NCBI GenBank assembly: GCA_910573755.1
Contig: CAJTBO010000031.1
Coordinates: 1-57,123 of the forward strand
Source: Lachnospiraceae bacterium
Lineage (GTDB): Bacteria; Bacillota; Clostridia; Lachnospirales; Lachnospiraceae
Reading direction: 5' to 3'
Length of the DNA stretch: 57,123 nt
Positions within the stretch are counted from its first letter, which is position 1. Each line of letters begins with the position of its first letter. The notes beneath the pieces are model-generated. The model did no database searches. It had not been told where the DNA came from and saw only the letters and a program-made list of their open reading frames with translations. Of the stretch, positions 1 through 57,123 are shown piece by piece. The translations under genes were made by a program, and so were the position numbers.

Positions 1-781
1 CATACTCTTCCGCCGTGGGCACTTTATGGTGCCATGCCGCCTTGTCTTCCATCACGGCGGAACCGCAGCCCTTTACGGTATTGGCAATCACCACGGCGGG
101 CTTCCCCTTCACCGCCTTTGCCTCTTCATAAGCCGCCGTGAGCTGGCAGATATCATTGCCGTCCTTTACATCTATCACATGCCAGCCAAAACTCCGGAAC
201 TTTTCGTGCAGGTCGCCGTGCGCCATCACGTCCTCGGTATTGCCGGAGATCTGCAGCCGGTTCCTGTCCACGGTGGCGCAGAGGTTATCCAGTTTATAGT
301 GGGCTGCCGCCATGGCGCCTTCCCACACGGAACCCTCCGCCAGTTCCCCGTCGCCCATCACCGTATAGACACGGTAGTCCCTCTTATCCATCTTTCCGGC
401 CAGCGCCATCCCGACGCTCACCGGGAGCCCGTGCCCCAGGGAGCCGGAATTCATCTCGATGCCCGGCAGCTTGTTATTCGGATGGCCGATATACCGGGAA
501 CCGAACCTGCTGAACTTTTCGATCACTTCCCCGATCGGGAAAAAACCCTTTGCCGCCAGCACCGCATAAAGCGCTTCCACGCAGTGCCCCTTGCTCATCA
601 CAAACAGGTCCCTGCCGGGATCATCCTGGTTTTCAGGACTGATATTCATCACTTTAAAATACAGGGTGACCAGAATGTCTATGACACTCATGTCCCCTCC
701 GATATGCCCGCCTTTACCCTCCATGATCATATCCACCACATTTTTCCGCAGGTCATAGGATAATGCTTTTAAATTTTCCAT
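1..781 (-). CDS. Transketolase, N-terminal subunit (partial, runs off the left edge)
   Basis: The minus-strand frame from ATG at 781 stays open to base 1, about 260 residues. It reads as the thiamine-diphosphate-binding half of transketolase. Visible are a GKGGHIGG-like start region, a GHPNNKLPGIEMNSGSLGHGL-type loop and the TPP/Mg motif GDGELAEGSVWEGAM with a downstream N. Split transketolases have this N-terminal subunit followed by a separate C-terminal subunit, which would lie beyond the window. The family transfers two-carbon ketol units between sugar phosphates. The start follows a GAGGAAAAG ribosome binding site. It is the last visible gene of the sugar ABC-transporter cluster, 259 bases after the permease. 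It may serve that sugar's catabolism rather than the central pentose phosphate pathway; that is inference. Confidence 0.9.
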   Translation of the reverse strand, partial: MENLKALSYDLRKNVVDMIMEGKGGHIGGDMSVIDILVTLYFKVMNISPENQDDPGRDLFVMSKGHCVEALYAVLAAKGFFPIGEVIEKFSRFGSRYIGHPNNKLPGIEMNSGSLGHGLPVSVGMALAGKMDKRDYRVYTVMGDGELAEGSVWEGAMAAAHYKLDNLCATVDRNRLQISGNTEDVMAHGDLHEKFRSFGWHVIDVKDGNDICQLTAAYEEAKAVKGKPAVVIANTVKGCGSAVMEDKAAWHHKVPTAEEY

Positions 782-1040
782 CTCTTTTCCTCTCATATAT
801 TAATCGCCTTTTATGGATCCTTTTCATGTGTAAGACCTGATACAAGAACACAATCAAACATTTCACCTTCTTTTTTCCATAATGGAAAAGTTCCGCTGCA
901 TAGCGTCCTATCTGAAAAATATTTCAAAGTACAGTATTTCTTCCTGCTTTTCCACAATATCCATTCAGCTTTCTTCACTTTATTCAATATTTTCTGCTTT
1001 TCTCTCTATCACTTCCGCGTCTCGGACCAGTCCGCCCAAT
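782..1040. other. Intergenic gap between permease and transketolase
   Basis: This stretch is AT-rich and holds no convincing ORF or RNA. A short perfect palindrome (TTTTCCATTATGGAAAA, about 874-890) could form a small hairpin followed by purines. I see no clear terminator, so the transketolase may be read through from the transporter or from an unrecognised local promoter. Confidence 0.4.
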
Positions 1041-1991
1041 TTATGATCTGTTCGCAAATCTGTCGATTACCGTTGCCACCAGTATGATCAGCCCCACAAA
1101 CAATGTCTGGTAGAAAGACGGCACGTTCAAAAGCGTCAGGCCATTAGATAATGTTCCAAGAATGCATGCACCGATCATTGTTCCGAGCAAGCTTCCTTTT
1201 CCACCTGCAAGGCTTGCTCCTCCTATTGCAGCAGCCGCAATAGCATTCATTTCATAGCCATCGCCCGCCTGTGGATCCGCCGCCGCCAGACGTCCCATAT
1301 AAATAATCGCAGCCATAGCACAACAAAATCCTGATATGGCATAGGTTCTTGTTTTTACAGATATTGTATTAACGCAGGAAAATCTTGCCGCTTCCTCATT
1401 TCCCCCTACCGCAAACAAATATTGTCCATATCTTGTATATTTTAAGACAAACATAAAAATGACGAGCAACACGACAAGCATAATGACCGGTACCGGAACA
1501 CTGCCGTTTAACGCATTCATTCCGTTCAGAAAAGCAGAATCCAACCCTCTTACGGGCAAACCGTCAGATATGATCAATGTGATTCCCCTGTATACACTCA
1601 TTGTTCCCATCGTTACAAGAAAAGGCTGAAGCTTCAATATGGATATTAGAAGTCCGTCCATCGCCCCACAGATGAGCCCGATTAACACCGCTACAAAAAT
1701 AGCTGCATAAAAAGTAACGCCTGCTGCCATCATTTTTGCCGCCACCATACTGGAAAGCGCCACGATCGATCCCACTGAAAGCTGAATCCCGCCAGTTATA
1801 ATGACTAACGTCATCCCGATAGCAATCGTTCCGTTAATACAGGATTGCAATAAAATATTGGTTATATTGCCTCTCGTCAGAAACTTATCGGACATAACCG
1901 TAAAAAACAGGCAAAGCAGCACCAGGCTTGCAATGATTCCGGCTTTCCTCTTCCAGGAAGCCCCTTTAAATATTGTGTTCATTTTTTTCAT
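1041..1991 (-). CDS. Sugar ABC transporter permease (RbsC family)
   Basis: This is a 316-residue polytopic membrane protein with about eight to ten hydrophobic segments, of the ribose/galactose/autoinducer permease family. The family hallmark regions are present: a GGIQLSVGSIVAL-like segment near the N-terminus, the cytoplasmic loop with GNEEAARFSCVNT that contacts the ATPase, and AIAAAAIGGASLAGGKGS near the C-terminus. The start is placed at the ATG at 1991 because GAGGTG lies at proper distance; an ATG seven codons upstream lacks this. The gene overlaps the end of the ATPase gene by 26 bases, which suggests translational coupling. It would form the membrane channel for the sugar delivered by the binding protein at 3622-4743. 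Confidence 0.93.
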   Translation of the reverse strand: MKKMNTIFKGASWKRKAGIIASLVLLCLFFTVMSDKFLTRGNITNILLQSCINGTIAIGMTLVIITGGIQLSVGSIVALSSMVAAKMMAAGVTFYAAIFVAVLIGLICGAMDGLLISILKLQPFLVTMGTMSVYRGITLIISDGLPVRGLDSAFLNGMNALNGSVPVPVIMLVVLLVIFMFVLKYTRYGQYLFAVGGNEEAARFSCVNTISVKTRTYAISGFCCAMAAIIYMGRLAAADPQAGDGYEMNAIAAAAIGGASLAGGKGSLLGTMIGACILGTLSNGLTLLNVPSFYQTLFVGLIILVATVIDRFANRS

Positions 1992-3486
1992 TGTTTTCAC
2001 CTCCCATGGCATACATCATAATTCTCTCTTCCGTCAATTCACTGCTGTTTAATTCCCCTGTGATCCTGCCCTCATACATGACAATAACTCTGTCGCTCAG
2101 GGAGATAACTTCCGGAAGTTCCGATGATATCATGATGACTGCTCTTCCTTCATCCGCAAATTGTCTGATCAGTTTATATATTTCAAATTTCACATTGATA
2201 TCAATGCCCCTTGTCGGTTCATCCAATATCAGGATATCCGGATTGGCATTCATCGTTCGGGCAATGACAACTTTTTGCTGATTTCCTCCGGAAAGACGTC
2301 CTGTTTCATACTCATCATCCCTTGGAGATACCTGGAGACGGTCCATATATTCTCTTGCGTCTTTTTTGATATATGCATGATCCAATATGCCATATTTTAC
2401 ATATTTTTTCAGATTTGACAGTACAATATTGGCTCTGTTGGAAAGTATGCCTACCATACCCTGATATTTTCTATCCTCAGGTATGAGCATAATACCTTCT
2501 CTCTGAGCATCCAAAGGCTTTTTGACAGATACTTCATGCCCATTTACAAAAATCTGTCCATATGAATGTCTGTCAATTCCGAAAACAGCCCGCATGACTT
2601 CCGTTCTTCCTGCTCCCACAAGACCGGCAAATCCAAGCACTTCGCCCTTGTGAAGCTGGAACGATATATCCTGAAATCCCTTTCCGGACAGATTTTTCAC
2701 CTCCAGTGCCACTTTCTCCCGCACATTGCATACCTCATTAAACCTCTGATCCGCAATGTTTCTCCCAACCATCATTTTAATCAGCTCTGCTTTATCCGTT
2801 TTTGCCGTCTCTACTGTTCCTATATACCGGCCATCCCTGAAGATCGTCGCCCTGTCCGTAATGCGGAAGATTTCTTCCATACGATGAGAAATATAGATAA
2901 TGGACTTACCTTCTTTTCGTAAGTTGTCCATTGTCTGCATCAGTTTTTCAATCTCATTATTTGTCAGACTGGACGTAGGTTCATCCAATGCCAGCACAAT
3001 AAAATCTTGAAGCAACGCTTTGGATATTTCTATCATCTGCTGTTGCGCAATGCTTAAGTCAGATACAATGTCTTTGCTCGAAAAATCTGCATCCAGCTTC
3101 CTTAATATTTCATCCGCTCTTTTAAATATCTCCTCATAATTTATCAGGCCGGTTCCCGTTCTTGGCTCTCTTCCCAGAAAAATATTCTGTCCTACCGTCA
3201 TCCCCTGAACAAGCTGCAGTTCCTGATGCACCCTGACAATCCCCATATCTCTTGCCATTGTCAAATTTTTAATTTCTGTCGGCCTGCCCTCAATTATGAT
3301 CTCACCGCTATCTGCTCTGAAAGTACCTGTTATTATATTTAAAAGTGTGGATTTGCCAGCCCCATTCTCTCCCAAAAGCGCATGTATCTCACCTTTTCTC
3401 AGTTCAAACTGTACATCATTGAGCACCTTATTCGTTCCAAAAGACTTTGAGATTCCTTTCATCCGGAGAACTGTTTCCTTTTCCAT
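1966..3486 (-). CDS. Sugar ABC transporter ATP-binding protein with two ABC domains (RbsA/MglA family)
   Basis: This 506-residue protein has two fused nucleotide-binding domains. The first has Walker A GENGAGKST (about residue 40), signature LSIAQQQM and Walker B FIVLALDEPTSSLT. The second has the degenerate Walker A region GLVGAGRTE, signature LSGGNQQK and Walker B ILILDEPTRGID. A degenerate second Walker A is normal in the RbsA/MglA family. Length matches the family (about 500). The start at 3486 follows GAGGTGATAAG. It lies between the binding-protein and permease genes and energises import of the same sugar. Confidence 0.95.
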   Translation of the reverse strand: MEKETVLRMKGISKSFGTNKVLNDVQFELRKGEIHALLGENGAGKSTLLNIITGTFRADSGEIIIEGRPTEIKNLTMARDMGIVRVHQELQLVQGMTVGQNIFLGREPRTGTGLINYEEIFKRADEILRKLDADFSSKDIVSDLSIAQQQMIEISKALLQDFIVLALDEPTSSLTNNEIEKLMQTMDNLRKEGKSIIYISHRMEEIFRITDRATIFRDGRYIGTVETAKTDKAELIKMMVGRNIADQRFNEVCNVREKVALEVKNLSGKGFQDISFQLHKGEVLGFAGLVGAGRTEVMRAVFGIDRHSYGQIFVNGHEVSVKKPLDAQREGIMLIPEDRKYQGMVGILSNRANIVLSNLKKYVKYGILDHAYIKKDAREYMDRLQVSPRDDEYETGRLSGGNQQKVVIARTMNANPDILILDEPTRGIDINVKFEIYKLIRQFADEGRAVIMISSELPEVISLSDRVIVMYEGRITGELNSSELTEERIMMYAMGGENNEKNEHNI

Positions 3487-3621
3487 ACCCGCTTATCACC
3501 TCAAATTCGCATCCTATCTGTTTTTTTAAAAACAGGACTGACGTCAAACAAAATGATCAGCAATACGTCAGCCCTGTCTCTGTCATTAATTTACCCTGTC
3601 TACTTTTTGCAGCAAACTTTT

Positions 3622-4743
3622 TTATTTACCATATTCGGCCATATTATCTGCATCCAGTACTTCAATCGGTGTGCTTACTACTTTCGGAAGTTCCTGTCCG
3701 CCCATAATACGAAGCGCAACCTCCACTGCCGCATAGCCGTTATCAAACAAGAACTGATCTACAGTCGCCGTCATCTCACCCTTTTTAATGGATGCGTAAG
3801 CATCGCCTGTTCCATCCACACCAACTACTACCACTTCACCTACTCTATTTACACCTCTGAGTGCTTCCACTGCTCCAAGAGCCATGTTGTCATTACAACA
3901 GTAAAACGCATCAAGATCCGGTGTCTGTGTCAGGATATTGGATGCAACATCCATACCTTTTTCCACTTCATAATCCGCCGTCTGACTTGCAACGATCTCA
4001 ATATCAGGATATTTTTCCATACCTTCCAGGAATCCATTTACACGCTGGATAGATGTAAATGTTCCGGATACACCTTCCAAAATGGCGACTTTGCCTTTTC
4101 CACCAATCTTTTCAGCTATATAATCTGCCGATTTTCTGCCGATTTCAATCTGGATGCCACCTACAAATGTATTGCACTGTGCAATATATTCACAGTTCAT
4201 ATTTACAACTGGTGTCCCGTTTCCGACAGCCGTCTGTACTGCACCATTCAGATTGTCATTTGTAAGGGGAGATAACACAAGGCTGTCATACTCATTGGCA
4301 AGCATTGTTTCTGCTATAGAGAGCTGCCCTGCTGTATCAGTCTCTGTACGTGTTGCCTGGATATCAACGGAGATACCAAAATCTTCTGCCGCTTTTTCCA
4401 TACCGTCTGCCATTGTCAGCCACGCTTCATTTGCATTATTTTTCAAGATACCGCCAATCGTAACTTCACCTGTTACTTCCGGCACCGGTCCGAATTTCTC
4501 TTCCAGTTCCGCATATGTGATCGTATCTGTCTCTGTATCAGGATTAAATTCTTCCACTTCTGCCTCTTCCACTTCTGCTGCAGGCTCCTGTTCCTCTACC
4601 GTCTCCTCCTGCGGTGCTTCTCCGTCGGCCGCTTCTTCTGTCGGAGTTGGCTCATTTGCCGCTTCCTGATTGGTACTTCCACATGCGGTTATACCCATAA
4701 CCAGTGTCAAACTCATAACTACTGCTAAAATTTTCTTTTTCAT
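3622..4743 (-). CDS. Sugar-binding lipoprotein of an ABC transporter (periplasmic-binding-protein family, RbsB-like)
   Basis: This 373-residue protein starts with a lipoprotein signal (MKKKILAVVMSLTLVMG) and lipobox ITAC, so Cys21 is the likely lipidated residue. An acidic, Glu/Pro-rich linker of about 50 residues follows, then a sugar-binding Peripla_BP_4 type domain with GGILKNNANEAWLTM, SPLTNDNLNGAVQ, FYCCNDNMALGAVEAL and VVGVDGTGDA. The latter two regions are typical of ribose- and galactose-binding relatives. AGGAGG precedes the ATG. It leads the transporter genes, with 135 bases before the ATPase. The substrate cannot be read from sequence. The upstream gap holds a further possible operator at 4868-4877. 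Confidence 0.94.
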   Translation of the reverse strand: MKKKILAVVMSLTLVMGITACGSTNQEAANEPTPTEEAADGEAPQEETVEEQEPAAEVEEAEVEEFNPDTETDTITYAELEEKFGPVPEVTGEVTIGGILKNNANEAWLTMADGMEKAAEDFGISVDIQATRTETDTAGQLSIAETMLANEYDSLVLSPLTNDNLNGAVQTAVGNGTPVVNMNCEYIAQCNTFVGGIQIEIGRKSADYIAEKIGGKGKVAILEGVSGTFTSIQRVNGFLEGMEKYPDIEIVASQTADYEVEKGMDVASNILTQTPDLDAFYCCNDNMALGAVEALRGVNRVGEVVVVGVDGTGDAYASIKKGEMTATVDQFLFDNGYAAVEVALRIMGGQELPKVVSTPIEVLDADNMAEYGK

Positions 4744-4867
4744 TTTTTCCTCCTATCGTTTTGGTGTTTGTTTTTTCATTTTTCGTTGCTTCTTTCCTGT
4801 TTTAACGTTCTTTTCTGTTTTTTAATCTATCACCTCCCTGTATATTAAAAATCAATAGGTAATTGCG

Positions 4868-4877
4868 AAACCGGTTT
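4868..4877. promoter_or_regulatory. Possible fourth LacI-type operator upstream of the binding-protein gene
   Basis: AAACCGGTTT is a perfect 10-base palindrome with a central CpG, 125 bases before the binding-protein start. It shares the core of the three stronger sites at 6198, 6275 and 7381 but not their TATA flanks, so binding by the same regulator is uncertain. Confidence 0.35.
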
Positions 4878-4952
4878 GGAATATGAACACAAATAGTGCT
4901 GAAACGTGGAATTTTAGAATATCTGGGATTGAAGGAACGAAAAAGCATCTCA

Positions 4953-4973
4953 AAACAATCTGTTTTATTGTTT
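4953..4973 (-). terminator. Weak AT-rich hairpin after the cupin gene
   Basis: A 7-bp perfect inverted repeat, AAACAAT/ATTGTTT with a 7-base loop, lies 25 bases beyond the stop of the cupin gene. The stem is all A/T except one pair per arm. It may only partly reduce read-through into the transporter genes. Confidence 0.3.
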
Positions 4974-4997
4974 ATTCCTTTTCTCCTGATTTTCCCG

Positions 4998-6185
4998 TCA
5001 ATCTACATACACCGCATTATCCGGTCCAAAATGCTGTAGAATCACCATAGGTTCCGTAGTGCTGCTATTTATGATCTTTACCCCTTCCGCCGCCCGTTCT
5101 TTACTGACAAAATATTCATCTGCCGTCTGATCTCCTACACGCATCAGGTTTACAGCTTCCGCATCATATACGCCGAATTTTCCAAATCCTTGCACAATCA
5201 CACACCCATATGCCGCTTTATCTTTCAGCACTACCTCTGTTCCCGGTCTGATCGTAACCTCTTTTGACGTAATATAATCATTACCATAGCATACCCATTT
5301 CTCCGTCATCCCTTTCTGCACTTTGGGAAGTTCTACAGGCAACCTGAAATAATGCTTTTTAAACTCAAGATCAAAGTTTGTTTCCCAATCAATGGCGTCC
5401 ATTATATAATCCGTCTTGTTCTCCACATCTTTCGGACAGATATCTGTCATATAATGCTCATCAAACACTTCTCCACATACCACATTTTCCAGAACACAGT
5501 TCAGATCCGTTCCCCATTGTGGCTCATATGTCAGAAGAGAACCCGGTGCATGCACAACACCTGCCGGAATATACCATCCTGTACCAATTTCCAGATCATA
5601 AGCCTTGGAAAGCCTTGTTATATGGGTATCATAGTCTTCGAAATGTTCTATACACTCTCTCACATCCTCTTTGGTAACCTCCGGATTAAATCCGATATAA
5701 GTCGAAGGACGCCTGCCAGCATAATTGTTCAGCTGAGGCGGAAAATAATAGCATTCGGGTTTTGCTTCACATCCCACGTTTTTTGCCACCTCTGTTGCTG
5801 GATGGAAATGGAAATATAAGGGTGTTTCATAGTCAAAAAATTTGGCAAATACCGGAAACGTTCCGTACTTTTCCTGTAGCTCCTTTCCGATCAACTCTCC
5901 CTTCAATTCTGCTACCGCATCTTTGAACAGAAATTTCCCTCCATCCGCGCCAAGTACATAACTCAGTCCCTGATCAGGACGATTCAGATTTTTTACTCTT
6001 GTCCCGCTGACAGTACAAAACCACCGTTCCATGACTGTACCTGCGTCTGCCCCGTACGCGAAATAATCATCCGGATGAATTTTCAGCCGACGCCCCGGCG
6101 CGCCGAATTTTACCGGAACAAAATTCGGAACCATCCGAAAAATACCTCCCCCCTTCTTAAATGTTTCCCTGATTTTTTTCTGCAT
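4998..6185 (-). CDS. Cupin-fold sugar isomerase-like protein (class I phosphomannose isomerase relative)
   Basis: This 395-residue protein resembles class I mannose-6-phosphate isomerases. It has FPVFAKFFDYETPLYFHFHP with a metal-binding HxH pattern and a Glu a few residues later (HFHPATE). It also has GTGWYIPAGVVHAPG, equivalent to the conserved PAG-x-x-HA of ManA, plus a second cupin half near the C-terminus. It is longer and more divergent than ManA itself, so the substrate may be another sugar. The ATG follows AAGGAGG. It is the first structural gene after the LacI regulator, with two palindromic operators in the 130-base gap before it. A catabolic isomerase for the imported sugar is the natural inference; plain mannose-6-phosphate isomerase is the alternative. 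Confidence 0.75.
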   Translation of the reverse strand: MQKKIRETFKKGGGIFRMVPNFVPVKFGAPGRRLKIHPDDYFAYGADAGTVMERWFCTVSGTRVKNLNRPDQGLSYVLGADGGKFLFKDAVAELKGELIGKELQEKYGTFPVFAKFFDYETPLYFHFHPATEVAKNVGCEAKPECYYFPPQLNNYAGRRPSTYIGFNPEVTKEDVRECIEHFEDYDTHITRLSKAYDLEIGTGWYIPAGVVHAPGSLLTYEPQWGTDLNCVLENVVCGEVFDEHYMTDICPKDVENKTDYIMDAIDWETNFDLEFKKHYFRLPVELPKVQKGMTEKWVCYGNDYITSKEVTIRPGTEVVLKDKAAYGCVIVQGFGKFGVYDAEAVNLMRVGDQTADEYFVSKERAAEGVKIINSSTTEPMVILQHFGPDNAVYVD

Positions 6186-6197
6186 CTTTTCCTCCTT

Positions 6198-6217
6198 ATA
6201 TAAAATCGGTTTTATAT
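6198..6217. promoter_or_regulatory. LacI-family operator O1 upstream of the cupin gene
   Basis: This 20-base palindrome with one mismatch is centred on CpG (ATAAAATCGGTTTTAT core) and lies 13 bases before the cupin start codon, overlapping its leader. LacI proteins typically bind such sites with a central CG. A second copy lies 78 bases away, compatible with repression by looping. Confidence 0.8.
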
Positions 6218-6274
6218 TAAATTTTTAAAAAATAATGCTATTTTATTATCATTATTTTTATTTACAATATTCAT

Positions 6275-6296
6275 TTTATAAAATCGGTTTTATAAA
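6275..6296. promoter_or_regulatory. LacI-family operator O2 upstream of the cupin gene
   Basis: This 22-base palindrome has one mismatch and the same core as O1 (ATAAAATCGGTTTTAT). It lies between the end of the LacI gene and the cupin gene, so the cupin-transporter unit has its own regulated promoter here. The surrounding sequence is very AT-rich. Confidence 0.8.
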
Positions 6297-6315
6297 TATC
6301 TTATAAATAGAGGGA

Positions 6316-7353
6316 TTATGTATCCCTCATTTTTCCAATACTGCTGTCCCGTATGATAATTTCCGGCATAAAACACATATCCTTATACGGAATATTTTCA
6401 TTGTGAAGCCGTTCCAGCAATATTTCTGCCGCTGCTTCCCCGATCTTCCCTTCCTTCATATCAAATGATGTAATCCCGATAATCTTTGAAATATTCAAAT
6501 TATCCAAACCCGTCAGCGCGATTTCGCCATTTAAATCCCGGACAGCTTTCCAACATCCAATCGCCTGCTGATCATTGGAAGCACATATTGCAGTCGGACG
6601 ATCGTTCAACTGATACAGACTTCTTCCCGAATTATAACCGCCCTCCTCAGAATAATCGTTCCACATGACATATTCTTCGCGAAAATCAATATTGCTGTCT
6701 TTCAGAGCCACCTTATAAGCTTCAAACCTCTGACGATAGACTTCTACTCCCTGCCGTCCTGCCAAATACCCGATCTTTCTATGTCCCATTTGAACCAAAT
6801 GTTTCACTGCTGTATATATTCCCTTATACACATCAATAGAGATCGTATCAAAATGCAATCCTTTATTTGCCCACAAATGATTACACATTCCACACAGAAC
6901 TACCGGCCCTGGTGCTCTTTGAATTTCTTCGAGCAAAGCCTGCTCATAGGAAAAATTAATAAGAAACAGACCATCTACCACCTTTTCCCGGAGCATGCGC
7001 AGCGCCTTCATCTCCTCGTTATATTCACCCCCCGTATAATAAAGAAGCATGGAATAATCCTTCTTCTTCACTGTCCGCAAAACCATTTTTATCATATCAA
7101 AGTATATTTCATTTGAAGTATCCGGAATTGCCAACATGATCAGTCCGGTCTTTGTTGTCTTCAGGATACGCCCGGCTCTGTTCGGCACATAGTTCAGTTC
7201 TTTTGCCGCCCGTAACACCTTTTCCCTTGTCTCTTCTTTTACATAACCGACACAGTTAAGTGCGTGGGAGGCAGTTCCGGGAGCAACACCCGCCAATTTT
7301 GCAACATCGTATATCGATACAACAGCAGATTTCTTTTTCTCTCGTCCTGCCAT
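6316..7353 (-). CDS. LacI-family transcriptional regulator of the sugar locus
   Basis: This 345-residue protein has the classic arrangement. An N-terminal helix-turn-helix (VSIYDVAKLAGVAPGTASHAL, about residues 12-32) is followed by the hinge region YVPNRAGRILKTTKTGLI and a periplasmic-binding-like effector domain with AICASNDQQAIGCWKA and ALTGLDNLNISKI. The ATG follows GGAGAG. One operator lies in its own promoter region and two before the next gene, so it most likely represses itself and the cupin-ABC-transketolase genes until the sugar is present. The HTH has GTASHAL where most members have TVSRAL. Confidence 0.95.
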   Translation of the reverse strand: MAGREKKKSAVVSIYDVAKLAGVAPGTASHALNCVGYVKEETREKVLRAAKELNYVPNRAGRILKTTKTGLIMLAIPDTSNEIYFDMIKMVLRTVKKKDYSMLLYYTGGEYNEEMKALRMLREKVVDGLFLINFSYEQALLEEIQRAPGPVVLCGMCNHLWANKGLHFDTISIDVYKGIYTAVKHLVQMGHRKIGYLAGRQGVEVYRQRFEAYKVALKDSNIDFREEYVMWNDYSEEGGYNSGRSLYQLNDRPTAICASNDQQAIGCWKAVRDLNGEIALTGLDNLNISKIIGITSFDMKEGKIGEAAAEILLERLHNENIPYKDMCFMPEIIIRDSSIGKMRDT

Positions 7354-7380
7354 ATTCTCTCCATTTACTTCCTGACATTT

Positions 7381-7398
7381 TATAAAACCGATTTTATA
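7381..7398. promoter_or_regulatory. LacI-family operator O3 in the regulator's own promoter region
   Basis: This 18-base palindrome with one mismatch (ATAAAACCGATTTTAT core) lies 28 bases before the lacI-type start codon. It is the reverse-complement form of O1/O2, indicating autoregulation. Confidence 0.78.
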
Positions 7399-7486
7399 TT
7401 TTAATTATACTCTTTTTTTCTCAAAACACAATATGTACTTTTCCACTAACTCATCTTCGTATTTTTGTATATTTTTCACAACAGCA

Positions 7487-7510
7487 AAGAGGCTGCCCAA
7501 GCAACCTCTT
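7487..7510 (-). terminator. Hairpin terminator after the SpoIIQ-like gene
   Basis: Stem of about 10 pairs with one mismatch (AAGAGG-TTGC / GCAGCCTCTT on the minus strand) with a CCAA/TTGG loop, 48 bases past the stop at 7558. It separates this gene from the LacI regulator promoter. Confidence 0.55.
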
Positions 7511-7557
7511 CCTTTAAGCCCTGCATGTCAACAGGTTCTATTTTGTTCTTTCTATTT

Positions 7558-8463
7558 CTATGACACCGGATTAACCGGCACTCCGTCCTTTGTCAGCTTC
7601 AGATACAGGTTGCTTCCCTCCACCGCATAATACCGTGTGGGTTCCGCTATCTTGGCAAATATCTCCCCCTCTGCCACATAAGTCCCCTCCGAAACCGTCA
7701 CCTCCTGCAGTTGGCCGTAAGTCAGTTCATATCCATTGCCCAGATTCATCACGACCGTCTGTCCTGTCATCGGATCGTTATAGATCCTGCTCACCATACC
7801 GGCTGCCGCCGCCTTCACGGATTCTCCTGAGGTTGCCGCAAGCACAAGGGCCGGATTGCATTTATACTGCTGCAGCGTGGGAAAATATACTGATTTATCC
7901 GCACTATAGTTGATCAGAATATTTCCGGCAAAAGGCATGACCAGAGAATCCGCCTCACTGAAGGTAAGTTCCGGCTGTATCTGTGCCGCCACTGCCTCGG
8001 AATCCGCCTCCAGAATTTCATCCTCCGCCGGAAGTTCCACCATTGCCTCTGTCACCTCATCCTCTGCCATACCGTCCTTTGTCTCTCCCTCTCCGATGAT
8101 CAGGTCGGAAGATGCCTCCTTCAGACGGATCGCTTCCGCTTTTTCATCAAAGGGATCTGCACTCCGGGAACTTTCTGTTGATTTTCCGTAATTATTTTTC
8201 ACCGTAGAGGAATCCACCTCTGTAGATGCCGGATCATAATCCAGATCGCTGTCCGTTACCGGAATATCTTCCGCGACGATCCCTGACGATTTTCCGTCTT
8301 CCAGAGAACTGAAGTCGATCGTATAGCCTCCGTCCTCCTCCTTCTCTTTTCCGTTCCGTACATAAACCCCGGTCACCGTCAGGGCTGACAGTACCAGCAC
8401 CGAGGAGGCAATCATGATTGCTCTTTCTTTTCTCTGCCCGCTTTTACCGCTACGCTTCTTCAT
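7558..8463 (-). CDS. Membrane-anchored M23-fold protein, SpoIIQ-like, probably without peptidase activity
   Basis: This 301-residue protein has a basic N-terminus, one membrane segment (AIMIASSVLVLSALTVTGVYV, about residues 15-35) and an acidic linker of about 130 residues. The C-terminal LytM/M23-like domain has VKAAAAGMVSRIYNDPMTGQTVVMNLGNGYELTYGQL and EGEIFAKIAEP. In active M23 endopeptidases the first metal motif is H-x3-D and the second includes YxHL. Here the corresponding positions read CNPALVLAA and TYGQL, so metal ligands appear lost, as in forespore protein SpoIIQ. The start at 8463 is chosen because GGAGGAAAATAG lies just before it; an ATG five codons upstream overlaps that site. 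Role in engulfment is inference; another scaffold function is possible. Confidence 0.75.
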   Translation of the reverse strand: MKKRSGKSGQRKERAIMIASSVLVLSALTVTGVYVRNGKEKEEDGGYTIDFSSLEDGKSSGIVAEDIPVTDSDLDYDPASTEVDSSTVKNNYGKSTESSRSADPFDEKAEAIRLKEASSDLIIGEGETKDGMAEDEVTEAMVELPAEDEILEADSEAVAAQIQPELTFSEADSLVMPFAGNILINYSADKSVYFPTLQQYKCNPALVLAATSGESVKAAAAGMVSRIYNDPMTGQTVVMNLGNGYELTYGQLQEVTVSEGTYVAEGEIFAKIAEPTRYYAVEGSNLYLKLTKDGVPVNPVS

Positions 8464-8594
8464 TCTATTTTCCTCCAAACCACATATATACTAAATTTGA
8501 TACTATGCCCTTAGTTTTTCCATAGCTGCCTGTTTTATGCAGTTTTGGAGGAAAAATTATTTTGCTTCTTTAATCAATCTATATGATCTGCATG

Positions 8595-9521
8595 TCAGGT
8601 TGCCAGATCAAGATGCTGCATACTGCCCGCTGCGCCGTTTTCATAGAGAAACATTCCTGTACTCCGGACAACGGCGCTTACCTCACCGTCTTTATCGTAT
8701 TGTGTATAATAGGTCGGCATCCTGTTCAGGCAGATCGCACCCACGCCTTTATCCGCAAGGCTGTAAAGCTGCGGCCCCTGTTCCGTCTGCACCCATATTT
8801 TTAAGTGATTCCAGATCGCGTCGTTTTCATCGATCCAACCGTTGCCGTCTTCGTCGTACTTCGCAAGATCCGCAAAACCGTCGCCGGAAGCTGTCCCGAA
8901 TAACTCGTTTCCGTCATTTATCTTGCCGTCGTTATTTTTATCAAGAGCCAGATAGCCGCTGCCGCTGTTCAGTTTGTGGATATCCTCCTCCACGCCGTCG
9001 CCATCTAAATCAAAATAAAACGTCTGATCCGAGACAGTTGCCGGTGAAGAATCCAGATTAATCACAAGCGGATCACACAGGTTTACGGCTTTCTGTATAT
9101 CAAAGCTTTCTTTATAATATGCCTCGAACCGGCTGCTCATATGTACATTCAGATTAAAGTCAATAGTTCTGCCATCCGCCGTCACCACCTGTCCCTGCGT
9201 CTGGAAAGAGGCACTCTGCTCCTGCATATAATAAGTTTCCGTTTCATAGTGCAGATTTTCAAATCCCCATGAGGAAGACAAGCCGCTCTCCCCAAAGGAC
9301 GGCAGCCTTCTCGCGTGCTCCCCGAAAAGCATATCCAGCAGAAATAATACGCTTCTCTGCCGCATCTTGCCTGAAACATCCTCTTCCTGCCCTGCACTCT
9401 TGCCTCTCAATGTCAAGGCACGGAAATTGCCTGTAGTACGCGTCATACTCTGTTTGATCTTAACCGTTTCCTTCTTTTTTACCTGCGATGCCATAAAATA
9501 ACTGCTGTTCTCAATCTTCAT
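8595..9521 (-). CDS. EF-hand/calcium-binding-repeat protein of unknown function
   Basis: This 308-residue protein has no signal peptide. The N-terminal 160 residues are Ser/Gln-rich with a hydrophobic stretch (SVLFLLDMLFG). The C-terminal half has three acidic calcium-loop motifs: DLDGDGVEEDI, DKNNDGKINDGNELFG and DEDGNGWIDENDAIW, with Asp/Asn at positions 1, 3 and 5 of each loop. A short beta-rich tail follows. The start at 9521 is preferred because GGAG sits six bases upstream; the ATG four codons earlier has its purine-rich sequence directly adjacent. Similar proteins carrying this motif series occur in Clostridia without an assigned role. Confidence 0.75.
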   Translation of the reverse strand: MKIENSSYFMASQVKKKETVKIKQSMTRTTGNFRALTLRGKSAGQEEDVSGKMRQRSVLFLLDMLFGEHARRLPSFGESGLSSSWGFENLHYETETYYMQEQSASFQTQGQVVTADGRTIDFNLNVHMSSRFEAYYKESFDIQKAVNLCDPLVINLDSSPATVSDQTFYFDLDGDGVEEDIHKLNSGSGYLALDKNNDGKINDGNELFGTASGDGFADLAKYDEDGNGWIDENDAIWNHLKIWVQTEQGPQLYSLADKGVGAICLNRMPTYYTQYDKDGEVSAVVRSTGMFLYENGAAGSMQHLDLAT

Positions 9522-9584
9522 CCGATACTCCATCCCCTTCCTTCATAAATACCATGCAAGTTCCTCTATAGGATTCGGGCCCAA

Positions 9585-9636
9585 AAAAGACCACAAAAGG
9601 TGCACATTATGTGTTGTGTACCTTCCGTGGCCTTTT
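9585..9636 (-). terminator. Long imperfect hairpin between the HipA-like and EF-hand genes
   Basis: An interrupted stem pairs 9585-9606 with 9615-9636 (for example CCAC/GTGG and AGGT/ACCT blocks) around an 8-base loop. It is flanked by A-tracts on one side and T-tracts on the other, so it could terminate transcription in either direction. It lies between two minus-strand genes. Confidence 0.5.
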
Positions 9637-9770
9637 ACTCATCCTGTAATAAATATATCGGAAGTTTTTGGGGAAATATTTATGATCAGCATTTGAGAAA
9701 ATTCTGTTCCGCTCAACTTTTCGGGAAATATCCGCAATCAAACTCCATGATCCTTCCAGCCGGCATCCTG

Positions 9771-10949
9771 CTATTCAACCTTCAGCCCAAGACACCCCGC
9801 CCTCTTTTTAAAACTCGCATACTGCCGCTCCGTGATAAAGTCCTCCCGCGTAATCGGGGCTGTAAAATGGAAATCAACTTTCCCCATCGCCTTAAGTGCC
9901 GCCTGACGGATCGTCATCTCCCCGAACTGATACGGTGCATCCATATCTTTCATAAAATCAACATCGAACGCATTATTATGATCAAACAGCGGATGGCATC
10001 CCAGAATATCCATACTCTCCGTATCATAGAAAAATCCCCAGTTCTGCCCGTGTCTGTCACGGTTACTGATCAGAAAATCTACGATCCACATCTTATAAAT
10101 GCTCTCCGAATCAATGCGGAATATCTCTTCCTCCGGGCTCAGCCCGTTTACATTACAGTAGGAGATAAATTCCATACCGGTCAGGATCGCCTTTGACTCT
10201 GTCGTCATACAGGGACACATACAGACATATTTCCCCTCATCCTCTCCGGCTTCATAGTGGACATGCTCCACATTCATCTTATCTAACAGATCGGAGCACA
10301 TCACCTCTATTCTGGATTCCGTATTGCCGTCCGCTCCCAGTTTATAGAGCCATAAAAGCTGATCCGCATGCCGCCTCCAGGCTTTGGCATAGGCGCCGTT
10401 TGTCGTAAGTTCCGGCGTGATCATAGATCCCTGCAGCGTCAGGGATTTCCCGTGCAGCGCCACCTGCGCCACGATCTCATTCAGCGGATTCTGCCTGACA
10501 TCGACCTGATCCCAGGTGATATCTTCATCCCCTTCAAACTTCAGCCAATAAGGGTCCTCCACAGACGCTGCCCGACAGGTCATAGCGATCTTAACCTTCT
10601 GTTCATCCGTCCCCGCCTGCTCAAAGCGAAACAGATTGTAGATCCACTTCGCGTTTGCCCTGCTTAAAAGCAGCACCCGGTTAGCCAGCCAGCTTACGAC
10701 AGTCTCCTCGTTTTTCCTTGCCGCCACTACGAATCTTGTCATATCATAGGATGTTTTTATACTGCCGGCATCCGGGATTTCCTGCAGCCGCCCGCGCATG
10801 GGATAGGGCAGGTATTTCTCCTGCAGTACTTCATACTGCAGCGCGTCAAAATCCACCTTCATCACTTCCCTGTCTTTCATCATGATCGTAAAAGGTTTCA
10901 TTCCGTCCATACCTGCCCTCCACTGTTTAAACTGTTTCACAGATATCAT
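9771..10949 (-). CDS. HipA-fold protein kinase, orphan (no HipB partner visible)
   Basis: This 392-residue protein has a C-terminal half that carries HipA-type kinase signatures. They are KLGADGNTESRIEVMCSDLL (about 203-222, nucleotide-binding region), the catalytic loop ISNRDRHGQNWGFF (D298, N303) and the metal-binding PLFDHNNAF (D323). These match D309 and D332 of E. coli HipA in arrangement. The N-terminal 190 residues are not recognisably the HipA N-terminal subdomain. There is no small HTH antitoxin gene on either side: a 24-base gap to the hydratase upstream and a hairpin downstream. The ribosome binding site is weak (AGGT). A stand-alone Ser/Thr kinase such as CtkA-like proteins is the better comparison; a toxin role is unproven. 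Confidence 0.8.
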   Translation of the reverse strand: MISVKQFKQWRAGMDGMKPFTIMMKDREVMKVDFDALQYEVLQEKYLPYPMRGRLQEIPDAGSIKTSYDMTRFVVAARKNEETVVSWLANRVLLLSRANAKWIYNLFRFEQAGTDEQKVKIAMTCRAASVEDPYWLKFEGDEDITWDQVDVRQNPLNEIVAQVALHGKSLTLQGSMITPELTTNGAYAKAWRRHADQLLWLYKLGADGNTESRIEVMCSDLLDKMNVEHVHYEAGEDEGKYVCMCPCMTTESKAILTGMEFISYCNVNGLSPEEEIFRIDSESIYKMWIVDFLISNRDRHGQNWGFFYDTESMDILGCHPLFDHNNAFDVDFMKDMDAPYQFGEMTIRQAALKAMGKVDFHFTAPITREDFITERQYASFKKRAGCLGLKVE

Positions 10950-10972
10950 GAAATACCTGTCTTATTATCGGA

Positions 10973-13267
10973 TCAAACCCTGTTGTAATTGATCAGGCAT
11001 CCCCTTAAGATAATCCGGCGCTCCTCATCTGTCAGTTCACCCAACGTCAGTTCAAATTCCCGCAGGTTTCCTGCCTCCGTATCCACCTTATAGGCTTTTA
11101 TAACGTCCGCCTTCTCTTCCACCGCTTTTCTGATACCCGGTACAAAGAGATAATCCAGATTTTTAAACGGAAGTTCTCCCTCCCCGATCAAAAACGGCAG
11201 CATGCCCCAGTTGATCAGATTGGAGCGGTATCTCTTTGTGGCGTATTCATTGGCGATATTTGCCCATCCGCCCAATACCTTCTGACAGGAAGCCGCCTGT
11301 TCGCGGGCGGAACCGTCTCCCGGCTTTACGGCAAAGATCGTGGAGCCAAAGCCTGTATTTTCATGGCTTGCATCCGCAAACGTCCCTTTCACCACATTCA
11401 TTACCGGCTTCACATCCGGATGTGCCTGACAGGGATGTTCCCCCGCCATTCTTGCGGTTTCCGCCTTCTGAATATCCTTTGCCCGTCCCACATATTCCGG
11501 ATCTTTTCTGGACAATGTAAACTCTGCAAGTCCCAGCGGATTAGAACGGTAGGAAGAAGTCTCCCCGGAAGGGATCAGCTCGTCCGTCGTCGTCACCGGA
11601 TCATGAATCTCCGCCACCACACGCAGCACCAGATTCTCCGGCAGCGCGCCCATCTTCGGCCAGTCCTTGATATTCGGTCCGAACTGGATCTCCACGGATT
11701 CGTCCGCCACGCCTTTGGAATCAAATACTCTGTTGGCATAAATATTGCTGTCAAAATGATATTTATATTTTCCGATCTCTCCGTCAAAGTCCGTCGCCGC
11801 CGTCAGAACGCCTTTATTCGCCGCCGTAGCCGCGATAGAACGGGCATCCATCAGCGCCACCGACGCGATCTGGCCGCTCTGCAGCTTGGAGCCCTCCCTG
11901 TTCGGGAAGTTTCTCGTGGAGTGACGGATACTGAATGCATTGTTTGCCGGCGTATCGCCCGCGCCGAAGCAGGGACCGCAGAATGCCGTTTTCATCACAG
12001 CGCCGGTCTCCAAAATATCCGCTGCCTTCCCGTTTCTGATCAGTTCCATATAAACGGGCATGGATGCCGGATATACGCTGAGCGTAAAGCCCTCCGCTCC
12101 GATATAGCTACCCTTTAAGATATCAGCCGCCGCACAGATATTCTCAAAACCGCCGCCCGCACAGCCTGCGATAATACCCTGATCCACCATCAGCTTACCG
12201 TCTTTCACCTTATTCTTTAAGGTAAACTCAACGGCTCCATCCAGGCTCACCGCCGCATTTTTCTCCACATCCGCCAGGATATCCGCCAGATTGGCGTTCA
12301 GTTCTTCTATCGTATACGTATTGCTTGGATGGAAAGGCATTGCGATCATCGGTCTGATACTGCTCAGATCCACGGCGATCGCCCCGTCATAGTAGGCAGC
12401 CTTCCCCGGCTTTAACTCCGCGTATTCCTCACTTCTGCCATGAATGTCATACCATTCCCGAACCTGCTCATCGGTCTCCCAGATCGAAGATAAACAGGTT
12501 GTCTCTGTCGTCATCACATCGATGCCGATCCTGAAATCCGCACTCAGAGAAGCCACGCCGGGCCCCACAAATTCCATTACTTTATTTTTTACATAGCCGT
12601 TTTTAAACACCGTCCCGATAACAGCCAGCGCCACATCCTGCGGTCCCACGCCCTTTACCGGCGCGCCCGTCAGATACACTGCCACCACTTCCGGCCTGTT
12701 GATATCATAAGTCTGGTTCAAAAGCTGCTTTACAAGCTCCGGGCCGCCCTCTCCCATCGCCATCGTGCCCAGCGCTCCGTAACGGGTATGGGAATCCGAA
12801 CCCAGAATCATCTTTCCGACTCCGGCAAGCATCTCCCTTGCGTACTGATGGATCACCGCCTGATGCGGGGGCACATAAACGCCGCCGTACCTTTTCGCAC
12901 AGGTCAGCCCGAACATGTGGTCATCCTCATTGATCGTACCACCCACCGCGCAGAGCGAATTATGACAGTTCGTCAATACATAAGGCATCGGAAACCTCTC
13001 AAGTCCCGAAGCCCGCGCTGTCTGGATAATACCCACAAACGTAATATCGTGGCTCGTCAGCTTGTCAAACCTGATTTTCAGCTTGTCCATGGAATCCGAC
13101 GTATTATGCGCCTTTAAGATTCCGTAAGCCATCGTCTCCTTTGCCGCTTCCTCTTTCTTTGTTTCCAGTCCCGTCTTCTGTTTTACTTCCACACACGCCC
13201 CAGGCCCGTCCGGGATCAATTCCTTCCCATTCACCAGCCATGCACCGCCGCTATACAATTCAACCAT
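10973..13267 (-). CDS. Aconitase-family hydratase (YbhJ-like)
   Basis: This 764-residue protein of the aconitase superfamily has [30 protein letters not shown] and [14 protein letters not shown]. The last carries the CxxC pair that, with an earlier Cys, would hold a [4Fe-4S] cluster. The swivel-domain region includes [28 protein letters not shown], where aconitase has its substrate-serine loop. Length and motif order fit the YbhJ-type hydratases rather than canonical AcnA, HacA or LeuC. The ATG follows AAAGGGAG. The true substrate of this subfamily is not established to my knowledge. It sits just upstream of the HipA-like kinase on the same strand, so the two may be cotranscribed. Confidence 0.85.
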
Positions 13268-13334
13268 ATTTACTCCCTTTCTACAAAATTTTCCAACATA
13301 AAACCATTCTCTGCTTTATCCCGCAAATGTACTT

Positions 13335-13604
13335 TTAACGATCAGCATTCAAATAATATTTTCCCTTTTTAAATTTCAATGTCCTATCGCCTGCCATCAT
13401 TATAAGGTTTTCATCTTTCGCAATATGTTCCGGCAAATCCTTAATTTTAATGCCTGTCTCTACAGAAAAAGCTTTCTGTTCTTTAAAATAGTTAATAATC
13501 TCTTCTCTGGAAGAAGAAGTACCATACGATTTCCTCATTTTACTGAAATACAAAAGACCGCACAAACATAAACCCACTGCTATAACTTCTATAAGCCTGT
13601 ACAT
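13335..13604 (-). CDS. Small membrane-anchored protein, unknown
   Basis: This 89-residue protein has an N-terminal membrane segment (LIEVIAVGLCLCGLLYF, residues 3-19) and a short soluble part that ends in a beta-rich MMAGDRTLKFKKGKYYLNAD. I do not recognise the family. The start at 13604 follows an excellent CAGGAGG; an in-frame ATG 34 codons upstream would cover the hairpin at 13668-13692. It lies between the glycogen phosphorylase gene and the hydratase. Confidence 0.65.
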   Translation of the reverse strand: MYRLIEVIAVGLCLCGLLYFSKMRKSYGTSSSREEIINYFKEQKAFSVETGIKIKDLPEHIAKDENLIMMAGDRTLKFKKGKYYLNADR

Positions 13605-13667
13605 ATCACATTCCTCCTGTAAACAATAATCCCTCCGCCTACAAAAATAAGTTCTCTGTAACAACGC

Positions 13668-13692
13668 CGCCCGGATATAAAATATCCGGGCG
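13668..13692 (-). terminator. Strong hairpin after glgP
   Basis: Perfect 11-bp stem (CGCCCGGATAT / ATATCCGGGCG) with a 3-base loop, 18 bases beyond the glycogen phosphorylase stop. The following bases are only moderately T-rich, so it may terminate or protect the mRNA end. Confidence 0.65.
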
Positions 13693-13709
13693 TACTCCTT
13701 TGTCACACC

Positions 13710-16193
13710 TTACTTTTTAACAGGCAAAACCACTTTATCAAGATGCCATATCTCATCCACATACTGCTGGATCGTCCTATCAGACGTAAACTTGCCGGAA
13801 CATGCCACATTCATGATAGCCTTCTTCGCCCAGCCCTGTTCATCCCGATAAGCAGCCTCCACTTTCTTCTGCGCTTCCGCATAGGACTTGAAATCCTTCA
13901 GGATAAAGTAAGTATCCGCCCTGTTGGTAGACTGCGTATTCAGCAGTGAATTATACAGGGAGCGGAACAGTTCCGTATCTCCGGGAGAATATGTTCCGTT
14001 GATCAGCTGCATCAGCACTCTTCTGACATCCTGGTCATTATTGAAGATCTCCATCGGATCATAACCGCCGTAATTTTCAAACCGGATCACTTCCTCCGAA
14101 CTGAGTCCGAAGATAAACGCATTCTCCTCGCCCACTTCCTCCACGATCTCCACATTGGCGCCGTCCATCGTACCGATCGTCAGCGCGCCGTTTAACATGA
14201 ACTTCATGTTACCCGTACCGGAAGCCTCTTTACTTGCCGTGGAAATCTGCTCGGAAACATCCGCCGCCGCAAAGATCATCTCCGCATTGGAAACTCTGTA
14301 ATCCTCGATAAATACCACTTTGATCTTACCTTTGATGGAAGGATCGTTGTTAACCACATCCCCTACCGCATTGATCAGCTTGATCGTCAGCTTTGCATTC
14401 TTATAGCCTGCCGCAGCCTTCGCGCCGAAGATGAAGGTTCTCGGATAAAACTCCATATCAGGATGATCCTTCAATTCATTATATAAATACATCACATGCA
14501 GAATATTCAGAAGCTGTCTCTTGTATTCATGCAGTCTCTTTACCTGTACGTCAAAGATCGAACGCGGATCTACTTCAACACCGTTATGCTCCAGAATATA
14601 GTTCGCAAGACGCACTTTATTCTGGTACTTGATGTTCATAAACTCCTGCTGGGATCTCTTGTCATCCGCATATACCTTCAGTCCCGCAATCTTCGGCAGA
14701 TTCGTGATCCAGTCTGCCCCCACATGGTTTGTCACCCACTTTGCAAGAAGCGGATTGCCGTGCAGCAGGAATCTTCTCTGCGTGATGCCGTTCGTCTTGT
14801 TGTTGAACTTCTCTGGCATCATCTCATAGAAGTCTTTCAGTTCCTGATTTTTCAGGATCTCCGTATGCAGCCTTGCCACACCGTTTACGGAATAGCCTGC
14901 CGCGATCGCCAGATGCGCCATCTTGACCTGTCCGTCATAGAGGATCGCCATCTTGCGCACCTTCTCGTGATTGCCCGGATACAACTGCTCAATCCGCATC
15001 ACAAATCTTCTGTTGATCTCCTCGATGATCTGGTAGATACGGGGCAGAAGTCTTGAGAACAGTTCGATCGGCCATTTTTCAAGGGCTTCCGACATGATCG
15101 TATGGTTTGTGTAGGCACAGGTCTTTGTGGTCACTTCCCATGCTTCATCCCATGTCAGGAAATGCTCATCCATCAGCACGCGCATCAGTTCCGCCACCGC
15201 CACCGTCGGATGGGTATCATTGAGCTGGAAGGTTGCTTTTTCATGGAACTTCCTGATATCGTCATGCTTCCTCATATACTTTGCCACCGCTTCCTGTACA
15301 GACGCGGAGATAAAGAAATACTGCTGTTTCAAACGAAGCTCTTTTCCGGCATAATGGTTGTCGTTCGGATAGAGCACTTCCACGATATTGCGCGCAAGGT
15401 TCTGCTGTTCCACAGCCTTCTGGTAGTCGCCCTTATCAAAGGAATCCAGCTGGAAACACTCAACAGGCTCCGCATCCCAGATACGCAGCGTATTAACGAT
15501 GCCGTTGCCATAACCTACGATCGGCATATCATAGGGGATCGCTTTCACGGACTGATAGCCTTCCTGACGGAAGTTGCTTCTGCCGTTTTCATCCACATAT
15601 ACATTGACATAGCCGCCGAACTTTACTTCCTTCGCATATTCCGGCCTTCTCAATTCAAACGGATTTCCGTATTCCAGCCAGTTATCGGGTACTTCGATCT
15701 GGAAGCCGTCCCTGATCTGCTGTTTAAACATGCCGTAATGGTACCGAATACCACAGCCGTAAGCCGCATAGCCCAGTGTAGAGAGGGAATCCAGGAAACA
15801 TGCCGCCAGACGTCCAAGTCCGCCGTTGCCGAGCGCCGCATCCGGTTCCTGATCCTCTATGACATTCAAATCCACACCCAGTTCATTCAGCGCTTCCTCA
15901 ACCGTATAATACGCCTGCAGATTGATGATATTATTGCCCAGCGCACGGCCCATCAGAAACTCCATGGACATATAGTATACCATTTTGGGATCCTGTTTTT
16001 CATACTGTTTCTGGGTCTCCATCCAATGATCCACTACCGCGTCCTTGATCGCATAGGACACCGCCTGAAAGATCTGCTGGGGTGTTGCTTCCTCCAGTGT
16101 TTTTCTGTATAAGGTTTTTACATTATACAGAACGCTTCTTTTAAAAAGTTCTTTATCAAAGCTTAATTTTTTCTGCTGTGATTTGAGTACCAT
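13710..16193 (-). CDS. glgP: Glycogen/starch phosphorylase
   Basis: This 827-residue protein has full family length. Clear signatures include the N-terminal DPKMVYYMSMEFLMGRALGNN, the substrate loop EDQEPDAALGNGGLGRLAACF, and the pyridoxal-phosphate lysine site EASGTGNMKFMLNGALTIGT. It releases glucose-1-phosphate from alpha-1,4-glucans using phosphate. Its partners in glycogen metabolism, glgC and glgD, lie at 40.6-43.0 kb. It ends just before a strong hairpin and lies 118 bases downstream of ileS on the same strand, with no clear terminator between. Confidence 0.97.
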   Translation of the reverse strand: MVLKSQQKKLSFDKELFKRSVLYNVKTLYRKTLEEATPQQIFQAVSYAIKDAVVDHWMETQKQYEKQDPKMVYYMSMEFLMGRALGNNIINLQAYYTVEEALNELGVDLNVIEDQEPDAALGNGGLGRLAACFLDSLSTLGYAAYGCGIRYHYGMFKQQIRDGFQIEVPDNWLEYGNPFELRRPEYAKEVKFGGYVNVYVDENGRSNFRQEGYQSVKAIPYDMPIVGYGNGIVNTLRIWDAEPVECFQLDSFDKGDYQKAVEQQNLARNIVEVLYPNDNHYAGKELRLKQQYFFISASVQEAVAKYMRKHDDIRKFHEKATFQLNDTHPTVAVAELMRVLMDEHFLTWDEAWEVTTKTCAYTNHTIMSEALEKWPIELFSRLLPRIYQIIEEINRRFVMRIEQLYPGNHEKVRKMAILYDGQVKMAHLAIAAGYSVNGVARLHTEILKNQELKDFYEMMPEKFNNKTNGITQRRFLLHGNPLLAKWVTNHVGADWITNLPKIAGLKVYADDKRSQQEFMNIKYQNKVRLANYILEHNGVEVDPRSIFDVQVKRLHEYKRQLLNILHVMYLYNELKDHPDMEFYPRTFIFGAKAAAGYKNAKLTIKLINAVGDVVNNDPSIKGKIKVVFIEDYRVSNAEMIFAAADVSEQISTASKEASGTGNMKFMLNGALTIGTMDGANVEIVEEVGEENAFIFGLSSEEVIRFENYGGYDPMEIFNNDQDVRRVLMQLINGTYSPGDTELFRSLYNSLLNTQSTNRADTYFILKDFKSYAEAQKKVEAAYRDEQGWAKKAIMNVACSGKFTSDRTIQQYVDEIWHLDKVVLPVKK

Positions 16194-16311
16194 GACACTC
16201 TCCCTTCCTCAATGCTTCTTTTTATTCTTTCCATCTATTTTAGTATAGTCGCTTTATCGTAAAAAGAAAATAGACAAAACACACAATTTCCCGTATAAAA
16301 GCGGTTTTCTT

Positions 16312-19300
16312 TTATCGTTTCTGAACGCCGATCTCCACTTCTTCGCCGTTGACTTTCCATGCCTTCGCCCCGGCGAGAGCCTCCGCGTAAAGGATCTCAT
16401 CAGCCAGCACTTTCTCAGAGATCGCGGAAGCATTTTTCCTTACGATATCCGCGATCTTGTTATTTCCTGTCACGGAAACGCTGATATGGTCCATCACCTC
16501 AAAACCGGCATCTTTTCTCATGGTCTGGATCTTGCTGATCACCTCCGCGGAAAAGCCTTCTTCCAGCAGTTCCGTTGTCAGGTTTGTATCGAGCACTACC
16601 GTTACGTCTTTGTCCGCCTGCGCTACGAAGCCTTCCTTCCGGGACATTTCAATCAGCAGGTCTTCCTCCGCCAGAGAAATCTTTACGCCGTCCACCTCAA
16701 AGTCCAGCGTACCGCCCTCCTTAAAGGAAGTAACCGCCGCCATCGCGGAAAGTCCGTCCACATTGGCAAGATAAGTCCTGATACCGCCAAGCTGCCTGCC
16801 GTACTTCGGTCCGAGAGTACGAAGCTGCGGTTTGAAGCTGTAGCTTGTATAGGAGGAAACATCGTCCGTAAAAGTAACCTCTTTCACATTCAGTTCGTCC
16901 CGCACAATATCACGATAGAAAGCAGGCAGTTCTCTCTCTGCTTTCACGATCATCTCGCCGATAGGCTGACGGTTCTTGATATTTGCCTCATTCCTCGCCG
17001 CTCTGCCCAGCACCACGATGCGCAGTACCTCTTCCATATAATCTTCCAGTTCTTTATCAATAAACGCCTCGTTCACTGTCGGGAAGTCACAAAGGTGGAT
17101 ACTCTCCGGCGCGTTTTTGTCGATGCTGCATACCAGATTGCGGTAAATCTCCTCCGCCATAAACGGCACCATGGGCGCGGCACATTTACAGATATCCACC
17201 AGCGCCGTATAGAGTGTCATATATGCGTTGATCTTATCCTGCTCCATACCCTTGGCCCAGAAACGTTCTCTGCTCCTGCGCACATACCAGTTGCTCATCT
17301 CATCCACAAAGTTATCCAGTACCCGCGCCGCTTCCGGAATCCTGTAATGTTCAAGGTGCTTATCCACCTGCCCGATAGCTGTATTTAATTTAGACAGCAG
17401 CCACTTATCCATTACCGGCAGTTTTTCATAGTCCAGCGTATATTTTGTTGCGTCAAATCCGTCAATATTGGCATACAGTACAAAGAACGCATAGGTATTC
17501 CAGAGTGTCCCGAGGAACTTTCTCTGTCCTTCCTGCACCGCCCTTCCGTGGAACCGGTTGGGCAGCCAGGGGGCGGAATTGATGTAGAAATACCAGCGGA
17601 TTGCATCTGCGCCGTAGGTTTCCAGCGCCTCAAAGGGATCGATCGCATTTCCTTTGGATTTACTCATCTTCTGCCCGTTCTCATCCTGCACATGGCCCAG
17701 CACGATGACATTCTCAAAGGGCGACTTGTTAAACAGCAGCGTGGACTCCGCCATCAGGGAATAGAACCACCCTCTTGTCTGATCCACCGCTTCGGAGATA
17801 AACTGCGCCGGGAACTGCTTCTCAAACAGATCCTTATTCTCGAACGGATAATGATGCTGCGCAAAAGGCATCGCACCGGAGTCAAACCAGCAGTCGATCA
17901 CTTCCGGCACGCGCTTCATTGTGCCGCCGCAGTCAGGGCACTTACAGGTGATCTCATCGATATACGGCCTGTGCAGTTCCACATCCTTTGCTTTCGGATC
18001 GCCGGAAAGCTTCTCCAGCTCTTCTCTCGAACCCACAGCCTCCTGATGTCCGCAGCCCTCACACTCCCAGATATTTAACGGCGTACCCCAGTAACGGTTT
18101 CTGGAAACGCCCCAATCCTGAATATTCTCCAGCCAGTTTCCGAATCTCCCTTCACCGATGGATTCCGGAATCCAGTTTACAGTTTTATTGTTTCTCACAA
18201 GATCGTCCCGCACAGCGGTCATCCGGATAAACCAGGATTCTCTCGCATAATAGATCAGCGGCGTATCGCATCGCCAGCAGAACGGATAGTCATGCTCAAA
18301 TTTCGGTGCGGAAAAAAGCTTTCCCTCTTTATCGAGATCCACCAGAATATCCTTATCCGCGTCTTTAACAAACTTGCCGGCATAGGGTGTTTCACCGGTC
18401 ATATTTCCCTGTCCGTCCACAAACTGTACAAAAGGCAGGTCGTACTTGCGCCCCACATTCGCGTCATCCTCACCAAAAGCCGGTGCGATGTGCACGATAC
18501 CGGTACCGTCGGACATTGTGACATAGCTGTCACATGTTACAAAATGACCTTTTTTATGCTGTTTCTGCGCCGCTTCCCCGGCACAGGCAAAGAGCGGTTC
18601 ATACTCCTTGTATTCCAGATCTTTTCCGGTATATGTCTCCAGCACTTCATAAGCAGGTTTTCCTTCTTCCGCAAGAGAACCCAACACATTGTCCAACAGT
18701 TCCTGCGCCATATAGTAAATGCAGCCGTCAGCCGCCTTCACCCTGCAGTACGTATCTTCCGGATTCACACAGAGCGCTACGTTAGAGGGCAGTGTCCAGG
18801 GAGTGGTCGTCCATGCCAGAAAATAGGTATTTTCCTCTCCCACCGTTTTAAAGCGCACCACTGCGGAACGCTCTTTTACCGCTTTATAGCCCTGCGCCAC
18901 CTCATGGGAAGAGAGGGGTGTCCCACATCTGGGACAGTAAGGTACGATCTTAAATCCTTTATAAAGGAGTTTCTTATCCCAGATCTGCTTTAGCGCCCAC
19001 CACTCGGACTCAATAAAATCATCATGATAAGTTACATAAGGGTCGTCCATATCAGCCCAGAAACCGACCGTGCCGGAGAAATCCTCCCACATGCCCTTAT
19101 ACTGCCAGACAGACTCCTTACACTTTTCGATAAAAGGCGCAAGACCGTACTGTTCGATCTGCTCTTTTCCGTCCAGCCCCAGTTCCTTTTCCACTTCCAG
19201 TTCCACCGGAAGGCCATGGGTATCCCATCCTGCCTTTCTCGGCACCATATACCCCTTCATGGTCCGGTATCTCGGGATCATATCTTTGATCACGCGGGTC

Positions 19301-19479
19301 AGTACATGACCGATATGGGGCTTGCCGTTTGCAGTCGGCGGGCCGTCATAAAATGTATAGGTCGGGCCGTCTTTTCTGTTTTCCATTGATTTCCGGAAGA
19401 TATCATTATCTTTCCAGAACTGACAGACTTCTTTTTCTCTGTCTACAAAATTCAGGTTTGTATCTACTTTCTGGTACAT
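16312..19479 (-). CDS. ileS: Isoleucyl-tRNA synthetase
   Basis: This 1055-residue class I synthetase has the HIGH-type motif in [21 protein letters not shown] (about residue 50) and the KMSKS loop in [16 protein letters not shown] (about 600). Between them lies the large editing domain, with [14 protein letters not shown] and [16 protein letters not shown]. Length and the Cys-rich pair around 500-550 (CEGCGH, CPDCGG) fit the longer, eukaryote-like IleS type found in many Clostridia, which in other bacteria is associated with mupirocin tolerance. The ATG follows AAGGAAG. The leader lacks a T-box sequence, unlike many Firmicutes ileS genes, and instead holds three imperfect repeats at 19501-19584. 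Confidence 0.97.
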   Translation of the reverse strand: [1055 protein letters not shown]

Positions 19480-19500
19480 GGCTTCTTCCTTTCCCTGTCA

Positions 19501-19584
19501 TACCAAACACCGCAGTTAAATGCGGGCCGGTTTATTGAACCGAACGCCTGCCGGCTTATCTAACCAATCACCGATCAGCTTATC
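19501..19584 (-). repeat. Three imperfect repeats in the ileS leader
   Basis: Plus-strand units 19501-19535, 19536-19560 and 19561-19584 each begin with a TNAACC/TACCAA-like box and end with a purine-pyrimidine CGGNTTAT(C) or CAGCTTATC box. On the mRNA strand this gives repeated GATAAGC(C/T)G ... GGTT modules. Unit 1 carries an insertion (CCGCAGTTAAATGCGG, itself a small hairpin). The repeats lie 22-105 bases before the start codon. Confidence 0.5.
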
Positions 19585-19592
19585 GGTAAAAG

Positions 19593-19624
19593 AATCCTGC
19601 CCATTGATTTGACAGGATTTTTTA
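19593..19624. terminator. Small hairpin with T-tract beside the ileS leader
   Basis: AATCCTG and CAGGATT pair around a 13-base loop and are followed on the plus strand by six T residues. On the minus strand it lies in the ileS 5' leader. It could be a plus-strand terminator with no obvious upstream plus-strand gene, or part of a leader structure. Confidence 0.35.
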
Positions 19625-19643
19625 TAATATCACTTCTTATTAC

Positions 19644-19672
19644 TGTATAATTGTTTAACATTTTCAGTTTAA
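19644..19672 (-). promoter_or_regulatory. Candidate ileS promoter
   Basis: On the minus strand, TTAAAC and TATACA are separated by 17 bases (each 4/6 to consensus). It lies about 165 bases upstream of the ileS start, which would place the whole repeat region in the transcribed leader. Confidence 0.4.
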
Positions 19673-19778
19673 GGGGATGGGGGAAAATTGTCAAGAATTT
19701 ATTGTGTTTGGAGCACAAAGAAATCCCTGAAAACAAAGGATTTTTCATATCAGGCGCTATACATACATCTCAAAATAT

Positions 19779-20783
19779 CTAATTCAAATATTTGCCCAAC
19801 GGCAGCTGCTTTATATAATCTTCCATATACTTCCAATAAATATTATCACTTTCGTCTATCGGCAGTCTGATAAATGTCTTTTTCATCTTATCCAGATTCC
19901 ACTTTCTTCCAAAGTCAAAATGAGACTTGTTCTGCCGGATAATCGTGATCAAAAACAAGGCAATATATTTATTCAAAAGATGCCCTTTTAAAAATAAAAC
20001 ATTTACATCATCTGACGCCCAAAACGGGGTTTCCTGATAATACGCCTCTCCAACACTTCCATTATAATTCACCGTAATACAATTTCCTTCATATAGCGGT
20101 TCCTCGGAAATCCGTTCTCTTATTCCATTATTGCCGGAAATAGCCCCAATAAAATTGGTTGTTCCCGCAATGATATCAGCCTTCGTCAAACGCTTACCCT
20201 TCTTGATGGTAAATACGCTATCCATGGAGACTTCTTTCCATGAGACATCCCCCAACGACATCCCGGCGTTTTGAGCCTTAATTTTATTCCACATCACAGT
20301 TTTTCTTATACGCCTGATAAATTCCTGCATATAATTCCAATCCGGCGTTTCATCTTCCTTTATCGGTAATAATACTCTTTCTCTGCTTAATCTTGAGTCA
20401 CTTATTTCCCTGCCAAAATTATACTTATATTTCATTGCTTCCAACAGCGGTTTTAAGTACAGCGCAATTTCTTCATTTAATTCGGTATTCTTATCTTTTA
20501 TTCCAATAACAGTTACATGATCCGAAGCAACAAACGGATATTCATGAAAAAATAAATATCCAACGCTGCCGCTGTTAGATAATGTCATTTTATTCTCATA
20601 CAACACCATATTATCCGGCGGCGAAATATAATTATTTATTCCGTTATTCCTTTTCGTTGATGAAATATACGCAATTTCACCAGGTATTTGTTTTTCTTCA
20701 ATCAAACGTGTCCCTCTGCAATACTCGAAAACATCTGAAAAACAAAACCATTTGCTTTTTTTACTCACCCGCACCACCACCAT
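19779..20783 (-). CDS. Type IIB restriction-modification specificity subunit (BcgI B-like)
   Basis: This 334-residue protein is built of two half-repeats typical of type I-style specificity subunits. Each half has a target-recognition segment, with related lines SNSGSVGYLFFHEYPFVASDHVTVI and NYNGSVGEAYYQETPFWASDDVNVL. Each is followed by a helical spacer with RISDSRLSRERVLLPI- or RKWNLDKMKKTFIRLPI-like endings. The length is close to BcgI B (341). The gene overlaps the end of the methylase-nuclease gene by 23 bases and has a poor ribosome binding site, indicating coupling. It determines the DNA sequence recognised by the complex; the target site cannot be predicted here. It is AT-rich compared with its neighbours. 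Confidence 0.85.
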   Translation of the reverse strand: MVVVRVSKKSKWFCFSDVFEYCRGTRLIEEKQIPGEIAYISSTKRNNGINNYISPPDNMVLYENKMTLSNSGSVGYLFFHEYPFVASDHVTVIGIKDKNTELNEEIALYLKPLLEAMKYKYNFGREISDSRLSRERVLLPIKEDETPDWNYMQEFIRRIRKTVMWNKIKAQNAGMSLGDVSWKEVSMDSVFTIKKGKRLTKADIIAGTTNFIGAISGNNGIRERISEEPLYEGNCITVNYNGSVGEAYYQETPFWASDDVNVLFLKGHLLNKYIALFLITIIRQNKSHFDFGRKWNLDKMKKTFIRLPIDESDNIYWKYMEDYIKQLPLGKYLN

Positions 20784-22707
20784 AATAATTAGAGATCACT
20801 TCCAACAGTGTCACTTCATCCAGATCTTTCTCCAACAGATCTAACTCTTGTTTCGCTTTGAAAATCATATACTCTTTTACTGATTTCAAAAAAGAATTCT
20901 CTGAAAGACTGCTGTAATCCGTCGCTGCATGTGCCTGAATCAGCCATTCATCTCCATCCCTCAGCCTTGTTCTGACCAGATTGATACCATCTGCAAATTT
21001 CTCCGAATTTTGCAATTTGTTTAACAGCTCATTCTTTATCTTCGGCCATTTACCGTACACATCTGTTCTCCCCTTTGCTTTCGATAATATAAATCCATCG
21101 TCCTTCAGATCATAAAAGACCACTTCCTGATCTCCATGCGGTTTATTTGTTTCAAACACTGCAATAGCAGTGTTTGTCGCCGCATTGGGCATAAATAAAT
21201 CTTTCGGCATATTAATAACGTATTTAAGTGTATGCTTCCTTAATATATTGCTTCTTACCGAATCTTCTTTAAAATATGTAGAAAGCGGCGCTATCATCAA
21301 ACCATACCGGCTTACTTTATCCAACATCCTCGTCAAAAACTGTATTTCCTTTTTCGTCGGGTTATCTGCACTGTCTTTTCCGCCATAAGGAGGATTGATA
21401 AAACCTATAGTGGGACAAATGCCTTTTTCCTCCAACTCCTTTAGCGCCTCTTCCGCACCTTGCGAGAAGAAATCCTCTTTATATATTTGTGATTTCCCAT
21501 CCCCCCTAAACAACATATTGGAAATTGCCAAAGAGTACATTGTCTGATTCTTTTCAAATCCGACTAGATGTTTTGTCTTTATACTTCTTATTTTTTCTTC
21601 TTTATTCGGAACGTCAGATTCCTCTATCACTTTTATCAATTTATTCATTGCTGCAATAAGGAATGAGCCGGTTCCGCATGCCGGATCTAAAAATACATCA
21701 TTGATCTTAATATCAATCAATTCCGTAAAAAGTGCACCGATATGTCTTGGCGTCAGTACAATTCCTTTTTTTACATTAGCTACTCCTGCATATTTCAGGA
21801 ATTCTTCATAAAACTTTCCAATAATATCATAATTACTTTTTCTGTCAAACAAAGGAATCACTACATCTGAAAGTTCATTTAAAATATCTTTCAAAATGCT
21901 TTGACTGTTTAAGTCCTGATCATGCTCCATAAAAGCCAGCTCCGCCAGCAAAACATTGATTTTTTCTTCCGGCAGTTTTTCACCTGACAGCACTTTTTTT
22001 ACCGTTTTAGGTATATTATTAACAATTGTTTCCGATGCCCATGAATTATACCCATTTTTAAAATCATTCCGCGCTCCTTTTACTTCAAATAAACAAATCA
22101 TCAACGCCGATAACAGCACCGGCCGTTTCTGTGAGTCTACCGACCTGAGCCATTTGTTTATCTTTTTTGACGAAACAGATATATTACTAACGATCTGTTC
22201 CTCATCGATATTATCAAACAGCATCAGATAATCAGTCTCATTCAACAACTCATTTATACCTTTTTGTTCCGCAATCACATCCCCTGATATAATAAAATTG
22301 CTGATCCTATGGTTATATTCATCATAAATATCTCCGGAAACTGCTGCTCCAATAATCTTCCAATCCGAAAAAAAGCCGGCAGTACTCTGCTTATCAATAT
22401 TAGCTTTCAGAAAATAAGACATATAATGTAATACGCCGTCTACAGCATATTTCTTCGGATTCTCCTTTCCATTTTCCGAAGTATGCTGGGATAATAATGG
22501 TTTTATCTCAACTAAGATTAATAATTTTTTATCCTTATTAACATAAATTGCATCAGGATAGCCAGTATTTCCGCTTTTGCTTTTTGACGAATGCGCTAAT
22601 ACTTCGTTTATTTCCTGTATATCACAGTATGTATCCCATTCATAAGAATACTCCAGATTATTTAAATGCCTGAAAACGGCACTATCCGTTTTATCCTTTC
22701 TGGGCAT
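20761..22707 (-). CDS. Type IIB restriction endonuclease/adenine methyltransferase (BcgI A-like)
   Basis: This 648-residue fused enzyme has a PD-(D/E)xK-like nuclease motif in its N-terminal part (GYPDAIYV ... LVEIKPL, with P51-D52, E67 and K69). The central methylase part has motif I FLDPACGTGSFLIAA and motif IV GFINPPYGGKDS, marking a gamma-type N6-adenine methyltransferase. A helical C-terminus follows. Size and order match BcgI A (637 residues), which works with a separate specificity subunit and cuts on both sides of its site. The start at 22707 follows AAAGGAG; an ATG 23 codons upstream lacks this. Transcribed with the specificity gene. Low GC suggests acquisition by transfer. Confidence 0.87.
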   Translation of the reverse strand: MPRKDKTDSAVFRHLNNLEYSYEWDTYCDIQEINEVLAHSSKSKSGNTGYPDAIYVNKDKKLLILVEIKPLLSQHTSENGKENPKKYAVDGVLHYMSYFLKANIDKQSTAGFFSDWKIIGAAVSGDIYDEYNHRISNFIISGDVIAEQKGINELLNETDYLMLFDNIDEEQIVSNISVSSKKINKWLRSVDSQKRPVLLSALMICLFEVKGARNDFKNGYNSWASETIVNNIPKTVKKVLSGEKLPEEKINVLLAELAFMEHDQDLNSQSILKDILNELSDVVIPLFDRKSNYDIIGKFYEEFLKYAGVANVKKGIVLTPRHIGALFTELIDIKINDVFLDPACGTGSFLIAAMNKLIKVIEESDVPNKEEKIRSIKTKHLVGFEKNQTMYSLAISNMLFRGDGKSQIYKEDFFSQGAEEALKELEEKGICPTIGFINPPYGGKDSADNPTKKEIQFLTRMLDKVSRYGLMIAPLSTYFKEDSVRSNILRKHTLKYVINMPKDLFMPNAATNTAIAVFETNKPHGDQEVVFYDLKDDGFILSKAKGRTDVYGKWPKIKNELLNKLQNSEKFADGINLVRTRLRDGDEWLIQAHAATDYSSLSENSFLKSVKEYMIFKAKQELDLLEKDLDEVTLLEVISNYYGGGAGE

Positions 22708-22815
22708 GCCGGCTTCTCCTTTCTGCATAAATTCCTGTATTGACCATATTGTAGAACATATGTTCTGCTTTTTCAAGTACTTTTTCTTTTAAACTCTTAC
22801 AAAACAATTTACAAT

Positions 22816-22853
22816 ATCTTATCATATTTTTATTTACTTTTCTATGATAAGAT
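22816..22853. promoter_or_regulatory. Perfect inverted repeat between the restriction genes and pncB
   Basis: ATCTTATCATA and TATGATAAGAT form a perfect 11-bp inverted repeat with a 16-base spacer. It lies 109 bases upstream of the nuclease-methylase start and just upstream of the candidate pncB promoter. It may be an operator in this divergent region or a weak hairpin. Confidence 0.45.
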
Positions 22854-22867
22854 TCATCATGTTTACC

Positions 22868-22896
22868 TTGCCTTTTTCCAGGCATGGGTGTAAAAT
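22868..22896 (+). promoter_or_regulatory. Candidate pncB promoter
   Basis: TTGCCT and TAAAAT are separated by 17 bases, 55 bases before the pncB start codon. Confidence 0.5.
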
Positions 22897-22950
22897 GAGG
22901 ACGATTTGGGGATTTTCAGTTCTTATTTCACCCATAAGGAGGGTATATGT

Positions 22951-24408
22951 ATGGACAGGCAAAACTTAACATTGTTAACGGATTTATATGAACTCACCAT
23001 GATGCAGGGGTATTTCCGCAATATTGACAGGAATGAGACCGTTATCTTCGATGCGTTTTACCGCAGTAATCCGAACGGCGGCGGCTATGCGATCTCTGCG
23101 GGGCTTGAGCAGTTGATCAGTTATATTAAGGAACTTCATTTTGCGCCGCAGGATATCAAATATCTGGCAAGCCTTCATATCTTTGATAAGGATTTTCTGG
23201 ATTATCTTGCGAACTTCCGTTTTTCCGGCAGTATTTATGCGATTCCGGAGGGCACAGTTATTTTCCCGCGAGAGCCTCTTGTAAAAGTGATCGCGCCGAT
23301 CATGGAAGCTCAGCTTGTGGAAACTGCCATTTTGAATATTATCAATCATCAGTCCCTGATCGCCACAAAAGCCTCCCGGGTATGCTGGGCAGCAAGGGGG
23401 GACGGCATTATGGAATTCGGACTACGCCGGGCACAGGGACCGGATGCCGGCACCTACGGCGCAAGGGCTGCTGTGATCGGCGGCTGCACCGGCACTTCCA
23501 ATGTCCTTTGCGGACAGCTTTTTGACGTCCCCGTAAAAGGCACCCATGCCCATAGCTGGATCATGAGTTTTCCTGATGAATATACTGCCTTTAAGACCTA
23601 TGCGGAAATGTATCCTACCGCCTGCATCCTTCTGGTAGATACCTATGATACGCTGAAATCCGGCGTTCCCAATGCGATCCGTGTATTTCAGGAGATGAAA
23701 GACGCCGGCGTAAATTTAAGTTACTACGGCATCCGTTTAGACAGCGGCGACCTTGCCTATCTTTCCAAAAAAGCACGGAAAATGCTGGATGATGCCGACT
23801 TCCACGATGCGGTGATCTCCGCCTCCAACGATCTGGACGAGTACCTGATCGATTCCCTGAAAGTACAGGGCGCAGCCATCACCTCCTGGGGCGTCGGTAC
23901 AAACCTGATCACCAGCAAGGACTGGCCCGCTTTCGGTGGCGTTTACAAACTGGCAGCGATCATGGGCGAAGACGGAAAATTCATTCCCAAAATCAAGTTA
24001 TCCGAAAACTCCGAAAAAGTGACGAACCCGGGCAACAAGACCATCTACCGTATTTATGAAAAAGATACCGGCAAGATCAAAGCCGATCTGATCTGCCTTG
24101 TGGATGAAGAATTCTCCGAGAACGAACCGCTTCTGCTCTTTGATCCTCTGGAGCCATGGAAAAAGACAAAATTGAAACCCGGCACTTATACCATGAGGGA
24201 ACTGTTAAAACCCATTTTTGTTGACGGTGAATGTGTTTATGAATCTCCCAAAGTGATGGATATCCGGGAATACTGCCAGAAAGAACTCTCCACACTCTGG
24301 GATGAGACAAGACGACTGATCAATCCCCAGAAGGTTTATGTGGATCTTTCCAGTAAACTTTATGACATTAAAATCGAATTGCTGGATAAGATGAGTAAAG
24401 AAGGATAA
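22951..24408 (+). CDS. pncB: Nicotinate phosphoribosyltransferase
   Basis: This 485-residue protein starts with LLTDLYELTMMQGYF, the family's N-terminal signature. It also has FGLRRAQGPDAGTYGARAAVIGGCTGTSNV, GTHAHSWIMSF and YYGIRLDSGDLAYLSKKAR, all typical of the longer bacterial enzymes. It joins nicotinate to PRPP in the NAD salvage (Preiss-Handler) route. ATG at 22951 follows AAGGAGGG; an upstream in-frame TTG at 22906 has no such site. It is a single-gene unit, ended by the terminator that begins within its last codons. Confidence 0.97.
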   Translation: MDRQNLTLLTDLYELTMMQGYFRNIDRNETVIFDAFYRSNPNGGGYAISAGLEQLISYIKELHFAPQDIKYLASLHIFDKDFLDYLANFRFSGSIYAIPEGTVIFPREPLVKVIAPIMEAQLVETAILNIINHQSLIATKASRVCWAARGDGIMEFGLRRAQGPDAGTYGARAAVIGGCTGTSNVLCGQLFDVPVKGTHAHSWIMSFPDEYTAFKTYAEMYPTACILLVDTYDTLKSGVPNAIRVFQEMKDAGVNLSYYGIRLDSGDLAYLSKKARKMLDDADFHDAVISASNDLDEYLIDSLKVQGAAITSWGVGTNLITSKDWPAFGGVYKLAAIMGEDGKFIPKIKLSENSEKVTNPGNKTIYRIYEKDTGKIKADLICLVDEEFSENEPLLLFDPLEPWKKTKLKPGTYTMRELLKPIFVDGECVYESPKVMDIREYCQKELSTLWDETRRLINPQKVYVDLSSKLYDIKIELLDKMSKEG

Positions 24409-24430
24409 GCGGGGACGCTTATCCTTCTTT
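24397..24430 (+). terminator. Terminator overlapping the pncB stop codon
   Basis: Perfect 15-bp stem (AAAGAAGGATAAGCG / CGCTTATCCTTCTTT) with a GGGA loop. The stem's 5' arm includes the last codons and TAA stop of pncB, and the 3' arm ends in CTTCTTT. Confidence 0.85.
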
Positions 24431-24550
24431 ACACATAAAACTGCCCGGTTTTCAATATGATAAACACCTTTATGAATGCGGGAAAAAACACCTTTTGCTT
24501 TTTTCTTAAAATTCTCCCAAGCCGGCAGTCCCCTCGCGAGTCGTTTTTTG

Positions 24551-24600
24551 CCGAAAGAAAAGAACGCTTCCAGATTTTATTTCTGAAAGCGCTCTTTCGG
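24551..24600. terminator. Long interrupted hairpin between pncB and the SGND-repeat gene
   Basis: CCGAAAGA (24551-24558) pairs with TCTTTCGG (24593-24600), and inner blocks CGCTT/AAGCG and CAGA/TCTG extend the stem to an A/T-rich loop. It lies between two convergent genes, so it may stop minus-strand transcription. A second small stem, AAGAGG/CCTCTT followed by T residues, lies at about 24605-24632. Confidence 0.5.
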
Positions 24601-24681
24601 GTTAAGAGGCCTTTCACACCCTCTTCTTTTTGCACAAAAGGAAGCACACCTTTCCATATATCTTCTGTTTCTCTTCTAAAA

Positions 24682-25467
24682 CTATTCCGCTATAAACCCG
24701 GATGCTTTGTCTGCCTCCGAAAGCTTGATATCATATATAGTTATCACATCAAACTTATTCTCTTTTTTCCACTCCGATATCTTGGAGTAACTGGTAGAAC
24801 CGCTCAATTCCAGAACAATCGTGTCACTCGTTGTACCCTGACCGCTCGCCGGGGTCTTTCCGCCTGTGCCTTCCGCCGCTAACACGGGAGCACTTTCGGC
24901 TGCCGTTCCCTGTTCGGAATAGATAATGGGGCTTTCTATGCCGCCCTGTGCCCCGGCAAGGTATTTACGATTTCCGTCACTTATTTTTCCCTGCACATAC
25001 AGCTGCTTCCCTGCGGGTCCCGACACGTTCTCCGTCGCGATCTTGATCTGGTCTTCCGTTGACTCTACACCGTCATAATATAATTTGATCGCCCCCGTAA
25101 GGCCCACCGACAAAGCGGCGTCACTCTTGTTCTCGAACTTGATCTTTGCCGGCGTCAGCGTCGTATTCGGATTAAGCCCCAGAGTACTGTTTGTAAGGCC
25201 ATACGGATTCGCGATGATCCTGCCGGATTGTGTGATCGTAACCGTAAGATGAACAGTCTCCACCTCTCCCTTGAAAACGATCTGATTACTTCCATCGGAA
25301 GGGCGCAGTACTTCATCATTGCCGCTGATCGTTGTGGTTATATTATTTCCGCTGACATCATTCCCGCTTACGTCATTTCCGCTCACCGCCGGCGCTGCCC
25401 CTGCTGCCATAGACGCACCAACCAGCATAGCTGACGCAAACACTAAACCAATCAGTTTTTTCTTCAT
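24682..25467 (-). CDS. Secreted protein with N-terminal SGND repeats, unknown
   Basis: This 261-residue protein has a Sec signal peptide (MKKKLIGLVFASAMLVGASMAAGA), then four short repeats of the form VSGND/VSGNN/ISGND. A beta-rich extracellular domain and a Thr/Gly-rich linker of about 40 residues precede the last segment. The domain's FENKSDAALSVGLTG pattern resembles that of Gram-positive exported proteins with conserved asparagine-rich strands, but I cannot name the family. AAGGAGG precedes the ATG. It lies 56 bases downstream of a membrane-anchored gene with similar character, so the two may act as a pair at the cell surface. No sortase motif is visible. Confidence 0.7.
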   Translation of the reverse strand: MKKKLIGLVFASAMLVGASMAAGAAPAVSGNDVSGNDVSGNNITTTISGNDEVLRPSDGSNQIVFKGEVETVHLTVTITQSGRIIANPYGLTNSTLGLNPNTTLTPAKIKFENKSDAALSVGLTGAIKLYYDGVESTEDQIKIATENVSGPAGKQLYVQGKISDGNRKYLAGAQGGIESPIIYSEQGTAAESAPVLAAEGTGGKTPASGQGTTSDTIVLELSGSTSYSKISEWKKENKFDVITIYDIKLSEADKASGFIAE

Positions 25468-25523
25468 TGAAGTTCCTCCTTACTTTTATCTTTTTGTATG
25501 GTAGAAGATATATGTTGCCGCCT

Positions 25524-26048
25524 TTAATCCGCCACGTAAATATCCACAATAACCGCATTATCGCCCACCAGAGCGCCTTCCTCATCCACACAGGAATGGA
25601 TCAGGGTTCCCCGATAGGTTCCCGGCTCTAATTTCCGCCCGGCTGTAAAAGATTCAATATGGCTTCCGCGGGGAATGATCTGAGATACATATAGTTCTTC
25701 TGCCATCTGATCATTCTCGTCATTCAGATAAATCTGAATATACATATCTTCATAATAATTGGAAGCGCTGTTCCCTATGTAGCATGTGGCATTTTTCCCG
25801 CCCGTAATACGGATATCCCTGTCATACAGCGTCGTAAAAGAAAACGGTTCATTCAGTTCTATCCCGTCCGCATCCTCCTCATTCGTAACAACGCCTGCCT
25901 CCATCCCTATCCTCTGCATCGCCGCAGTCTCTTCTTCTCTGTGATTTAATATGTAAACTATGACAATGGCGCCCGCGATGATAACAACCGAAAGCACAGC
26001 GATCACCACCGTCTGCAATGATACTTTTGATTTTTTCTTCTCTTCCAT
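25524..26048 (-). CDS. Membrane-anchored extracellular protein, unknown
   Basis: This 174-residue protein has a short Lys-rich N-terminus, one membrane segment (TVVIAVLSVVIIAGAIVIVYIL, about residues 13-34) and an outer domain of mostly beta strands. That domain has YYEDMYIQIYLNDEN, SQIIPRGSHIESFTAG and GTYRGTLIHSCVDEEGA. This order (an outgoing ligand-like strand, then EPGTY-x-G-T-L) resembles the small partner proteins that accompany WxL-like or pilin-like surface proteins, but the assignment is not secure. The start follows AGGTAAG. It is transcribed with the SGND-repeat protein gene. Confidence 0.65.
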   Translation of the reverse strand: MEEKKKSKVSLQTVVIAVLSVVIIAGAIVIVYILNHREEETAAMQRIGMEAGVVTNEEDADGIELNEPFSFTTLYDRDIRITGGKNATCYIGNSASNYYEDMYIQIYLNDENDQMAEELYVSQIIPRGSHIESFTAGRKLEPGTYRGTLIHSCVDEEGALVGDNAVIVDIYVAD

Positions 26049-26079
26049 CTTCTTACCTCTGATTCTCTTTTGTATTAAC

Positions 26080-26097
26080 GGGGGCCCAAAAGCCCCC
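26080..26097 (-). terminator. Hairpin after spoVT
   Basis: GGGGGC and GCCCCC form a 6-bp GC-only stem with a 6-base loop, 25 bases past the spoVT stop. On the minus strand the following sequence is GTTAATAC, with no T-run. Confidence 0.5.
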
Positions 26098-26121
26098 TGT
26101 CCCGGGTTTCTGCATACGCCT

Positions 26122-26667
26122 CTACTGTTCCATCTGCCGTCCGAGAAAACCTGCCGCCGACAGGATCAGCTTCTGCTCCACCTCTCCCATCTTTCCTTTT
26201 TCGGCATTATTCAATAAAATAACGGCGCCTATGACATCCCCTTCACTGATAATGGGGCTGATAGCCTCCTGACGGAATTCTTCGGCGTTATCCTGTGTCA
26301 CAGGGATAAAGTCGCGCTCTCCCTTGATACTGACTACACTTTCCCGGTTATTTACCTTGCTTTCAAGTTCCCTGCTGACATATTTTCCGACGGAATTTTT
26401 CATACCTCCTGCTGCCGCGATGATCTGGTCCCTGTCCGCGATCATTGCCACATGCCCTGAGACCTGCGCAAGGCTTTCCGCATACTGTTTCGCAAATGTA
26501 GACATTTCCCCTATCGGCGAATATTTTTTTAAAATGATCTCCCCTTCCCTGTCAGTAAAAATCTCCAGCGGGTCCGATTCCCTGATCCGCAGCGTCCGCC
26601 TTATCTCCTTCGGGATCACCACCCTGCCAAGATCATCTATTCTACGTACAATTCCAGTTGCTTTCAT
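26122..26667 (-). CDS. spoVT: Stage V sporulation protein T (AbrB-family regulator)
   Basis: This 181-residue protein has an N-terminal AbrB swapped-hairpin DNA-binding domain, MKATGIVRRIDDLGRVVIPK (residues 1-20) continuing through EIRRTLRIRESDPLEIFTD. A C-terminal GAF-like domain follows. Length is as in B. subtilis SpoVT (178). The start at 26667 follows GGAGGAAATTTTAT and matches the conserved family N-terminus, so the longer 215-residue reading is rejected. In sporulating bacteria it modulates late forespore (sigma G) gene expression. Its presence supports a spore-forming organism. Confidence 0.95.
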   Translation of the reverse strand: MKATGIVRRIDDLGRVVIPKEIRRTLRIRESDPLEIFTDREGEIILKKYSPIGEMSTFAKQYAESLAQVSGHVAMIADRDQIIAAAGGMKNSVGKYVSRELESKVNNRESVVSIKGERDFIPVTQDNAEEFRQEAISPIISEGDVIGAVILLNNAEKGKMGEVEQKLILSAAGFLGRQMEQ

Positions 26668-26859
26668 ATAAAATTTCCTCCATTTACTGTACTCACCATT
26701 TCTGGAAATAGTATCTGCAAACAAAGAAATTCTATACCTTGTTTCTTCCACCAATCCTTTCTTTATCATTTTTTCTCGGGCAGCATTTTCAGCGCCGCGA
26801 AATAACTTCTGTATTTTTATCTTGGGAAATCACGAAAGTGTAACAGAAAATTAAAATTT

Positions 26860-26914
26860 AAAAAGAACCTGCCGGGCATCCCTCATCGACTAATTCAAAT
26901 GAAAAATCCCGGCA
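26860..26914 (-). terminator. Terminator after the flavin reductase-rubredoxin gene
   Basis: TGCCGGG and CCCGGCA form a 7-bp stem (26870-26876 with 26908-26914) with a long AT-rich loop. On the minus strand it is followed by a short linker and TTTTT. Confidence 0.55.
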
Positions 26915-26941
26915 CCGTTAAAACGATATGATCTGTTGTTT

Positions 26942-27562
26942 TTATCTTACTTCTTTTTCAAAATCCGAAGCCCCGTGCTTGCAGAGCGGGCAGATATAAT
27001 CCGCGGGCAGCTCCTCCCCTTCATATACATAGCCGCATATCTTGCATACCCAGACGGTCTTGCCGCTTTTCTCCTTCGGCGCTTCCGGTTTCGGTTTGAT
27101 ATGATCCTGATAATAGGTATAGGTAACCGAAGGTCTTTCCGAAAGCAGTTCCGCCGCCGTCACATCCGCGATAAACTGGGTGTGTGTGCCTAAATCGATC
27201 TCCTGAACCACCTTTCCGGAAAGATAGGAATTTGTTCCCGCCTTTACATAGTACAGCCCGTTTTCACTGCGCTCCTTCGGCCCGTAATCCTCAAACTTGT
27301 CTGCATTTCTTCCGCTCTGGAATCCAAAATGCTTAAACGTGTCAAATGATGCATCCTCCGCCAGCACAGATACGTTGAACAGTCCTGTCGCCTTTATCAT
27401 ATCATGTGTTTTGTTCTGCTTATTTACCGTAATGGATATCCGGTTCGGCGTGCTTGTCACCTGCATCACCGTATTGATAATGCACCCGTTATCAAACCCG
27501 TTCTCCTGCGCCGTTAAAACAAACAACCCGTAACTGAGTTTAAACATTGCTCTTTGATCCAT
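26942..27562 (-). CDS. Flavin reductase-rubredoxin fusion (high-molecular-weight rubredoxin type)
   Basis: This 206-residue protein has an FMN-binding flavin reductase domain in residues 1-150 (KLSYGLFVLTAQENGFDNGCIINTVMQ, then an FNVSVLAEDASFDTFKHFGFQSG segment). After a Lys/Pro-rich linker comes a rubredoxin domain with VCKICGYVYEGEEL and YICPLCKHGASDF, giving the four Cys ligands for iron. In anaerobes such fusions pass electrons from NAD(P)H to flavodiiron proteins for oxygen or NO reduction. The start follows GGAGGG. Its partner flavoprotein is not in the window. It is a single gene between two terminators. Confidence 0.92.
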   Translation of the reverse strand: MDQRAMFKLSYGLFVLTAQENGFDNGCIINTVMQVTSTPNRISITVNKQNKTHDMIKATGLFNVSVLAEDASFDTFKHFGFQSGRNADKFEDYGPKERSENGLYYVKAGTNSYLSGKVVQEIDLGTHTQFIADVTAAELLSERPSVTYTYYQDHIKPKPEAPKEKSGKTVWVCKICGYVYEGEELPADYICPLCKHGASDFEKEVR

Positions 27563-27645
27563 AAAAATACCCTCCGTTTTTATTTATCTTTTCCGAAACT
27601 TGTCTCTTTATTCAATATATAGTACTGATGTGAAAACGTCAATAC

Positions 27646-27670
27646 AAAAACAGGAATTATTCCTGTTTTT
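27646..27670. terminator. Bidirectional terminator between tdk and the flavin reductase gene
   Basis: AAAAACAGGAA and TTCCTGTTTTT form an 11-bp perfect stem with a 3-base loop, so both strands end in T-tracts. Confidence 0.85.
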
Positions 27671-27685
27671 TGATTCCACACAATT

Positions 27686-28273
27686 TTACCTCCCGGCATT
27701 CTCCTCATCCGGTTTCAGCTTCCCCTCCTTATAGTGCCTTCTGCAAAGCGCCACATATTTATCATTGGCACCCAGACAGATCTGCTCGCCGTCCCGGATG
27801 ATCTCTCCCTTTTCATTTAGTCTTGTGTTGCAGGATGCCCCCTGCCCGCACCAGCAGACCGTCTTCAGCTCCTCGATCACATCCGCCCAGGCGAGAAGCC
27901 ATACAGAGCCCTCAAAAGGCTCCCGCCTGAAATCCGTCCGCAGGCCGTAGCAGATGACCGGTATATCAAGATCATCCACCACATGCACAAAAAGTTCGAT
28001 ATCCGACTTTTTACAAAACTGTGCCTCATCCACGATCACACAGTCATACTCTTTTATCTCCTCATCGCTCATCTCTACGAACTCTTCTACAAAACGGCAT
28101 TTGCCCGAAAGCCCCATGCGGCTTTTGATCACCTTCTCCCCGTCCCTGTTATCCAGTCGGGGCTTTAATAAAAGCGCCTTTTTTCCTCTTTCATAATAAT
28201 TGTATTCCACCATTAAGGCATTTGCGGTCTTGGAACTGCCCATCGCGCCATGCCTGAAATATAACTTAGCCAT
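27686..28273 (-). CDS. tdk: Thymidine kinase
   Basis: This 195-residue protein has P-loop GAMGSSKTANAL at the N-terminus, the Walker B-like VIVDEAQF, the lasso region and a zinc site in TVCWCGQGASCNTR ... LCRRH. These define the TK1-type tetrameric thymidine kinase, which phosphorylates thymidine for salvage into DNA precursors. The start at 28273 follows AAAGGAAATAAT; an upstream ATG at 28324 overlaps the hairpin that ends the previous operon. It lies downstream of the nucleoside ABC importer genes, but a strong hairpin separates them. Confidence 0.96.
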   Translation of the reverse strand: MAKLYFRHGAMGSSKTANALMVEYNYYERGKKALLLKPRLDNRDGEKVIKSRMGLSGKCRFVEEFVEMSDEEIKEYDCVIVDEAQFCKKSDIELFVHVVDDLDIPVICYGLRTDFRREPFEGSVWLLAWADVIEELKTVCWCGQGASCNTRLNEKGEIIRDGEQICLGANDKYVALCRRHYKEGKLKPDEENAGR

Positions 28274-28312
28274 ATTATTTCCTTTGCGTTTTATCTGTTT
28301 TTTATACATTAA

Positions 28313-28349
28313 GAACCGATGCAACTTATATTTTTCATTGCATCGGTTC
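28313..28349 (-). terminator. Terminator after the nucleoside transporter operon
   Basis: GAACCGATGCAA and TTGCATCGGTTC form a perfect 12-bp stem with a 13-base loop between the permease gene and tdk. On the minus strand a moderately T-rich stretch follows. Confidence 0.75.
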
Positions 28350-28409
28350 CTGTAAACTATTTAACTGTGCCGCAGCGGACAACCGCCGCTTTCCGTCATC
28401 CGTCCCGCT

Positions 28410-29339
28410 TTATTTCGCCTTCTGGAACGGTTTTCCGTTCGCTGCCGGCACTCTCGCCGTACCCACAAACAGCACCAGCGCCAGGATCGTCACGATATAC
28501 GGAATCATGGAGATCAGGTTTGGCGATACCACATTACTGGAGGTGGCCAGCACCTTCACACCATTACAGAATCCGAACAGCAGGCAGGCAAGCAACGCTC
28601 CCTGCGGTTTAAATTTCCCGAATATAACCGCAGAGATCGCCATAAAGCCCTGACCCACGATAACGATAGGTCTGAACTGACTTACTGTTGCCAGCGTGAT
28701 ATAGGCACCGCCCAGCCCTGCCAAAAACCCTGATAAAATAACACAGATATATCTGAGCCGGTAAACGTTGATGCCCAGCGTATCACATGCCTCCGGAGAT
28801 TCACCGACCGCACGCAGCCGCATCCCGAATCTTGTCTTATAAAAAACAAACCAGATCACCGCAACCAAAACAAGAGACAGGTAGGCAACAGAATAATTGC
28901 TCAGAACATTGTCCCAGAAGGAACCTACCGGAAAAATCCCGTCAAATACTTTGGGCAGTTTCGCACTGATATCCACCGCCGGCGTATCGGAAGAACCGTC
29001 ATAGATTGCTTTGCAAAGGAACACCGCCAGCCCCGGTGCCAAAAAGTTGATCGCCGTACCGGAAATGGTCTGATCCGCCTGAAACGATACACATGCCATC
29101 GCATGCAGCAACCCGAACAACGCTCCCGCAAGACCGCCTACCAGAAATGCAATCCAGGGATTTCCACAGGTCAGCGCCATAGCCGCCCCGACAAACGCCC
29201 CGATCGTCATCATACCCTCGATACCGATATTTACCACACCGCTCCGCTCGGAAAAACAGGAACCCAGCGCCGCCAGCAGAAGAGGCGGTGTATATGTCAT
29301 TGTCGCATTAATAAGCAAACCAAGATTTCTCAAAAACAT
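28410..29339 (-). CDS. nupQ: Nucleoside ABC transporter permease (NupQ-like)
   Basis: This 309-residue membrane protein has about nine membrane segments. Its N-terminal part reads LLINATMTYTPPLLLAALGSCFSERSGVVNIGIEGMM, the hallmark of the second permease of guanosine/purine nucleoside importers. A conserved cytoplasmic loop, RLRAVGESPEACDTLGINVYR, contacts the ATPase. The ATG overlaps the stop of the preceding permease by one base (TAATG on the minus strand). It ends the operon of binding protein, ATPase and two permeases. Confidence 0.93.
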   Translation of the reverse strand: MFLRNLGLLINATMTYTPPLLLAALGSCFSERSGVVNIGIEGMMTIGAFVGAAMALTCGNPWIAFLVGGLAGALFGLLHAMACVSFQADQTISGTAINFLAPGLAVFLCKAIYDGSSDTPAVDISAKLPKVFDGIFPVGSFWDNVLSNYSVAYLSLVLVAVIWFVFYKTRFGMRLRAVGESPEACDTLGINVYRLRYICVILSGFLAGLGGAYITLATVSQFRPIVIVGQGFMAISAVIFGKFKPQGALLACLLFGFCNGVKVLATSSNVVSPNLISMIPYIVTILALVLFVGTARVPAANGKPFQKAK

Positions 29340-30454
29340 TACTTTGCACCTCCTTCGCCTTTTGCCTTTTTATTCCCTGCATAACTCAGCAGGAGCCTCT
29401 TAAACACATGGGCGATCGCAATGAAGAAAATGATCGTACCCATAATGATATCCACAATTTCCGAAGGCGCATTGACAAGCGATAGTTTCGTGCCGCCATA
29501 CTTCATCGCCCCGTAAAACAATCCGGCAAAAATACAGCCTATGGGGTTTGTAGAACCGATCAACGCCACCGTGATCCCCTGAAACCCGAAACTCTCCTGT
29601 GAAGAAAACTGACTGATACGCATTCCCATTCCCATCAGCTGGCAGGCGCCTCCCATGCCCGCGAGGGCACCGGAAATTGACATTGCCGTCATAATTTCCC
29701 TGTTGGAGTTAATACCGCCGTACTCCGCCGCATGCCTGTTAAATCCCACCGCCTTTAACTTATATCCCAATGTTGTCCTGTTCAGGATAAAAGCAATCAC
29801 AACCGCTGCAATCACCGCAACAAAAATATTATAGCTTGCACCTGCCCCCAGCACTTCCTGAAGAGATTCACTCCTGATGAGCATTGTTGCCGACTCCAGA
29901 ATATCTTTCGTCGCCTCACCGCCTCCTTCTTTATGAACTGCCGGAATATTCACGACATAATTGGAGAGATAATAAGCGATCCAGTTAAACATAATAAAGG
30001 AGAGCACTTCGTTGATGCCTCTTTTTACTTTCAATACAGCTACGATCATAGACCACAGGCCACCTGCCAATGCCGCCGCGATCAGGCATAACGGTACATG
30101 AATGACCGCCGGCACTTTGACAAACACTCCCACAATACATGCCGCCAGCGTTCCTACCACATACTGTCCTTCCGCTCCGATATTAAACACACCGGTCTGA
30201 AAAGAGAACGCCACACTCAACCCGGTCAGAATAATAGGAGATGCATACACAATCGCCCACACAATAAATTTCGGCTTCCCAAAAACTCCCGTAACCAGCT
30301 TTCCGTATGCCTCCCCCGCACTGATACCCGCTGCCTGCAGCAGGATCGCTCCCACCACAAAGCCTACCAGAATAGAGATCAGCGTATACAGCAGATTACC
30401 ATGGAGGATTTTTGTACCAAAGGAATTTTTTGTTTTTTCTTTTGTATTACTCAT
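29339..30454 (-). CDS. nupP: Nucleoside ABC transporter permease (NupP-like)
   Basis: This 371-residue membrane protein has the family segments VFNIGAEGQYVVG, GINEVLSFIMFNWIAYYL and YKLKAVGFNRHAAEYGGINSNR. It pairs with NupQ to form the channel. The ATG at 30454 follows GGAGGTGGAGCGC at good distance; a GTG three codons upstream would leave no room for this site. It overlaps the ATPase gene by 8 bases, and the following permease by one base, so translation of all three is probably coupled. Confidence 0.93.
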   Translation of the reverse strand: MSNTKEKTKNSFGTKILHGNLLYTLISILVGFVVGAILLQAAGISAGEAYGKLVTGVFGKPKFIVWAIVYASPIILTGLSVAFSFQTGVFNIGAEGQYVVGTLAACIVGVFVKVPAVIHVPLCLIAAALAGGLWSMIVAVLKVKRGINEVLSFIMFNWIAYYLSNYVVNIPAVHKEGGGEATKDILESATMLIRSESLQEVLGAGASYNIFVAVIAAVVIAFILNRTTLGYKLKAVGFNRHAAEYGGINSNREIMTAMSISGALAGMGGACQLMGMGMRISQFSSQESFGFQGITVALIGSTNPIGCIFAGLFYGAMKYGGTKLSLVNAPSEIVDIIMGTIIFFIAIAHVFKRLLLSYAGNKKAKGEGGAK

Positions 30455-31991
30455 GCGCTCCACCTCCTGCCATCATCAGACCCAGTTCATTTTCATTTGC
30501 ATCCCTGCCAGGCACGCTTCCTACGATCTTCCCGTCAAAAATAACTTTGATCTCATCGGAAAGGCTCATGATCTCATCCAGTTCAAAGGATACCAAAAGT
30601 ACCGCCTTTCCTTTATTCCTCTGTTCCACCAGATATTTATGTACATATTCGATAGCCCCCACATCCAGTCCTCTGGTAGGATTCACCGCGATCAGCAGTT
30701 CCGAATCGTTGGTGATCTCTCTGGCAATGATCACTTTCTGCTGATTACCGCCTGAAAGCTGTCCTGCCGGCTTTCCTTCACTCCCCCTCGGGCGGACATC
30801 GAATTTCTCGATCAATTCCGTTGCCTTTTTCTGAATTGCGTCCCGCTTCAGAATACCATGGCTGGAAAACTCTTCTTCTCCAAAATTCTGCAGGATCAGA
30901 TTGTCCGCTACGGAAAATTGCAATACCAGCCCGTGTTTTTGCCGGTCCGCCGGAATACTGGTGATCCCTGCTTCAAATATCTCTCTCGGCGTCTTTCCAA
31001 ACACCTCTTTTCCGTGTATCATAACAGACCCTTCCGTTCCCTTTCGAAGCCCTGTGATGATCTCCACCAGTTCGGTCTGGCCGTTGCCGTCCACTCCCGC
31101 AAGTCCTACGATCTCTCCCTTTCTGACGGTAATGTCAAGTCCTTTCAGAATCTCCACATTTCTGTAATCCTTCCCATGCAGATTCTTCACAACAAGTGCG
31201 TCCTCTCCCGGTTTCTGCTCCTTTTTATCTACCTTGAAAGTAACATCACGCCCCACCATCATTGCAGCAAGCTGATCCTCGTTCACCTCAGCCACATTCA
31301 CGGTCTGAATATATTTCCCCTGCCGTATGATCGTACAATAATCCGCAGATGCCTTGATCTCTTTCAGCTTATGAGTTATCAGAATAATGGATTTTCCGTC
31401 CTTTGTCAGGTGCCCGATGATCTCGATCAGTTCTCCGATCTCCTGCGGTGTAAGGGACGCTGTGGGCTCGTCCAGTATCAGAATATCCGCACCTCTGTAC
31501 AATACCTTCAAAATCTCCACTCTCTGCTGCATGCCCACGGAAATATCTTCTATCTTGGCATCCGGGTCTACCTGAAGCCCGTAACGCTGTGATAATTCTA
31601 TCACCTGTTCCCGCGCCGATTTCAGATCCACCGTCAACCCCTTTACCGGCTCCATGCCCAGAATAATATTTTCCGTTACCGAAAACGGCTGTACCAGCAT
31701 AAAATGCTGATGTACCATACCAATCCCCAGTTCTATCGCCTTTTCCGGCGAATCAATGGCCGCTTTGTTCCCGTTTACCTCAATATAACCTGACGTCGGG
31801 TGATACAACCCGTATAAAACATTCATCAAAGTAGATTTTCCGGCGCCGTTCTCCCCCAGGATCGCATGTACTTCCCCTTTGTGGACAGTCAGATTAATAC
31901 CGTCGTTGGCAACAAAATCGCCAAACTTTTTAACGATATCATGCATGGCTATGACTGTCTTTGAAAGGTCAACATGACTTTCTCTCCCCAT
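30447..31991 (-). CDS. nupO: Nucleoside ABC transporter ATP-binding protein with two ABC domains (NupO-like)
   Basis: This 514-residue protein has two nucleotide-binding domains. The first has Walker A GENGAGKST, signature ISVGMQQRVE and Walker B ILILDEPTASLTPQE. The second has GLAGVDGNGQTE in the Walker A position, LSGGNQQK and LLIAVNPTRGLD, where the usual catalytic DEPT is AVNPT, as is common for the second domain of BmpA-linked ATPases. The start at 31991 follows AAGGAGG; the frame upstream is open but has no comparable site. It energises nucleoside import. A strong hairpin separates it from the binding-protein gene. Confidence 0.94.
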   Translation of the reverse strand: MGRESHVDLSKTVIAMHDIVKKFGDFVANDGINLTVHKGEVHAILGENGAGKSTLMNVLYGLYHPTSGYIEVNGNKAAIDSPEKAIELGIGMVHQHFMLVQPFSVTENIILGMEPVKGLTVDLKSAREQVIELSQRYGLQVDPDAKIEDISVGMQQRVEILKVLYRGADILILDEPTASLTPQEIGELIEIIGHLTKDGKSIILITHKLKEIKASADYCTIIRQGKYIQTVNVAEVNEDQLAAMMVGRDVTFKVDKKEQKPGEDALVVKNLHGKDYRNVEILKGLDITVRKGEIVGLAGVDGNGQTELVEIITGLRKGTEGSVMIHGKEVFGKTPREIFEAGITSIPADRQKHGLVLQFSVADNLILQNFGEEEFSSHGILKRDAIQKKATELIEKFDVRPRGSEGKPAGQLSGGNQQKVIIAREITNDSELLIAVNPTRGLDVGAIEYVHKYLVEQRNKGKAVLLVSFELDEIMSLSDEIKVIFDGKIVGSVPGRDANENELGLMMAGGGAHE

Positions 31992-32069
31992 GAAATTTTC
32001 CTCCTTATTCCAGTACTTTTGTGCATTATATTCCGCATCGGTTTTCCTACTTAATATCATAACATAAGA

Positions 32070-32102
32070 AAAAGGTGTAGAAAATCTTTTTCTACACCTT
32101 TT
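32070..32102 (-). terminator. Intra-operon hairpin between the binding-protein and ATPase genes
   Basis: A 15-bp perfect A/T-flanked stem (AAAAGGTGTAGAAAA pairing with TTTTCTACACCTTTT) with a 3-base loop, and T-tracts on both strands. It lies in the 147-base gap after the binding-protein gene and probably attenuates read-through, giving more binding protein than transporter. Confidence 0.8.
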
Positions 32103-32138
32103 CCATAATTTTTTATTTTAATCGACCTTTTCCGCAGA

Positions 32139-33266
32139 TCAGTCTAATTCGTAAGCATCGCCATGGGCTGCCTCAAAATCCGCCTGAGTCTCAGGAACAA
32201 CTATTTCGCCGGAAATGATCTTTGCCTTTACTTCCTCCACTGCCTTTATCACATCATCAGACAGATTGGTTGTTGTAGGCGCGATATCCACACCGCCTGC
32301 AGCCAGATCATATGTGATAATACCGCTCTGCAGTGTACCTTCGCATACAGCCTTTGCCGCCTCAAAGCTGGCATTGTCCACTCGCTTCATAGCGGATGTC
32401 AGAATATTTTCGGGAGCCAGAGAACTCTGGTCAGAGTCAACACCGATCGCCCATTTACCCTTTTCTTTACAACCCTCGATCACGCCAAGGCCTGTTCCGC
32501 CTGCTGCGTGGAAGATTACGTCCGCACCGTCTGTGATCATAGTAGTTGCCGCAGATTTACCGCCTGCTGTATCAGCAAACGAGTTTGCATTCTGCTGCAG
32601 AACCGTTGCATCCGGATTCGCATCCAGAACGCCTGCACAGTAACCGTAACCGAACTCATGCATAACCGGTGTACCCATGCCGAGCACGAATCCTACCTTA
32701 TTGCTTTCTGTTGTAAGGCCTGCCACATAACCTACCAGATAAGAAGCCTGAGCCTGTTTGAACATTAAGCATGTAACATTGGGCAGTTCAATACTGGAAT
32801 CATCAATGATAGCAAATTTCTGATCCGGATTTGCTTCTGCCGCCGCTTTTGTAGCGTCTGCAAGCTGGAAGCCAACGCTGATGATCAGATCATATTCTTC
32901 ATCAATGAAAGTCTCAAGATTCGCCTTATAGTCAGCGTCTGTTTTGGACTCCAGATACTGAACCTGAATCCCCAGCTCGTCTGCCGCTCTCTGCAGCCCT
33001 TCCCAGGAAGACTGGTTAAAGGAACCGTCATTTACACCGCCTACATCTGTCACCATACCAACTTTGATCTCGGAATAATCTGCGGAAGGAGCCTCTGCCT
33101 CTTCTGCGGGTGCCTCTGCCTCCTCTGCAGGTGCTTCCGCTTCCTCTGCGGGTGCCTCTGCCTCTGTCTCGGCCGGCGCTGCAGGTTCATCTGCACTGCT
33201 TCCACATGCCACCATGGCAAATGCCATTGTGCATGCAAGAAGAACTGAAATCAATTTCTTCTTCAT
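32139..33266 (-). CDS. nupN: BmpA-family nucleoside-binding lipoprotein (NupN-like)
   Basis: This 375-residue protein has a lipoprotein signal with lipobox MVAC (Cys21). A Glu/Ala/Pro linker of about 40 residues follows, made of repeated EAPAEEA units. The binding domain then begins with IKVGMVTDVGGVNDGSFNQSSWEGLQ, the Bmp/PnrA/TmpC purine-nucleoside receptor signature, and includes IGVDSDQSSLAPE. Length fits the family once the linker is counted. It leads the operon. A near-consensus promoter lies 70 bases upstream. Confidence 0.94.
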   Translation of the reverse strand: MKKKLISVLLACTMAFAMVACGSSADEPAAPAETEAEAPAEEAEAPAEEAEAPAEEAEAPSADYSEIKVGMVTDVGGVNDGSFNQSSWEGLQRAADELGIQVQYLESKTDADYKANLETFIDEEYDLIISVGFQLADATKAAAEANPDQKFAIIDDSSIELPNVTCLMFKQAQASYLVGYVAGLTTESNKVGFVLGMGTPVMHEFGYGYCAGVLDANPDATVLQQNANSFADTAGGKSAATTMITDGADVIFHAAGGTGLGVIEGCKEKGKWAIGVDSDQSSLAPENILTSAMKRVDNASFEAAKAVCEGTLQSGIITYDLAAGGVDIAPTTTNLSDDVIKAVEEVKAKIISGEIVVPETQADFEAAHGDAYELD

Positions 33267-33335
33267 AAATTATTTTCCTCCTGTAATTTGCTTGTCCCTG
33301 TCCGTTGCAGACAGGATATTTACTGCTATTTAACC

Positions 33336-33364
33336 AGTATAAGTGATTCTTTTCCCTTTTTCAA
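33336..33364 (-). promoter_or_regulatory. Promoter of the nucleoside importer operon
   Basis: On the minus strand TTGAAA and TATACT are separated by 17 bases (5/6 matches each), 70 bases before the binding-protein start. Confidence 0.7.
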
Positions 33365-33484
33365 GAAATTCTTTTATTTTCGTGTAAATTTACGTTTACA
33401 GAGAAATCGAGATACATATTATATGAACTTTTGACAAAATATCTGTAATTTCCCGGAAACTTTTCCCTGTTCTGCCGATTGCTG

Positions 33485-34159
33485 CTAGAACGTCACTTCG
33501 CCGTCATGTGCCAGCAGGGATACCGCGTGCACTCCTTCGAGTCCGTTGATCCCCTTGACTAGTTCCTTCTCCTCTTTCACCCTGAGTTCCACCACCATAT
33601 CCAGCTGCTCCGCGGAAAGGCTTCTGGATTTTACCCTGTAATATCCCGCAAGGCGCTCCACCACTTCCAGTATTTTATCCTCCGCGTCCATCCCGTCCGC
33701 GTTCACCACAAGGATCTTCGGCGCCTTTGCCACCGGCAGTTTATCCAGCACAAAAAACAGTATCGTCAAAAAAATACTCACGATGACCGCTATCACATAA
33801 AGCCTTGCCCCGCATATAATGCCGATACTGATAGCCCAGAATAAAAACGCCAGATCCATCGGATCTTTGACCGCTGTACGGAAACGTACGATGGAGAGCG
33901 CACCGACCATACCCAGCGATACAACAATGCTGGACTGGATCGTCAGAATAACGCCCGCCGTGATCAGCGCAAGCGCAGCCAGCGTAATATTAAATGACTT
34001 GTTGTAAAAGGTTTTTCTGGTAAGCACTCTGTAAATACAGAAGATATACAGTGCCAGTACCGTTGTGATAAACATTACCAGAAAAATCTCCTGCGGCGTG
34101 ACATCAGCGGCGGCAATAGATTCCAAAAATGAATTTTTTAAAATGTCCTTTGTGCTCAA
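33485..34159 (-). CDS. DUF4956 membrane protein
   Basis: This 224-residue protein has three to four membrane segments in residues 25-140, including SLGMVGALSIVRFRTAVKDPMDLAFLFWAISIG. That stretch is the hallmark of DUF4956. A soluble C-terminal domain of about 85 residues with alternating strands follows. The start is TTG at 34159, preceded by AAAGGAG. In Clostridia this family usually neighbours a VTC-type polyphosphate polymerase and sometimes a CotH kinase. Here it has the VTC gene directly upstream and no CotH. Function unknown; a link to polyphosphate is inferred from context. Confidence 0.88.
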   Translation of the reverse strand: MSTKDILKNSFLESIAAADVTPQEIFLVMFITTVLALYIFCIYRVLTRKTFYNKSFNITLAALALITAGVILTIQSSIVVSLGMVGALSIVRFRTAVKDPMDLAFLFWAISIGIICGARLYVIAVIVSIFLTILFFVLDKLPVAKAPKILVVNADGMDAEDKILEVVERLAGYYRVKSRSLSAEQLDMVVELRVKEEKELVKGINGLEGVHAVSLLAHDGEVTF

Positions 34160-34232
34160 AATACATACTCCTTTTCTTCATTATATATTTATCGTTTCAA
34201 AAATGCTCTCCCGCATCCGGCACCGATGCCGT

Positions 34233-34922
34233 CTACAGGTGATATTTCCTGCACAGATAATACTTGGAGAAAGCGGTCCTCTGCAGATTTTCCAGCTCAA
34301 TGGCTTTATAAATATAATCAGGAAGATACTCATCATACTTTACTTCCAGCACATGCGCCCCGGTCGGCATGACCGGACGTTTCTTCATCCCCGCATCAAA
34401 GAAATGCCCATAATCCCCGGAAGATGAGATATTCCTGTCAAAAGTCACCCGGACATTTCCCAGCGGACACACAAAAACCGTCCTTTCATAATCCACGATC
34501 ACTTTGGCGCGGAACTGCCTCGTATTCCATCCTATCACGAATTTATTCCAGACCGGGATATCGCAGGCTTCCAGCGTCTCCGGTTTTCCCGCAAGCAGCG
34601 ATTCGCACAGATCCCTTTCTATCTCGCAGGCATCCTTACTGGTCATCCCGCATATCTTCTTCTTGTTTTCCAGTTCGATCCGGTCCGCGCTATGGTTGTA
34701 AATACGTATACGGAACTTCTCCCTCGGATCGGTCCCGTTTTCGTTTTCATAAAATCCCGTATCCAGATAATCGTCAAAGTATACGCTGCGGATCCGGTAT
34801 TTTCCGTTTCCGTCTGCATGAGGATCAAACCGCATAATGCCGGACAGCCTCCCCTTCAGACACGCCAGCTGTGCTTCGGAGCAGATATATTTAAACTCAT
34901 GACGATATGTTTTCTTTTCCAA
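34233..34922 (-). CDS. VTC-domain polyphosphate polymerase
   Basis: This 229-residue protein of the triphosphate-tunnel fold has the family strands YRHEFKYICS, YRIRSVYFDD, REKFRIRIY, RIELENKKK, KVIVDYERT, RVTFDRN and LEVKYDEYLP. These place the basic and acidic residues that bind nucleotide and metal in yeast Vtc4-type enzymes. It may build polyphosphate or a related product. The start is taken as TTG at 34922, which follows AGAGGAG; an ATG nine codons upstream (34949) has no ribosome binding site, so the first residues are uncertain. Cotranscription with DUF4956 is likely (73-base gap). Confidence 0.85.
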   Translation of the reverse strand: MEKKTYRHEFKYICSEAQLACLKGRLSGIMRFDPHADGNGKYRIRSVYFDDYLDTGFYENENGTDPREKFRIRIYNHSADRIELENKKKICGMTSKDACEIERDLCESLLAGKPETLEACDIPVWNKFVIGWNTRQFRAKVIVDYERTVFVCPLGNVRVTFDRNISSSGDYGHFFDAGMKKRPVMPTGAHVLEVKYDEYLPDYIYKAIELENLQRTAFSKYYLCRKYHL

Positions 34923-35074
34923 AGCCTCTCCTCTTTCTTTTTTAACCATAAATGATACACGTTACTTATTGTATTATTCCCCGAGCCCGCTTGTCAATCG
35001 TCAAATTCTTAAAAGTGTTGAATTTTGGCTTCACAAATATAAACATTTATAAGATTTTATATTTTTTTAATACT

Positions 35075-35176
35075 TTAGTCTTCCATATACTCCCTGTAAT
35101 CATACTCCGATGCAAATAAAATATATCTGTCCCCGACCCATCCCATATAGCCTGCTGATGTTGTGTATCCTTTCAT
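35075..35176 (-). CDS. 33-residue small protein
   Basis: An ORF of 33 codons encodes MKGYTTSAGYMGWV ... YRNG-free, Tyr- and Gly-rich sequence ending in FASEYDYREYMED. It has an ideal ribosome binding site (GGAGG, eight bases from the ATG) and a TAA stop. Composition is that of a folded or surface-active small protein, with six Tyr and one Trp. I recall similar short Clostridia proteins with an MKGYTT start and a FASE-x-DY ending, but cannot confirm it. It lies between the VTC gene and mfd with no partner. Confidence 0.65.
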   Translation of the reverse strand: MKGYTTSAGYMGWVGDRYILFASEYDYREYMED

Positions 35177-35248
35177 GCTTTTTTACCTCCTGTCCCGGCC
35201 CCGCGGACATTATCCCGCAGCCGCCATCTGATAAAAAGAGCATAACAA

Positions 35249-35278
35249 AAAAGGTGTCCCATAACCGGTACACCTTTT
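35249..35278 (-). terminator. Terminator after mfd
   Basis: AAAAGGTGT and ACACCTTTT form a perfect 9-bp stem with a 12-base loop, 64 bases past the mfd stop. T-tracts occur on both sides. Confidence 0.8.
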
Positions 35279-35342
35279 CTTCTCATATATTTTTTGGTAT
35301 ACAATTCCACCCGCGGCAAGATTCCATGCTGTCCTTCCCTCT

Positions 35343-38300
35343 CTACAGCAGATATCTCTCCATCTCCTCCAGTACATTTTCCGTCAGCAGCAGCAGATTC
35401 TCCTCATCCCGCTCCACCATCCCGCCTTTTTTATAGCGGGTCTCGAAACAGGGCGTCCCTTTGGCATTAAAACACAGCCCTGTTACGCTGTTTTCAACCA
35501 GTTCGCCGATTCCTTCCACTTTGATTTTCGCATCCTGTTTCATGGTCAGTTTCAGCACCTCATTTTTGCCTTTCACCTCGGTAATATACAGCCGGTGCGC
35601 CTGCATCCTGATCAGCGCCACCCTGAGCAGATTGTCCACGGACTTGGGAATCTCCCCGAACCTGTCAAGCAGTTCCTCCTTCATATCTTCACATTCCGCC
35701 TGGGTTTCAATGCCTGCCACCCGTTTATAAATATCCAGCTTCTGGTATTCATTCATAATATAAGAAGGCGGAATATAGGCATCCACATCCAGCTCTACGG
35801 ACGTATTAAAAGCCTCTTCCATATCTTCTCCCTTCAGCCTGCGCACCGCCTCGTTGAGCATCTTACAGTAAAGGTCATATCCTACCGCCGCCATATGCCC
35901 GTGCTGCTGTTTTCCGAGAAGGTTGCCCGCGCCGCGGATCTCCAGATCCCGCATGGCGATCTTGAAACCGCTCCCTAAATCCGTAAATTCGCGGATCGCC
36001 GTGAGCCGCTTTTCCGCCACCTCCTTCAGTATTTTATCTCTCCTGTACATCAGAAAAGCGTAGGCGTTTCGGTTGCTCCTCCCTACCCTGCCGCGCAGCT
36101 GATAGAGCTGGGACAGCCCCATATTATCTGAATCATGGATAATGATCGTATTGGCGTTCGGAATATCCAGCCCGGTCTCGATAATCGTGGTGGAGATCAG
36201 CACATCGATCTCCCCGTTAATGAAATCGAACATAATGCGTTCAAGTTCGCTCTCCTTCATCTGCCCATGGGCAAACGCCACCTCCGCCTCCGGCACAAGC
36301 GCCTGCACCACTGCCGCCACATCCGCGATATTATTCACTCTGTTATATAAATAATATACCTGTCCCCCGCGGGATATCTCCCTTACAACAGCCTCCCGCA
36401 CCATTTCTTCATTATATTCACACACAAAGGTCTGCACCGGCATCCTGTCCCCGGGCGCCTCCTCCAGCACGCTCATATCCCGGATGCCGATCAGGCTCAT
36501 ATGGAGCGTCCTCGGGATCGGCGTTGCCGTCAGCGTCAGCACATCCACGGAAGCCCTCAGTTTTTTGATCTTCTCCTTATGGGTTACGCCAAAACGCTGT
36601 TCCTCATCGATGATCAAAAGCCCCAGATCGTGAAATCCCACATCGGCGGAAAGCATCCGGTGCGTGCCGATCACGATATCCACCATCCCCTTCCTCAGAT
36701 CCTGAATCGTCTTTTTCTGCTCCGCCGCGCTCCGGAACCGGGATAAAAGCGCTATCTGCACCGGGTAATCCTTCATGCGCTGGATAAACGTATTATAATG
36801 CTGCTGCGCAAGGATCGTAGTCGGCACCAAAAATGCCACCTGCTTGTTTTCCTGCACCGCCTTAAAAGCCGCCCGGATAGCGATCTCCGTCTTGCCGTAG
36901 CCCACGTCCCCGCAGATCAGCCGGTCCATGATCTTTCTGCTTTCCATATCCGTCTTGGCTGCCGCGATCGCTGCCAACTGGTCTTCCGTCTCCTCAAAAG
37001 GAAACAGTTCCTCAAACTCCTGCTGCCAGGTCGTATCCGGCCCGAACTGATACCCGTTCTGATTCTGCCTTGCCGCATAGAGTTCCACCAGATCCTGCGC
37101 CACTTCCTCCACCGCCATTTTAGTCTTTGTCCGGGTCTTATTCCACTCCTGAGTCCCCAGCTTATTCAGTTTCGGTTTTTTCGCATCGGCGGATGCATAC
37201 TTCTGGATCACGCCGAGATTGGTGGCGAGCACATACAGATTTCCGCCGCCGGCATATTCGATCTTCATGTAATCCTTTATCACATGGTCCATCTCCACCT
37301 TTTCGATGCCCCTGTAGATGCCCATGCCATGGTTTTCATGCACCACAAAATCGCCCACCTTCAGATCGGCAAAATCCTGTATCTTCTGCCCTTCATATTT
37401 CTTTGTCCGCTTTTTCTTCTTTTTCTCCGCCCCGAAAATATCGCTTTCCGAGATCACAACAAATTTCAAAAACGGATATTCAAATCCTTTCAGCACCCGC
37501 CCGTAATAAGCCATGATCTCACCGGGCTGTATCTTTTGCTCCGGATTTTCCGTATAAAAAGCCGTCAGCCCGTATACATTCAGATCATCCGAAAGGCGCT
37601 TTGCCCGGGTGCGGGAACCCGAGAGCAGCAGCACGCGATAGCCGTTTTTCTTATACCGCCGCAGATCCTTCACCAGTGTCTCAAAACTGTTATTATAAGG
37701 AGATACGCTCTTTGCCGAAAAATCATATTTCTTATCCGGCTTCACGATCGGATTTTTCATATCCAGCGCCGCTATGGTCACCACCGGATAGTCCGACATC
37801 CTTGCAGCCGTTTCCCCCTTGCCGTACAAAAGCGTCATCTGCCCCGGCAGTATATAGCCCTTCTCCAACCTGTGGGACATACTCTCCCTGAATTCCAGTT
37901 CCACCGCCTCCGCATGTTCGCCGATCCTCACAGGCTCATCCAGAAAAATACAGCTTTCTTTTTTATCAAAGCTGCCCAAAAAGGACCCCAGTTCCTGATA
38001 GAAATAGCGGACATAGGACTCCAGATTGACCTTCGCCTCCAGTTCCAGCACTTCTTCCCGCAGCTCCCCGGTCTGCCGGCGCAGCCGTGCGGCTTCCTCC
38101 GTTTTTCCCTGTGCCTGCAGAGCTTTCTCCTGTTTCTTCGCCTCCAGTTCTATCAGATGCATTCCTCTTGCACGCTGATCCTTTGTCAGGATCATCTCTG
38201 TCGCCGGATAAATGTCAACCGAACTGAGATTTTCGATCGACCGCTGGCTGAGCACATCAAAACTGCGGATGGAATCCACATCCTCCCCCCAGAGTTCAAT

Positions 38301-38873
38301 TCTGTACGGATTTTCTTCGGTCAGATCAAAAATATCCACTATACCGCCGCGGATCGAAAACTGCCCCGGCACCTCCACCTGATAAGTCTTCTCATACCCC
38401 AGCGTCACCAGTTTTTCCGCAAGTTCCTTTTCCACCGCCTGTCCCGAAGTGCTGATATGCAGAATATCCCGTTTCACTTTCTCCAGCGGGATCTGCGGCT
38501 CCATCAGGGCGTCCAGTGTAGTCACGATAGTCATCGGCACCCCCTCCAGCATCCGCCGCAGCACCTTCCATCTCTCCGTCACAAGCTGGTTTCCGTGGAT
38601 ATCCGCCTGAAAAAAGATCAGATCTTTCGCCGGATACATACAGACATTGCGGTCATAAAATTTATAGTCCTCATAGATCTCCCGCATCCGCTGGTCGCTG
38701 TAAGTGATGATCAGCCTGTATCGGAAGCCCTCTCCCAGCCCGTATATCATATGCAGCTTCTGAGAATCCACACACCCCGAAAGCCCCAGACAAAGAGGCT
38801 CTCTTTTTTTCAATTTTCCCTGTATCTCTTCAAACTCCCCCAGTTCCCGCAGGGGCGCCCTCAGTGCTTCCAT
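35343..38873 (-). CDS. mfd: Transcription-repair coupling factor
   Basis: This 1176-residue protein has full family length. An N-terminal UvrB-like region is followed by the RNA-polymerase-interacting CarD-like domain (VGDFVVHENHGMGIYRGIEKVE, about residue 490). The RecG-like helicase core has motif I CGDVGYGKTEIAIRAAF, the DEEQ box LLIIDEEQRFGVTHKE, TATPIPRTLHMSL, and QLRGRVGRSNRNAYAF. The C-terminal TRCF domain closes the protein. It removes RNA polymerase stalled at DNA lesions and recruits UvrA. It starts 19 bases after the pth stop, an arrangement widely conserved in Firmicutes. The ribosome binding site is weak. Confidence 0.98.
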   Translation of the reverse strand: MEALRAPLRELGEFEEIQGKLKKREPLCLGLSGCVDSQKLHMIYGLGEGFRYRLIITYSDQRMREIYEDYKFYDRNVCMYPAKDLIFFQADIHGNQLVTERWKVLRRMLEGVPMTIVTTLDALMEPQIPLEKVKRDILHISTSGQAVEKELAEKLVTLGYEKTYQVEVPGQFSIRGGIVDIFDLTEENPYRIELWGEDVDSIRSFDVLSQRSIENLSSVDIYPATEMILTKDQRARGMHLIELEAKKQEKALQAQGKTEEAARLRRQTGELREEVLELEAKVNLESYVRYFYQELGSFLGSFDKKESCIFLDEPVRIGEHAEAVELEFRESMSHRLEKGYILPGQMTLLYGKGETAARMSDYPVVTIAALDMKNPIVKPDKKYDFSAKSVSPYNNSFETLVKDLRRYKKNGYRVLLLSGSRTRAKRLSDDLNVYGLTAFYTENPEQKIQPGEIMAYYGRVLKGFEYPFLKFVVISESDIFGAEKKKKKRTKKYEGQKIQDFADLKVGDFVVHENHGMGIYRGIEKVEMDHVIKDYMKIEYAGGGNLYVLATNLGVIQKYASADAKKPKLNKLGTQEWNKTRTKTKMAVEEVAQDLVELYAARQNQNGYQFGPDTTWQQEFEELFPFEETEDQLAAIAAAKTDMESRKIMDRLICGDVGYGKTEIAIRAAFKAVQENKQVAFLVPTTILAQQHYNTFIQRMKDYPVQIALLSRFRSAAEQKKTIQDLRKGMVDIVIGTHRMLSADVGFHDLGLLIIDEEQRFGVTHKEKIKKLRASVDVLTLTATPIPRTLHMSLIGIRDMSVLEEAPGDRMPVQTFVCEYNEEMVREAVVREISRGGQVYYLYNRVNNIADVAAVVQALVPEAEVAFAHGQMKESELERIMFDFINGEIDVLISTTIIETGLDIPNANTIIIHDSDNMGLSQLYQLRGRVGRSNRNAYAFLMYRRDKILKEVAEKRLTAIREFTDLGSGFKIAMRDLEIRGAGNLLGKQQHGHMAAVGYDLYCKMLNEAVRRLKGEDMEEAFNTSVELDVDAYIPPSYIMNEYQKLDIYKRVAGIETQAECEDMKEELLDRFGEIPKSVDNLLRVALIRMQAHRLYITEVKGKNEVLKLTMKQDAKIKVEGIGELVENSVTGLCFNAKGTPCFETRYKKGGMVERDEENLLLLTENVLEEMERYLL

Positions 38874-38892
38874 GCCTATTCCCGTCGCTTTC

Positions 38893-39591
38893 TTATATTT
38901 TACCTGTTCCTTCTATTTCTGCCAGGGCTCCCGCTTTTTCCTGTTTCCCGTTCTTTCCGCCCGAAACCGCCTCAGTCTGCTTCGCTGATTCCGCCGCATC
39001 AGGCAGCTTCGCCTTTCCGCCCGGCTGTTTTTTGTTAAACAGGTTCATGGCTTTATCCGGCCCCTCCGTCACCATGATCTCCATCGCCTTTACCGCGTCT
39101 TCTATCCCCCGGTCCATTACTTTCCGCTCTTCACCCGAAAAATGCCCCAGCACATAATCCGCCAGATCCCATTCTTTCGGCTTTTCCCCCACACCCATCC
39201 TGATCCGCTGAAAATTCTCCGTCCCCAGATGCAGGATAATATTTTTCAGTCCGTTATGTCCCCCGGCGCTTCCCTTCTTCCGTATCCTGATCCCGCCGAC
39301 TCCCAGAGAAATATCATCCGAAATAACGATCAGTTCCTCCTCCGGGTCTATCTTAAAATAATCGGTGATCTCCCGCACGCTCTCCCCGCTTAAATTCATA
39401 TAAGTCTGCGGCTTTACAAGGATCACCCTCTGTCCCTCGATCATCCCTTTCCCGAAGAGTGCCTTAAACCCTTTCTCCCTCACTGCTATACTATATTTAT
39501 CCGCAACCGCATCTATCACATCAAACCCGATATTATGTCTGGTATTTTCATACTTTTTCTCCGGATTTCCCAATCCCACAATGCAAAACAT
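38893..39591 (-). CDS. pth: Peptidyl-tRNA hydrolase with a C-terminal extension
   Basis: This 232-residue protein begins FCIVGLGNPEKKYENTRHNIGFDVID, with the catalytic-site Asn and His of the family. The PQTYMNLSG and SDDISLGVGGIRIRKKGSAGGHNGLKNI segments follow, the latter holding the catalytic Asp. Usual length is about 190; the last 45 residues are a Lys/Gly/Ala/Glu-rich tail without recognisable fold. The ATG at 39591 follows AGAGGGGAAA. The longer 249-residue reading adds a basic, non-conserved N-terminus and is rejected. It recycles peptidyl-tRNA. It leads the pth-mfd pair. Confidence 0.95.
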   Translation of the reverse strand: MFCIVGLGNPEKKYENTRHNIGFDVIDAVADKYSIAVREKGFKALFGKGMIEGQRVILVKPQTYMNLSGESVREITDYFKIDPEEELIVISDDISLGVGGIRIRKKGSAGGHNGLKNIILHLGTENFQRIRMGVGEKPKEWDLADYVLGHFSGEERKVMDRGIEDAVKAMEIMVTEGPDKAMNLFNKKQPGGKAKLPDAAESAKQTEAVSGGKNGKQEKAGALAEIEGTGKI

Positions 39592-39653
39592 TTTCCCCTC
39601 TTCCCTTTCCCTTCTTTTACTATTCCACCAAAATCCAAACATTTCCGCTTTCC

Positions 39654-40013
39654 CTATCTCAGTTTTATCTTTTTTGCATCCAGTTTTCTCTCCCAGAATC
39701 CGTCAATTTCTATCAATGAACTTTTCTGGAATAGAGTAGGGTTTATAAACTGCACCCTTATCCCCGTCTGACCACCCAAATCCTCAAATTCCACTCTAAA
39801 GATCTGTCTGGGCATCATCTTCCCCACCCAGGGACTACCGCTGCGATACCTTTCCCCTGCCCAATACATACCATAACTATCTCCTTCAAATGTGATAAGA
39901 AAATAATTTTCTTTCTCCTCCCATGTGTATATATACAGATCATATATATTGGAATGCCTCATATAGTCCCTACATACCTTAATCGGATGTTTAGATAGAT
40001 AGTAAGATTCCAT
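39654..40013 (-). CDS. Hypothetical protein, 119 residues
   Basis: I do not recognise this protein. It is soluble, rich in Tyr, Trp and Phe, and appears to be mostly beta strand (NYFLITFEGDSYGMYW, RQIFRVEFEDLGGQTGIRVQF, FINPTLFQKSSLIEIDGFWERKL). Such alternating strands with a final basic helix recall SRPBCC/START-like folds, but this is only an impression. The ATG at 40013 has AGGG eight bases upstream; a TTG nine codons earlier is an alternative. It sits 62 bases upstream of pth on the same strand and may be cotranscribed. Confidence 0.55.
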   Translation of the reverse strand: MESYYLSKHPIKVCRDYMRHSNIYDLYIYTWEEKENYFLITFEGDSYGMYWAGERYRSGSPWVGKMMPRQIFRVEFEDLGGQTGIRVQFINPTLFQKSSLIEIDGFWERKLDAKKIKLR

Positions 40014-40197
40014 CTCCTCTTCCCTCACCCTCCATCTCAAGCACTACCCACATTTACCTGTTTTTCAAAGTCCCCACTATTCTACCAAACCATCCCCCAT
40101 TCCACAAGTAAATTCTTCCACAGCCAAGCCTTGCAGAAAGAACGCGGCTCGACCATCGCCACAATACAAAAGCCCAAACCAAAACGTTTGGGCATAC

Positions 40198-40227
40198 AAA
40201 AGAAGCCACAAAGATGCGGCTTCTTTT
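40198..40227. terminator. Terminator after spoVG
   Basis: AAAAGAAGCC and GGCTTCTTTT form a 10-bp perfect stem with a 10-base loop, and T-tracts follow on both strands. A second small inverted repeat (GCCCAAACC ... GTTTGGGC, about 40170-40192) sits next to it. Confidence 0.8.
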
Positions 40228-40273
40228 TCCAATTCATTCGTCGTGGATTTCTCTTATGTCATTACCTCTTGGA

Positions 40274-40558
40274 TTATTCTGTCATCTCTTCAAAGTCCGG
40301 CTCCAGCAGCGCTTTCTCGTATCCGTCTAAAATAATGGATTGGATCTTCTCTCTTGTTTCCGAGTTGATGGGATGTGCGATATCTCTATATTCGCCATCT
40401 GTCGATTTTTTGCTTGGCATAGCGATGAACAGTCCCTTTTCGCCCTCGATAATCTTGATGTCGTGAATCGCAAATTCGTTGTCCAGGGTGATAGAAACAA
40501 TCGCCTTCATCCTTCCCTCTTTTGTGATTTTTCGTACTCTTACATCTGTTATCTGCAT
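40274..40558 (-). CDS. spoVG: Septation/sporulation regulator SpoVG
   Basis: This 94-residue protein has the conserved SpoVG start [11 protein letters not shown] and the core [17 protein letters not shown] and [10 protein letters not shown], with [17 protein letters not shown] just after. Length is typical. SpoVG binds nucleic acids and influences sporulation-related septation and other regulons. It follows glgD by 67 bases on the same strand, so it may be read with the glycogen genes. The ATG follows GGGGTCGAGG. It is ended by a strong hairpin. Confidence 0.97.
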
Positions 40559-40625
40559 AGCCTCGACCCCTTTTTTTTATTTGTGACATTCACCAAGGGC
40601 TTTTGGTTACGTCACAGGACCTTGC

Positions 40626-41744
40626 CTACATGACATATCTGTCGTTTCTTTCCACCACTATTTTTATTCCGTCTTCTCCTTTGTAGTATGAATTTGCTTT
40701 CATCGTGCCTCTGCTCTCCACGATGCAGTTCTCAATATAAGTATTATCTCCGATATATACATCATTGAGAATAATGGAATTTTTGATACAACAGTTATTG
40801 CCAATGTATGCTTCTTTAAATACAATGGAATTTTCCACCGTTCCATTGACAATACAGCCGCTTGCGATCAAGCTGTTTTTGATTCTAGCCCCTACGTTAT
40901 ATTTTGCGGGCGGCTGGTCATCTACCTTAGAGTAGATATCAGGGTATTCCCTGAAGAAATATCTTCTGATATCCGGCTTTAAAAAGTCCATATTCGTATC
41001 AAAATAATCTTCAACACTCGCAATATTCCGCCAGTAGTCTTTGATCTTGTAACCGTAAATATGTTTCATGCCTTTATAGCGTACCAGAATATCTCTTACG
41101 AAGTCATAACGCTCTTCTTCAACGCATCTCTCAACCATATCGATGAGCTGGCGTCTTCTGATCACATAGATGCCGCAGGAAATCGTATTGGATTTTGCCA
41201 GCAGCGGTTTTTCCTCAAAATCCTCTATCCGGCTTTCCTCATTCATCTTTACAGTACCGTAGCGTTCCAGATTCGTGCCTTCCGGCATATCTTTACATAC
41301 TACCGTAATATCTGACTTCTTGTTTATATGATATTCTAAAAGTTTGTTAAAGTCAATCTTATAAACGCAATCTGCTGAAGCAATAATTACATAAGGTTCA
41401 TGACTGTTCTTTAAAAAGCTGATATTCTGATTGATGGCATCCGCCGTTCCTCTGTACCAGAACCCGTTATCTGCTGTGATCGTAGGCGTAAATACATACA
41501 ATCCGCCCTGTTTTCTGCCGAAATCCCACCATTTGGAGGAACTTAAATGTTCGTTCAGGCTTCCTGCATTATACTGTGTAAACACCCCGACCTTCTGGAT
41601 ACGGGAATTTGCCATGCTGCTCAGCGCGAAATCGATCGCCCTGTAGCTGCCAGCCACCGGCATGGCTCCCACTGCCCTCTTTTCTGACAATGCGCCGAGC
41701 CTGTGATTACTACCGCCCGCCAAAATAATCCCTATTGCTCTCAT
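40626..41744 (-). CDS. glgD: Glucose-1-phosphate adenylyltransferase, GlgD subunit
   Basis: This 372-residue GlgD-type paralogue of ADP-glucose pyrophosphorylase has the N-terminal nucleotide-binding loop as ILAGGSNHRLGALSEKRAVGAMP rather than the catalytic GGxGxRL-T-x5-P-A-V pattern of GlgC. It retains the left-handed helix with repeated IGNNCCIKNSIILN-type hexapeptides. In Firmicutes GlgC and GlgD form a hetero-oligomer in which GlgD modulates activity. It starts 25 bases after the glgC stop and follows AAAGGAG. Confidence 0.95.
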   Translation of the reverse strand: MRAIGIILAGGSNHRLGALSEKRAVGAMPVAGSYRAIDFALSSMANSRIQKVGVFTQYNAGSLNEHLSSSKWWDFGRKQGGLYVFTPTITADNGFWYRGTADAINQNISFLKNSHEPYVIIASADCVYKIDFNKLLEYHINKKSDITVVCKDMPEGTNLERYGTVKMNEESRIEDFEEKPLLAKSNTISCGIYVIRRRQLIDMVERCVEEERYDFVRDILVRYKGMKHIYGYKIKDYWRNIASVEDYFDTNMDFLKPDIRRYFFREYPDIYSKVDDQPPAKYNVGARIKNSLIASGCIVNGTVENSIVFKEAYIGNNCCIKNSIILNDVYIGDNTYIENCIVESRGTMKANSYYKGEDGIKIVVERNDRYVM

Positions 41745-41769
41745 ATATAAAATATGCTCCTTTCCGGCA

Positions 41770-43038
41770 TCATTCGCCCGCCTTGATCATCGTCCTTCCG
41801 CTCGGAAGGTATAAATCAGGATAATCTTCCTGTGTTGTCACGCCGCCGATACAAACGTTCTTTCCGACCGTTACGTCGTTTGGAATCACGCTCTTTTCCC
41901 CGATCGTACACAGTCCATGATTATAGATATGCGGGTCGGTTTCATTATCCTTCTCCTCGCCGAAGCCCATCTTCACACGATCGCCTATCTGCACATTTTC
42001 CGCGATGATCACTTTATTTAATTCTCCGCCGCTGCCGATCTTTGTATCGTTCATGATGATGGAGTCACGCACAACCGTTCCTGCCCCGATCATTACGTTA
42101 CAGCCGATCACCGAATTGTAAACCTTGCCGTAGATCTCCGTTCCCTCACCGATGATACTCCTCTCCACTTCACTGTCCTCAGAGAAATACTGAGGCGGCA
42201 GAGCGTCGGATTTGGTATAAATCTTCCAGTATTCTTCATAGAGATTAAATTCCGGCACGATATCGATCAGTTCCATATTCGCTTCCCAGTAGGAATTCAG
42301 CGTTCCCACGTCTTTCCAGTAGCCGTTAAACTCATATGCATACAACGGATTATCTTCCGCCTTACAGTAAGGGATCACATGCTTGCCGAAATCAAGATGA
42401 GGCTGATCCGCATTTTCCAGCAGCGCTTCCCGAAGCGTCTTCCAATTAAAGATATAAATCCCCATAGATGCAAGATTGCTTCGGGGCTTTGCAGGTTTTT
42501 CCTCAAAGTCCACTATCTTCTTATCTTCATCCGTGATCATAATGCCGAAACGGCTTGCCTCTTCCCAGGGCACCGGCATAACCGCGATCGTCACCTCTGC
42601 GCCGTTAGCCTTGTGGAAATCCAGCATCGCTTCGTAGTCCATCTTATAAATATGGTCACCGGAAAGGATCAGCACATATTCCGGATTATAAGTATCCATA
42701 TACTCAATATTCTGAAGAATGGCATTTGCGGTACCTGTATACCACTCCGTACTCTCAATCTTCTCATAAGGAGGAAGCACAGTCACACCGCCGATATTTC
42801 TGTCCAGATCCCAGGGAATACCGATTCCGATATGTGTGTTCAGCCGAAGCGGCTGATACTGCGTCAGTACGCCCACTGTATCCACACCGGAATTGATGCA
42901 GTTACTCAGCGGGAAATCGATAATCCTGTACTTTCCGCCGAACGCAACCGCCGGTTTTGCAACTTTCGAGGTCAGAATACCGAGCCGGCTTCCCTGACCA
43001 CCTGCCAAGAGCATGGCAATCATTTCTTTTTTAATCAT
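41770..43038 (-). CDS. glgC: Glucose-1-phosphate adenylyltransferase, catalytic subunit
   Basis: This 422-residue protein has the nucleotide-binding start [39 protein letters not shown], the sugar-phosphate loop [11 protein letters not shown] and FEEKP-type lysine region, and a beta-helix C-terminus ([23 protein letters not shown]). It makes ADP-glucose for glycogen synthesis. Its partner glgD follows. Glycogen synthase and branching enzyme are not in the window. The start follows GAGGTGATGC. The promoter lies about 50 bases upstream. Confidence 0.97.
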
Positions 43039-43083
43039 AGCATCACCTCAATATTTTCACAGAATGTTGAATTTCTTTCTCCC

Positions 43084-43112
43084 AGTATAGCACAAGCTTA
43101 TTCAAAAGTGAA
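43084..43112 (-). promoter_or_regulatory. Promoter of glgC-glgD
   Basis: On the minus strand TTCACT and TATACT are 17 bases apart, with a TG extension (TGCTATACT) at the -10. It is 46 bases before the glgC start. The intergenic DNA to murC is otherwise AT-rich without further signal. Confidence 0.6.
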
Positions 43113-43239
43113 TAATAAATAAAAAAATTACTGCCTTTTTTTGTAACTTTTATTCATTGTTTTGTCAAATTCCAAATCCTTTTTTATATTTATTTACATA
43201 TCCAACAAAATTTTCTCCTTTTTTCTTTTCTTTTTCGCC

Positions 43240-43268
43240 TTGATAGTGTACGCTTTCAAGGGTAAGAT
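43240..43268 (+). promoter_or_regulatory. Promoter of murC
   Basis: TTGATA and TAAGAT are 17 bases apart, 44 bases before the murC start codon. Confidence 0.55.
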
Positions 43269-43311
43269 ATACATATAATATAGCAGGCATTCATAAAAAA
43301 GGAGTATTCCT

Positions 43312-44691
43312 ATGTATCAGATTCATTTTGACAGACCAATACATATTCACTTTATCGGCATCGGCGGCATCAGTATGAGCGGACTGGCGGAAATTCTGCT
43401 TTCCGAGGGCTTCACTGTATCCGGTTCCGATAACCAGCGTTCCCCCCTGACGGAAATGCTCACGGAAAAGGGCGCTCTGATCAGATACGGCCAAAGGAGG
43501 GAAAATATAACGGACGATATCGATCTGGTCGTCTACACCAGCGCCATCCATCCCGATAACCCTGAATTCCTTACCATGCAGGAAAAGGGGATCGCCTCCC
43601 TCACAAGGGCACAGCTCCTCGGGCAGATGATGCGCCAGTATAAAACCTCCATCGCCGTCAGCGGAACCCACGGCAAGACGACCACCACCGCCATGATCTC
43701 CGATATCCTGCTGCAGGAAGACAAAGACCCTACGCTTTCCATCGGCGGTATCTTAAAGTCCATCGGCGGAAATTACCGGGTGGGCGGTACGGACTACTTT
43801 GTCACGGAGGCATGCGAATATACCAACAGCTTTTTGAGCTTTTTCCCGAAAATCGGCATTATCCTAAATATACAGGAAGATCATCTGGATTTCTTTAAGG
43901 ATCTGGCGGATATTCGCAATTCCTTTCATTCCTTCGCGAAACTTCTGCCCGCAGACGGCCTTTTGATCATCAACGGCGAGATCGATAACTATCAGGAACT
44001 GACGGAAGGGCTTTCCTGTCCTGTCATCACATTCGGTATGGGAGAAGGATTTGACTACTATCCCTCCGGCATTTCCTATCTTGATACGGGAAAATCCTCC
44101 TTTATCTGCCACGGCCCTGACGGATTTTCACTGCCTGTTACGCTCGGCATGCCCGGCAGCCATAACATCGCAAACGCGCTGCCTGTTATCGCCCTTGCCC
44201 GCACACTGGGATTAAAAAACGACACGATCTGTCAGGCGCTCTCCCGCTTTGAGGGTACCGACAGGCGCTTTGACCATAAAGGCGAGATCGGCGGCGTTAC
44301 CGTCATTGACGATTACGCCCACCACCCCGCGGAGATCAGGGCGACTTTATCCGCCGCCGCCCACTATCCCCACAAAGGGCTCTGGTGCGTATTCCAGCCC
44401 CATACCTACAGCCGGACAAAGGCCTTCCTGAAAGATTTTGCGCAGGTTCTCTCCACCGCGGAGCATGTTGTGCTTGCGGATATTTATGCCGCCCGGGAAA
44501 CCGATACCCTCGGTATCTCTTCCCGGGATCTGCAGAGGGAGATTCTTGCCTCAGGGGGAGACTGCCATTATTTTCCCTCCTTTGATGAAATCGAAAATTT
44601 CCTGTTGGAAAATTGCACAGCCGGAGATTTGTTGATAACTATGGGGGCCGGGGATGTCCATAAAATCGGGGAAAACCTTCTCGGAATTTAA
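43312..44691 (+). CDS. murC: UDP-N-acetylmuramate-L-alanine ligase
   Basis: This 459-residue Mur ligase has an N-terminal UDP-MurNAc-binding loop HFIGIGGISMSGLAEIL, the ATP loop VSGTHGKTTTTAMI, the metal-binding EACEYTNSFL, and FDHKGEIGGVTVIDDYAHHPAEI. The C-terminal domain follows. It adds the first amino acid, L-alanine, to the peptidoglycan precursor in the cytoplasm. The start follows AAAGGAG. It ends 12 bases before the region that forms a terminator stem, and precedes dnaD. Confidence 0.97.
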   Translation: MYQIHFDRPIHIHFIGIGGISMSGLAEILLSEGFTVSGSDNQRSPLTEMLTEKGALIRYGQRRENITDDIDLVVYTSAIHPDNPEFLTMQEKGIASLTRAQLLGQMMRQYKTSIAVSGTHGKTTTTAMISDILLQEDKDPTLSIGGILKSIGGNYRVGGTDYFVTEACEYTNSFLSFFPKIGIILNIQEDHLDFFKDLADIRNSFHSFAKLLPADGLLIINGEIDNYQELTEGLSCPVITFGMGEGFDYYPSGISYLDTGKSSFICHGPDGFSLPVTLGMPGSHNIANALPVIALARTLGLKNDTICQALSRFEGTDRRFDHKGEIGGVTVIDDYAHHPAEIRATLSAAAHYPHKGLWCVFQPHTYSRTKAFLKDFAQVLSTAEHVVLADIYAARETDTLGISSRDLQREILASGGDCHYFPSFDEIENFLLENCTAGDLLITMGAGDVHKIGENLLGI

Positions 44692-44703
44692 TTTTTCCAC
44701 ATA

Positions 44704-44753
44704 TCCACATTTTTTTGCCTCTGCACGGGCGCAAAAAATTTGTGGATTTTTTT
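44704..44753 (+). terminator. Terminator after murC
   Basis: TCCACA-T-TTTTTTGC pairs with GCAAAAAA-TT-TGTGGA around a GC-rich loop, and seven T residues follow. It has the form of an intrinsic terminator. The TCCACA ends also resemble DnaA-box halves. Confidence 0.75.
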
Positions 44754-44836
44754 ATAATCCGGTTTTCACGGTTTCAGGCAGTTTTCCTCCTGTATCTGCC
44801 GATACTTTTTCTTTTGGCAAAATGTCAGCATTTGAC

Positions 44837-44863
44837 TTATCCACATTTTCCACATTATCCACA
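44837..44863 (+). promoter_or_regulatory. Three abutting DnaA-box 9-mers
   Basis: TTATCCACA (44837-44845), TTTTCCACA (44846-44854) and TTATCCACA (44855-44863) lie head to tail with no spacing. The outer two equal the consensus DnaA box. They are 66 bases before the extended -10 of the dnaD-dnaI-prs unit, so DnaA may regulate these genes. Confidence 0.7.
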
Positions 44864-44929
44864 TTTTGCCTAAATTTTTCATTCCGTCCTGTTTTCGCCA
44901 TTTTGTCTATATCTTTTGTAAATCCTCTA

Positions 44930-44938
44930 TGCTATAAT
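44930..44938 (+). promoter_or_regulatory. Extended -10 promoter of the dnaD-dnaI-prs unit
   Basis: TGCTATAAT is a perfect extended -10; no good -35 is present at standard spacing. It lies 42 bases before the dnaD start codon. Confidence 0.6.
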
Positions 44939-44980
44939 CGTGTCAGTTTTGAAAACAGGAAATCAGGGGATGATATATAA

Positions 44981-46051
44981 ATGAACAGCTTGTCAGTTTC
45001 ACAGGACTCTCATGCAGGCATGACCATGCTCTCAAATCGTTTTATCGATGAATATATGACAGATGCCAACGACGCGCAGATCAAGGTTTACCTTTATCTG
45101 CTCAGATGTGCGGGCACAGGCCTGCCCAGCGGCATTTCGGCAATCGCGGACCGTTTTAATTATACTGAGAAGGATATTCTCCGCGCGCTGCAGTACTGGG
45201 ATAAAAAACACGTTATCTCCATGCTGTATGATGATACCGGAAAACTGGTCGGCATCCGGCTCGAAAACCTTGACGCCAGAGCCGCCGATATTATTTCCAT
45301 GCCGGAAACTGCGCAGCCTTCTCCCGCTCCGATACCCGCAGCCCCCGTTACGGCGGCCGCTTCTTCCGCTGCGGAAGAACCTGTATATGACAAGAGTGTC
45401 ATTACTTTGGATCAGATAAAGGCCTTCAAACAGCAGGCGGAAACCTCCGAGCTTGTTTTCATTACCGAGCAGTATCTGGGCAAACCCCTCAGTTCCGAAA
45501 ACATCCGTTCCATTATCTTTATGACGGATATCCTGCAGTTCAGCACCGATCTGATCGATTATCTTGTGCAATACTGCGTTGACCGCGGTAAAAAGGATTT
45601 CCGTTATATCGAAAAGGTTGCCATCAACTGGGCGCAGGCGGGTGTTTCCACACCGAAAGAAGCTGCCGCCTATGCTATAAAATATGATAAAAATATCTAT
45701 ACTGTTATGAACGCGCTGGGCAGGACAAACGCTCCCACCCAGAAGGAAGCTTCCTATATCCAGAAATGGTTCCGGGAATACGGCTTTACGCCGGACATGG
45801 TCTTAGAAGCCTGTGAGCGCTGCGCCCTTGCCACGGACAAGCACCGCTTTGAGTACACCGACGGCATCCTGCAAAGCTGGAAGGAAAACGGCGTACATAC
45901 CATACAGGATATCCAGGACGCGGATGCGGCTTTCCAGAAAAAGAAAACCTCCCGCGGCGTCCGCAGCGCCTCTTCCTCAAACCCGTTCCACCAGTTCAGA
46001 CAGAACCAGTACGACTATGACGAACTGCTGCAAAAAGTAAAGATCAACTGA
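44981..46051 (+). CDS. DnaD-like replication initiation protein
   Basis: This 356-residue protein starts with an N-terminal winged-helix region (residues 15-105). An Ala/Pro-rich linker and two tandem DnaD/DnaB-type C-terminal domains follow. Each repeat ends in the YxxxIxxxW-type motif: YIEKVAINWAQAGV at about 210 and YTDGILQSWKENGV at about 300. The family helps load the replicative helicase and remodels DNA at origins. The gene is followed 13 bases later by a dnaI-like loader. The initiation codon ATG is 34 bases after a GGGGATGAT ribosome-binding region. Two repeats instead of one is a known variant. Confidence 0.88.
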   Translation: MNSLSVSQDSHAGMTMLSNRFIDEYMTDANDAQIKVYLYLLRCAGTGLPSGISAIADRFNYTEKDILRALQYWDKKHVISMLYDDTGKLVGIRLENLDARAADIISMPETAQPSPAPIPAAPVTAAASSAAEEPVYDKSVITLDQIKAFKQQAETSELVFITEQYLGKPLSSENIRSIIFMTDILQFSTDLIDYLVQYCVDRGKKDFRYIEKVAINWAQAGVSTPKEAAAYAIKYDKNIYTVMNALGRTNAPTQKEASYIQKWFREYGFTPDMVLEACERCALATDKHRFEYTDGILQSWKENGVHTIQDIQDADAAFQKKKTSRGVRSASSSNPFHQFRQNQYDYDELLQKVKIN

Positions 46052-46064
46052 CAGGAGAAAGAAT

Positions 46065-47018
46065 TTGGCTTTAACAAACACGCAATATGAATCCATCATC
46101 CGTGAATATGAGGAAAAACAGTTGAGGAGCCGCCATCTTCTGGAGAAGCGCCTTGCCCATATCCGGAACACATACCCTGAATATGCCGCTCTGGAAGATC
46201 TTTCCGCCTCTTTGGCTTCCTCTTTTACAAAACGCCTGATCGACGGGGAGGAAGGCGCAAGGGCGGAACTATCCGCTTCCCTGCAGTCTCTGAGCCGGAA
46301 AAAGGAGGAGTTTCTCTCGGAAAAGGGCTTTCCCCCCCATTATCTGGAACCGGTTTACGAATGCAGCGACTGCAAAGATACCGGTTATATCGACCAGAGA
46401 AAATGCCATTGCTTTGAAAACAGGATCACACAGCTGCTCTATCACCAGAGTAATCTCTCCGGCAGCCTTGAGCAGGAGAACTTTCATACGCTGTCCTATG
46501 AATATTTTTCAGGTCCGGCGCTTCAGGACTACAAAAAAGCTGTGGATATCAGCAAAGGCTTTGTTTCTTCCTTCGATGAAAATTATCGCAATCTTCTATT
46601 TATGGGCACCGTCGGCACAGGAAAGACTTTTCTCTCCAACTGTATCGCCAAAGCCCTGATCGATACCTCCCATTCTGTCATCTATTTCAGCGCGGCTGAG
46701 CTGTTCGATACCTTTGCGAAATACGTTTTCGGCAAAGATAAAGATGCCCTTGACCATTTTTATAAAGACCTGTATCATTGTGATCTGGTGATTGTGGACG
46801 ATCTGGGCACCGAACTTGGAAGTTCTTTTGTCACTTCCAGCTTCTTCTCTTTCCTGAACGAACGGCAGCTAATGAAAAAATCCACACTGATCACCACCAA
46901 TCTGGACCTGAAAGGATTACAGGATAAATACAGCGACAGGATCTGTTCCAGAATCATCGGCAACTTTGAGATCTGCGTGCTGACCGGTCCCGATATCAGA
47001 ATCCTCAAAAAAACATGA
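46065..47018 (+). CDS. DnaI/DnaC-like helicase loader ATPase
   Basis: This 317-residue protein has an N-terminal helical region and a zinc-site segment ECSDCKDTGYIDQRKCHC (about residues 103-120). The AAA+ domain has Walker A GTVGTGKTFLSN and Walker B DLVIVDDLGTE, with sensor-like STLITTNLD. This fits the DnaI-type loader that delivers helicase to the origin. The start is TTG at 46065 after ACAGGAG. It is 13 bases from the dnaD stop and 39 before prs, so one operon is likely. No separate DnaB-like initiator is in the window. Confidence 0.9.
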   Translation: MALTNTQYESIIREYEEKQLRSRHLLEKRLAHIRNTYPEYAALEDLSASLASSFTKRLIDGEEGARAELSASLQSLSRKKEEFLSEKGFPPHYLEPVYECSDCKDTGYIDQRKCHCFENRITQLLYHQSNLSGSLEQENFHTLSYEYFSGPALQDYKKAVDISKGFVSSFDENYRNLLFMGTVGTGKTFLSNCIAKALIDTSHSVIYFSAAELFDTFAKYVFGKDKDALDHFYKDLYHCDLVIVDDLGTELGSSFVTSSFFSFLNERQLMKKSTLITTNLDLKGLQDKYSDRICSRIIGNFEICVLTGPDIRILKKT

Positions 47019-47057
47019 GCAACCGATACTTTATTTTCCCAAAAGAAAGGACTTCTT

Positions 47058-48242
47058 ATGACAAAAAAAGAAGAAAAACGCAATCTGGAAACCATTCCCG
47101 TCGGCTCCCTCGGCGTCATTGCCCTGAAAGGCTGTAAAACACTGGGGGAAAAGGTAGACTACTACCTTGTAAAATGGCGTGCAGAGAGAGAAAGCGAGCA
47201 CAAGGACTCTCTCGCTTTTGCCGGTTATCAACGCGAAACATATCTGCTGAATGTCAACCTTCCCCGTTTTGGTTCCGGCGAGGCAAAGGGTATCATTCAG
47301 GAGTCTGTGCGCGGGGACGACCTCTATATCATGGTGGATGTCTGCAATTACAGCATGACCTATTCTCTCTGCGGCCATGAAAACCATATGTCCCCGGATG
47401 ACCACTATCAGAACCTGAAGCGGATCATCTCGGCGGTAGGCGGTAAAGCCAGACGAATCACCGTGATCATGCCTTTCTTATATGAAAGCAGACAGCACAA
47501 GCGTACCTCACGGGAATCCTTGGACTGCGCCATCGCCCTGCAGGAACTTGTCAGCATGGGCGTTGACAACATCATCACCTTTGACGCCCATGATGCCAGA
47601 GTACAAAATGCCATCCCGCTGCACGGCTTTGAGACAGTACAGCCCGCCTATCAGTTTATCAAGGGACTTCTGCGCAATGTAAAAGGACTGATCCCCGATA
47701 CGGATCACATGATGATCATCAGCCCCGACGAGGGCGGCATGTCCAGAGCCATTTATATCGCCAACGTACTCGGGCTCGACATCGGTATGTTTTACAAACG
47801 CCGGGATTACACCCGCGTTGTCAACGGCAGAAATCCCATTGTCGCCCATGAGTTTTTAGGCTCAAGTGTGGAGGGAAAGGATATGATCATTATTGACGAT
47901 ATGATCTCTTCCGGCGAATCCGCCATTGAAGTTGCAAGAGCGCTGAAAGCCAGAAAAGCAAACCGCATTTTTATCTGCGCTACCTTCGGCCTTTTCACCG
48001 GCGGACTCGAGCGTTTCGACGAGGCATATAAAGAAGGCATTATCAGCAAGGTGCTGACCACTAACCTGATCTACCAGACGCCGGAACTTCTTTCCAGAGA
48101 ATGGTATATCAACTGTGATATGAGCAAATACATCGCTTATTTGATCGATACTCTGAATCACGACTCTTCCATCAGCGATCTGCTCAATCCCAACGAAAAG
48201 ATCCAGAATGTCGTCGCAAAGTATAAAGAGGGAAAATTATAA
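47058..48242 (+). CDS. prs: Ribose-phosphate pyrophosphokinase, long divergent type
   Basis: This 394-residue protein has the PRPP loop DMIIIDDMISSGESAIEVA, the ATP-side region MPFLYESRQHKRTSRESLDC and FDAHDARVQNAIPL. These identify PRPP synthetase, which makes PRPP from ribose-5-phosphate and ATP. Canonical enzymes have about 315 residues; the extra length is at the N-terminus and in the C-terminal tail. Its last part (SREWYINCDMSKYIAYLIDTLN) is typical of the clostridial long form. AAGAAAGGA precedes the ATG. PRPP feeds Upp and PncB, encoded elsewhere in the window. Confidence 0.92.
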   Translation: MTKKEEKRNLETIPVGSLGVIALKGCKTLGEKVDYYLVKWRAERESEHKDSLAFAGYQRETYLLNVNLPRFGSGEAKGIIQESVRGDDLYIMVDVCNYSMTYSLCGHENHMSPDDHYQNLKRIISAVGGKARRITVIMPFLYESRQHKRTSRESLDCAIALQELVSMGVDNIITFDAHDARVQNAIPLHGFETVQPAYQFIKGLLRNVKGLIPDTDHMMIISPDEGGMSRAIYIANVLGLDIGMFYKRRDYTRVVNGRNPIVAHEFLGSSVEGKDMIIIDDMISSGESAIEVARALKARKANRIFICATFGLFTGGLERFDEAYKEGIISKVLTTNLIYQTPELLSREWYINCDMSKYIAYLIDTLNHDSSISDLLNPNEKIQNVVAKYKEGKL

Positions 48243-48278
48243 AAATGATAAAAATATAAAATGAAACCATTTTGGTAC

Positions 48279-48306
48279 TTGCAAAATTCCACAGGTATGA
48301 TAGAAT
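48279..48306 (+). promoter_or_regulatory. Promoter of tRNA-Gly
   Basis: TTGCAA and TAGAAT are 16 bases apart; the tRNA begins 27 bases after the -10. Confidence 0.5.
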
Positions 48307-48332
48307 AGGGTGTGTAGCAAAGCACCCTGCTT

Positions 48333-48403
48333 GCAGGCGTAGTTCATCGGTAGAATACAAGCTTCCCAAGCTTGGGAGGGGGGTTCGATTCCCCTCGCCT
48401 GCT
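48333..48403 (+). tRNA. tRNA-Gly (anticodon CCC)
   Basis: A 71-base cloverleaf without encoded CCA. The acceptor stem is GCAGGCG/CGCCTGC with discriminator T. The D-arm (GTTC...GAAT) is short, the anticodon stem is CAAGC/GCTTG with loop TTCCCAA, and the T-arm is GGGGG-TTCGATT-CCCC. The CCC anticodon reads GGG glycine codons. Confidence 0.95.
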
Positions 48404-48406
48404 TTT

Positions 48407-48453
48407 AAAGTCCTGAAAATTTCCCGTAAATACGCGGTTTTCAGGGCTTTTTT
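48407..48453 (+). terminator. Terminator after tRNA-Gly
   Basis: AAAGTCCTGAAAA pairs with TTTTCAGGGCTTT (one G-T pair) around an 18-base loop, then T residues follow. It starts four bases after the tRNA. Confidence 0.8.
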
Positions 48454-48469
48454 AATTTCCAAAAAGGCT

Positions 48470-48494
48470 AAGGTAATCAAAAAGGTAATCAAAA
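48470..48494 (+). repeat. Two tandem 12-base repeats after tRNA-Gly
   Basis: AAGGTAATCAAAA occurs at 48470-48482 and again at 48482-48494, sharing one A. They are near the 3' side of a tRNA gene, where integrase attachment sites commonly lie, but no integrase gene is present. Confidence 0.5.
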
Positions 48495-48501
48495 CATAGG
48501 C

Positions 48502-48529
48502 TTGACTTTTCTAATAATCGCTGTATAAT
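48502..48529 (+). promoter_or_regulatory. Promoter of queT
   Basis: TTGACT and TATAAT are 16 bases apart. The predicted start is about 40 bases before the preQ1 riboswitch. Confidence 0.7.
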
Positions 48530-48577
48530 AGGTTTTCGGAAAAGCTTGTAAGATCAGGTTTTTCCCAAATATATAAT

Positions 48578-48619
48578 GTCAGTTCGAGACCTTCCTGACA
48601 AAAAACAAAACTAAAGGAG
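48578..48619 (+). promoter_or_regulatory. preQ1-I riboswitch controlling queT
   Basis: P1 is TGTCAG (48578-48583) with CTGACA (48596-48601), enclosing a 12-base loop. The A-rich tail AAAACAAAACTAAAGGAG follows, as in preQ1-I aptamers. Loop CCTT (48591-48594) can pair with AAGG (48614-48617) to make the pseudoknot, which would hide the Shine-Dalgarno AAGGAG (48614-48619). So preQ1 binding should lower QueT translation. The downstream gene fits: QueT is a queuosine-precursor transporter. Confidence 0.85.
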
Positions 48620-48627
48620 AATGTACT

Positions 48628-49218
48628 ATGAAAACTACACAAAACTCAATTCCGGTTACCCCGGAAAACCGCCTGTTCTCTGTACGGGCGCTTGTTCAGG
48701 CTGCCATGATCGCAGCCGTCTATGTTGTACTCACGTTACTCGCTAACGCCTTCGGGCTGGCTAACTACGCCATTCAGATTCGTTTTTCCGAAGCACTCAC
48801 CATTTTACCGTTTTTTACGCCGGCTGCCGTGCCCGGTCTTTTTGTGGGCTGCATCCTCAGCAATATTCTGACCGGGTGCCTGCCGCTGGATGTCGTTTTC
48901 GGCTCCCTTGCAACACTGCTCGGGGCGCTGGGTACATATATGATCGGCAGAATGGGGCGCACTGCTGCCAGAAATACCAAAAAGGCTTTGGAGCCCGGGC
49001 AGAAATTTACGCTCGACAAGATGCTCTCCCCCCTGCCGCCTATCATCACGAATACACTGATCGTTCCCTATGTTCTTGCCTATGTATATCAGTTTGAGGG
49101 CTCTATTCCCTATTTTATGCTGACTGTCGGGATCGGGGAGGTGATCTCCTGCGGCATATTGGGCCTGATACTGCTCTTCTCTCTGGAAAAATACAAAAAT
49201 TTCCTGTTTCCGGGTTGA
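48628..49218 (+). CDS. queT: Queuosine-precursor transporter QueT
   Basis: This 196-residue integral membrane protein has about six membrane segments and the QueT signatures VRALVQAAMIAAVYVVLTLLA, IQIRFSEALTILPFFTP and GLFVGCILSNILTGCLPLDVVFGSLATLLGALG. It is proposed as the S-component of an energy-coupling-factor transporter for a queuosine precursor such as preQ1. The preQ1-I riboswitch just upstream supports this. The start follows AAGGAG at eight bases. The promoter of the next unit overlaps its stop codon. Confidence 0.93.
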   Translation: MKTTQNSIPVTPENRLFSVRALVQAAMIAAVYVVLTLLANAFGLANYAIQIRFSEALTILPFFTPAAVPGLFVGCILSNILTGCLPLDVVFGSLATLLGALGTYMIGRMGRTAARNTKKALEPGQKFTLDKMLSPLPPIITNTLIVPYVLAYVYQFEGSIPYFMLTVGIGEVISCGILGLILLFSLEKYKNFLFPG

Positions 49219-49243
49219 CAGCAGAAAACAGATGTGATATAAA
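49215..49243 (+). promoter_or_regulatory. Promoter of the antiporter unit, overlapping the queT stop
   Basis: TTGACA and TATAAA are 17 bases apart. The -35 hexamer contains the TGA stop of queT. Transcription would start about 25 bases before the yybP-ykoY aptamer. Confidence 0.75.
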
Positions 49244-49271
49244 ATTATGAAAATACAACTGAAGATACCCA

Positions 49272-49362
49272 AATGAGGGAGTAGTAGCGCGAACTGCGTG
49301 TCCTGCCAACATACGCGGCCTTTCACATATGGTCTGGCTTGACTTAAATAACGAGACTCATG
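49272..49362 (+). promoter_or_regulatory. yybP-ykoY (Mn2+) riboswitch
   Basis: P1 is ATGAG with CTCAT, and the conserved junction halves GGGAGTAG and AACGAGAC lie next to it. The centre has the CCAACATA motif of the second conserved loop, and GCGCG...CGCGG stems. These are the family's key sequences. Downstream, 49363-49412 forms a long hairpin (GTGC...GCAC ends) followed by CTGGGTTTTT, a plausible terminator or expression platform. In this family Mn2+ binding turns genes on, often membrane cation exporters. Confidence 0.85.
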
Positions 49363-49461
49363 TGCGATGATAATGCTTCATAAAATTTTGTGATGCGGAT
49401 ATTATTGCACCTGGGTTTTTCTTATTTCCAAAATTTTCTCATAACAGAAAGGATAGTCAAT

Positions 49462-50460
49462 ATGGAACTTACACTAACGATTCTACTGTTTCTCACCGGT
49501 ATTGTACTTATTGTGAAAGGCGGGGACTTCTTTGTGGATGCAGCCACCTGGATCGCCAGAGTCAGCGGTATCCCCCAGGTCATCATCGGTGCCACTATCG
49601 TCAGCCTCGCCACAACTCTGCCCGAAATGCTCGTATCGGTCATTGCCGCTATGGACGGTAAGGTGGATATGGCCGTCGGCAACGCTGTCGGCAGCGTCAC
49701 CGCAAACATCGGTCTGATCATGGCAATCTCTCTGATCTTTATGCCCGGCGCCATCAAGCGGAAAGACTATGTTCCCAAATCCATTTTAATGTTCTGCTCC
49801 TCGCTGGTGATCGTAGCCTCCGGCAGAATCGGCAATATTGATCTGTTTCTTTCTGTCGTTTTGCTGATACTCTTCATTCTCTTTCTGGGTGAAAATATCC
49901 GTTCGACACAGAATTCCATGAACAGGAAAACGCCTGCCGCATTCCATGCCGCGGAAAATACCGCTGCCATCCCTCTTAACAGCGCATCCTCAGACACCGA
50001 AAGATCCGTCGTCGTGATCAATATCATAAAATTTATCGCCGGTGCTGCCGGCATTGTAGCCGGCGCCAACCTGCTTGTCAACAACGGCAGTGAACTGGCA
50101 AGATACATCGGCATCTCCGAAAGAATCATCGGCGTTACGCTGGTAGCTGTCGGTACTTCTCTGCCGGAACTTGTGACTACGATAACCGCTATCGTCAAAA
50201 AACAATCCTCTTTATCCATCGGTAATATTCTGGGTGCCAACATCATCGATCTCACGCTGATCTTACCCGTCAGCATGATCTGTGCCCAAAAGCCGCTTCC
50301 CATAGCAGCTTCTTCGGCGCTTCTGGATTTCCCCGCCTGCCTTTTAGTCGGCAGCATCGCTATCTTTCCGATGATAATCTCTTCTAAGTTTAAACGCTGG
50401 CAGGGCTTCGCACTTCTTGCGGTTTATGCGATCTATCTTGTACTGACCTGTACGGCATGA
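49462..50460 (+). CDS. Calcium/sodium antiporter family (CaCA) protein
   Basis: This 332-residue protein is built of two inverted repeats of five membrane segments. Each carries the family alpha-motif, GATIVSLATTLPEMLVSV and AVGNAVGSVTANIG in the first half, and GVTLVAVGTSLPELVTTI with SIGNILGANIIDLTL in the second. Conserved Glu residues in TxPE coordinate the cation. A hydrophilic linker is in the middle. It is a YrbG-like antiporter. Because it follows a Mn2+ riboswitch, Mn2+ export is also possible. ATG at 49462 follows AAAGGATAG; an earlier ATG at 49390 is inside the terminator region. Confidence 0.93.
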   Translation: MELTLTILLFLTGIVLIVKGGDFFVDAATWIARVSGIPQVIIGATIVSLATTLPEMLVSVIAAMDGKVDMAVGNAVGSVTANIGLIMAISLIFMPGAIKRKDYVPKSILMFCSSLVIVASGRIGNIDLFLSVVLLILFILFLGENIRSTQNSMNRKTPAAFHAAENTAAIPLNSASSDTERSVVVINIIKFIAGAAGIVAGANLLVNNGSELARYIGISERIIGVTLVAVGTSLPELVTTITAIVKKQSSLSIGNILGANIIDLTLILPVSMICAQKPLPIAASSALLDFPACLLVGSIAIFPMIISSKFKRWQGFALLAVYAIYLVLTCTA

Positions 50461-50472
50461 TATATACAGAAC

Positions 50473-50511
50473 GAAGGCAGTTCTCCGGCTTACCGCCCGA
50501 AAACTGCCTTC
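50473..50511. terminator. Bidirectional hairpin between convergent antiporter and hydrolase genes
   Basis: GAAGGCAGTT and AACTGCCTTC form a perfect 10-bp stem with a 19-base GC-rich loop, 12 bases after the antiporter stop. It lacks a long T-run. Confidence 0.6.
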
Positions 50512-50612
50512 ACATCTTATAAAGCAGGATCTATGCCTTCTTCCGGCATCTCATAAACAAAATATATATTTTCTTCCGTCCGCATTTTCCGATTATTACA
50601 ATAACAACTGAT

Positions 50613-51743
50613 TCAATAAAATATATGCCCGCCAATGGAAATGCCCGTAAGCCCTTCGATGGGTGTCCGGAAATATACGCAGTCTCCCACATTGGACACT
50701 CCCGCCATCGCTTCATCCGCCGCCTGATAGCAGGATGGCGTGGCGAGGTCATTGCTGAGGGCAACCGCATAACGTCCGCTTCCCACCGGGGAAAACTGTG
50801 ATTTTTGATAAATTACACCCGTTATTGTATCCGGATATACAGAACTGAGCAGCCGGTTTATCACCACCGCGCCTACCGCAAGCTGTCCCGCATAGGGCTC
50901 TCCCCCCGCCTCACAGTAGATCAGGTTTGCAAGAAGATACCTGTCACTTTCCGCAAAGGTTACCTGGGAAATGTCCCTCTTTGCCGACTGCGAAGCCAGT
51001 TTGGACATGGCGATCTCCTCCGCCAGCTTTTTCTTCAGCGCCGCGATATCCGCATCCTGCTCCTTGATCTTTGCCTCGTAAGCTTCCGCCTCCGCCTGTG
51101 CATTGGAAAGTTCCCCCGCATTCTGGGCAATATCGCCGGAAGTGGAACTGATATATCCGCTGACCTTTGCCTGTTCCGCTTCCACCTGCACTTTATACTC
51201 CGCAAGTTCTTCCTGTTCCTGCTGAAGCTGCTGTTCCTTTTTGTCTATTTCATCCCTGATATCGCGGAAATCCTCCAGTTTCTGCTGGTCATACTCGGAG
51301 ATCGCGTCCACATAATCATAGTAATTCAGCATATCCGAAATAGTATCCGCCCCGAGCATCCCTTCTAACAGTGCATAATCGTTCCGCTCGTACATATACT
51401 GGATACGGCTTTTCATCGCTTCATACTGGTTATCCGCATCCGCCTGGGCTTCTTCCAGCGCCGCCTGCGTCTCCGCGATCTCCTGTTCTTTATCCGAGAT
51501 CTGCTGTTCCAGCTCTGTCAGCCTGTCGCTGACATCGGTAAGCTGGTCATTCAGGTTATTCAGCACACCCTGCAGGGTATTTAATTCGCTTTGCAGGCCC
51601 GATATATTCTCCTGTGTCTGGGACAGCTGTCCCTGCGTCTCCTCCCTCTCCTTCTGCGCCTGCTCCAGCTTTTCCTTGGTGGTGAGGGCATACGAAGTAA
51701 GAGACAGCCCGAGCGTCATGGATACCGCCAGAAAACCTGCCAT
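50613..51743 (-). CDS. Coiled-coil cell-wall hydrolase with a SleB/CwlJ domain
   Basis: This protein has at least 376 residues and starts (MAGFLAVSMTLGLSLTSYA) at the hydrophobic core of a signal peptide. A long coiled coil (about residues 25-240, heptads with Gln/Glu/Leu, PcsB/FtsX-partner-like) follows. The C-terminal hydrolase_2 domain has LLANLIYCEAGGEPYAGQLAVGAVVINRLLS and SPVGSGRYAVALSNDLATPSCYQAADEAM. The Glu in EAGGE is the candidate catalytic residue of the SleB/CwlJ lytic transglycosylase type. The ATG at 51743 has AGGA nine bases upstream. A much better GGAGG-containing site points to an ATC at 51776, which would add a basic n-region; see findings. Role in peptidoglycan turnover is inferred. 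Confidence 0.85.
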   Translation of the reverse strand: MAGFLAVSMTLGLSLTSYALTTKEKLEQAQKEREETQGQLSQTQENISGLQSELNTLQGVLNNLNDQLTDVSDRLTELEQQISDKEQEIAETQAALEEAQADADNQYEAMKSRIQYMYERNDYALLEGMLGADTISDMLNYYDYVDAISEYDQQKLEDFRDIRDEIDKKEQQLQQEQEELAEYKVQVEAEQAKVSGYISSTSGDIAQNAGELSNAQAEAEAYEAKIKEQDADIAALKKKLAEEIAMSKLASQSAKRDISQVTFAESDRYLLANLIYCEAGGEPYAGQLAVGAVVINRLLSSVYPDTITGVIYQKSQFSPVGSGRYAVALSNDLATPSCYQAADEAMAGVSNVGDCVYFRTPIEGLTGISIGGHIFY

Positions 51744-51849
51744 AAGACGTTTTCCTATCTCTCTTATCTTTCTGATATGTCTTCACCTCCCCTCCTGTAC
51801 TTTCAGCGGTCCGGTTTGTGCATTCCCGTTACCCGAACCTTTTTGGAAG

Positions 51850-52329
51850 CTACAATTCCAGTTCCACCTTCCTGCCAGTAGCCTTATACTGCCTGTATGA
51901 CACCCCCGCCGCATCAAACAGTTTTTTCGATGCGATATTTCCCGGCGTTCCCTCATACTTATCGCTTCCGTAGATCACCGTTCTGATCCCTGCCTGAATG
52001 ATCGCTTTTGCACATTCATTGCAGGGAAACAGCGATACATAGATTGTCGTCCCCTCCAGAGATCCGCCTCTGAAATTCAAAATGGCATTCAGTTCGCTGT
52101 GTGTTACATAGGCATATTTCGTAGAGAGCATGTCCCCTTCCCTCTCCCACGGGAAATCGTCATCCGAGCAGCCCATGGGCAGCCCGTTATATCCCATCGA
52201 AAGAATTTTATGGTCGCTGCTGACAATACAGCACCCCACCTGTGTTCCCGGGTCTTTGGAGCGCATGCCCGCCAGTCTGGATATCCCCATAAAGTACTCA
52301 TCCCAGCTGATATAATCTGTCCGTTTCAT
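51850..52329 (-). CDS. comEB: dCMP deaminase
   Basis: This 159-residue zinc deaminase has the zinc-binding and catalytic THSELNAIL (HxE) and PCNECAKAI (PCxxC) motifs, plus SKDPGTQVGCCIV and GYNGLPMGCSDDDFPWER, typical of dCMP deaminases. It converts dCMP to dUMP for thymidylate synthesis. The start at 52329 follows GGGGGTACAA; an earlier ATG at 52356 is less well placed. It lies 33 bases after upp, in the conserved sua5-rpiB-upp-comEB order. Confidence 0.94.
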   Translation of the reverse strand: MKRTDYISWDEYFMGISRLAGMRSKDPGTQVGCCIVSSDHKILSMGYNGLPMGCSDDDFPWEREGDMLSTKYAYVTHSELNAILNFRGGSLEGTTIYVSLFPCNECAKAIIQAGIRTVIYGSDKYEGTPGNIASKKLFDAAGVSYRQYKATGRKVELEL

Positions 52330-52362
52330 TTGTACCCCCATACAAAACATATTCAAACGATC

Positions 52363-52992
52363 CTATTTTGTTCCGAATATCCTGTCTCCCGCATCCCCGA
52401 GTCCCGGTACGATATAGGCGTTTTCATTCAGCCTCTCATCCAGCGCCCCGATATAAATATCCACATCCGGATGTTCCTTCTGCATCCTTTCCACACCTTC
52501 CGGCGCCGCTATGATACACATAAAATGTATTTTTTTACATCCTTTTTCTTTCAGCATCCTGATCGCCGCAGTTGCGGAGCCCCCGGTTGCCAGCATGGGA
52601 TCCACCACGAAGACTTCTCTCTCCCCGCAGTCCGCCGGGAGTTTGCAGTAATACTCCACCGGTTCATGGGTCTTTGGGTCTCTGTACAGGCCGATATGCC
52701 CTACCTTTGCCACAGGGATCATAGTCAGCACACCGTCCACCATGCCAAGCCCCGCTCTGAGGATCGGCACGATCGCCATCTTCTTCCCTTTCATTTCCTT
52801 TACCGTAGCCTTGCAGATCGGCGTCTCGATCTCCACATCGGTAAGCTGCAGATTTCTGGTCGCTTCATAGGTCATCAGCATCGCTATCTCGCTGATCGTT
52901 TCCCTGAAATCTCTGGTTCCTGTTTCTGTTCTGCGGATCCATCCGATCTTATGCCGGATCAGAGGGTGATCCATTACCGTTACTTTTGCCAT
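52363..52992 (-). CDS. upp: Uracil phosphoribosyltransferase
   Basis: This 209-residue protein has the PRPP motif [18 protein letters not shown], the [23 protein letters not shown] region and [16 protein letters not shown] at the C-terminus. It makes UMP from uracil and PRPP for pyrimidine salvage. Length is typical. ATG follows CAGGAGG. It neighbours rpiB and dCMP deaminase; PRPP comes from the prs product. Confidence 0.98.
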
Positions 52993-53043
52993 TTCTTACC
53001 TCCTGTTTTAGTGCTGCCGGTCATTTATCCTTTGTTCTCCTTT

Positions 53044-53490
53044 TTATTGATCCGCCGCTTCGCCGTTCTCAATCTTATGGATCCTTCTTTTATGCCTCTC
53101 ATCTTCCGAAAACGGTGTATTCAGGAATTTATCTATGATATCCAGCGCCACAAACTCCCCTGTTATACCCGCTCCGATAGATAACATATTGGCGTCATTA
53201 TGAAGCCTTGTCAGTTTAGCCGATACCGGATCTCCGCAGAGGGCACACCGGATACCGGGCAACTTATTGGCGCAGATCGATACGCCGATGCCCGTCGTGC
53301 AGATAACGATCCCTTTCTCACAGGTTCCTTCCGCCACCGCTTTTGCTGCCGGTCTGACAAAATCCGGATAATCACAGGATTCTTTATCGTAACAGCCAAA
53401 GTCCTTATATTCCAGCCCGTTCTCCTCCAAATATTTTTTTACGCTCTCCTTCAGATCATATCCGCCATGATCGGATGCCAATGCTATCAT
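53044..53490 (-). CDS. rpiB: Ribose-5-phosphate isomerase B
   Basis: This 148-residue protein of the RpiB/LacAB family has IALASDHGGYDLKESVK at the N-terminus, the catalytic TTGIGVSICANKLPGIRCA with active Cys in the preceding GIVICTTG segment, and NDANMLSIGAG. It interconverts ribose-5-phosphate and ribulose-5-phosphate. The start at 53490 follows AAAGGGGAAAA; upstream in-frame codons are not conserved. A galactose-6-phosphate isomerase role is possible but unlikely given the upp-sua5 context. Confidence 0.93.
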   Translation of the reverse strand: MIALASDHGGYDLKESVKKYLEENGLEYKDFGCYDKESCDYPDFVRPAAKAVAEGTCEKGIVICTTGIGVSICANKLPGIRCALCGDPVSAKLTRLHNDANMLSIGAGITGEFVALDIIDKFLNTPFSEDERHKRRIHKIENGEAADQ

Positions 53491-53686
53491 TTTTTCCCCT
53501 TTCCGTGCTGTCATCTGCACTTTCTGTTTGCGTATTTATGCGCTTTTATACTTCCAGTATACCTGAAAATACACCGTTTTAAAAGCGAAATGTTCAAACT
53601 CTCCCCTTTTCCCGCTTATTTTGAATCATGTTCTTACGGAACACGCAGTAAATGCGAATTCCCGATCCGTGAAAAGCAGCTTACTT

Positions 53687-54763
53687 TCATTCTCCGTCCG
53701 AAGAAACTTCTTCCATGCGGTGTCCTGCCGCTTTCAGCAGCCTGTTCATCACCGCCTGCCCGATCCCGTTTTCCGTAAACGCCTCGGAATAGATCAGATC
53801 CACCTCTTCCCCGTCAAATTCCCGCAGAATGCGGTACAATTCCTTCGCCGCTGTCTCCTCTTTATCCCTGTTTCCGGCATTCTTTACCGAATCGGCGCTG
53901 TAGCGCGCAGCCGTCCTTTCCGTAGCGATGACGCCGCTGCGAAGCCCTCTCTTCTCCGCCTCCCGCACCAGTTCGTTGATCCTGTTTACCACGGCTTCTT
54001 CTTCTCCCGCGATGATCGTCAGTTCCGCCTTCGGCGCATAGTGTCTGTACTTCATTCCCGGCGCCTTCGGCGCCGCATCGCTTCCCTCCGGCAGGATCGC
54101 CCTGTCAACTTCCACTTCCCCCAGTACCTTAGAGAGCATCTCTCTGGTGATATAGCCCGGGCGAAGGATCACCGGCACTTCCTCCGTCAGATCCACGATC
54201 GTAGATTCCAGACCGATACATGCCTGACCGCCGTCTAAGATCATTTCGATCCTGCCGCCCAGATCCTCCTGCACATACTTCGCCAGCGTAGGGCTTGGCC
54301 GCCCGGAAAGATTGGCGCTTGGCGCCGCCACGTAACCGCCCGCCGCCCGGATCAGGGAGAGCGCCGTTTCATCATCCGGCATCCGCACCGCCACAGTGGA
54401 AAGCCCGCCTGTGGTTTCCTTCGGCACTTTATCGGATTTTTCCAGTATCATCGTCAAAGGCCCCGGCCAGAATACTTCTGCCAGACGTTTAGCCGTCTCC
54501 GGTATTTTTTTCACGATCGGGGATAGATCCTCCCATCTGCAGATATGTACGATCAGAGGATTGTCAGAGGGGCGTCCTTTTGCGGCGTATATTTTTCGGG
54601 AGGACTCCGGGTTCAGGGCGTCTCCGCCGAGGCCGTAGACCGTTTCCGTCGGGAATGCCGCAAGGCCGCCGTTTTGCAGGATCTTTCCGGCTTTTTCTAT
54701 GGCTTTTTGAGCCTCCGCCGTTTTCCTGTTTTGATCGGTTATTTTAAAAATTTCTGTGTTCAC
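53687..54763 (-). CDS. sua5: L-threonylcarbamoyladenylate synthase (Sua5/YwlC type)
   Basis: This 358-residue protein has an N-terminal YrdC domain with GGLAAFPTETVYGLGGDALNP, IYAAKGRPSDNPLIVHI and VAAPSANLSGRPSPT. A C-terminal Sua5 domain follows after the linker, with APGMKYRHYAPKAEL. It supplies threonylcarbamoyl-AMP for the t6A modification of tRNA. Start is GTG at 54763 after GGAGAAAAAGT. It is followed 196 bases later by rpiB, the arrangement found in Bacillus (ywlC-rpiB-upp). Confidence 0.96.
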   Translation of the reverse strand: MNTEIFKITDQNRKTAEAQKAIEKAGKILQNGGLAAFPTETVYGLGGDALNPESSRKIYAAKGRPSDNPLIVHICRWEDLSPIVKKIPETAKRLAEVFWPGPLTMILEKSDKVPKETTGGLSTVAVRMPDDETALSLIRAAGGYVAAPSANLSGRPSPTLAKYVQEDLGGRIEMILDGGQACIGLESTIVDLTEEVPVILRPGYITREMLSKVLGEVEVDRAILPEGSDAAPKAPGMKYRHYAPKAELTIIAGEEEAVVNRINELVREAEKRGLRSGVIATERTAARYSADSVKNAGNRDKEETAAKELYRILREFDGEEVDLIYSEAFTENGIGQAVMNRLLKAAGHRMEEVSSDGE

Positions 54764-54915
54764 ACTTTTTCTCCAGCCGGCATGATTTATTTTGATATTT
54801 CCGTCTCCGCTTCCTGTGCATGCCTTTTCTCTTTTATGCTTCTATTTTGCTGATTTTTTCTGAAGATGTCAAGTGGAATGAACAGGTATTTCCGTTTCCG
54901 AAAAGGACAAAATGA

Positions 54916-54957
54916 AGGGGCTGTCGGAAACATTGCTCTGCAGCCGATCCAGCCCCT
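54916..54957 (-). terminator. Hairpin after the ribokinase gene
   Basis: AGGGGCTG and CAGCCCCT form an 8-bp GC-rich stem with a 26-base loop that can pair internally (TCGG/CCGA), 26 bases past the ribokinase stop. The trailing T-run is short. Confidence 0.55.
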
Positions 54958-54982
54958 GTATCAACCTCTTCTTTTATAACTT

Positions 54983-55879
54983 TTATACCGTCTCTGTCAG
55001 TTCCGAAGCTTCCACCTCCTGCGCCGTCGGAATGGAATCTGCCGCTCCCATTCTGGATACCGCTATGGCTGACGCCTTTGCGCATCTTTTCAGCGTCTTT
55101 TGTATCGGCAGGTTCTCCATCATTGACGCGATAAAATATCCGGTAAAAGTATCTCCCGCCGCCGTGGTATCCACCGGCTTCACACGAAAGATCCCCTGCC
55201 TGCAGGTTTCGTTTTTATCCCGATAGACAACGCCGTCCGATCCCAGCGTCAGCACCACCTGCGCCTCCGGGAACTTTTCCATCATCCTGTCCAGGATCTT
55301 TTCAGGTTCCGTCTCCCCTGAAATCTGTCCGCCCTCTATCTCGTTTAACAGAAAAACGGATATCTTGTTCATATCGCAGGCGAGCAGCGCCTCGTTAAAG
55401 GGCGACGGATTCAGCACGATCCGCATTCCCTTTGCATAGGCAGTATCAATAATATAGGGCATTTCGTTCACTTCATTCTGCAAAAGCACGATATCACCTT
55501 CTCCAAAACCGGAGAATACCTCATCCACATATTCCCTTGTGATCATACGGTTGCTGCCGCCGTACAAAAGAATACAGTTCTGAGCGTTCTTATCAAGCTG
55601 AATGATCGTATGTCCTGATTTGCCGGATACCATCCTGACCAGAGAGGTATCCACACCGCTCTTTGCACACAGATCCAGAAAGCCCTGTCCGTCTTCTCCC
55701 ACCATACCCGCATGCCGCACCGGCACGCCTGCTCTGGACAGCGCTATGGACTGGTTCAGCCCCTTGCCGCCGAAATGCGTCTCCATGCTGTAAGAATCCA
55801 TCGTTTCCCCCGGCGTGATCACATGGTCTACCTTATAAACGTAGTCGTAGTTTAATGATCCGAAATTTAATACCTTCAT
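54983..55879 (-). CDS. rbsK: Ribokinase-family sugar kinase
   Basis: This 298-residue PfkB-family kinase has the N-terminal GSLNYDYVYKVDHVITPGET, HFGGKGLNQSIALSRAG with the sugar-binding GGKG, and the C-terminal DTTAAGDTFTGYFIA. The catalytic Asp is in the AAGD version of the usual GAGD. The family phosphorylates ribose or similar sugars at the end hydroxyl. It starts 23 bases after the stop of a LacI regulator gene. The ATG at 55879 follows AGGAGG; an upstream in-frame ATG at 55897 overlaps that site. No ribose transporter is in this part; the substrate is not certain. Confidence 0.9.
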   Translation of the reverse strand: MKVLNFGSLNYDYVYKVDHVITPGETMDSYSMETHFGGKGLNQSIALSRAGVPVRHAGMVGEDGQGFLDLCAKSGVDTSLVRMVSGKSGHTIIQLDKNAQNCILLYGGSNRMITREYVDEVFSGFGEGDIVLLQNEVNEMPYIIDTAYAKGMRIVLNPSPFNEALLACDMNKISVFLLNEIEGGQISGETEPEKILDRMMEKFPEAQVVLTLGSDGVVYRDKNETCRQGIFRVKPVDTTAAGDTFTGYFIASMMENLPIQKTLKRCAKASAIAVSRMGAADSIPTAQEVEASELTETV

Positions 55880-55902
55880 GATTTCCTCCTGTCCCACTTC
55901 CG

Positions 55903-56904
55903 CTATTTTATTGTTTTAACGCTTCCTCTCTCCACAAACTGTGTGGAAACCTCTATTTTTACTCCGGCTTCCTGCCTCTCTTTGATCATCTGAATCAGCC
56001 GCCTTGTCGCAATACGGCCTATCTCCTGTTTCGGCACACGGAGCGTAGTCAGCGGCGGGGAGGAAATTGCCGAAAAAGGCAGATCGTCAAAACCGATCAC
56101 CGAAACCTCCTCCGGTATCCTGACGCCGTACTCTGCCATTGCCTTCATCGCTCCCAGCGCTATCATATCATTATCAGCCATAAACGCCGTGGGCAGCTTT
56201 ATCTTTTCTTCCAGATATCTTTTCATATCCGCATAAGCCGCATCCATTGTCGTTCCCACTTCAAGCGTGTATTTCTCCTCCACGGGCAGGCCTGCCTTCA
56301 GCATACCCGTCCTGTAGCCTGTTTCCCTGTCCTTAAAGGGAACGATTCTGAACCGCCCCTTTAAATATCCGATCTGTTTATGCCCTTTCCTGATCAGATA
56401 ATCTATAGCGTATCTCACGGAATCCTCATTATTCGCCTTTATCGCGTTAAACGACATATCTCCGTTCCAGTAATCGATCACAATAAAAGGTGTGGTGATC
56501 TCCCGCAGAAGCTGTATATCGCCGTCAACCATTTCCGTCCCCAGCATAATGACGGCAGAGGATTTGTCATTCAGCAGCGCCTTCGCCTGTTCCCTGCAGC
56601 TTTCGTCCCGCATATCCAGTGTGCACATGATCATATCCATTCCGCTGTCCCGGCATTCCTGTTCTATTCCAGTCAGCATCAACGGAAAAAACGGCGTATC
56701 CTCCACTACGCTGCCATCTCTTTTAAAGGTCACAAACTTTACCTTTGTAATACGGCTTTCTTCGAAATACCCCAGTTCGTATGCTACTTTCAGTACTCTT
56801 GCCGCCGTATTCGCGTTCACTCCCTTTTTATTGTTCAGCGCATTGGATACTGTAGCGGTGGATACCCCCGTTATTTCACTGATCTGCTTCATGTTCACTT
56901 TCAT
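55903..56904 (-). CDS. LacI-family transcriptional regulator adjacent to ribokinase
   Basis: This 333-residue protein starts with the helix-turn-helix MKQISEITGVSTATVSNALN (about residues 5-24) followed by ELGYFEESRITKVKFVTF. The effector domain ends with IGFDDLPFSAISSPPLTTLRVPKQEIG, typical of the family. It lies directly upstream of the ribokinase gene and probably regulates it. No clear LacI palindrome is found before it in the window. AAGG lies a few bases upstream of the ATG. Confidence 0.94.
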   Translation of the reverse strand: MKVNMKQISEITGVSTATVSNALNNKKGVNANTAARVLKVAYELGYFEESRITKVKFVTFKRDGSVVEDTPFFPLMLTGIEQECRDSGMDMIMCTLDMRDESCREQAKALLNDKSSAVIMLGTEMVDGDIQLLREITTPFIVIDYWNGDMSFNAIKANNEDSVRYAIDYLIRKGHKQIGYLKGRFRIVPFKDRETGYRTGMLKAGLPVEEKYTLEVGTTMDAAYADMKRYLEEKIKLPTAFMADNDMIALGAMKAMAEYGVRIPEEVSVIGFDDLPFSAISSPPLTTLRVPKQEIGRIATRRLIQMIKERQEAGVKIEVSTQFVERGSVKTIK

Positions 56905-57087
56905 ATCCGTTCTTACCTTCTGCCTTTTATTTTTGTGAGCAATAAGCCAGGCACTGCGCCTGCGCGAAAATCCGGTAAATGCCGCAAAAGCCGGATACTA
57001 CGGGGTATCTGATCTTGTCATCACCATCCGGACCGCATCTTTCCAGCCTGCATAAAGACCTTCGCATTGTTCTTTGTCTAATTCATT

Positions 57088-57116
57088 TTTATAACTTGTT
57101 CTGCCCATTTTGTCAA
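57088..57116 (-). promoter_or_regulatory. Near-consensus promoter upstream of the second LacI regulator
   Basis: On the minus strand TTGACA and TATAAA are 17 bases apart (6/6 and 5/6). The leader before the regulator's start would be about 175 bases, including a hairpin (ATCCGG/CCGGAT, about 56971-56997). A minus-strand frame is also open from the edge to 56998; see findings. Confidence 0.55.
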
Positions 57117-57123
57117 ATATTTT

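Follow-up and report, generated by a model that had tools for sequence, protein, structure and literature searches.

A PMI-like cupin operon with a copied split-transketolase gene in a relative of Clostridium symbiosum

Described split-transketolase systems and layout of the cupin operon

The D-apiose cluster of E. coli SE15 encodes the FGGY kinase AplK, the transketolases AptA/AptB and a CUT2 importer with DUF2291 (PMC13001218). The sulfo-transketolase pathway consists of SqvD, SqwGH, SqwI and SqwF (PMC9594981, PMC11659671). We describe here an operon from a relative of Clostridium symbiosum that combines a LacI regulator, a cupin related to phosphomannose isomerase (PMI), a CUT2 importer and one transketolase subunit. 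It lies at the left end of the window, i.e., the whole stretch of 57,123 nucleotides that was analysed. A preliminary description had listed lacI, a PMI-like cupin, an RbsABC-type importer and tktN in one direction, with the left flank missing. All of them were confirmed, each on the minus strand, and the window starts at base 1 of contig C31 inside tktN, which is a repeat.

The presumed operon regulator lacI (6316..7353; PF00356 at 5.7e-16, PF13377 at 1.5e-23) is followed on the same strand by the cupin gene (4998..6185) and the gene for a D-allose/ribose-type sugar-binding protein (SBP; 3622..4743; PF13407 at 1.7e-56 and alignments). Next are a CUT2 sugar ATPase of RbsA/AraG type (1966..3486; PF00005 at 1.1e-53), a CUT2 sugar permease of RbsC/AlsC type (1041..2012; PF02653 at 1.6e-40), the remnant of an HbpS-like (heme-degrading domain) gene (797..1040) and tktN, the N-terminal ThDP-binding transketolase subunit (2..796; PF00456 at 2.5e-51), cut by the contig edge. 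The dN/dS values of 0.02-0.08 against the sister species for all six operon genes (lacI to tktN) indicate that these genes are real and under selection. The HbpS-like gene is intact in the sister (L006:15909-16451; PF03928) and a pseudogene in the window, with an internal deletion, two blocks 77% identical to the sister gene and stops in all frames. An aldo-keto reductase gene between the cupin and SBP genes was found in the sister only (L006:11176-12078); it is absent from the corresponding site in the window (4804..4981) and from L007-L011, and may have been lost from the window or gained in the sister. No sugar kinase, RpiB or allulose-phosphate epimerase was found among the cupin operon genes in view.

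Three perfect predicted LacI-type operators flank lacI. O1 (ATAAAATCGGTTTTAT, 6278..6293, plus strand) lies between lacI and the cupin gene, O2 (ATAAAATCGGTTTTAT, 6200..6215, plus strand) just upstream of the cupin ribosome-binding site, and O3 (ATAAAACCGATTTTAT, 7382..7397, plus strand) upstream of lacI. With up to two mismatches allowed, six matches were counted in the window vs. 0.35 expected, the three imperfect ones at 16295, 22491 and 28168. Related loci keep operator-like sites with matching changes. LacI probably represses the cupin operon. Cross-regulation through these operators was also considered and rejected, as no such site was found in the resident operon described below (L033).

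The lacI, SBP, ATPase, permease and cupin genes occur together in all six related loci (L006-L011). Transketolase at the cupin operon was found in two sister species only. The tktN-tktC pair of L007 is a different one, in an operon of its own at a distance of 2.7 kb; no transketolase was found within 4.4 and 10 kb right of the cupin in L008 and L009, and in L010 and L011 the sequence stops 0.9 and 0.4 kb past the cupin, too early to show one. A FucI-like isomerase gene (at least 85% identity) is present in four of the six genomes of L006-L011, or 5/7 including the window genome. Set against the module kinase in 69 of 397 family genomes, a different marker in related genomes, this gave a Fisher p of 0.003, which became 0.04 when the two genomes carrying the transketolase copy were left out. 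The L010/L011 genomes (2.1 and 2.4 Mb, of unstated completeness) showed no kinase above 44% identity and no close FucI-like gene, so the importer-cupin core can probably work without the module kinase and the FucI-like isomerase.

The PMI-like cupin and the sugar-binding protein

Alignment identifies the cupin as a distant homologue of class I PMI (ManA): hhalign against four PMI-type sequences gave 98.6% and an E value of 6.4e-16 over 300 columns. These four were weak matches of the cupin search; two were scanned, one scoring above and one below the ManA cut-off. The earlier label "PMI-like" was right as to homology and does not extend to a curated family: the cupin scores far under the ManA cut-offs, and no Pfam or NCBIfam model was reached at its cut-off (no Pfam match at 0.001). 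Residues H126, H128, E144 and H212 are invariant in the cupin, which keeps metal-site residues over the ~300 homologous columns. It departs from the PMI pattern Q-x-H...E...H, which we take to be the metal site, in that the Gln is His126. The invariant Tyr-Arg, presumably a phosphate contact, was not found at the corresponding position, in a weakly aligned part. The cupin may be an aldose-ketose isomerase for a free sugar. No match to the lyxose isomerase family (presumably PF07385, the cupin D-lyxose isomerases) was obtained at E values up to 10 for eight members of cupin group A1. An AlphaFold2 prediction on six cupin sequences had a mean pLDDT of 36.

Among 397 genomes sampled from the bacterial family to which the window belongs, 25 have a member of the cupin family (E 1e-20). 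The cupin tree has 44 rows; L011, a near copy of L010, was left out of it and of the neighbourhood tables. L069 and L090, whose cupin was missed by ORF calling, stand outside the tree, as does a partial match without flanks (G081:C59). Members of the sister cupin clade often lie beside FGGY kinases, with L-ribulose-5-P 3-epimerase-like genes in 4/10, which makes a pentose substrate plausible. In another clade DhaK/DhaL-type kinases adjoin the cupin in 8/11 rows and RpiB in 4/11, neighbours as expected for tetruloses.

The CUT2 importer and SBP are closest to ribose/allose proteins. The permease scored 261.7 (ribose) and 250.4 bits (allose) with NCBIfam models, both below cut-off, and the SBP reached 186 of the 335 bits of the allose SBP model (below cut-off). 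In alignments, the SBP keeps N105, W108, R234, N284, D310 and Q330 of the RBP/ALBP residues that we assume to be sugar contacts. The full set is broken at two positions, where Asp of the solved relatives is N183 and Arg/Glu is C184; both are invariant in six SBP relatives. The exact residues of a ribose receptor, which the preliminary description had regarded as the mark of an ordinary locus, were thus not seen. It had also proposed comparison with apiose receptors: over 197 residues the SBP shares 25% identity with its E. coli apiose counterpart, and DUF2291 had no match among window frames of at least 100 aa. These comparisons class the SBP as allose/ribose-like, not apiose-type.

The tktN copy, its insertion site and the resident operon

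Over 793 nt the window tktN shares 99.2% identity with a second copy in the same genome (G000:C16), and both window ends fall in one repeat. At the right end, the window contains a 3'-terminal fragment of an FGGY kinase gene (57018..57123, minus strand) identical to the kinase on C16. Beside it are a second LacI regulator (55903..56904, minus strand), relatives of which adjoin an FGGY kinase in G001, G003, G006, G421 and G423, and a PfkB-family kinase (54983..55897, minus strand; PF00294 at 9.9e-43), found near the resident apiose-type operon in G003 and G006. The resident apiose-type operon is expected right of the window, ~57 kb from the cupin operon.

The resident operon on C16 has the order SBP-DUF2291-ABC-RbsD-FucI-like isomerase-tktN-tktC-FGGY kinase. 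Its importer shares 47% (ATPase), 50% (permease) and 37% (SBP) identity with the apiose importer of E. coli, vs. 35, 34 and 25% for the window importer. An apiosidase-like gene was found in 5/28 loci of the C16 type (20 fetched kinase matches plus eight chosen loci), none beside C16 itself. Two of the five are the reference proteins themselves, and scans of these two gave the Pfam Apiosidase domain (L095, L114); the other three (L235, L248, L249) are 40-41% relatives. The C16 operon has the apiose-type importer with DUF2291, and loci of its type show the apiosidase link. It probably degrades D-apiose, as its importer resembles that of E. coli and such loci include apiosidase-like genes. The C16 kinase is 39% identical to AplK and 42-45% to six other glycerol-kinase-like kinases, and passes the GlpK subfamily model (578.6 over 498 bits); the module kinase was found in 69 of the 397 family genomes. 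A plasmid search with C16 TktC returned a Monoglobus locus. A word search of titles and abstract starts, with subscription papers outside its scope, found no paper on the cupin operon or the FucI-like module.

The window tktN is 44% identical to E. coli AptA, and its C16 twin is 44-51% identical to other split transketolases. On these figures the window tktN is not specifically closer to AptA, and its apiose label therefore rests on gene context. In the transketolase tree (45 rows, 44 distinct, as L004 repeats C16) it groups with 29 other rows, mostly FucI-like/tktNC/kinase loci (83/90), apart from the other split transketolases of its genome; AptA joins the group at 91/79 on a long branch. 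The earlier comparison with apulose-4-phosphate use holds with moderate confidence for the transketolase, which was copied from a probable apiose operon and groups with such loci. It is not supported for apiose or another named pentose as substrate of the locus, given the SBP identity, the lack of DUF2291 and the L008/L009 core without transketolase.

Gene conversion keeps the transketolase copies similar. The dS between tktN copies was 0.03 and 0.32 within genomes and 0.56-0.79 between species, and the copies are under purifying selection. In both species with the insertion tktN lies directly downstream; in the sister it is on the same strand as the HbpS-like gene, beginning 20 bp (first possible start) to 41 bp (ATG) beyond it.

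The site of insertion lies behind an M23 peptidase gene (7558..8478, minus strand; PF01551 at 1.8e-15 and synteny), where the cupin operon came in together with the transketolase copy. In five same-genus genomes (G001, G005, G006, G007, G008) the site is empty, with the M23 gene directly before a GH9-like-Ddl block; in G002 and G004 the M23 and Ddl-side markers also share a contig, but divergence is too high for a clean empty-site call. Insertion between the M23 gene and its former neighbours was found in this species and one sister. G+C content is no clear sign of foreign origin: it is 41.8% for 797-7557 vs. 47.5% for the rest, where the minimum over 6.76 kb likewise falls to 41.7%.

For the left flank, where the preliminary description had proposed to look for a C-terminal transketolase half and a sugar kinase, relatives suggest tktC, in this genome probably a kinase, and unrelated genes (GH9-like, Ddl, Mur ligase) further out. 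On C16 (L033), to whose right part the window is probably linked, a kinase gene comes ahead of the left-flank genes; the corresponding place in the sister (L109) has none. This assembly shows no complete second tktC or kinase. Since both tktN contigs of the sister overlap C82 equally, we infer the joint of its cupin operon to this contig, which has tktC without kinase.

Possible functions and comparison with known systems

We favour, at a probability of a little under one half, uptake of a rare aldose, its isomerisation by the cupin and coupling to a captured transketolase. LacI would repress the operon, and the CUT2 ABC importer would take up the aldose. The metal-dependent PMI-like cupin would turn the unphosphorylated aldose into the matching ketose. 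The distal operon end would be a split-transketolase copy from the resident probable D-apiose operon, perhaps with the FGGY kinase. The ketose, free or phosphorylated, may then be the transketolase donor, its two-carbon unit passing to glyceraldehyde-3-phosphate.

In a possible, somewhat doubtful alternative, the transketolase came as a passenger or serves as a dosage copy. The cupin would then make a common ketose (for instance D-xylulose, D-fructose or a pentulose) for housekeeping kinases, and tktNC would have come by recombination to a self-sufficient core and been kept by conversion. This would fit the importer and cupin of L008 and L009 without adjoining transketolase or kinase, the L010/L011 genomes without close module kinase or FucI-like genes, and the continued similarity of the tktN copy to the resident one. 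The close same-strand spacing after the HbpS-like gene in the sister, the purifying selection on tktN and the co-occurrence with the FucI-like operon argue against a passenger. A second D-apiose route is unlikely; in it the cupin would act as a D-apiose isomerase alongside the FucI-like one and feed D-apulose to the module kinase and transketolase. The origin of tktN, the FucI-like gene in 5/7 cupin-clade genomes and the pentose-type neighbours of the sister clade point that way; the SBP and DUF2291 results, the lack of cupin operators in L033 and the resident importer and isomerase already there point away.

Direct cleavage of the ketose without a kinase, as in the second half of the sulfo-transketolase pathway, is very unlikely. 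The cupin would isomerise a tetrose (or similar), and glycolaldehyde or another aldehyde would be reduced by the sister's aldo-keto reductase. Transketolase action on unphosphorylated SEu is a precedent (PMC9594981). In the sister, tktC leads into the GH9-like block without a kinase after it (L109), linked to the cupin operon by synteny; the reductase gene in the sister operon and the DhaK/DhaL-RpiB clade also agree. The absence of the reductase gene from the window and L007-L011 speaks against this route, and the kinase of the sister's resident operon could serve both operons. An ordinary ribose or allose uptake locus, for which the CUT2 importer and the nearest relatives of the SBP speak, was rejected as highly improbable: scores are far below the NCBIfam cut-offs, two invariant binding-site residues are changed, and the operon has a dedicated PMI-like cupin and none of the kinase, RpiB or epimerase genes. 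A broader proposal is improbable as a whole: the cupin family would be uncurated free-aldose isomerases with a clade per rare aldose (tetroses with DhaK/DhaL-RpiB, pentoses with FGGY-UlaE, and that of the window), and the operon rewired by capture of an apiose-operon transketolase acting on unphosphorylated ketose, with conversion across ~57 kb. As the kinase and transketolase are not specifically nearer to AplK and AptA, the passenger reading was slightly raised, and the favoured reading, the second apiose route, kinase-free cleavage and this broader proposal were slightly lowered.

If the rare-aldose reading is right, it adds an uncurated isomerase family for sugars without known degraders. 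It also presents a catabolic operon gaining an enzyme copy from an operon of the same cell, with filled and empty site both visible. A further outcome is a FucI-like protein, encoded in a common module, as candidate for an apiose isomerase, so that the use of plant apiose by bacteria becomes testable.

Like the sulfo-transketolase pathway, the window combines, in Clostridia, a split transketolase with a putative aldose-ketose isomerase. A distant likeness to sulfoquinovose isomerase was seen in the resident C16 isomerase (107 of 700 bits, a weak match). Sulfoquinovose, suggested by that match, was rejected, as the window operon shows no other sulfo-transketolase type: it has no FucI-, RpiB- or iron-ADH-type protein and no sign of a sulfonate, and SqvD, SqwI and SqwF were not found among the six window proteins or two extra sister genes in view. 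The window importer is like AlsBAC/RbsABC in its subunits and most SBP binding-site residues, and differs at N183 and C184 and in the enzymes of the operon. As in D-apiose catabolism of E. coli SE15, the operon has a split transketolase and a CUT2 importer. The resident operon that donated tktN has the same gene set as the E. coli cluster plus the FucI-like isomerase, whereas the window operon differs by its PMI-like cupin, its allose/ribose-type SBP, and the lack of DUF2291 and of a kinase in view.

The cupin operon and its transketolase subunit

Open frames and family searches identified a LacI regulator (lacI, 7353-6316), a 395-aa cupin without a curated family (6185-4998), a sugar-binding protein (SBP, 4743-3622), a two-domain CUT2 ATPase (3486-1966), a permease (2012-1041) and a transketolase N-subunit (tktN, 796 to the contig edge). 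All are on the minus strand, which bears out the preliminary description of a LacI regulator, a PMI-like cupin, an Rbs-type importer and a transketolase N-subunit in one direction. Candidate LacI-regulator sites, ATAAAATCGGTTTTAT, were found at 6200 and 6278, with the inverse at 7382. Six operator matches with at most two mismatches were counted in the window vs. 0.35 in shuffles. Five related loci (L006-L010) carry comparable sites, which read ATAAAATCGGTTTTAT, ATAAAAACGTTTTTAT or ATTAAAACGTTTTAAT, in some cases with one mismatch; these are placed either upstream of lacI or in the gap separating it from the first structural gene.

The dN/dS values of the six genes were 0.02-0.08. The HbpS-like gene is broken in the window and the aldo-keto reductase gene of the sister species is missing from it; selection at the window locus keeps the core and the transketolase. 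The G+C content was 42% for the operon (797-7557) and 55% for tktN; the remaining window averaged 47%, with dips down to 42%. We concluded that the cupin operon is real, selected and mosaic: going by gene content, it is a rare-aldose importer and isomerase, to which gene capture has coupled the transketolase of another, probably apiose-degrading, operon.

This other operon is the resident one on contig C16 of the same genome, in which SBP, DUF2291, ATPase, permease, RbsD and 466-aa FucI-like isomerase genes precede a twin tktN, followed by the C-terminal subunit gene (tktC) and an FGGY kinase. The two tktN copies are 99% identical in the window genome and 93% in the sister species (G003), with dS of 0.03 and 0.32; between species, identity is 87-88% and dS 0.56-0.79. 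Two separate duplications would require the identical junction twice. Because the insertion site and tktN junction are common to both species, the simplest account is one duplication before the species split, followed by gene conversion. In a 45-row transketolase tree, the window tktN pairs with that of C16 (100/99) within a ten-row set (98/87), itself within a 30-row group (83/90) mostly from FucI-like/tktN-tktC/kinase loci. Three further split transketolases encoded in the window genome belong to a separate eleven-row group (100/99). E. coli AptA joins the 30-row group on a long branch (91/79).

HbpS-like genes recur near cupin genes (five loci, one cluster), for example at window 797-1040, L006:15909-16451, where the sister copy is intact, and L026:9604-10101. 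At two loci the cupin is followed by a small protein, of the ABM family at L009:11210-11494 and assigned by clustering at L010:9544-9846; a mutarotase-like role is our guess.

Contig ends and expected neighbours

Base 1 of the window is base 1 of its contig, C31. The first 793 bases match the C16 tktN at 99.2%, and the final 106 match the 3' part of the C16 kinase; thus both ends lie in one repeat (near-identical at 1-796 and 57018-57123). None of the genome's five Transket_pyr genes is at a contig end, so a second tktC is absent from the assembly. C16 as assembled joins the FucI-like operon via the kinase to a block starting with a GH9-like protein and Ddl. This joint has one of two origins: a chimera formed across the 2.6-kb repeat, or genuine recombination between two direct repeats. 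Recombination of that kind would excise the intervening segment and produce the FucI-kinase-GH9/Ddl arrangement of C16.

On a single contig of G006, a same-genus genome, the FucI-tktN-tktC-kinase operon is followed by LacI and PfkB, the window's right-end genes. About 50 kb further lies the M23 peptidase gene (at 7558-8478 in the window), directly followed by the GH9-like-Ddl block, as also in G001, G005, G007 and G008. Of nine same-genus genomes, two have a cupin of the window clade: that of the window, and G003, a MAG with the title [Clostridium] symbiosum, whose cupin contig is that of L006. In both, the operon adjoins the M23 gene. In G006, a stem-and-T-run sequence recognised by eye occupies the interval from M23 to the block; in the filled genomes it stands just before the block, after the C16 kinase or after tktC on sister contig C82. 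From this synteny and stem-and-T-run placement, the expected right neighbour of the window is a FucI-type operon, and the expected left neighbour is tktC, then the GH9-like-Ddl-Mur ligase block, probably with a kinase in between in the window genome. In the sister, C82 (L109) carries tktC and then the block without a kinase between, and C24 (L110) carries tktC, kinase and LacI. The connections of C145 (cupin) to C82 and of C13 (FucI-like) to C24 were drawn from G006 and G001, not from contig overlaps.

The cupin family and the binding protein

Over 300 columns, a nine-sequence cupin profile (window plus eight relatives) aligned with four PMI-type sequences (98.6%, E 6.4e-16). These four were weak matches of the cupin search; two of them were scanned, one exceeding the ManA cut-off and the other falling short of it. 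The best PDB match was 1zx5, a putative PMI (6.6e-6), with further ManA chains at 0.02 or above. H126, H128, E144 and H212 are invariant and align to conserved PMI positions, which we take to be the metal site. The cupin has histidine where PMI has a metal-site glutamine. The four PMI sequences share an invariant Tyr-Arg that the cupin lacks at the corresponding alignment position.

In a 44-row cupin tree, the six-row window clade (100/100) is sister to a ten-row clade (96/93). Within four genes of the cupin, an FGGY kinase was found in 8/10 rows of the sister clade and 0/6 of the window clade, and an L-ribulose-5-phosphate-3-epimerase-like gene in 4/10 sister rows. A separate eleven-row clade has DhaK, DhaL or DAK beside eight cupins and RpiB beside four; one scanned RpiB scored 172.7 of 240 bits as D-erythrulose-4-phosphate isomerase and 178.8 as RpiB. 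Since the clades stand beside differing sugar kinases, epimerases and RpiB, the family looks, by gene context only, like free-aldose isomerases for various rare sugars. The cupin relatives at L025, L067, L070, L071 and L074 have DhaK/DhaL (or a fused DAK kinase) and a psicose-3-epimerase-like TIM barrel as neighbours, with RpiB in four of the five; these neighbourhoods may encode a tetrose or tetrulose pathway.

The SBP is closest to D-allose and ribose receptors. The known receptors have a conserved Asp and a neighbouring Arg/Glu, whereas the window SBP has Asn and Cys, invariant across six aligned sequences; neither allose nor ribose can therefore be assumed as ligand. The exact residues of a known ribose receptor, which the preliminary description took as a mark of an ordinary locus, are not found.

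The resident operon and apiose

A FucI-like isomerase of at least 85% identity is present in the window genome and those of L006-L009; none was found in the L010 and L011 genomes. In the L007 and L009 genomes the FucI-like operon includes a kinase (78%) but no tktN-tktC pair, and there is a different tktN-tktC lineage, which in L007 lies 2.7 kb away from the cupin operon. The L008 genome has this other lineage with a kinase 57% identical to that of C16. This distribution, which involves two different markers in related genomes, supports a metabolic link with the FucI-like module without proving it. The second lineage (L007:12764-20450, L181:6795-11367) is ~50% identical to that of C16 and lies near a DeoR-like gene. 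In L181 it is accompanied by a GlpK-like kinase; in L007, where it is close to the cupin operon, by a TIM-barrel protein and a CUT2 importer.

The module of FucI-like isomerase, tktN, tktC and FGGY kinase, sometimes with an apiosidase-like gene, is common (L033, G000:C16:45000-64999; L095; L230-L249). The C16-type kinase occurs in 69 of 397 family genomes (E 1e-160), with tktC beside it in 27 of 30 narrower loci. Among 28 wide-flank loci, 26 have a FucI-like gene and five an apiosidase-like gene near the kinase, a count that includes the two references. In Monoglobus pectinilyticus and in a second operon of G006, the FucI-tktN-tktC-kinase run lies beside a Pfam Apiosidase-domain protein. The FucI-like protein reached no curated family cut-off and is a candidate apiose isomerase. 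The C16 kinase scored above the GlpK subfamily cut-off (578.6 over 498 bits) and slightly below the equivalog cut-off (559.7 of 590.35). Because of this GlpK likeness, it may phosphorylate dihydroxyacetone after the transketolase rather than apulose before it.

We interpret the C16 operon, with moderate confidence, as a module for apiose in which the isomerase is FucI-like. The position of the E. coli SE15 apiose cluster was taken from PMC13001218. C16 TktN, TktC and kinase are 43, 36 and 39% identical to AptA, AptB and AplK, a likeness that is not specific, since other split TktNs of related genomes (44-51%) and six other glycerol-kinase-like kinases (42-45%) are at least as close to the C16 proteins. 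The C16 importer, which has the DUF2291 gene, showed 47% (ATPase), 50% (permease) and 37% (SBP) identity to that of the E. coli cluster, whereas the window importer showed 35, 34 and 25%, respectively.
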